Assembly (NCBI GenBank): GCA_902803345.1
Contig: CADCPV010000178.1
Span: 1-8,395, forward strand
Direction: 5' to 3'
Length of the DNA: 8,395 nt
Origin: an uncultured Eubacteriales bacterium
GTDB taxonomy: Bacteria; Bacillota_A; Clostridia; Lachnospirales; Lachnospiraceae
Shown: positions 1-8,395 of the stretch, piece after piece
How the letters are laid out: each line of letters opens with the position of its first letter
Position numbering within the stretch: position 1 is the stretch's first letter
Position numbers and translations under genes: made by a program
The notes under the pieces: generated by a model
Seen by the model: only the letters and a program-made list of their open reading frames with translations
Database searches by the model: none
Told to the model about the DNA's origin: nothing

Positions 1-354
1 AGGCAGTTCATTGAAAAGCCAGTCGCCGTAAAGCAGGGTGTCAAAGGGGTTGCGGTACGTAAAGAGCGTATTGGGGACGCGGGTGCGAAAGACGCCGTTT
101 CCTTCCTCTGCCCAGTCGGTTACGATCTCGGCGCCGCTGATCACGGCTTCGCCGTCCCCTGCGGCTTCGTAGACGATGCGGTGATCTTCAGTCCCGCCGT
201 TTGCCGGGCTGACCCATTCGCGGTAGATGCCGGCGTGGATTCTGACGGTATCGCCGGGCAGCGCAATCGAGGCGGCTTTCTGGATGGAGCGGAAAGGCTT
301 GTCCTCGGTGCCGTTCCCGCGATCGCAGCCGTTTACACTGACGTGAAAGATCAT
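1..354 (-). CDS. N-terminal part of a beta-helix glycoside hydrolase, probable GH120 beta-xylosidase
   Basis: The reverse strand reads 118 codons from ATG at 354-352 and runs off the left edge, so only the N-terminus is present. It begins MIFHVSVNGCDRGNG and has the early features of right-handed parallel beta-helix enzymes: GDTVRIHAGIYREWV (residues 34-48), then VISGAE (71-76) and NPFDTLLYGDWL (102-113). The order YREWV, then I-x-G-x-E, then N-P-(x)n-GDWL is what I recall from GH120 beta-xylosidases such as the Thermoanaerobacterium XylC type, which release xylose from xylo-oligosaccharides. There is no signal peptide, consistent with cytoplasmic action on imported oligosaccharides. The start is fixed by GGAGG on the minus strand 8 nt upstream. 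The gene is transcribed away from the 525-2792 unit from its own promoter. The alternative is another pectate-lyase-fold or DUF1565-type protein; the catalytic residues lie outside the window. Confidence 0.8.
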   Translation of the reverse strand, partial: MIFHVSVNGCDRGNGTEDKPFRSIQKAASIALPGDTVRIHAGIYREWVSPANGGTEDHRIVYEAAGDGEAVISGAEIVTDWAEEGNGVFRTRVPNTLFTYRNPFDTLLYGDWLFNELP

Positions 355-390
355 GAATGATACCTCCTTCTGAGCTGGTGTTATTCTGTG

Positions 391-408
391 CTTTCATTAT
401 AGTGAAAG
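391..408. promoter_or_regulatory. Candidate operator: 18-bp near-palindrome over the -10 of the GH120-like gene
   Basis: CTTTCA (391-396) and TGAAAG (403-408) are perfect inverted arms around TTATAG, and TATA at the centre extends the symmetry with one mismatched pair. The element covers the minus-strand -10 (396-401), where a bound repressor would block the hydrolase promoter. That it is an operator is inference. No regulator gene is visible in the window. Confidence 0.4.
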
Positions 409-424
409 AGAATCGTTTTGTCTA
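396..424 (-). promoter_or_regulatory. Sigma-A-type promoter for the GH120-like gene
   Basis: On the minus strand, TAGACA (plus coordinates 419-424) is followed after exactly 17 bp by a perfect TATAAT (396-401). Transcription would start near 388-390 and give a leader of about 35 nt before the ATG at 354. The match is two substitutions from consensus at -35 and none at -10. Confidence 0.7.
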
Positions 425-451
425 TAGAAGAATAAAGATTGGGCAAGAGGA

Positions 452-480
452 TTGAACAGGCGGCAGTTCTGTGTTATGAT
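452..480 (+). promoter_or_regulatory. Sigma-A-type promoter for the ANT(6)-like / hydrolase unit
   Basis: TTGAAC (452-457) and TATGAT (475-480) are separated by 17 bp, close to consensus. The promoter points right, back to back with the minus-strand promoter at 396-424; the two -35 elements are 27 bp apart. The start of transcription would be near 487, leaving a short leader before the ATG at 525. Confidence 0.65.
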
Positions 481-496
481 CAGACAGGAGCGTCAT

Positions 497-535
497 ATGG
501 ACAGCAGTTTGAGGAAAGTGACTCATGAGAAATGA
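497..535 (+). CDS. Possible 12-codon leader ORF overlapping the ANT(6)-like start
   Basis: An ATG at 497 preceded by AGGAG (486-490, 6-nt gap) opens a 12-codon frame, MDSSLRKVTHEK, that stops with TGA at 533-535. It overlaps the first codons of the ANT(6)-like gene at 525 in another frame. Ribosomes ending here would be placed to re-initiate at 525, whose own ribosome site (GAGG at 511-514, 10-nt gap) is weaker. If transcription starts near 487 the leader's ribosome site would be cut or sit at the very 5' end of the mRNA, which weakens the case. It may be a chance ORF. Confidence 0.25.
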   Translation: MDSSLRKVTHEK

Positions 536-1394
536 AAAAGAAATAATCGATCAAGTATTGGATGCGGCGAACAGGGACGAGACGGTCAGAGCGGTGATCA
601 GGACCGATCTGCTCCCGAAAAGGGACTTTGCCTATTACAATTTCACCTTTATCGTAAGCGATCCGGAAAAGTATGACAGGGACGTTTTCGAAACCTGCTT
701 CGGCGACAGAATCCTGCTTTACAGAGGTGACCGGAATTATCCCGAACTGTTTCCGGATGGGGAAAAAGCGCATCTGATGGTGTTTCGGGATGGGACAACG
801 ATCGCCGTCCACATCATGGATCAGACCGCTTTTCTGGCAAGATATAACAGGGAAAAGAACTTTGAGAATGTCTGGTTTGGCGATACCTATATGAAAATCC
901 TGGACAAGGATCATGCGCTTCCTGAGATCGAACGCCTCGAAGAGAGGCAGATCTGGTTTGCGGAAACACCTTCCGAAGAACAGTTTACGGGAATATGCAG
1001 TGAATTCTGGTGGGTGCTGAAAACATTTGCCGAATATACCCTGAGAAAAGAGCTTCCGTCGGCCATGTTTTACCTGAATGTGGCTGTCCGGGACCTGCTG
1101 AACAAAATGATCAGGTGGTATCTGTTTTTGCGTGCAGGACAGCCGGTCAATATGGGCATTCTTGACTGCAACATGGAAAAACTGCTCCGGGAAGACCTGT
1201 TTTTGCTGTATAAGAAAACATATCCCTCTGCAGACTATGAAAAGATATGGGAAGCATACGACGCTGTTGTGAAACTGTGGACCATCATCGGAAATGACGT
1301 CGCAGCGCGCTGCGGATATTTATATCCGGCAGATACGGAGAAAGATATGCTGAGCCTGATCGGAAGCATGAAAGAATCTGTAAACACGCTGTAA
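525..1394 (+). CDS. ANT(6)/AadE-family protein with degenerate active site (pseudo-nucleotidyltransferase)
   Basis: The 289-residue product has the length and layout of aminoglycoside 6-adenylyltransferases, which move AMP from ATP to streptomycin. Resemblance begins at MRNEKEIIDQVL and continues through FIVSDPE (42-48), ELFPDGEK (74-81), ILDKDH (125-130), SEFWWV and YENIWEA-like DYEKIWEAYD near the C-terminus. The catalytic motifs are missing. The Gly-Ser motif region (EGSR in AadE) reads RTDL at about 26-29 with about 3 residues deleted; the DYD pair is YYN (37-39); and the third acidic residue (KIDLTLL in AadE) is alanine (TIAVHIM, A94). I infer that it cannot adenylylate a substrate. It may have kept a ligand-binding or regulatory role, or be drifting towards loss, although the frame is fully open. 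It precedes the serine hydrolase by 27 nt, so the two are probably co-transcribed. Confidence 0.8.
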   Translation: MRNEKEIIDQVLDAANRDETVRAVIRTDLLPKRDFAYYNFTFIVSDPEKYDRDVFETCFGDRILLYRGDRNYPELFPDGEKAHLMVFRDGTTIAVHIMDQTAFLARYNREKNFENVWFGDTYMKILDKDHALPEIERLEERQIWFAETPSEEQFTGICSEFWWVLKTFAEYTLRKELPSAMFYLNVAVRDLLNKMIRWYLFLRAGQPVNMGILDCNMEKLLREDLFLLYKKTYPSADYEKIWEAYDAVVKLWTIIGNDVAARCGYLYPADTEKDMLSLIGSMKESVNTL

Positions 1395-1421
1395 AACGGA
1401 CTGCAGAAGGTGGATATGATT

Positions 1422-2792
1422 ATGGATAAAAAGACTGTGATGGAAAAACTTGTCCGGGAAGCCCATGAAAAGGGACTCTTCAACGGTACCTGGCTCTATG
1501 CAGAGCACGGCGAAATCATTTCCAAAGGGGCTGTCGGCTTCCGCGACCCGGAAGACAAACTCCCCATGCGGGAGGACAGCATCTTCGACCTGGCCTCCGT
1601 CAGTAAGCAGTTTACTGCTGCGGCGATTATGCTGCTGGTCCGGAAGGGCCTTGTGGGGCTGGAGGACGAGATTACGAAGTATTTTCCCGAACTTCTTTAC
1701 CCGGGCGTCACAATCAGGCAGCTTCTGACCCATACCGGAGGCGTGCCCGATTATTTTGAGGACATCAGTTACATGGTTCGGATTTGGGAGGAGGAACACA
1801 GAATCCCGGACAACCATGACGTTGTTCGCTTCCTCTGTGAAAGTAAAATTGAGGCCTACTTCGCACCCGGGGAGGATTTTGAATATTCCAATTCCGACTA
1901 TTGCCTGCTCGCGCTGATCGTGGAGCAGGTCTCCGGGATTTCCTTTGAGGACTTTCTGCAAAAGAACATCTTCGAACCTGCCGGTATGAACGCCACCGCA
2001 GTCTGCCATGTCCGCAGGGACGGCTATCCGTCCGACAACTTCGTGCACGCTCTGGTGCTGGAGGATGGGCGGTACATTCTCCCGGATGTCTCCAAAAATG
2101 ATGATGATGTCGTTGCGGAAGATGGAACCAGCGGCGAAGGCGGCGTGTATTCCAATATCTTCGACCTTTTAGCCTGGGACCGGGCGCTTCGGGAAGGAAA
2201 ACTGCTCACACAGGAAGAACAGCAGCTCATGTATACGCCTGTCAGGCTGAATAACGGAGAGGTCTTTGTGGACGAGGAAGAAGGTGCGGGCTACGGCTTC
2301 GGCTGGTACGTCATCCATGATCCCGAATTTGGGCTGATCGTGGAGCATGGCGGCTGGCATAAGGGCTCCTACGCCCAGTATGAACGCTTCGTCGATGTGG
2401 ATGGACTGCTCATTATGCTTTACTGCCGCGATCCCGAAGATGCCCATGCGGGCCAGGTCTTTTACGAGGATATGCGCGGTATTGCAAGGGGCAGGGAACC
2501 CCAGCCTGTCCGTACCCTGGAGGAGCGTATGGAGAAAAAACCTGACAAATCCGCTTGGGAAAGCTTCTGCGGCAAGTATGCCCATGAAGAAGGTGATACC
2601 TTTTACCCGGATGAGGTCTACCTGCAGGATGGGGACCTGTACGTGAAGTGGATGCGCACCCACGGTGATGGCTTTCATTGGAAGCTCTACCCTTTGGGAG
2701 ACAATGAATTCGGCATCAAGAAGTTTGATTTCACCATCTGCTTCGATGAGGGTCAGCTGACCTGCTATGACGAGGTCTACAGGAAGCTGTAA
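1422..2792 (+). CDS. Serine hydrolase of the class C beta-lactamase / peptidase S12 fold
   Basis: The 456-residue product has the three motifs of penicillin-recognising serine hydrolases in order: SVSK (S59 nucleophile, K62), YSN (Y155, N157) and HGG (309-311) in place of the usual KTG. LLTHTGGVPDYF (101-112) and EPAGMNAT (185-192) are further family hallmarks. Residues about 375-456 form a separate beta-rich C-terminal domain like those on D-aminopeptidase and esterase-type members. There is no signal peptide, so it probably acts in the cytoplasm on an amide or ester such as a peptide, D-amino-acid compound or lactone. A true beta-lactamase, which works outside the membrane, is unlikely. Starts at GTG 1410 and ATG 1416 are also in frame; 1422 is chosen because AGGTG (1408-1412) lies 9 nt before it and only 3 nt before 1416. 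It follows the ANT(6)-like gene closely. Confidence 0.85.
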   Translation: MDKKTVMEKLVREAHEKGLFNGTWLYAEHGEIISKGAVGFRDPEDKLPMREDSIFDLASVSKQFTAAAIMLLVRKGLVGLEDEITKYFPELLYPGVTIRQLLTHTGGVPDYFEDISYMVRIWEEEHRIPDNHDVVRFLCESKIEAYFAPGEDFEYSNSDYCLLALIVEQVSGISFEDFLQKNIFEPAGMNATAVCHVRRDGYPSDNFVHALVLEDGRYILPDVSKNDDDVVAEDGTSGEGGVYSNIFDLLAWDRALREGKLLTQEEQQLMYTPVRLNNGEVFVDEEEGAGYGFGWYVIHDPEFGLIVEHGGWHKGSYAQYERFVDVDGLLIMLYCRDPEDAHAGQVFYEDMRGIARGREPQPVRTLEERMEKKPDKSAWESFCGKYAHEEGDTFYPDEVYLQDGDLYVKWMRTHGDGFHWKLYPLGDNEFGIKKFDFTICFDEGQLTCYDEVYRKL

Positions 2793-2830
2793 GCTGTCCG
2801 ATAAGCTTCGGTCAAATTTCTTGTTTCTCT

Positions 2831-2850
2831 GTTGGACATCAGTTGGACAT
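2831..2850 (+). repeat. Tandem GTTGGACAT direct repeat in the promoter of the cysteine-peptidase-like gene
   Basis: GTTGGACAT occurs at 2831-2839 and again at 2842-2850, one helical turn (11 bp) apart. A shorter GGACA copy lies at 2864-2868, 19 bp further. The first copy contains the proposed -35 hexamer. Direct repeats phased at one turn around a -35 are typical of binding sites for response regulators and similar activators. The role is inferred. Confidence 0.5.
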
Positions 2851-2860
2851 GGAGTACTAT
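2832..2860 (+). promoter_or_regulatory. Candidate promoter of the 860-residue cysteine-peptidase-like gene
   Basis: TTGGAC (2832-2837) and TACTAT (2855-2860) are 17 bp apart. An alternative -10, TATACT (2858-2863), would need a 20-bp spacer from the same -35. It lies in the 102-bp gap after the hydrolase, so the large gene is probably transcribed separately. The -10 is imperfect, which would fit an activated promoter using the overlapping direct repeat. Confidence 0.45.
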
Positions 2861-2881
2861 ACTGGACACAACATACATCAC

Positions 2882-2886
2882 GGAGG
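2882..2886 (+). promoter_or_regulatory. Ribosome binding site that fixes the start at 2895
   Basis: GGAGG lies 8 nt before the ATG at 2895. An upstream in-frame TTG at 2832 would extend the protein by 21 residues, but it lies inside the proposed -35 and has no ribosome site, so it is rejected. Confidence 0.8.
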
Positions 2887-2894
2887 TTATTTTC

Positions 2895-5477
2895 ATGCCG
2901 AATCCCAAAAAAACACAGCAGGCGGACCCATTTCCCTTTGCCTACCAGCGCGTCAGAGATCCTGAAAGCGGCGAGTACAGGACCGTCCGGCTTGTAAGTC
3001 CGCAGATTCCGGAATATATTCTGACAACCGGCGACACAGGAGCATTGGAGCGCTTCTATGCACAGAACAAGAAAACGCTCACGGAAGCCGACCATAAGTA
3101 TATGAAAGCGCGGCTGCATACCGCGTGGAAGGTTGACAATATCCGGAAAGAGAATCTGCTGAAAATCGGTCAGGGCACCATGCCCGCCGTACCGCAGCCT
3201 ACGACGAAAAAGGGGTTCACCGGTCTGGACCTGAAATATTCGGGACCGCAGACCTCCAACAACGGCTGCTGGTCCTGCGGACTGAGTCTTCTCTTAAAGT
3301 CCCGCGGCGTCGATCTGTCCCAGGAGGAAATCCGTGCATGGCGTCCGGCTTTTGAGCCCGGCCAGGAACAGCGCATGAGTCCGGGACGGCGTATGATGAT
3401 GGATATGGACAGCGTCAACAGCGTCTATGAGAATGCGGACCTTGTCCAGCAGGTGCTTCCGAACAGTGCCCTGACGACGGTTACGCTGAATGCGCTTCCG
3501 GACAATTTCCACATCCCGGGCACGGAGGAACTGAATCAGGAAATCCTGAATTTCATGACAGAGGAAGAACGGGCTCAGGCAATCCAGCAATATGAACAGC
3601 GAAACGGCGCGCTTCGGGAAAACGCCCGGAATGCCTTCAAAGCCGAGATGAAGCAGAAGATCGGAGAGCTCGTCCGTCAGGGACTGATCCGTGACAAATC
3701 TCCGATCGTTCTAAACCTTGGATCGAATCATTTCGTCACGATTACCGGGATTTCCAAACACGGAAACCGTCTCCGGATCGAGGATTCTCTGCGCTCAAAC
3801 GACAAAACCACACAGGAACTCTCCGTCGACGAACTGATTGATAAATACATGATCAGCAGGCCGTATAAAGAAGTCAACGGCATTACCATGACCTGGCTCA
3901 AGGACCTGCCCGCGCCGCAGTACGAACACCGGGAAACGCAGAAAACCCAGATATACGAAGACAATGTGAATGCATCTTCCTTATCATCGGACGGCAGCAT
4001 CAATCTGGTTGAGGTACCCGGAACCACGATCAGCGTTGGCAAAAACGGTGCGCCGAGTATCGGACAGCTCAAAGGCCAGGAACTGACGGACACCATAAAA
4101 ATCGACCAGACGGGCATCCAGCAGAAACTCGGCGGCCGGAAGATGTATGCCACAAACGCAGATCCCGAAATGTACGGCGAGAAGATGTACATCGGCTCTC
4201 AGCAGACTTATTATCCGAAAAAGATGTATTTTTTGGGTGATCCGAACCTGACAGAAGACCAGATCCTGCTGGATACGGCCAACACGGAGAAAAAGGAAGC
4301 GGAAATTGATGCGGCAATTCAGGGCCTTCCGCAGCAGAAAATCCGTCCGAATGAAGGGTCAATCGGCGCCTTTATTTATGACCAGAAGCAGGAACTTCTG
4401 CAGCAGAATCCGGATCCGGCTTATTTTATTGCCAATATCTATGCGGCCAATAAAGTGCTTGAGGGGAAGGAAGCACCGGAGGGCGTTGATAAAAAATCCC
4501 TTCCGCTGACACCCGAAGACAAGACCGCGATCCTCGAAGAAACTGCGCAGATCACTCCCCTTGTTAAGAGCATGCTCCCGCAGTCAGCCGGACAGGACAC
4601 CCTCGAAGTGCTTGCCTGTGCAGATGATCCGCAGAAATTAGTGCAGAAGATCGACTCCTTCCGGACCCGCCTGAAGAATGCCGCGAATTCAGACCTGAAC
4701 GAGCGGAAAGCCGTGATCGACGACGCCTTCCAGGCGATGCAGGATACCGCGACCGGCAGGAATTATTTCGGTGTCACAAGAAGCAGGAACAGGTCGGAAT
4801 ACACGGATATGATGGAAGAATTCGCGAAGTACAAGACCTCGCTTTCTCAGGGAGAACCGGACGGCGCCGCCGGCTTCAACGCGATCCAGAAGGGGCTGAA
4901 GTATATTTCAGACAAGAAAACCGTCCGTTCCACCGAAACCGGCGCAATCCGTTTCGACAATACGATGCGTATCCTGAAACAGCTGATGCCGGCTGCCGAG
5001 TTTACAAAGCTCTGCAACAGCATCAACCGCGCCAGGGGCGTAAACGGAATGCCGACTGACAAGAATTTCGTCTCACCCGAGACCTATGCACCGGCGACGA
5101 TGCAGAACTACGTGAGCAAAATGACGAGGAATCTCCCGAATGCCGGTTTCTCGGAGCAGCGCGACCGCTTCGCCATGATCCTGGCTGCCCGCGAGATCGC
5201 GAGACAGAAGAATCCGCGTCATCCGGAAAAAGCGATCATCGTCGGAATCGTCAATAAGAAGCAGGACGAACAGGCATTGAAGCAGCGCGCGAATGAGATC
5301 AAACGGGACCCGAATTTCCGTGCCGCCATGGATTCAATCCGAAGAGCTGAACCGGAAGATAAAGCAGGCCTTGTGCAGCTTTTTTCCGGCCGAAACGGCC
5401 AGAATTTGGAAGAAGAGGTTCAGACGCAGGCGCTTCTTCGGAATGCCGGAAATTCAGGACCGGGCGTCGGATTCTGA
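2895..5477 (+). CDS. Large papain/C39-like cysteine-peptidase-domain protein with long uncharacterised helical C-terminus
   Basis: The 860-residue product has a charged N-terminal region of about 100 residues, then a putative cysteine-peptidase core. SGPQTSNNGCWSCGLSLLL (116-134) gives Q119-x5-C125-W126, the same spacing as the oxyanion Gln, catalytic Cys and following Trp of papain and the Q-x5-C of C39 peptidases. SNHFVTITGI (277-286) supplies H279, and RIEDSL (294-299) supplies D297. A helical insert of about 150 residues separates Cys and His. From about 340 on I recognise no family. Residues 416-445 carry KMY three times, and about 590-860 look helical and charged; one stretch (YISDKKTVR 670-678, then RFDNTMRIL 686-694) resembles a unit I recall from large clostridial proteins. 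No signal peptide or membrane segment is visible, so it is either cytoplasmic or exported by a leaderless route. Possible roles are a protease, deamidase or transglutaminase-like effector or toxin; none is shown by the context. It has its own promoter and a hairpin follows it. Confidence 0.8.
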   Translation: MPNPKKTQQADPFPFAYQRVRDPESGEYRTVRLVSPQIPEYILTTGDTGALERFYAQNKKTLTEADHKYMKARLHTAWKVDNIRKENLLKIGQGTMPAVPQPTTKKGFTGLDLKYSGPQTSNNGCWSCGLSLLLKSRGVDLSQEEIRAWRPAFEPGQEQRMSPGRRMMMDMDSVNSVYENADLVQQVLPNSALTTVTLNALPDNFHIPGTEELNQEILNFMTEEERAQAIQQYEQRNGALRENARNAFKAEMKQKIGELVRQGLIRDKSPIVLNLGSNHFVTITGISKHGNRLRIEDSLRSNDKTTQELSVDELIDKYMISRPYKEVNGITMTWLKDLPAPQYEHRETQKTQIYEDNVNASSLSSDGSINLVEVPGTTISVGKNGAPSIGQLKGQELTDTIKIDQTGIQQKLGGRKMYATNADPEMYGEKMYIGSQQTYYPKKMYFLGDPNLTEDQILLDTANTEKKEAEIDAAIQGLPQQKIRPNEGSIGAFIYDQKQELLQQNPDPAYFIANIYAANKVLEGKEAPEGVDKKSLPLTPEDKTAILEETAQITPLVKSMLPQSAGQDTLEVLACADDPQKLVQKIDSFRTRLKNAANSDLNERKAVIDDAFQAMQDTATGRNYFGVTRSRNRSEYTDMMEEFAKYKTSLSQGEPDGAAGFNAIQKGLKYISDKKTVRSTETGAIRFDNTMRILKQLMPAAEFTKLCNSINRARGVNGMPTDKNFVSPETYAPATMQNYVSKMTRNLPNAGFSEQRDRFAMILAAREIARQKNPRHPEKAIIVGIVNKKQDEQALKQRANEIKRDPNFRAAMDSIRRAEPEDKAGLVQLFSGRNGQNLEEEVQTQALLRNAGNSGPGVGF
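4140..4228 (+). repeat. Three AAGATGTA repeats encoding spaced Lys-Met-Tyr motifs
   Basis: AAGATGTA occurs at 4140-4147, 4182-4189 and 4221-4228, in the same frame, 42 and 39 bases apart. Each encodes K-M-Y (residues 416-418, 430-432, 443-445), with a further M-Y at 426-427. The surroundings are Gly/Tyr/Asp-rich (YGEKMYIG, YPKKMYFLGDP). This looks like a short degenerate protein repeat linking the peptidase core to the helical C-terminus. A structural or binding role is a guess. Confidence 0.45.
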
Positions 5478-5486
5478 TCATGATAT

Positions 5487-5528
5487 AACAGGGACAGGCA
5501 GTGCCGCAGAGGATTGCCTGTCCCTGTT
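5487..5528 (+). terminator. Perfect 14-bp hairpin after the cysteine-peptidase-like gene
   Basis: AACAGGGACAGGCA (5487-5500) pairs without mismatch with TGCCTGTCCCTGTT (5515-5528) around a 14-nt loop, starting 10 nt after the stop codon at 5475-5477. The stem is strong, but no run of T follows it, only TT at the end of the arm. It may be a weakly U-dependent terminator or an RNA-stabilising or bidirectional element. Position strongly suggests transcript end formation. Confidence 0.65.
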
Positions 5529-5572
5529 CGTTCGGATAATCGTGTCATTAGAAACTTGAAAAGGAGGACAGC

Positions 5573-5998
5573 ATGCTGACAGTCAGGATTATCAGGGAAA
5601 ACGGCAAACATGCAAAGAGAGCAGAAATCGTTTCTCTTTACGCGAGTGATACAGACTTTGTCCCGTACTTAAGAGACAGGACGATTGACGGAGACGGGAC
5701 GATTCACCTGAAGGTTCCGGAAGGACCGGTCATCCAGCTCACAAAGTCTCTCGCGATCGAGTGGGCGAAACGGGGAGTCCGCGTAAACAGCATCAGCCCG
5801 GGCTATATCGGTACCGACCTGACGCTTTCCTCTCCGACACTCCAGCCATTGATTGCGCAGTGGAATGCGATGGCACCGACCGGACGGCTCGGAAGGCCGG
5901 AAGAGCTGGAATCGATCTGTGTGTATCTTGCCGGAGACACATCGACATTTACGACGGGAGCCGATTTCATTCTGGACGGCGCGTTTACCTGTTTCTGA
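5573..5998 (+). CDS. Chimeric ORF: foreign N-terminus fused to the C-terminal half of a short-chain dehydrogenase
   Basis: The 141-codon frame is open and has a good ribosome site (AAGGAGG 5561-5567, 5-nt gap), but it encodes two unrelated pieces. Residues 1 to about 52 (MLTVRIIRENGKHAKRAEIV, then YLRDRTIDGDGTIHLKVPEG) look like a small beta-sandwich of the kind that opens some polysaccharide hydrolases; the donor is not identified. From VIQLTKSLAIEWA (53-65) the sequence is classical SDR: RVNSISPGYIGTDL (70-83), GRLGRPEEL (104-112), then YLAGDTS and TGADFILDGAFTC at the end, close to NADP-mannitol/sorbose reductase-type enzymes. The N-terminal NAD(P)-binding Gly motif, the catalytic Ser and the YxxxK are absent; the residue where the Lys would be is Glu. 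A deletion therefore joined two genes in frame near 5722-5731. The product cannot be an SDR enzyme and the locus is probably a pseudogene remnant. No clear promoter is visible. Confidence 0.75.
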   Translation: MLTVRIIRENGKHAKRAEIVSLYASDTDFVPYLRDRTIDGDGTIHLKVPEGPVIQLTKSLAIEWAKRGVRVNSISPGYIGTDLTLSSPTLQPLIAQWNAMAPTGRLGRPEELESICVYLAGDTSTFTTGADFILDGAFTCF

Positions 5999-6128
5999 TC
6001 TGCAGGGACAAGACTTGCTGCGTGAGAATACAGCGATTCAAAAACGGTTCATCATACTGGAAAGATGCAACCACTGAACTGAGCTTGTTGTCTTTTAGAA
6101 CAGAGAAAAAACATTTCAGAGGTGTGTT

Positions 6129-7064
6129 ATGAAAAACAATTCAATAAAAGCAGTATGTCTTATCCTGATAACCGTTCTTCTCATGACATCGCTTACGGCA
6201 TGCATCAGACTGGGCAGTTTTTCACAGCCTTCTGTGGAACGCCGGACAGGCGGAGACTCCCGTGAATCAAAAGAATCCGGGAAGAGCAAAGAGTCCAAAA
6301 CCTCCACGGAATCCGATACCGGAACGGACACCGGAAAAACATCAGCCAATCCGCAGAAAGTCCGCTTTGTCAATTATGACAACGGCCTTTTCCGTGCGAA
6401 AATTCCGGAAGGATGGGAGGTGCGTGTTCTGGAAACGTCGGACTACATCCACTACACTTTCCAGATTTATGATCCCAAAAACCCGAAGCTGTGTGTATAC
6501 TTCAACATGAAAACAGAAGGATACATGAGTTCGGAAGAAGAATACAACTGGTATACCAGTATCTATCCCGACACGATTTTCACAGGGATTCCGTGGCTTG
6601 ACCCGGCTACAACGGAATATTTCTTCTCTGTTTTCAATCAGGCTATGGATGTAAACAACACAGAAAATTTCACTTTTCCGACACTTTCGGACCTGAAGAT
6701 GATTGAAAGCTTTGGGACGGATCAAATGGGTGCCGAAACGATCCGCGCGAAGGCTGTATCGGCTGACAGGACAAATGTGGAAGGCATTTTCTACTGCAGC
6801 ATCATGCCGTTCAATATGTACTATGTCACGTTCTATAATGTGTACAGCACAATGTTTGTGACAGCTCCTGAGGGAGAACTTGGAAACTGGATTGAAGTTC
6901 TCTCAAAAACGCTCGGCTCCATTGAATTCACGGATAAATTTACCAGTGAACTCAATAAGGAGCTTGCAGCGCAGGGCGAAGCGGCAAGAGAAATCGATCA
7001 GATCTGTTCGGACATGACGGAGATCATCAATCGCGCATGGGAGGAACGCACACGGGACTGGTAA
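6129..7064 (+). CDS. Surface lipoprotein with Ser/Glu/Thr-rich linker and a PsbP-like-looking domain
   Basis: The 311-residue product starts with a lipoprotein signal: MKNNSIK, a hydrophobic core (8-22) and lipobox LTAC with C25 as the lipidated cysteine, so it is anchored on the outer face of the membrane. A low-complexity linker rich in Ser, Glu, Lys and Thr (about 41-72) leads to a folded domain at about 78-270. The opening NGLFRAKIPEGWEVRV (85-100) resembles the first strands of PsbP/Mog1/LpqN-type domains, but this is only a fold guess. The last 40 residues are helical and charged. AGAGG (6118-6122) lies 6 nt before the ATG. From memory, clostridial relatives continue with another conserved segment after a similar tryptophan-containing helix, so the C-terminus at W311 may be shortened; this is unverified. 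No partner gene or function is evident. Confidence 0.75.
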   Translation: MKNNSIKAVCLILITVLLMTSLTACIRLGSFSQPSVERRTGGDSRESKESGKSKESKTSTESDTGTDTGKTSANPQKVRFVNYDNGLFRAKIPEGWEVRVLETSDYIHYTFQIYDPKNPKLCVYFNMKTEGYMSSEEEYNWYTSIYPDTIFTGIPWLDPATTEYFFSVFNQAMDVNNTENFTFPTLSDLKMIESFGTDQMGAETIRAKAVSADRTNVEGIFYCSIMPFNMYYVTFYNVYSTMFVTAPEGELGNWIEVLSKTLGSIEFTDKFTSELNKELAAQGEAAREIDQICSDMTEIINRAWEERTRDW

Positions 7065-7181
7065 GGATGGGCTGAAAAGGAGTCTCCCTTTCGTGGGTTA
7101 GGCGCAGACGCTTTATGCACTGTTGTATGAGCTTCTGGGAAACCGGGAAACCAATCATCATGGAAAAAGGAGTTATGCTGA

Positions 7182-7733
7182 ATGAAAACCGTTTACGATT
7201 TTACCGTGAAGGACAGACAAGGAAACGAGATCAGCTTGTCAGAGTACCGGGGAAAGGTACTCCTGATCGTCAACACCGCAACCGGCTGCGGCTTTACACC
7301 GCATTATGAGCCACTGGAAGCCATGTACAAGGAGTTCCGGGAGCAGGGCCTCGAGATTCTGGATTTTCCCTGCAACCAGTTCGCAAACCAGGCTCCCGGT
7401 ACCGAGGAGGAAATCCACGAATTCTGCACGCTGAAATTCGGGACAGAATTCCCGCAGTTCGCCAAGATCGATGTTAACGGCGACAACGCCGATCCGTTGT
7501 TTGCCTATCTGGCAGCGGAGAAACCTTTCGTTGGTTTCGGCAAGGGGCTGAAGAATGCGGCACTGAAGAAGTTTGCCGATATGAACAATAAGAAATACGG
7601 CGAGAAAACCTATATCGGGTGGAACTTCACCAAATTCCTGGTGAATCGGGAAGGCCAGGTCATCGCACGCTTTGAGCCTACGGAGGATATGGAAAAAGTC
7701 CGCACAGCAGTTGCGGCCGAATTAATGAAATAA
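7182..7733 (+). CDS. Glutathione peroxidase family protein (thiol peroxidase)
   Basis: The 183-residue product carries all the GPx signatures. NTATGCGFTPHYEPLE (31-46) has peroxidatic C36; FPCNQFANQAPGTEEEI (62-78) has Q70; WNFTKFLV (147-154) has W147 and N148, completing the Cys-Gln-Trp-Asn tetrad. It reduces hydrogen peroxide and organic hydroperoxides in the cytoplasm. Bacterial members usually draw electrons from thioredoxin, and C82 (FCTLKFG) is placed like the resolving cysteine of that type. It is longer than the common form of about 160 residues because of an insert between FAYLAAEKP and IGWNF (about 115-145), a variant found in clostridial anaerobes as I recall. AAAGGAG (7167-7172) lies 9 nt before the ATG. 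No own promoter or peroxide-regulator box was found; 33 nt separate it from the cation-transporter relic that follows. Confidence 0.95.
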   Translation: MKTVYDFTVKDRQGNEISLSEYRGKVLLIVNTATGCGFTPHYEPLEAMYKEFREQGLEILDFPCNQFANQAPGTEEEIHEFCTLKFGTEFPQFAKIDVNGDNADPLFAYLAAEKPFVGFGKGLKNAALKKFADMNNKKYGEKTYIGWNFTKFLVNREGQVIARFEPTEDMEKVRTAVAAELMK

Positions 7734-7766
7734 TGTTATGAAATACGGAGAAGGGGAATCTGAAAT

Positions 7767-8395
7767 ATGAGCACGCAGACAAACCGTGACAGGGGACACT
7801 CCGGATTACAGTGTCATCGCACTGGTGATCGTCGCCGTCGCTGTCGTGGTGAAGATCGTTCTGGGCTGGTATGTCAGGCATACCGGTGAAAAAGTGAATT
7901 CGGATTCACTGATTAATTCCGGCAAAGACGCAACACTGGATTCCGTGATCTCAGCGGCGCCTATGATCTGGTCCTGCATAATTACGGCCCGGATTCCTAC
8001 AACGGCTCTGTTCATATCGAGGTCCCGGACACCCTGTCTGCTGATGACCTGGACAAACTTATCAGAAAGGTCACCGTCGATGTGTATCAGAAGCATGATG
8101 TGATCCTTACGGCCATCGGTGTCTATTCGATCAACACCAGGGATCCGGAGGCGGCGGCTGCCAAAGAACACGTAACAAAGCTCGTGATGGCGATTCCCTA
8201 CGTCCTTCAGATACATGCATTCTATCTGGATCAGAAAGAAATGACCCTGCGGTTTGACATTATTGTCAGTTTTGACGCCAAGGACCGCAGACAGGTCTAC
8301 CGCGAAGTCTGCGAAGCAGTCCAACGGGAATACCCGGACTATACACTGCAGATCGTGATGGATACGGACTTCAGTGAGGAAAGCGAAACGGGAAA
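7767..8395 (+). pseudogene. Cation diffusion facilitator (CDF) transporter relic with two internal deletions, cut by the right edge
   Basis: Three pieces of one CDF (zinc/iron/manganese-proton antiporter) gene lie in order but in different frames. A start with ribosome site (GAGAAGGGG 7748-7756, ATG 7767) reads MSTQTNR. The frame then shifts by +1, and from about 7794 it reads DTPDYSVIALVIVAVAVVV, the membrane helix before the second metal site, then GEKVNSDSLINSGKDATLDS, whose DATLD is the DxxxD metal motif. Near 7951-7957 it jumps back to the first frame and reads SGAYDLVLHNYGPDSYNG, HIEVPDTLSADD, VILTAIGVYSINTRDPE and FDIIVSFDAKDRRQVY, the cytoplasmic C-terminal domain. Helices 1-3 and 5-6 are missing. 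Read from 7767, translation stops at TGA 7887-7889, and TAA 7914-7916 follows. It cannot make a transporter. The true end lies beyond the window. Confidence 0.85.

Follow-up and report, generated by a model that had tools for sequence, protein, structure and literature searches.

The effector-delivering type IV secretion systems (T4SSs) of Gram-negative bacteria include Dot/Icm, VirB/D4 and the Bartonella Bep system. In Gram-positive bacteria, a protein-exporting T4SS function has long been suspected and barely shown. According to PMC6540685, the T4SSs of Gram-positives that are known in some detail are all conjugative, and in PMC12857230 the T4SS of the Streptococcus suis 89K island is said to export the protein SspA-1. 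No T4SS effector system of Lachnospiraceae appeared among the literature titles, a set with most subscription papers and all bioRxiv preprints outside its scope.

The stretch analysed here, called the window, comprises 8,395 nucleotides from an uncultured Eubacteriales bacterium of the Lachnospiraceae and carries the gene of an 860-residue protein, P0001. We consider it likely that P0001 is a cysteine-protease effector translocated by a dedicated, relaxase-less T4SS of rumen and gut Lachnospiraceae and related Clostridia. This reading is based on the predicted fold, the kept catalytic set, a common promoter box, co-occurrence with the T4SS, the lack of a signal peptide by hydropathy and the lack of a nearby relaxase of the two families tested; translocation, enzyme activity and a target are what we infer. 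Like the Gram-negative effector systems, the proposed system combines many co-regulated, leaderless, multi-domain proteins with VirB4, VirD4, VirB6-like and VirB2-like genes, and its candidate effectors have C-terminal elements in common. Unlike them, it has a machine of Gram-positive type (a PrgI-like/VirB4 fusion and a weakly TrbL-like protein), commensal Clostridia as hosts and a promoter with an 11-bp repeat. It resembles 89K as a Gram-positive T4SS linked to protein export; whereas 89K is a pathogenicity island for which the export of a single protease is reported (PMC12857230), the system described here has a large leaderless repertoire, and no relaxase was found beside its T4SS.

The gene is delimited in the window by the following features:
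2895..5477, + strand: CDS of P0001, 860 aa, a papain-like putative T4SS effector
2882..2886, + strand: ribosome-binding site GGAGG, read from the sequence
5488..5527, + strand: 13-bp inverted repeat with a weak T run just past the stop codon, a possible terminator identified by eye

The frame from 2895 to 5477 is open throughout, with 860 translated codons and no internal stop. Given that homologues in 11 other protein clusters (P0003-P0013) match it at 37-54% identity across 82-100% of its length, P0001 is not a chance ORF, and the 860-residue frame of the preliminary description is thus confirmed as a real and conserved gene. The possible terminator after the stop codon makes the gene look monocistronic. 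By hydropathy, P0001 has neither a signal peptide nor a membrane segment (maximum 19-residue Kyte-Doolittle mean of 0.41 in the first 60 residues and 0.88 overall); the earlier claim that it lacks a signal peptide is borne out by this measure. No exporter, bacteriocin or immunity-like gene directly adjoining it was found in the window, and in the Pfam scan all neighbours are ordinary: an adenylyltransferase-like gene, a beta-lactamase-fold hydrolase, a short-chain dehydrogenase (SDR) remnant, a gene without a Pfam match, a glutathione peroxidase and a cation-efflux gene. The SDR remnant (5573-5998, + strand) is probably a broken gene, as its match to PF13561 is confined to the C-terminal end of that profile (positions 150-235). 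The cation-efflux gene is seemingly spread over two frames (7786-8103 and 8082-8393, + strand), possibly through a frameshift or an assembly error.

Within the protein, the predicted structure and alignments delimit a putative catalytic part:
3000..3947, + strand: conserved N-terminal module, residues 36-351 (alignment A2)
3201..3920, + strand: papain/C39-like catalytic core, residues 103-342 (predicted structure and structural matches)
3249..3251, + strand: codon of Q119, putative oxyanion-hole Gln (aligned modules)
3267..3269, + strand: codon of C125, putative nucleophile (aligned modules)
3729..3731, + strand: codon of H279, putative catalytic His (aligned modules and A1)
3783..3785, + strand: codon of D297, third residue, D/N/E in relatives (aligned modules)

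The structure prediction reached a mean pLDDT of 85.9 for the whole of P0001 and a pLDDT of 92.5 with a pTM of 0.89 for residues 36-351, and residues ~103-342 are predicted, in our view almost certainly correctly, to adopt a papain-like fold. As regards membership of peptidase clan CA, the papain fold is present in the prediction, and the sequence offers a putative Cys, His and Asp/Asn in order, with an upstream Gln, all conserved. Among 45 aligned papain modules, the window included, Gln occupies the Q119 position in 43 (2 masked), Cys the C125 position in 44 (1 masked) and Trp the W126 position in 42 (two Tyr, one masked); the third residue is Asp in 33, Asn in 10 and Glu in 2. His is found at the H279 position in all 45, an invariance that is partly selected because that His is part of one of the two patterns used to fetch the loci. 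The 18 proteins aligned in A1, which came from the word search, all have H279, and at least 90% keep Q119, C125 and D297. The residues named in the preliminary description (Q119, C125-W126, H279 and D297, in order) are therefore all at their positions and conserved, and its suggestion of a papain/C39-like core is supported by the confident fold and the kept catalytic set.

By sequence, P0001 matches no family in Pfam or NCBIfam, of peptidases or otherwise, and PDB sequence searches yielded no relative. Peptidase_C39_2 (PF13529) gave no match up to an E-value of 10, and its curated score was not reached; the same family is touched by 21 of the 45 modules at E<=0.05 (best 6.5e-5). The predicted fold and the order Gln-Cys-...-His-...-Asp/Asn are those of the papain-like and C39-like peptidases of clan CA (6mpz, 3erv), with further likenesses to C78 UfSP/ZUFSP, phytochelatin synthase and C70 AvrRpt2. 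Unlike these peptidases, P0001 has a helix of ~44 residues between Cys and His (H188-231 in the model), and its core is fused to a helical half of no known family. Since C39 is among the best structural matches, P0001 could be viewed as a processing peptidase of the C39 type, acting in the maturation of a surface or secreted peptide. This is highly improbable, as neither an ABC transporter domain nor a neighbouring exporter nor a gene for a substrate is present in the window, and such a role would leave the long C-terminus unexplained.

The C-terminal half contains one further feature:
4392..5444, + strand: mostly helical C-terminal domain, residues ~500-850, common to proteins without a papain module

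No Pfam family covers this part, the best match (PF01374, E 0.016) being below cut-off, in keeping with the earlier remark that it matches no family; that remark falls short in that, judging from profile matches, the C-terminal half is a protein family of its own, recurring in large proteins without a papain domain. A whole-family profile run on 18 genomes, chosen for carrying the family, gave 1-19 matches per genome, many of which cover the C-terminal part alone and lie mostly in open frames of ~300-1800 codons. With piecewise HMMs, genes in L079, L080, L083, L085 and L088 match the C-terminal HMM only; paralogues that have the C-terminus and lack the papain domain, a check proposed in the preliminary description, thus exist. 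On contig C43 of LC2019 (G006), such large genes follow one another from about 9 to 130 kb, mostly on one strand. One gene of this giant-gene cluster (L073:2905-5088, - strand) encodes an ADP-ribosylglycohydrolase domain (PF03747, E 2.8e-37) and is preceded by a GTTGCGA-type box; its product is a candidate effector with a known enzyme fold.

A protein search over 5.8 billion sequences, in which only the ~8000 candidates sharing most words were scored, returned 18 and then 29 clusters of P0001 relatives at E<=0.001, none named beyond 'hypothetical protein'; one of them, P0002, corresponds to P0001 itself. When GTDB species were scanned with one genome each, 48 loci came up, titled Lachnospiraceae, Lachnoclostridium, Butyrivibrio, Oribacterium, Eubacterium, Ruminococcus, Oscillospiraceae, Clostridiaceae and other Clostridia, Clostridiales or Bacillota, and rumen or omasum is named in 8 of the 48 record titles. 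Scans of viral sequences for the family found nothing. The family is patchy, its members are about 590-3700 aa long (one of 286 aa), and it is expanded, with up to 19 model matches in a single genome. A 2495-aa protein with a distant papain-like part (L048:8933-16417, + strand) carries near its C-terminus what we take, by eye, to resemble a UbiB/ABC1-type kinase motif.

The window gene lies behind a promoter of distinctive layout:
2832..2849, + strand: regulon box of two direct TTGGACA repeats with an 11-bp period (TTGGACATCAGTTGGACA), 1 exact match vs 0.02 expected
2858..2863, + strand: -10 hexamer TATACT, 8 nt after the box

The whole promoter (2832-2863) reads TTGGACAtcaGTTGGACA-8 nt-TATACT, and the box is probably an activator site overlapping the -35 region. 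That the promoter looked regulated had been noted previously, and the single exact match against 0.02 expected, together with copies in relatives, upholds this. The pattern TTGGACANNNGTTGGACA occurs exactly 18, 8, 14 and 12 times in G002, G003, G004 and G016 and, at up to 2 mismatches, 26, 15, 22 and 29 times, vs 3, 7, 1 and 3 for its reversed control. A -10-like hexamer stands at the same offset in 58 of 68 box sites examined. Genes that follow a box include window-gene homologues, C-terminal paralogues, those of many further large leaderless proteins and the T4SS operon. The T4SS operons of G002, G003 and G004 lie downstream of boxes, and a box also occurs within the T4SS locus in G020, some 8 kb upstream of VirB4, and in G231, at some 7 kb. 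With GTTGnRC-4-GTTG plus -10, a broader pattern, matches were obtained in 5 of 13 T4SS loci scanned (G005, G006, G010, G014, G231), and ten newly fetched T4SS loci hold 7 such sites vs 0.1 in 20 base shuffles. In some form, the box is thus present at 9 of the 16 T4SS loci examined; the patterns used gave none in the stretches read at the other loci (G001, G008, G011, G012, G013, G015, G017). In other genera, GTTGCrC repeats in the same layout precede the large genes themselves, in 21 of 48 upstream regions taken from G006, G008, G010 and other fetched loci and in none of the shuffles. Among 397 genomes of one family, at least 2 TTGGACA-type boxes occur in six (G004, G003, G372, G231, G020, G176), five of which belong to the 13 genomes with a long VirB4. 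PhoB/OmpR-type activators bind direct 11-bp repeats that end shortly before the -10, a layout that fits the weak Trans_reg_C match of a regulator encoded next to the T4SS. We infer that this regulator binds the box. As the box that precedes the window gene recurs at T4SS loci of relatives, which would indicate co-regulation, the window gene very likely belongs to this regulon.

Downstream of the boxes, 40 complete ORFs of at least 350 aa form 15 sequence clusters, and 38 of them are free of membrane segments; the other 28 of the 68 sites have short ORFs, ORFs cut by a contig end or none by the rule used. A Pfam scan of 19 of the 40 at E<=0.01 left 14 without a match and identified two (L109, L115) as ordinary enzymes. 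PI3/PI4-kinase-like matches were obtained for L118, L125 and L141, box-controlled genes of G003 and G004, with L125 at the curated cut-off (27.1 bits), and a weak one for a gene of the LC2019 cluster (L075). The PI3/PI4-kinase- and Fam20C-like weak matches, at L118:157-2523, L125:115-2403, L141:129-2408 and L075:17231-19705 (all + strand), mark a possible effector kinase family, and a kinase-like family common to the sets of distant genomes would be the look expected of an effector repertoire. As for a putative C-terminal translocation signal, there are the C-terminal domain that some of these proteins share and a tail bias to Pro, Asn and Glu, in composition only: Pro occurs at positions -8 to -2 in 28 of the 40 ORFs vs 23 of 90 controls. 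An MP start is found in 25 of 40 vs 6 of 90.

The same set bears on the rather unlikely alternative that P0001 is an antibacterial effector delivered into competing bacteria. Its structural neighbours do include papain-like contact-dependent inhibition toxin domains and a toxin/immunity pair (8ssk, 8ssm, 9l5u). However, the gene stands alone behind its own promoter, and no recurring immunity-like partner was found downstream: of the 40 ORFs, 32 of which had at least 500 nt of downstream sequence, the rule used assigned a following ORF to 19. These 19 are all unlike one another, a result that speaks against toxins paired with immunity proteins.

The window contig itself supplies the gene and promoter; the T4SS was read in the genomes of relatives. 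In L028, L033, L043 and L044, type IV secretion genes follow a papain-module gene within a few kb, with a histidine kinase in between in the first three. Pfam scans of the genes of L044, L033 and AC2029 (L070) identified a pilin (PF18895, E 6e-13), VirD4 (PF02534, E 2.5e-54 in AC2029), VirB4 (PF19044, E 1.5e-15, with a PrgI-like N-terminus by eye) and a weak TrbL-like protein (E 0.002-0.003, below cut-off); the region also codes for response regulator, histidine kinase, SpoIIE, STAS and HATPase_c_2 domains. On contig C6 of G004, the order is the window homologue (6.8-9.5 kb, - strand), a HAD-domain protein, histidine kinase and response regulator (Trans_reg_C, E 3.6e-5, 24.2 bits vs a cut-off of 26.2), followed by two promoter boxes, the pilin (PF18895, E 2.6e-14), two proteins with signal-like starts, a VirB6-like protein without a Pfam match, VirB4 (PF19044, E 1.2e-18), a 1943-aa protein and VirD4, and finally STAS-, anti-sigma- and SpoIIE-like genes, another box and a 1382-aa protein with the C-terminal domain; the names VirB6, STAS, anti-sigma and SpoIIE were given by eye from the AC2029 and L044 genes and position. 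The AC2029 locus encodes a 1950-aa protein (L070:3955-9804, - strand) with a signal-like start, a PLAT domain (E 1.4e-6) and a weak CBM56, which could be an adhesin; proteins of similar size come after VirB4 in G004 and G003.

Orthologues of the AC2029 VirB4 are present in 16 of the 18 family-bearing genomes (50-83% identity in the best segment), G009 and G018 being those without, and VirD4 orthologues (65-91% identity) in 15 of these 16, not G016; other copies in the same genomes score <=96 bits (VirD4) and <=67 bits (VirB4). In six of the 16 (G001, G004, G008, G012, G013, G014), the T4SS and a papain-module gene are no more than about 15 kb apart. Among the 397 genomes, 13 have a long VirB4 (>=1250 bits), 8 a related one (913-975) and the rest <=213, and 16 have a papain module at E<=1e-5. 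All 8 with a strong module (E<=1e-60) carry the long VirB4 (hypergeometric p 9e-14, or 3e-12 once the centre genome is left out, both with kinship ignored). Of the 8 weak ones, G346 has a VirD4 at 80% identity and an N-terminal piece of VirB4; neither the specific VirB4 nor the specific VirD4 was found in the other 7, which is evidence against a universal link, and 5 of the 13 long-VirB4 genomes show no papain module at E<=1e-5. G372 (C4, C9) holds seven exact TTGGACA boxes and distant papain-module giants, and no matching VirB4 or VirD4 was found there; either this genome is incomplete, or the regulon has survived the loss of its T4SS. In relatives, the T4SS appears to lie elsewhere in the genome, tied to homologues of the window gene by the common box. 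The preliminary statement that no processing partner accompanies the gene is true of the window and misleading for the system.

These loci also bear on the view that P0001 stays inside the cell as a housekeeping or stress protease and has no more than the regulator in common with the T4SS. The missing signal peptide, the partner-switch type genes (SpoIIE, STAS, HATPase_c_2) in the T4SS region and the few metabolic genes behind boxes agree with it. The ordinary genes behind boxes, which also count against the effector reading, encode a mannonate dehydratase (L115), a histidine phosphatase that has a membrane segment (L109) and, by eye, an ABC ATPase (L166) and a membrane protein (L159). Nevertheless, the box stands before the T4SS itself, and a patchy, length-variable and expanded family is unlike a housekeeping enzyme, which makes this view quite unlikely. 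Among the three roles the preliminary description had left side by side (leaderless effector, toxin or intracellular protease), the evidence favours the first.

The lack of a nearby relaxase of the two families tested sets this T4SS apart from ordinary conjugative elements. A search for PF03432 and PF03389 in the 16 T4SS genomes detected the former somewhere in 9 and the latter in 4, and neither near the distinctive T4SS. Only in G001 (621 kb vs 990-1000 kb) and G011 (24 kb vs 90-98 kb) is a relaxase on the T4SS contig, the nearest being 370 kb and 66 kb away, respectively; as many genomes are fragmented, a relaxase on another contig does not prove distance. The positive control was provided by ordinary ICE-type copies in the same genomes, which also have VirB4 and VirD4 ATPases and show 23-30% identity to the distinctive T4SS over most of the match. 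In contrast to that system, they have a PF03432 relaxase 7-9 kb from VirB4 in G001 (VirB4/relaxase at 503/512 kb and 2283/2274 kb), G006 (C43, 232/223 kb) and G007 (C7, 105/114 and 143/150 kb). These data can be set against the explanation that the T4SS is a conjugation machine with its relaxase encoded elsewhere, the large co-regulated proteins being accessory or merely cytoplasmic in the same state. Such an explanation could draw on the VirD4 coupling protein, on the PF03432 relaxases in 9 of the 16 genomes and on the statement in PMC12857230 that DNA transfer accounts for almost every function known for a Gram-positive T4SS. It is nonetheless unlikely, as PF03432 is missing from 7 and PF03389 from 12 of the 16 genomes, neither lies near the T4SS, and no relaxase domain was found in the scanned proteins or the pilin of the G004 locus, which was scanned in part. 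Moreover, we know of no conjugation system with a regulon of many unrelated large proteins.

Returning to the effector reading, the histidine kinase/response regulator pair beside the T4SS would activate promoters with the tandem 11-bp repeat, so that the T4SS and up to about 20 large leaderless proteins (in the genomes counted) would be made at the same time. VirD4 would recruit these proteins through C-terminal features, namely the helical domain and/or the Pro- and Asn/Glu-rich tail, for export or injection by the T4SS. After delivery, the papain-like domain (Cys125-His279-Asp297, with Gln119) would cleave or otherwise modify a target protein. Our guess is that this target lies in a microbial eukaryote of the rumen rather than in bacteria, because no immunity gene accompanies these genes and in view of the rumen titles. 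More tentatively still, and with doubt prevailing, this may be an injecting T4SS of commensal rumen Clostridia with tens of effectors, including PI3/PI4-kinase-like proteins and papain-like proteases such as P0001, that is directed against rumen eukaryotes (ciliates, fungi) or serves a partnership with them, and the first Gram-positive case with a large repertoire.

What had looked like a lone orphan thus appears to belong to a regulon, defined by its promoters, of which a Gram-positive T4SS with no relaxase nearby is also part. The promoter signature names candidate effectors gene by gene in related genomes, including AC2029, LC2019, NE2001 and NC2004, which are not marked as MAGs in their record titles. 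If true, the proposal would open a way for rumen bacteria to act on their neighbours.
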